From NCBI GenBank assembly GCA_030628225.1, contig DAOVRJ010000147.1, positions 1 through 6,478 of the forward strand: a stretch of 6,478 nucleotides of DNA, given 5' to 3'. Source of the DNA: Candidatus Zixiibacteriota bacterium (GTDB taxonomy: Bacteria > SM23-81). This document shows positions 1 to 6,478 of this stretch, one piece after another; the stretch's first letter is position 1, and each line of letters begins with the position of its first letter. Below the pieces are notes generated by a model that saw nothing but the letters and a program-made list of their open reading frames with translations, searched no databases and was not told the DNA's origin. Both the position numbers and the translations under genes were made by a program.

Positions 1-241
1 CCTGAATAGCCGCCTCGGCCTCCTGGGGCGTGGCCTTTTGAAAGATTCCCACCACCTGATCCTTCTCCGATGGGTTGTAAGAGGAAAATTTCTGAGCCGT
101 TTTCACCCTTTGGGATCCGATGATGATGTCGTACTCCTGGCCCAACTGGGCACTCACTTCCTCCAGGGCATCCCTCATCCTGCGTTGATTTTCCTGTTTG
201 CCGAAATCGATGTACGCCTCATTTTTGAATACGGAAACCAT
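1..241 (-). CDS. pruA: L-glutamate gamma-semialdehyde (1-pyrroline-5-carboxylate) dehydrogenase, N-terminal part, cut by window edge
   Basis: Only the first 80 codons are present; the gene continues past base 1. The family oxidises glutamate gamma-semialdehyde to glutamate with NAD+, the second step of proline breakdown, in the cytoplasm. The visible protein opens MVSVFKNEAYIDFGKQEN, then has an IIIGSQRVKTAQ stretch (about residues 39-50), a SYNPSEKDQVVG stretch (about 54-65) and an alanine/glutamate-rich helix. This order, an FxNExYxDF start followed by 'IGG.RV.T' and 'NP....VVG', is typical of the N-terminal segment of RocA/PruA-type aldehyde dehydrogenases. The catalytic Cys and Glu lie outside the window. 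Start: ATG at 241-239 has GGAGG 6-7 bases upstream; an in-frame ATG four codons earlier (253-251) lacks such a site. A good promoter lies upstream at 323-351. A related aldehyde dehydrogenase is possible but less likely. Confidence 0.82.
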   Translation of the reverse strand, partial: MVSVFKNEAYIDFGKQENQRRMRDALEEVSAQLGQEYDIIIGSQRVKTAQKFSSYNPSEKDQVVGIFQKATPQEAEAAIQ

Positions 242-322
242 CGTCGCCTCCATAATTCTACAATGACAAAATTGGGAATAAGAGCTCGTAAATAGATTGT
301 GAATATTTCCACAGCTTTACTG

Positions 323-351
323 AATATAGCGCACCCCACTCAACATATCAA
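323..351 (-). promoter_or_regulatory. sigma-70-type promoter for the pyrroline-carboxylate dehydrogenase gene
   Basis: Read on the minus strand, TTGATA (351-346) and TATATT (328-323) are separated by exactly 17 bases, and each matches the -35/-10 consensus at 5 of 6 positions. Transcription would start near 315, leaving a leader of about 75 bases before the ATG at 241. The site lies in the roughly 220-bp gap between the transketolase stop and the next gene, the expected place for an independent promoter. Confidence 0.6.
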
Positions 352-436
352 CCCGATTATCGATCCCGCGCCGATTTTCTAACGTCCTATTTATTATGAT
401 GTTATGTGCTCCTTACCCTTTAAGAAAAACGAAAAC

Positions 437-462
437 AGCCCCCATGCCGGAAAAAACGGGCT
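437..462 (-). terminator. possible weak terminator after transketolase
   Basis: On the minus strand AGCCC (462-458) can pair with GGGCT (441-437) across a 16-base loop, followed by a T-rich run (GTTTTCGTTTTT). The stem is only 5 bp, the loop is long, and the stem overlaps the transketolase stop codon, so this is a weak call. It fits the need to end transcription before the separate promoter at 323-351. Confidence 0.25.
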
Positions 463-2489
463 TAGCCGGAAGATCTCTCTTTTCTGAAATCCGTCAGCTC
501 CTTAGCCATCTGGGCGATGTGCTCGGCACTCACCTCGAATTCCTTGACCAGCTCCCAGGGCTTCCCGGACTCTCCGAAGCGGTCCTTGACCCCGATCATG
601 CCCATGAGAAACGGCTTTCCGTATATCTCTCTAGATTGGGAGATGGCAGCGCTAATCCAGTTTCCGAAACCTCCGATCTGGTGCTCCTCGGCGCTGATCA
701 CCAGTCCGGTTTCCAAGGCTGCCTGGACTATAGTCTGTTTGTCCAGAGGCTTCACGGTGTGCATGTCGATGACCCGGGTCTCCAGACCAAAGTCCTCCTT
801 GAGAATATAGGCAGCCCGCATGGCCTCAGGAACCGAGGGGCCACAGGCGACGATGGTCAAATCCTCCCCCTCAGAACGATAATTGGAGCCGAGAAACCAC
901 TCGAAGGCATCTATGAAATTGTCTTTTTCGCCCCGATAGCGGACGATGTTGGCCTGGCCCCATGTGTAGGGGGTCTGCGGAGTGGTCACCACCGGGGTGG
1001 CCTCCCGGGCGAAGCGCACGTACTTGGGACCCGGCACGTGAAACAGCAGGTGCTCGCAGGCCCTTCTGGTTTCCACAGAGTCGCAGGGCACCTCCACCAT
1101 CATGTTGGGTAGACCGCACATCTGGAACAGCTCTTCCAGGGCTTGATGAGTGGCCCCATCTGGCCCCACGGAGACGCCGCCGTGGGCACCGGCGACGAAC
1201 ACGTTAAAATTGCCGTAGCAGACAGTGGTGCGCAGTTGATCCAGATTTCGGCTGGAGGCGAAAACGCCGTACGTGCCGAAAACGGGCAACTTACCCTCCT
1301 TGGCCAGACCCGCAGCCACGGCGGTGGCGCTCTGCTCGGCGATGCCCATGTTCAAAAAACGCGGTTTTCGCTCGGGGTTCTTCTCGTAGAAGTTGCTGAT
1401 GGTTATAGAGCCGGAGATGTCCGCCCCCAGACAGACAATGCGCTGGTCATCTCCCTTTTCCTGCAGAGTTCGCCCGAAACCCTTGCGGGTGGGGTCCATC
1501 TCCGCCTTCATGCGGGGACCTTGGTTCCAGAAATAATCCCGGCTGAACTTGGGCATCTTGGCATCGAGTTTTTTGTCTGCCTCTTTCTGGCAAGTCTCGG
1601 CCCGATCGATCAGCTCTTCCAGATCCAGCTTGCCCGTCAAACCAAGTTGTTCTAAGGCGTCATCCAGCTGCTGGCGGTCAGGAGCTTTACCGTGCCAGCC
1701 GGCCACATCCTCCATATAATTGATGCCTTTGCCCTTCGTCGTGTGAGCCACGATGACCGTGGGCTTGCCCTGATGGGCCTTGGCCTCCTCAAAGGCATCC
1801 AGGATCTCCTTCATGTCGTGCCCATCGATCTCAATGACATTCCACTTGAAGCTTTTGTACTTGTCCACGATGGGCTCGATGTCCATCACATCCTCCACCC
1901 AGCCATCGATCTGCAGCCGGTTTTTATCCAGGATGTTAATTAAATTATCCAGCTGGAAGTGGCCGGCCTCCATGATGGCCTCCCAGATCTGCCCCTCCTG
2001 GTGCTCGCCATCCCCGGTGAGAGCATAGACGGTGTAGTCCTTCCTGTCCAGCTTACCCGCCAGAGCGATCCCCACGGCGATGCTCAGCCCCTGTCCCAAG
2101 GAGCCGGTGGAAGCCTCCACTCCCGGCAACCTTAACCAATGGGGATGCCCCTGAAAGGGGCTGTATAGCTTGCGCAGCTTGACCACTTCCCGCACATCAT
2201 AGTATCCGGCCATACCCAACCCCAGATACAGGGCGGGCGCCTTGTGCCCCGCTGACCAGATTATCCGGTCCCGGCCATCCCAGGCAGGCTCTTGAGGATC
2301 GTGATTGGCCACATGCAGGTAAAGAGCCGTGGTGATGTCCATGATGGACAGAGTACCTCCCGAATGGCCGGATCCGGCGGCGTACAGGGAGACCAAGTTG
2401 TATCCCCGCATCATGTTGGCTGCTTTTTCCAATCCCTCAATGGTATAAGTCTGGCGAACTTTTCCCGTTTTTGAATCAACCAGTGCCAT
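462..2489 (-). CDS. tkt: transketolase, full length (675 aa)
   Basis: Thiamine-diphosphate enzyme that moves two-carbon ketol units between sugar phosphates in the non-oxidative pentose phosphate pathway; cytoplasmic. The N-terminal TPP/pyrimidine-binding part has the expected histidines: H42 in GSGHSGG, H82 in SAGHKAP, H115 in QGHPH and H266 in GWHG. The cofactor-metal motif starts at GDGE (159-162) and closes at N190. The central domain carries GIAEQ (382-386) with the catalytic Glu385, then H436 and H448 (ATHQ). The C-terminal domain spans about 540-675 and includes EEHQIGGFG (601-609). The length is usual for a single-chain enzyme. H42 is followed by Ser where E. coli-type enzymes have Pro, and sequence style is closer to the split two-subunit transketolases, here joined in one chain. 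The ATG has GGAGGA five bases upstream, and a promoter sits at 2552-2580. A DXS or a C-terminal-only homologue is ruled out by length and motif set. Confidence 0.95.
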   Translation of the reverse strand: MALVDSKTGKVRQTYTIEGLEKAANMMRGYNLVSLYAAGSGHSGGTLSIMDITTALYLHVANHDPQEPAWDGRDRIIWSAGHKAPALYLGLGMAGYYDVREVVKLRKLYSPFQGHPHWLRLPGVEASTGSLGQGLSIAVGIALAGKLDRKDYTVYALTGDGEHQEGQIWEAIMEAGHFQLDNLINILDKNRLQIDGWVEDVMDIEPIVDKYKSFKWNVIEIDGHDMKEILDAFEEAKAHQGKPTVIVAHTTKGKGINYMEDVAGWHGKAPDRQQLDDALEQLGLTGKLDLEELIDRAETCQKEADKKLDAKMPKFSRDYFWNQGPRMKAEMDPTRKGFGRTLQEKGDDQRIVCLGADISGSITISNFYEKNPERKPRFLNMGIAEQSATAVAAGLAKEGKLPVFGTYGVFASSRNLDQLRTTVCYGNFNVFVAGAHGGVSVGPDGATHQALEELFQMCGLPNMMVEVPCDSVETRRACEHLLFHVPGPKYVRFAREATPVVTTPQTPYTWGQANIVRYRGEKDNFIDAFEWFLGSNYRSEGEDLTIVACGPSVPEAMRAAYILKEDFGLETRVIDMHTVKPLDKQTIVQAALETGLVISAEEHQIGGFGNWISAAISQSREIYGKPFLMGMIGVKDRFGESGKPWELVKEFEVSAEHIAQMAKELTDFRKERSSG

Positions 2490-2551
2490 ATCTCCTCCCT
2501 ATTTCATGAACCAGCGAACATCGAATATTTAGGCTAATACACAAGAAATTT

Positions 2552-2580
2552 AGCATAACAAGATTTAAAGCTCAAGTCAA
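2552..2580 (-). promoter_or_regulatory. sigma-70-type promoter with extended -10 for transketolase
   Basis: On the minus strand TTGACT (2580-2575; 5/6 match) is followed after 17 bases by TATGCT (2557-2552; 4/6). A TG one base before the -10 hexamer makes it an extended -10 element, which compensates for the weak hexamer. The start point would be near 2545, giving a leader of about 55 bases with a GGAGGA ribosome site before the transketolase ATG. Confidence 0.55.
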
Positions 2581-2587
2581 GGGGTAT

Positions 2588-2612
2588 TTAAAAAGTTGAC
2601 TGAACTTTTTAA
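2588..2612 (-). terminator. perfect 10-bp inverted repeat after the membrane-protein gene, candidate terminator
   Basis: TTAAAAAGTT (2588-2597) and AACTTTTTAA (2603-2612) are exact inverted repeats around a 5-base loop, starting three bases beyond the membrane-protein stop codon. The stem ends in a T run, so it could act as a short, AT-rich, possibly bidirectional intrinsic terminator that isolates the satD/membrane locus from transketolase. Stem stability is low because only one pair of the arm is G:C. A protein-binding operator near the transketolase -35 box (2575-2580) is the alternative. Confidence 0.4.
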
Positions 2613-2615
2613 CCA

Positions 2616-3023
2616 TCACCCAAAAAGATCGTTTCCTCCTAACAAACACCTGGTCAATATACCAAGAAGCATAGCGCACAGTATGCTCGCCAGTGTGCCG
2701 ATCAAATAGTACTCGGCGAATTTGCGACTCTTTAGCTCCTCAAAACGAGCGATGGACTTGGCGGTAAATATCAATGCAATAGACGAATACTCCCCTATCA
2801 AAACAAGCGTTAAGACGAAAATCCTTTCCAGGACCCCGATGATAGCTCCAGCTCTCTTCAATCCTCCGTCCGGCAGTCGATACTGCCTTAAAATCAAGGT
2901 CACCACAAAATGTACCCCTCCTGTCGCTAACAGGTAGGAAACAAAATAGATTGCTATTTTAAGTACATGGTTTGAATGAATCATCGCTATTTGCTCGTCA
3001 AGTGCTTTGGCTTTACTCTTCAT
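2616..3023 (-). CDS. small integral membrane protein resembling the C-terminal half of DUF3307 proteins (satD partner)
   Basis: A 135-aa protein with a short charged N-terminus and about three hydrophobic segments (residues 20-45, 58-88 and 103-127), so predicted to sit in the inner membrane. The stretch from about residue 61 to 125 (IIGVLERIF, LIGEYSSIAL, AKSIARFEEL, RKFAEYYLIGTL) strongly recalls the C-terminal membrane region of DUF3307 proteins, which are often encoded next to satD. The usual N-terminal DUF3307 membrane domain is missing, and there is no room for it in the 152 bp before satD. Function is unknown. The first ATG (3023-3021) has no clear Shine-Dalgarno site and lies inside the palindrome array, so residues 3-9 are encoded by a repeat unit. 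A later start at Met14 (2984-2982) is possible. An in-frame TGA at 3029-3027 rules out extension. It could be a degraded remnant rather than a working gene. Confidence 0.65.
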   Translation of the reverse strand: MKSKAKALDEQIAMIHSNHVLKIAIYFVSYLLATGGVHFVVTLILRQYRLPDGGLKRAGAIIGVLERIFVLTLVLIGEYSSIALIFTAKSIARFEELKSRKFAEYYLIGTLASILCAMLLGILTRCLLGGNDLFG

Positions 3024-3159
3024 TTGTCAAGTTTTATTACTTGACCTTCGTTTGTCAGATGTTTTTACCTGACTTTTGTCTGTCAAGCGTTTTTGCTTGA
3101 CCTTACTTCTGTCAAGTGTTTTAGCTTTACTTCCTGTTTGTCAAGCGTTTTTACTTGAC
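2997..3159. repeat. six-unit tandem array of 20-bp palindromes, 28-29 bp period
   Basis: Units start at 2997, 3026, 3054, 3082, 3111 and 3140. Each is 20 bp, near the consensus GTCAAGYGTTTTTRCTTGAC, with 8-9 bp T-rich spacers. Each unit is an inverted repeat (GTCAAG ... CTTGAC) able to form a 5-7 bp hairpin with a 6-base loop. Unit 3054-3073 has paired changes in both arms (GTCAG with CTGAC) that keep the pairing. Units at 2997 and 3111 share a weakened right arm, CTTTAC. The array fills the gap between satD and the membrane-protein gene and extends 27 bp into the latter. It would be transcribed as a string of small hairpins. Possible roles are protein-binding iterons, a processing or stability element between two genes, or a minisatellite; none is proven. 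Confidence 0.9.
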
Positions 3160-3175
3160 GATGCCTGTGCCTGAA

Positions 3176-3844
3176 CTATTTCTTCAAGTAGCTCTTAAGT
3201 AATTTGTTAACAAGATTATTCCCTGCCATGACGAGTTCCCAATGTGCGCCGATCAAAAACTGATATGCCGCCTGTCTTGTATAACCAAAATGCTTTCCCA
3301 GCTGCTCATAAGTAAAATTCGGATGCAGTCGATAATAACTCACTAATGCTCGCTGTCTTTCTGTCCATGAGTTTTCTAAAAGCTCAATGAAGCGGAGTAA
3401 TTCATTAATCATGTCATCCGTGGGATTGGGTGTACTTGAAGATTTGATGATGATGTTTCTCTTTTTCTTTTTACATACCTCTAATACATCTCTCGCTCTG
3501 TAAAAGGCGCTCCCCCTCATCCCCACTTCTTCATCTAAAAGTTTTTCAATAGCGCCGACACCGAGACCGCAATAGATATCCACCGGCAGTTTGCTTCTCA
3601 TGAAATTCAACAGCTCGATCGCTCTTTCGGGCGTCTTGATCGCCCCCTGAAATTCGTCTCCCACTGTCGGTGTAAAGCGAACGATGATCACATCGGAAAA
3701 TCTCTCGTTTGTCTCCTCAAGCACTCTTTTAAGTTCCCCGAAAAGATGTTCCCAATCGTCCAGTTCTCTTGAGCCTTTTATATCTCCGATAATCGCGCAA
3801 TTGCACGACTCCCCCTTCTCTCCACCATGCCGTATGTCTTCCAT
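3176..3844 (-). CDS. SatD-family protein: palm-like N-terminal domain plus C-terminal helix-turn-helix (222 aa)
   Basis: The first part contains AIIGDIKGSR (17-26), TVGDEFQGAI (60-69), GLGVGAI (93-99) and RGSAFYRARDVL (110-121). This order matches the SatD family, named from a Streptococcus acid-tolerance locus. The C-terminal part (about 158-205) has WTERQRALVSYY, then FTYEQLGKHFGYTRQAAYQFL (177-197), a sigma-region-4-like helix-turn-helix, which suggests DNA binding. My inference is that the N-terminal domain is related to the GGDEF/nucleotidyl-cyclase palm fold, with D21 and D63/E64 as candidate metal ligands; activity is unproven. No signal peptide or membrane segment, so cytoplasmic. The start is placed at ATG 3844-3842 because AAGGGGA lies six bases upstream; a TTG twelve codons earlier (3880) has only a weak site. 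The gene precedes the membrane gene by 152 bp of palindromes and follows phosphofructokinase by 113 bp. It is AT-richer than its neighbours. Confidence 0.82.
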   Translation of the reverse strand: MEDIRHGGEKGESCNCAIIGDIKGSRELDDWEHLFGELKRVLEETNERFSDVIIVRFTPTVGDEFQGAIKTPERAIELLNFMRSKLPVDIYCGLGVGAIEKLLDEEVGMRGSAFYRARDVLEVCKKKKRNIIIKSSSTPNPTDDMINELLRFIELLENSWTERQRALVSYYRLHPNFTYEQLGKHFGYTRQAAYQFLIGAHWELVMAGNNLVNKLLKSYLKK

Positions 3845-3850
3845 CGTTTT

Positions 3851-3857
3851 TCCCCTT
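3851..3857 (-). promoter_or_regulatory. ribosome binding site deciding the satD start
   Basis: On the minus strand AAGGGGA lies six bases before the ATG at 3844. It supports this start over the in-frame TTG at 3880, whose upstream sequence offers only GGGA. Confidence 0.5.
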
Positions 3858-3894
3858 TTCACACTATTCTCTGTCTGCAATTCCCGGGGATTCG

Positions 3895-3908
3895 CTCATT
3901 TAAGTGAG
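3895..3908. promoter_or_regulatory. imperfect palindrome upstream of satD, possible operator
   Basis: CTCATTTAAGTGAG is a 14-bp palindrome with one mismatched pair, about 50 bp upstream of the satD ATG and next to a GCGCGC run. Its position in the only upstream region of satD makes it a candidate operator, perhaps for the SatD helix-turn-helix itself. No convincing -35/-10 pair was found around it, so the call rests on symmetry and location only. Confidence 0.2.
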
Positions 3909-3957
3909 TATCGCGCGCATGGCCCCAATTTAAATTCGCGGTTGAACTGCTTATACA

Positions 3958-5052
3958 TCATTCATCCCCAAAGCAAACGCCTATGGCCTTGTTGGCCAGG
4001 ATCAGGGGATGATCCGGGGGAACCAGTTTCTGCTTGGCCACGGCCTTATCCAATTCCACAGGGACGACCCGATCGTTTTTGAGGGCCACCATAAGCCCGA
4101 AACGCCCTTCGGCTACCAAATCCGCTGCCGCACAGCCGAAGCGCGTGGCCAGGATGCGATCTGAGGGAACGGGAGTCCCTCCCCGCTGCAGATGACCCAG
4201 GACGGTCACCCGGCATTCCTGGCCAGTTTCTTTCTCGATATCCACAGCCAGGTTCCGGCTAATGCCTCCCAATCGCCAGGGGTCAGTGCTCTCCTCGATC
4301 ACCCGATCCACCACCATCTCTCCCCCCCTTGGCTTGGCCCCCTCGGCCACCACCACGATGCTGAACCTCTTGCCCTTTCTGCTTCGCTCACAGACCTTCT
4401 GGCTTATCACCTCCAGGTCGTAGGGCATCTCCGGGATCAGGATCACATCTCCCCCGGAGGCCACCCCAGCAGCCAGGGCGATCCAGCCGGCATAGCGGCC
4501 CATGGTCTCCACCAGCATCACCCGGTGGTGAGACTGGGCTGTGCTGTGGATCTTGTCGATGGCCTCGGTGGCGTTAAAGACTGCCGTAGCGTAACCGAAG
4601 GTCACGTCCGTCTCGCACAGATCGTTGTCGATGGTCTTGGGCACGCCTACCACATTCATCCCTTTCTGGCAAAGACCCTGAGCGATGGACAGAGATCCAT
4701 CCCCACCGATGACCACCAGAGCGTCCAGTTTCTGCTTTCCGTAATTCTCCATTACCTGGTCAGACACATCCTGGAAGCTCAACCCCTGCGGTCCTTTTTG
4801 GGGATGTCGAAAAGGGTTCGCCCTGTTCGAGGTGCCTAAAATCGTTCCCCCCAGGGTGAGGATGCCGGAGACATCTTCAACATCCAGGCAGCGGTGCTTA
4901 TCGTGGATCAACCCCCAAAACCCATCCCGGTAGCCCGTCACCTCCATCCCGTACTTCATGATGGCCGTTTTGGCCACGGCTCGAATAACCGCGTTGATCC
5001 CAGGACAATCCCCACCGCCGGTGAGAATGGCGATGCGCTTGGGTTTGCTCAT
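3958..5052 (-). CDS. pfkA: 6-phosphofructokinase, Gly/Lys active-site type (364 aa)
   Basis: Phosphorylates fructose 6-phosphate to fructose 1,6-bisphosphate, the committed step of glycolysis; cytoplasmic. Motifs in order: GGGDCPGIN (12-20, phosphate loop), GGDGS (116-120), PKTIDND (138-144) with catalytic Asp142, ETMGRYAGW (182-190, substrate binding), AEG (236-238) and GHLQRGG (286-292). G119 corresponds to E. coli Gly104, the ATP-type residue, whereas PPi-dependent enzymes have Asp there. K139 replaces the E. coli Gly124 and is shared with PPi-type and actinobacterial 'group III' enzymes. The Gly+Lys combination is known in ATP-dependent actinobacterial enzymes, so ATP use is the best guess, with PPi or mixed use not excluded. 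At 364 aa it is longer than the roughly 320-aa E. coli enzyme, as group III members tend to be. The start ATG has AAGGAG about eight bases upstream. It stands alone between a repeat-rich 254-bp gap and satD. Confidence 0.94.
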   Translation of the reverse strand: MSKPKRIAILTGGGDCPGINAVIRAVAKTAIMKYGMEVTGYRDGFWGLIHDKHRCLDVEDVSGILTLGGTILGTSNRANPFRHPQKGPQGLSFQDVSDQVMENYGKQKLDALVVIGGDGSLSIAQGLCQKGMNVVGVPKTIDNDLCETDVTFGYATAVFNATEAIDKIHSTAQSHHRVMLVETMGRYAGWIALAAGVASGGDVILIPEMPYDLEVISQKVCERSRKGKRFSIVVVAEGAKPRGGEMVVDRVIEESTDPWRLGGISRNLAVDIEKETGQECRVTVLGHLQRGGTPVPSDRILATRFGCAAADLVAEGRFGLMVALKNDRVVPVELDKAVAKQKLVPPDHPLILANKAIGVCFGDE

Positions 5053-5114
5053 CCTGCTTCTCCTTCTGCGCTATTTTTTTATGAAAAGTTCGGAGAGTTC
5101 TGAGAGTTTTTTTG

Positions 5115-5150
5115 AACTCGGAGCTGGGAGCTCGGAGTGCGGAACTCGGA
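5115..5150. repeat. heptamer microsatellite, ARCTCGG x5
   Basis: Five 7-bp units in a row (AACTCGG, AGCTGGG, AGCTCGG, AGTGCGG, AACTCGG) with few mismatches. Just before it, AGTTCGG, AGAGTTC and GAGAGTT look like related or inverted fragments, and GAGTT (5104-5108) can pair with AACTC (5115-5119). It lies in the 5' region of the phosphofructokinase gene, about 65-100 bp before the start codon, and may be part of its leader. No function is evident. Confidence 0.75.
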
Positions 5151-5277
5151 ATAACAATGCAAAAGCCGAGACTCGAGAAAAGAAAGACTGATCCCGGATT
5201 CTGGGTGCTTGTTAAGAACTAAACCTCGGAAAATGCAGAGTCAAGCTGGCATACACTCAGAATCGAGCATTTCACTT

Positions 5278-5315
5278 ACCAGCATCCAGCATCCAGAATC
5301 CAGTATCTAGGATCC
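5278..5315. repeat. heptamer microsatellite, ATCCAGN, overlapping the DHH gene stop codon
   Basis: Units ATCCAGC (5284-5290), ATCCAGA, ATCCAGT, ATCTAGG (5305-5311) and a partial ATCC follow a leading ACCAGC. The fourth unit supplies the TAG stop (5307-5309) of the DHH gene, so the last residues and stop are made of repeat sequence. It shares the 7-bp period, but not the sequence, of the array at 5115-5150 in the same gap. The stretch between the two (5151-5277) shows no gene, clear promoter or terminator. Confidence 0.75.
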
Positions 5316-6368
5316 GCCTTTCTGAACTCCCTCAACCTCAACAAGCGGACGCATGACCGTGGCCTCCTTATGACCCACCAGGCTCATGAACCTGCCGATC
5401 ATCTCGTCTTCGAGTTGAGTCCTCTCATCCTCACCCAGATCTGCACCATCCAGCCAGCCGCCGGCCATCATGTTGTGGCCTCCTGCCCGCCCCCTGCGGC
5501 CCACAAGCCGCCGGATCAGATAACCCGCCCTGGCCTTGGTGTTGGTGGTGCGAATGGACAGCACCAGCCTGTGGCCATGCCAGGCCATGCATAGAGACCA
5601 GGTGATCCGTTCCAGCCGCACCAACAGATCGGCCACCTCGGCTGCCAACTCGGGAACCTCCACTACCCCGAGCCTGCTCACAATCACGTTTTTGTAAGTG
5701 ACGGCACCCTCCAGAGAACGCCCCAGAACGTTGAAATAGGACCGCGGCAGGCTGGGCCGCTCGATACGGGCCAGGTGCTTCTTGTTGGTCAGGGGAAACA
5801 GAGACAGGTAGGCCCGGGTGTCCGCCTCCCCCGCCTCCCTGCCCAGAGCTTCGGTCTCGGAGTGGATGCCGTAGAAAAGGGCGGTGGCCAGAGGGGTGGG
5901 GATCTTACAGTCGCATCCCTGCAGATATTCGGTGAGAATAGTGGCCGCGGCCCCATACCTGGGGCGCACATCCGTCAGGGGCGCTTTGGTGGCCCGCCTC
6001 AGAGGATGATGGTCGATGACCACGGTGGCCTTGACCTCCTCCGGCAGGGAGTTATTGCCTGTTTTGGGCTGGGTGTCCACCAGGGCGATGTGCCGGTAGT
6101 TGCGCACCCGGATGCGCCACACCGGACTCAACTTGATCTTCAACAGGCGCAGCATGGCCCTGTTCTCGGCCCGGCCCACGATGCCCCCGTAGCCCACTGT
6201 GGATCTGATGCCGAATTTCTCGCCGACCAGGTGCTTCAGAGCCACGGCGCTGGCGATGGAATCGGGGTCGGGGTTATCATGGGTCAGGATCAGCAGGCGG
6301 CGGCAATTGCTCAGCACCGCCTCCAATCTAACCAGCGCCTGGGCGGTTTGCGTCTGGACGGGTTCCAT
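5307..6368 (-). CDS. DHH/DHHA1-family phosphoesterase, NrnA-like (353 aa)
   Basis: A metal-dependent phosphoesterase of the DHH superfamily, whose NrnA-like members degrade very short RNAs, pAp or cyclic-dinucleotide products in the cytoplasm; the exact substrate here is unknown. Motif I is THDNPDPDSIAS (29-40) with H30, D34 and D36. Motif II is ALVDTQP (95-101) with D98. Motif III is the name-giving VIDHHP (117-122). Motif IV is YGIHSETEALGRE (166-178), where E171 stands in the place usually held by Asp (TDT or SDT). The C-terminal DHHA1 domain has GRRGRAGGHNMMAGG (290-304), the substrate-binding GGH loop. The core is complete, and length is normal for the family. Start is placed at ATG 6368-6366 because GGGAG lies seven bases upstream; an upstream in-frame GTG (6461) would add 31 residues that include a hairpin-forming region and no recognisable domain. 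The C-terminus ends in a heptamer repeat. Confidence 0.9.
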   Translation of the reverse strand: MEPVQTQTAQALVRLEAVLSNCRRLLILTHDNPDPDSIASAVALKHLVGEKFGIRSTVGYGGIVGRAENRAMLRLLKIKLSPVWRIRVRNYRHIALVDTQPKTGNNSLPEEVKATVVIDHHPLRRATKAPLTDVRPRYGAAATILTEYLQGCDCKIPTPLATALFYGIHSETEALGREAGEADTRAYLSLFPLTNKKHLARIERPSLPRSYFNVLGRSLEGAVTYKNVIVSRLGVVEVPELAAEVADLLVRLERITWSLCMAWHGHRLVLSIRTTNTKARAGYLIRRLVGRRGRAGGHNMMAGGWLDGADLGEDERTQLEDEMIGRFMSLVGHKEATVMRPLVEVEGVQKGGS

Positions 6369-6375
6369 CTGTGAT

Positions 6376-6380
6376 CTCCC
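6376..6380 (-). promoter_or_regulatory. ribosome binding site deciding the DHH gene start
   Basis: GGGAG on the minus strand lies seven bases before the ATG at 6368. It favours this start over the upstream GTG at 6461. Confidence 0.55.
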
Positions 6381-6396
6381 GATAAAAGACAAGGGC

Positions 6397-6423
6397 AAAA
6401 ACCGGCATGACAGATCTTGCCGG
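6397..6423 (-). terminator. hairpin plus T run just before the DHH gene: terminator of the upstream gene or leader attenuator
   Basis: On the minus strand CCGGCA (6423-6418) pairs with TGCCGG (6407-6402) across a 10-base loop and is followed directly by TTTTT (6401-6397), the form of an intrinsic terminator. It ends only 28 bases before the DHH ATG and leaves almost no room for a promoter after it. It may therefore end an upstream transcript, or act as an attenuator within the DHH leader. Bases 6424-6478 beyond it hold no feature I can support. Confidence 0.45.
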
Positions 6424-6478
6424 ACAAATTTCTTCCGGGGAAGCTCCACGCCCCAGCTCACCCCGCCGAGACTAGCCC

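Follow-up and report, generated by a model that had tools for sequence, protein, structure and literature searches.

The window, i.e. the complete stretch of 6,478 nucleotides from a Candidatus Zixiibacteriota genome that was analysed here, harbors on its minus strand the gene satD and, downstream of it, the gene of a small membrane protein, referred to below as the membrane partner. Between the two genes lies an array of six tandem dyads of about 20 bp, which is evident from the sequence and from repeat analysis (Tandem Repeats Finder score 138; Table 1). The start-to-start spacings of the units are 29, 28, 28, 29 and 29 bp, and the array is the longest among the 123 arrays scored in the current study. 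In a dyad pattern search the units starting at 3026, 3082 and 3140 were recovered as perfect GTCAAG-N8-CTTGAC dyads with 0 mismatches, and those starting at 2997 and 3111 with one arm mismatch each (GTCAAG...CTTTAC). The twelve half-sites alternate in direction about every 14 bp, with a distance of 14 bp within the units and of approximately 14.5 bp between them.

An initial annotation of this DNA had described six 20-bp palindromes with a period of 28-29 bp, placed them between satD and its membrane partner and reported a joint alteration of both arms (GTCAG/CTGAC) at positions 3054-3073. All of these observations were confirmed, with a single refinement that concerns the start of the membrane gene, for which ATG 2984 is more probable than ATG 3023. 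If the membrane ORF is read at its full length (2616-3023, minus strand), it includes unit 6; this unit lies just upstream of the conserved ATG 2984, about 12 bp from this start codon, so that the array fills the gap between the genes; the conservation of the membrane partner with its relatives starts near the equivalent of 2984. Matches to a sigma-70 promoter in the satD-membrane gap of the window are at chance level and none is convincing. A CRISPR array, which the annotation had already dismissed, was rejected on account of the 20-bp dyads, the short and similar spacers of 8-9 bp, the diverged repeats and the lack of a recognisable cas gene among the ORFs of the window.

Table 1. Genes and repeat units of the satD locus (positions refer to the window; units are numbered along the gene strand)
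Feature	Positions	Strand	Description
satD	3176..3844	-	Pfam PF16264, E=1.8e-16; ORF open from TTG 3880
Whole array	2997..3159	-	satD-strand units: GTCAAGTAAAAACGCTTGAC, GTAAAGCTAAAACACTTGAC, GTCAAGCAAAAACGCTTGAC, GTCAGGTAAAAACATCTGAC, GTCAAGTAATAAAACTTGAC, GTAAAGCCAAAGCACTTGAC
Unit 1	3140..3159	-	Nearest to the satD stop; perfect dyad
Unit 2	3111..3130	-	Single arm mismatch, GTAAAG/CTTGAC
Unit 3	3082..3101	-	Perfect dyad
Unit 4	3054..3073	-	Double arm change, GTCAG/CTGAC; prevailing arm type in the related genus (L031: GTCAGGCAAAAATGCCTGAC)
Unit 5	3026..3045	-	Perfect dyad
Unit 6	2997..3016	-	GTAAAG...CACTTGAC; adjoins the start of the membrane gene; same variant as the final unit in the related genus
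Membrane partner	2616..2984	-	122 aa, four predicted helices; ORF open from ATG 3023

A search of the genome with the repeat unit located the array at a single place. The degenerate dyad pattern retrieved the array and scattered single matches (109 vs. 104 for the reversed control pattern), and the exact dyad found outside of the array (G000:C270) is a lone site without a tandem neighbour in apparently coding DNA. A REP/BIME element or another dispersed repeat was rejected based on this unique location, and the scattering of units over the source genome, named in the annotation as grounds for refutation, was thus not observed. The one other genome of the family that was compared represents a sister genus (G001) and carries satD and its partner at the corresponding site, flanked by pfk and transketolase. 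Its gap contains five units instead of six; two of them correspond exactly to GTCAGGCAAAAATGCCTGAC and a third one nearly so. In these units both arms are altered together relative to most units of the window, as is the case in unit 4, and the last unit is common to both arrays. Another repetitive region of the window, at positions 5087-5315 upstream of the phosphofructokinase gene, consists of degenerate tandem heptamers and 14-mers (CTCGGAG, GAACTCGGAG..., CCAGCAT).

The two encoded proteins

The SatD protein of the window matches the profile PF16264 with 60.9 bits (cut-off 29), and the same family is recognised in all 55 of 55 aligned relatives. Its structure model (pLDDT 93) predicts a nucleotide-cyclase-like N-domain and a C-terminal helix-turn-helix (HTH) resembling sigma70 region 4. 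Residues 10-159 of the model adopt the palm fold of class III nucleotidyl cyclases and GGDEF proteins, and the comparison with adenylyl, guanylyl and diguanylate cyclases resulted in Z scores of 11-13 with an rmsd of about 3-5 Å over 113-145 residues (Foldseek E of about 2e-4). Two aspartates, D21 (99%) and D63 (100%), are conserved and represent candidates for the paired metal-binding aspartates of this fold; the model positions them where strand 1 ends and in the turn linking strands 2 and 3, respectively. The sigma70 region 4 profile (PF04545) is matched by 19 of the 55 SatD members with a best value of 4.6e-8 (E 0.017 for the SatD of the window itself), and profile matches of the HTH comprise YlxM, FliA and SigA. 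Searching solved structures by SatD sequence yielded matches at the level of the HTH only, and those to models of defence systems are weak.

Homology of the membrane partner of the window is restricted to the C-terminal part of longer partner proteins, some of which match DUF3307. The corresponding profile PF11750 covers the N-terminal part of the long proteins and does not match the 122-aa protein of the window, which is therefore designated as a DUF3307-type partner rather than as DUF3307. A fold search with this protein returned nothing significant and no recognisable solved relatives, and no relative was detected on viral contigs with the membrane-partner profile. A DUF3307 protein has been annotated in the Ralstonia jumbo phage RsoM2USA (ORF187; PMC8504454). 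The genome of the window contains a second, full-length DUF3307 gene (L234; G000:C151:3400-3717), which is accompanied neither by satD nor by an array.

Arrays at satD loci of bacteria and archaea

A scan of genome contigs with the membrane partner as query provided 80 loci from bacteria and archaea, and most of them exhibit tandem dyads of about 20 bp spaced at 28-29 bp in the gap upstream of the partner. The arm types are specific for individual lineages (GTAAAG..CTTGAC, GTCAACC..GGTTGAC, TTGAACC..GGTTCAA, ATAAGCC..GGCTGAC and ATTCGGC..GCCGAAT). In the discovery set of 90 loci, two similar dyads 28 or 29 bp apart occurred 57 times in 28 kb of gaps, 32 times in 26 kb upstream of satD and three times in the remaining 419 kb. 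With unchanged criteria a fresh set of 57 loci provided 68 matches in 16.7 kb upstream of satD, two in the 300 bp downstream and two in the remaining 154 kb. Sequence preceding satD could not serve as a negative control, since the arrays of coupled loci are located there.

The final survey was based on a combined score for 181 satD loci, 145 with and 36 without a DUF3307-type membrane partner, which cover many bacterial and archaeal phyla; archaea with satD and its partner include ANME-1, Halobacteria and Heimdallarchaeota. We found a tandem dyad array at 127 of the 145 loci with partner and at eight of the 36 without (Fisher P 5e-14), while none of 22 orphan DUF3307 loci harbors one and comparable dyad pairs at 28-29 bp occur in six of 461 control stretches. 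According to these counts the array belongs to the satD-partner pair. Locally shuffled target zones reached the score in 4.7% of cases, and at other spacings the same zones did so in 5 to 14 loci (about 6%); only 28-29 bp stands out. The 18 partner loci below the threshold partly reflect the strictness of the finder, and some of them are apparently free of arrays (L060, L142). The spacing of 28-29 bp is found at arrays everywhere, while the sequence of the dyad varies by lineage.

This constancy bears on the explanation that the array is a neutral minisatellite or a REP-like repeat that sits here by chance. The tandem copies and the change from five to six units between the sister genera are what such a repeat would show, but the single genomic location, the recurrence of the same period with unrelated sequences at satD loci across phyla and the coevolution with a SatD helix described below contradict it, and its probability is close to negligible.

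Several loci deserve separate mention. In L118 and L138 satD follows the membrane gene or is oriented opposite to it, and no array was found at either locus. The most uniform array seen comprises four near-identical TTGAACCCCCAGAGGTTCAA units in Stahlbacteria (L107, 2876-2991), possibly the result of a recent expansion. The phylum of G077 possesses second copies of satD (L211-L221, L062-L064), which form a separate SatD lineage without membrane partner and without arrays, whose HTH is kept and whose sequence is more conserved.

The localization of the array depends on the arrangement of the genes, which we classified as separated if the reading frame of the partner opens at least 15 bp after the satD stop and otherwise as coupled. 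The array is located between separated genes in 35 of 36 loci and upstream of satD in the remaining one; for coupled genes it precedes satD in 78 of 91 loci, and the other 13 arrays are found in the gap, overlapping the end of satD. What is constant across the loci is the position of the array upstream of the unit carrying the membrane gene. This position makes the membrane gene a candidate target of regulation; a tuning of the second gene of the pair was among the proposals of the annotation.

Probable SatD operators and the recognition helix

Pairwise distances between operators were compared with the distances between regions of the SatD protein. When the N-domain and the remainder of the HTH are controlled for, the divergence of the recognition helix is correlated with that of the operator (partial r 0.25-0.28); this value is stable over four levels of dereplication and was reached in at most 1 of 1000 permutations, which on distances model shared ancestry incompletely, an ancestry that the control regions have in common with the helix. 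Removal of near relatives lowered the partial correlation of the N-domain from 0.20 to 0.04, and that of the remaining HTH is close to 0. Among 93 sliding windows of ten columns over the whole SatD protein, the top one is the recognition helix (TRQAAYQFLI in the protein of the window) with an r of 0.278 compared with a mean of 0.001 and a standard deviation of 0.084. The sequences suggest a simple residue-to-base code in SKQ-type helices, for example with Q accompanying AAGC, D accompanying AGGC and K accompanying AACC, but several positions of the helix share the mutual information and a helix-base code is for this reason not claimed. Six genomes (G474, G583, G591, G623, G631, G702) contain two satD-partner loci with differing arrays. 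One example is G474, whose paralogues are associated with TGAAACA..TGTTTCA and GCAGATA..TATCTGC.

Iterated sites for the SatD HTH were one of two alternatives offered by the initial annotation, and the linkage to partner-associated satD, the tracking of the helix and the distinct operators of paralogues provide strong in silico support for it. The array is thus very probably a DNA operator of SatD, an estimate that extends neither to repression nor to a ligand. Since the binding of SatD is deduced from sequence comparisons, the sites could instead serve another host factor. This is very improbable, given that among all parts of SatD the recognition helix best predicts the half-site, that SatD paralogues of one genome are equipped with different operators and that orphan DUF3307 genes lack arrays.

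The second alternative of the annotation, serial RNA hairpins that tune expression of the second gene, was considered here as an effect of hairpins in the satD-membrane transcript on translation, termination or stability. The units can be folded as hairpins on either strand, their arms covary, and two of them were flagged as terminator-like; these matches are located on the plus strand and hence opposite to the genes. The mismatches within the dyads argue for DNA. RNA pairing would tolerate G-U over A-C, and the tally over 123 arrays showed no excess of G-U with 55 GU vs. 49 AC cells in 29 vs. 29 loci (43 GU and 41 AC in the first set). A.G, as in GTAAAG/CTTGAC, is a common mismatch of the core, and this pattern is what degenerate DNA half-sites give. 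The operator sequence moreover tracks the recognition helix of SatD, and the array shifts to a position upstream of satD in coupled loci. The hairpin chain is accordingly disfavoured and regarded as quite improbable.

Candidate mechanism and comparison with known systems

According to the scenario that we propose for the operator, SatD dimers would bind the six dyads through their C-terminal HTH, each SatD reading its own local array, which precedes the transcription unit of the membrane protein. The alternation of half-sites about every 14 bp could bring neighbouring dimers into contact, and they may bind cooperatively along the array. Array-bound SatD would most likely keep the membrane gene from being transcribed, either by control of a local promoter or as a roadblock. 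The nucleotide-cyclase-like N-domain might adjust binding in response to a nucleotide or metal ligand and thereby relieve or strengthen repression.

Repression appears more probable than activation because the last unit nearly reaches the start codon and no promoter was seen between them. The satD gene of Streptococcus pyogenes is reported to be essential in the genomes that carry it, and about 29% of genomes lack it (PMC11323703); by analogy, an essential yet accessory gene would be compatible with a SatD that represses a harmful partner. Activation by the SatD-bound array, for example through recruitment of RNA polymerase via the sigma-region-4-like HTH, is conceivable but less probable: the resemblance of the HTH to sigma70 region 4 in 19 of 55 members and the location of the array upstream of the controlled unit would suit it, but the last unit almost abuts the start codon in the window and at many other loci, which leaves little room for a downstream promoter, and the essential but accessory satD of S. 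pyogenes (PMC11323703) is more compatible with a repressor. It is also conceivable, though improbable, that the operator additionally serves as a scaffold, with a SatD filament of fixed length on the 14-bp alternating half-sites activating the cyclase-like domains, so that DNA-bound SatD would make or remove a nucleotide signal by which the membrane partner is controlled, in the manner of a guard or stress switch.

The Pfam family name derives from the streptococcal sat genes for secretion and acid tolerance (PMC11323703). In the papers found, SatD is discussed with respect to acid tolerance or essentiality only, and a DNA-binding role or operators, as proposed here, are not reported; DUF3307 appears once, as the name of a phage ORF. 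The literature search, which covered mostly non-subscription sources, retrieved no established function for SatD and its DUF3307-type partner and no earlier description of SatD operators, of which a prior account may exist elsewhere.

The combination of a GGDEF-type fold and an HTH in one regulator is shared with PucR/CdaR-type proteins such as MabR (Rv2242; PMC11617747), which is among the fold matches of SatD. The GGDEF-type domain of MabR is reported to be without catalytic motifs (PMC11617747). SatD differs from MabR in the predicted metal-binding-type aspartates (D21, D63), the sigma-region-4-like HTH and the iterated operator array. In the Panoptes system OptS-OptE a palm-fold nucleotide enzyme is encoded together with a transmembrane protein, an arrangement that recalls the satD locus; OptS is a minimal polymerase domain that acts via a cyclic dinucleotide (PMC12657218). 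The fold search with SatD retrieved an OptS structure (9pd0), a similarity confined to the palm fold. Unlike OptS, SatD possesses an HTH together with a probable operator array; it has no good match to defence models, and neither SatD nor DUF3307 is mentioned in the Panoptes paper (PMC12657218).

The operator array offers a concrete biochemical handle on an uncharacterised pair and presents SatD, in silico, as a local DNA-binding regulator. It indicates the sequence that each SatD would read and the gene that is most likely controlled, and a cyclase-like domain would thereby be wired to a transcription switch. The recognition helix, apparently re-aimed many times against a fixed geometry of 28-29 bp, provides a natural data set for HTH specificity.

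Autoregulatory arrays of tandem palindromes that are bound cooperatively are known from the repressors of toxin-antitoxin and plasmid-partition systems. The satD locus resembles these systems in that the gene of a small protein, predicted to bind DNA, has a partner gene next to it, and also in the iterated dyads at its own operon and the pair-specific sequence. It differs in the cyclase-like domain of SatD, in the membrane partner, whose toxicity is hypothetical, and in the strict period of 28-29 bp, which the SatD arrays of bacteria and archaea keep with dyads of unrelated sequence.

Follow-up and report, generated by a model that had tools for sequence, protein, structure and literature searches.

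SatD proteins join a predicted palm domain to a helix-turn-helix and are encoded beside a membrane partner and tandem putative operators

SatD is probably a nucleotide-responsive autoregulator that controls a membrane partner from tandem operators, a reading to which we assign a probability of about two in three. In the mechanism we propose, the helix-turn-helix would bind palindromes that recur every 28 or 29 bp ahead of the partner gene, probably with one SatD dimer per palindrome. The palindromes would stand before satD where no gap parts it from the partner, and between the two genes where a gap exists. On the array, SatD would act as a repressor, in a regular multimer whose spacing follows the 28/29 pitch. 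The palm, which appears to keep the two metal-site aspartates and the likely phosphate-contact residues of nucleotide cyclases, would bind a nucleotide, either an NTP or a cyclic product, and the bound nucleotide would set the grip of SatD on its operator and through it the amount of partner made.

SatD is a named family without an assigned activity. The acid-tolerance name derives from the streptococcal sat operon, and no paper that we found in the open-access literature describes how SatD folds, which module its partner carries or which operator it uses. The member studied here lies in a 6,478-nucleotide stretch of DNA from a Candidatus Zixiibacteriota bacterium, the whole of which is referred to as the window. 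What our computations show is the predicted fold, the conservation of residues, the gene pair, the palindrome array with its pitch and the covariation of recognition helix and palindrome. What is new is the combination of a palm and helix-turn-helix regulator that keeps its metal-site residues, an exclusive membrane partner and a putative operator array of fixed pitch.

Results

SatD is predicted to contain a palm domain and a helix-turn-helix

The annotation of the product of positions 3176-3844 as SatD is right: it matches the Pfam family PF16264 with E 1.6e-16 over residues 17-169 (61.1 bits, the curated cut-off being 29). The features of the gene are as follows.

3176..3844, minus strand: satD coding sequence, 222 aa, PF16264 (open reading frame and Pfam match)
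3431..3808, minus strand: predicted palm domain, residues 13-138 (AlphaFold2 model, Foldseek and VIA matches)
3782..3784, minus strand: codon of D21, candidate metal ligand at the end of strand 1 (82/82 homologues)
3653..3658, minus strand: codons of D63-E64, candidate metal ligand in the hairpin of strands 2 and 3 (E64 in 79/82)
3245..3367, minus strand: predicted helix-turn-helix, residues 160-200 (AlphaFold2 helices, helix-turn-helix profile matches)
3245-3286, minus strand: putative recognition helix, about residues 187-200 (the segment that best predicts the palindrome sequence)

The neighbouring genes, encoding a transketolase (462-2489), a 6-phosphofructokinase (3958-5052) and a DHH-family phosphoesterase (5307-6476), are all on the minus strand as well. 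Short tandem repeats of 7-14 bp occupy 5087-5151 and 5279-5315, between the phosphofructokinase and DHH-family genes.

The original prediction, made from the order of motifs, was of a palm domain like that of GGDEF proteins and class III cyclases, fused to a C-terminal helix-turn-helix. The motifs are present at the residues it named, with D21 in GDIKGSR and D63-E64 in VGDEFQ, followed by GLGVGAIE (93-100) and by G111 with AFYRAR (113-118). Structure prediction and fold search bear out the palm layout. An AlphaFold2 model built on an alignment of 82 homologues (pLDDT 92.5, pTM 0.87) places strands at residues 15-22, 53-59, 64-69, 90-97 and 131-134 and palm helices at 31-48, 72-85 and 112-127, giving the beta-alpha-beta-beta-alpha-beta-alpha-beta arrangement of a palm, followed by five helices that include the helix-turn-helix. 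The top seven Foldseek matches in the PDB were all class III cyclases, the best being Rv1900c (1ybu; E 4.8e-5, rmsd 2.9, 121 columns), with GGDEF domains close behind. Under VIA-align the two families tied, the best class III score, Z 12.8 (Rv1625c cyclase; rmsd 2.5, 123 residues), standing against Z 12.3 for the GGDEF domain of YfiN; GTP cyclohydrolase III reached Z 12.1. The model thus supports a palm fold for the N-terminal domain, with class III cyclases closest and GGDEF domains about as close.

Comparison by sequence gave a fainter signal. A PDB sequence search with the single SatD protein returned no meaningful match, and a profile of the palm alone placed the Rv1900c cyclase first at E 0.037. 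Comparison of SatD with cyclase profiles by hhalign scored 21, a value reached by 5 of 100 shuffled profiles. This borderline result counts against the main reading, and the palm assignment therefore relies on predicted structure. Membership of the GGDEF family by profile was rejected, the alignments either losing register or failing to outscore shuffles.

The predicted helix-turn-helix consists of helices 162-173, 179-186 and 190-199. In the window protein this region (about 160-200) scores under the Pfam cut-off; across the family, Sigma70_r4 is matched at E ≤ 1 in 41 of the 82 members, and the family profile matches solved helix-turn-helix proteins. The fusion of a palm to a helix-turn-helix, as originally predicted, is thus upheld by the model and the fold searches, whereas assignment to GGDEF proper is not, the first glycine of that signature being mostly leucine in SatD.

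satD is paired with a gene for a helical membrane protein

Counts of gene pairs, pitch and arrays refer to 92 SatD loci, out of 461 candidate loci. In 81 of the 92, a partner gene lies directly beside satD on the same strand, and in many the start and stop codons of the two genes overlap. Such pairs were found in Bacillota, Calditrichota, haloarchaea and Pseudomonadota. In the window, the partner features are:

2616..3023, minus strand: partner gene, small all-helical membrane protein of 135 aa, a minimal DUF3307-type protein in which the N-terminal DUF3307 half is missing
2652..2864, minus strand: SatD-linked C-terminal module of the partner, GxxIGxxER..AKSIxR..EYxLIGTLxS, without a Pfam family

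The true start of the partner is probably M14, near 2984, because one of the palindromes described below (unit 6) lies inside the reading frame called from 3023; alignment with the corresponding locus of a related genome (L006) is a further basis for this choice. Most partners begin with DUF3307 and several with a different N-terminal half, while the window copy has neither. Common to them is a C-terminal module of ~70 residues with seven invariant positions, which no Pfam family covers. The partner is predicted with high confidence to be all helical, and we found no convincing solved structural relative.

DUF3307 alone was rejected as the conserved feature of the partner, because DUF3307 proteins that do not adjoin SatD lack the C-terminal module or match it very weakly, and several SatD partners lack DUF3307. 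The window's genome carries a second full-length, SatD-independent DUF3307 gene without the module (L169; G000:C151:3400-3717), preceding a bifunctional-nuclease-like (DUF151-type) gene; the neighbourhood of L166 is similar. Across 145 genomes scanned, the module was restricted to genomes that carry SatD. An apparent exception, G112, has a divergent SatD adjoining the module, and G041 has a weak, unlinked match with SatD present in the same genome. At three loci (L031, L041 and L052) satD is intact and the partner is broken, truncated or a remnant; the converse, a partner without SatD, was not seen.

Such a pair could be a guard or addiction unit, in which a harmful partner is restrained by SatD, either as a repressor or through a nucleotide that SatD makes. 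This would be compatible with the autoregulator explanation, and we regard it as possible but doubtful. In its favour, satD alone among the accessory genes of Streptococcus pyogenes ranks in the upper quarter for essentiality; it is essential in all tested strains of that species yet present in only 178 of 249 genomes (PMC11323703). The absence of the C-terminal module from SatD-negative genomes in the 145-genome scan and the several SatD loci with lost or broken partners point the same way. There is also a precedent in Panoptes, a two-gene unit in which a palm-type synthase, OptS, stands beside a membrane effector, OptE, makes the nucleotide that keeps OptE quiet and is needed for growth (PMC12657218). 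SatD and its partner share with Panoptes the two-gene unit of palm protein and membrane protein; for SatD, dependence of growth on the palm gene is seen only in the S. pyogenes transposon data. The systems also differ, OptS being an mCpol protein and OptE having a beta-barrel, whereas SatD carries a helix-turn-helix and its partner is all helical.

That helical prediction itself weighs against a guard pair, since the partner has no known fold and no beta-barrel like that of OptE or Cap15; the S-2TM-beta barrel of the Panoptes effector was not found in it. PADLOC defence models gave no convincing match to SatD or its partner, with one weak hit at most, and no viral relatives were found; plasmids gave two haloarchaeal records. 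From the sat operon literature, a non-polar satD mutant of S. mutans is reportedly viable, which also argues against this reading. The streptococcal sat operon (ylxM-ffh-sat genes) carries a member of the same gene family, and Streptococcus macacae (L068) has the order ylxM-ffh-satD-DUF3307. In contrast, the other satD loci inspected have different upstream neighbours. In the sat operon, acid tolerance has been linked chiefly to ffh.

Metal-site residues are conserved without the full motifs of either enzyme family

The original prediction had tied the palm reading to the conservation of D21 and D63/E64, and both sites are kept across bacterial and archaeal SatD. In the alignment of 82 homologues D21, S25, G62, D63 and G111 are invariant; E64 is retained in 79 (G or S in the other three), F65 in 79 and R118 in 75, and 81 have R or K at position 26. 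Because D21 and D63 are invariant and E64 nearly so, an objection to the palm reading from lack of conservation fails. The window protein deviates from the family at several conserved positions (R31 to W, Q35 to F, T101 to K and D110 to R). Residue 110 is D in 78 of the 82 homologues and Arg in the window SatD and in L006, and its replacement in this lineage counts against the main reading.

In profile alignments D21 and the hairpin Gly-Asp are in register with the metal-binding aspartate pair of class III cyclases. These enzymes (Rv1900c, Rv1625c and Ma1120), the best structural matches of the model, share with SatD the palm fold, the Asp that closes strand 1 and the hairpin Gly-Asp. In contrast to them, SatD lacks the N.A.R motif that supplies the transition-state Asn and Arg (1 of 82 homologues, against 19 of 25 control class III cyclases), is fused to a helix-turn-helix and is paired with a specific membrane protein. 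GGDEF diguanylate cyclases carry a Lys at the position matching R/K26 of SatD, five residues after the first Asp, and their fold ties with that of class III cyclases as a match (Z up to 12.3). SatD has [LIT]GDEF in place of GGDEF, position 61 being Leu in 49, Thr in 12, Ile in 10 and Gly in only one of the 82, and the profile alignment with GGDEF domains is much weaker than the structural one. By these motifs, SatD appears to be a cyclase-type scaffold with conserved metal-site aspartates that falls outside both enzyme families, because the N.A.R motif and the first Gly of GGDEF are missing. For the same reason, SatD can be taken only as a possible enzyme.

SatD might nevertheless work as a cyclase or as a GGDEF-like synthase, with the membrane partner as the target of its product and the helix-turn-helix serving for feedback only. 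Complete conservation of D21, D63 and the GDIxxS[RK] loop would fit such an enzyme, as would the identity of the best structural matches, which are active cyclases, and the comparison with MabR, a PucR-type protein of the same layout without a catalytic motif (PMC11617747). We nonetheless consider a synthase unlikely, given the near absence of N.A.R from SatD, the missing first Gly of the GGDEF signature and the occurrence of the palm fold in enzymes of other chemistry, such as GTP cyclohydrolase III.

The nearest known layout to SatD is that of the PucR/CdaR-type regulators (MabR, Rv2242), in which a GGDEF-like palm is followed by a helix-turn-helix, the palm of MabR lacking a catalytic motif (PMC11617747). 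This layout raises the idea that the palm of SatD is a mere dimerisation or ligand-binding relic and the protein an ordinary transcription factor. Rv2242 is among the Foldseek matches, with 230 columns aligned but a poor rmsd of 14.1. Neither PF17853 (GGDEF_2) nor PF13556 (PucR HTH) is matched above threshold in SatD; both are outside the 25 most frequent matches of the 82 members, and a single sub-threshold GGDEF_2 match (E 0.096) occurs in one homologue. The retention of D21, S25, G62, D63 and G111 without exception in bacteria and archaea would be unexpected in a relic, and we judge that account rather unlikely. The palm fold with its metal site intact, the exclusive membrane partner and the regular spacing of the putative operators make the system directly testable through the nucleotide bound, the occupancy of the array and the effect of the partner when released.

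Tandem palindromes of fixed pitch accompany satD

Between satD and the partner gene the window contains six tandem imperfect palindromes, listed here without strand.

2997..3159: putative SatD operator, six palindromes of the type GTCAAGCGTTTTTGCTTGAC, in steps of 29/28/28/29/29 bp
3140..3159: palindrome unit 1, nearest satD
3111..3130: palindrome unit 2
3082..3101: palindrome unit 3
3054..3073: palindrome unit 4
3026..3045: palindrome unit 5
2997..3016: palindrome unit 6, within the partner reading frame as called from 3023

No copy of these palindromes within one mismatch was found elsewhere in the same genome. The related genome G001 (L006) carries a corresponding array at this position, in which paired changes in the arms keep the dyads.

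Tandem palindromes were detected in 38 of 92 satD flanks; of 1891 further 300-bp windows taken from these loci, 2 scored. At the same threshold, pairs of similar palindromes recur at a pitch of 28 in 15 of the 92 loci and of 29 in 24; the remaining pitches from 18 to 45 yielded two isolated cases between them. When the threshold is relaxed, arrays of two to eight units appear at 55 loci, before satD in 39 and after it in 16, leaving about 40% of loci without one, a point against the main reading. Where at least 70 bp separate satD from the partner, an independent scan placed the array downstream of satD in 9 of 19 loci, compared with none of the 61 loci lacking such a gap. The array precedes satD where it is joined to the partner and, as a rule, occupies the gap where one exists. 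These putative operators at SatD loci support the earlier suggestion that the helix-turn-helix couples the palm to transcription.

The sequence of the palindromes is specific to lineage: GTTCGCC in haloarchaea, TGTCTAT or GGAAATT in streptococci, TATAAG in Calditrichota and GTCAAG in the window. Loci with similar half-sites tend to have similar recognition helices (Mantel r 0.28, p 0.0005), also after correction for how alike the proteins are elsewhere (r 0.23, p 0.001). Among 45 windows along SatD, residues 187-200 predict the palindrome best, and the four best windows all lie in the helix-turn-helix. We infer from this covariation that SatD binds the array, bearing in mind that the correlation is modest in size. 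A fixed pitch across bacteria and archaea, combined with free palindrome sequence, offers a test case for the co-evolution of recognition helix and operator. A further point against the main reading is that 28-29 bp is a non-integer number of helical turns; a simple model with all dimers on the same face of the DNA is therefore a poor fit, and an oligomer winding round the DNA must be assumed.

A bolder form of the autoregulator reading would make SatD both a transcription factor and a nucleotide-converting palm enzyme seated on the 28-29 bp array, whose nucleotide state releases a harmful partner. We think this improbable as a whole. If true, it would amount to a guard or stress switch common to bacteria and archaea, and the essentiality of satD in Streptococcus pyogenes, many strains of which are without the gene, would be accounted for.

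That the palindromes act instead as RNA hairpins in the message, for example as a stability or attenuation element, is very unlikely: a transcript of the window array does fold far better than shuffles (z -6.8), which counts against the main reading, but the fixed 28/29 pitch, the covariation with the recognition helix and the lack of a clear excess of G-T (G-U) over A-C among arm mismatches all speak for DNA sites. No Rfam family was matched in the window.

Palindromes at a fixed 28/29 bp spacing and with lineage-specific sequence were seen in the window and in L006, L019, L056, L061, L074 and L080. At a locus without a partner (L003:1-1490), satD is preceded by a repetitive stretch containing runs of N and followed by two palindromes spaced at pitch 28.
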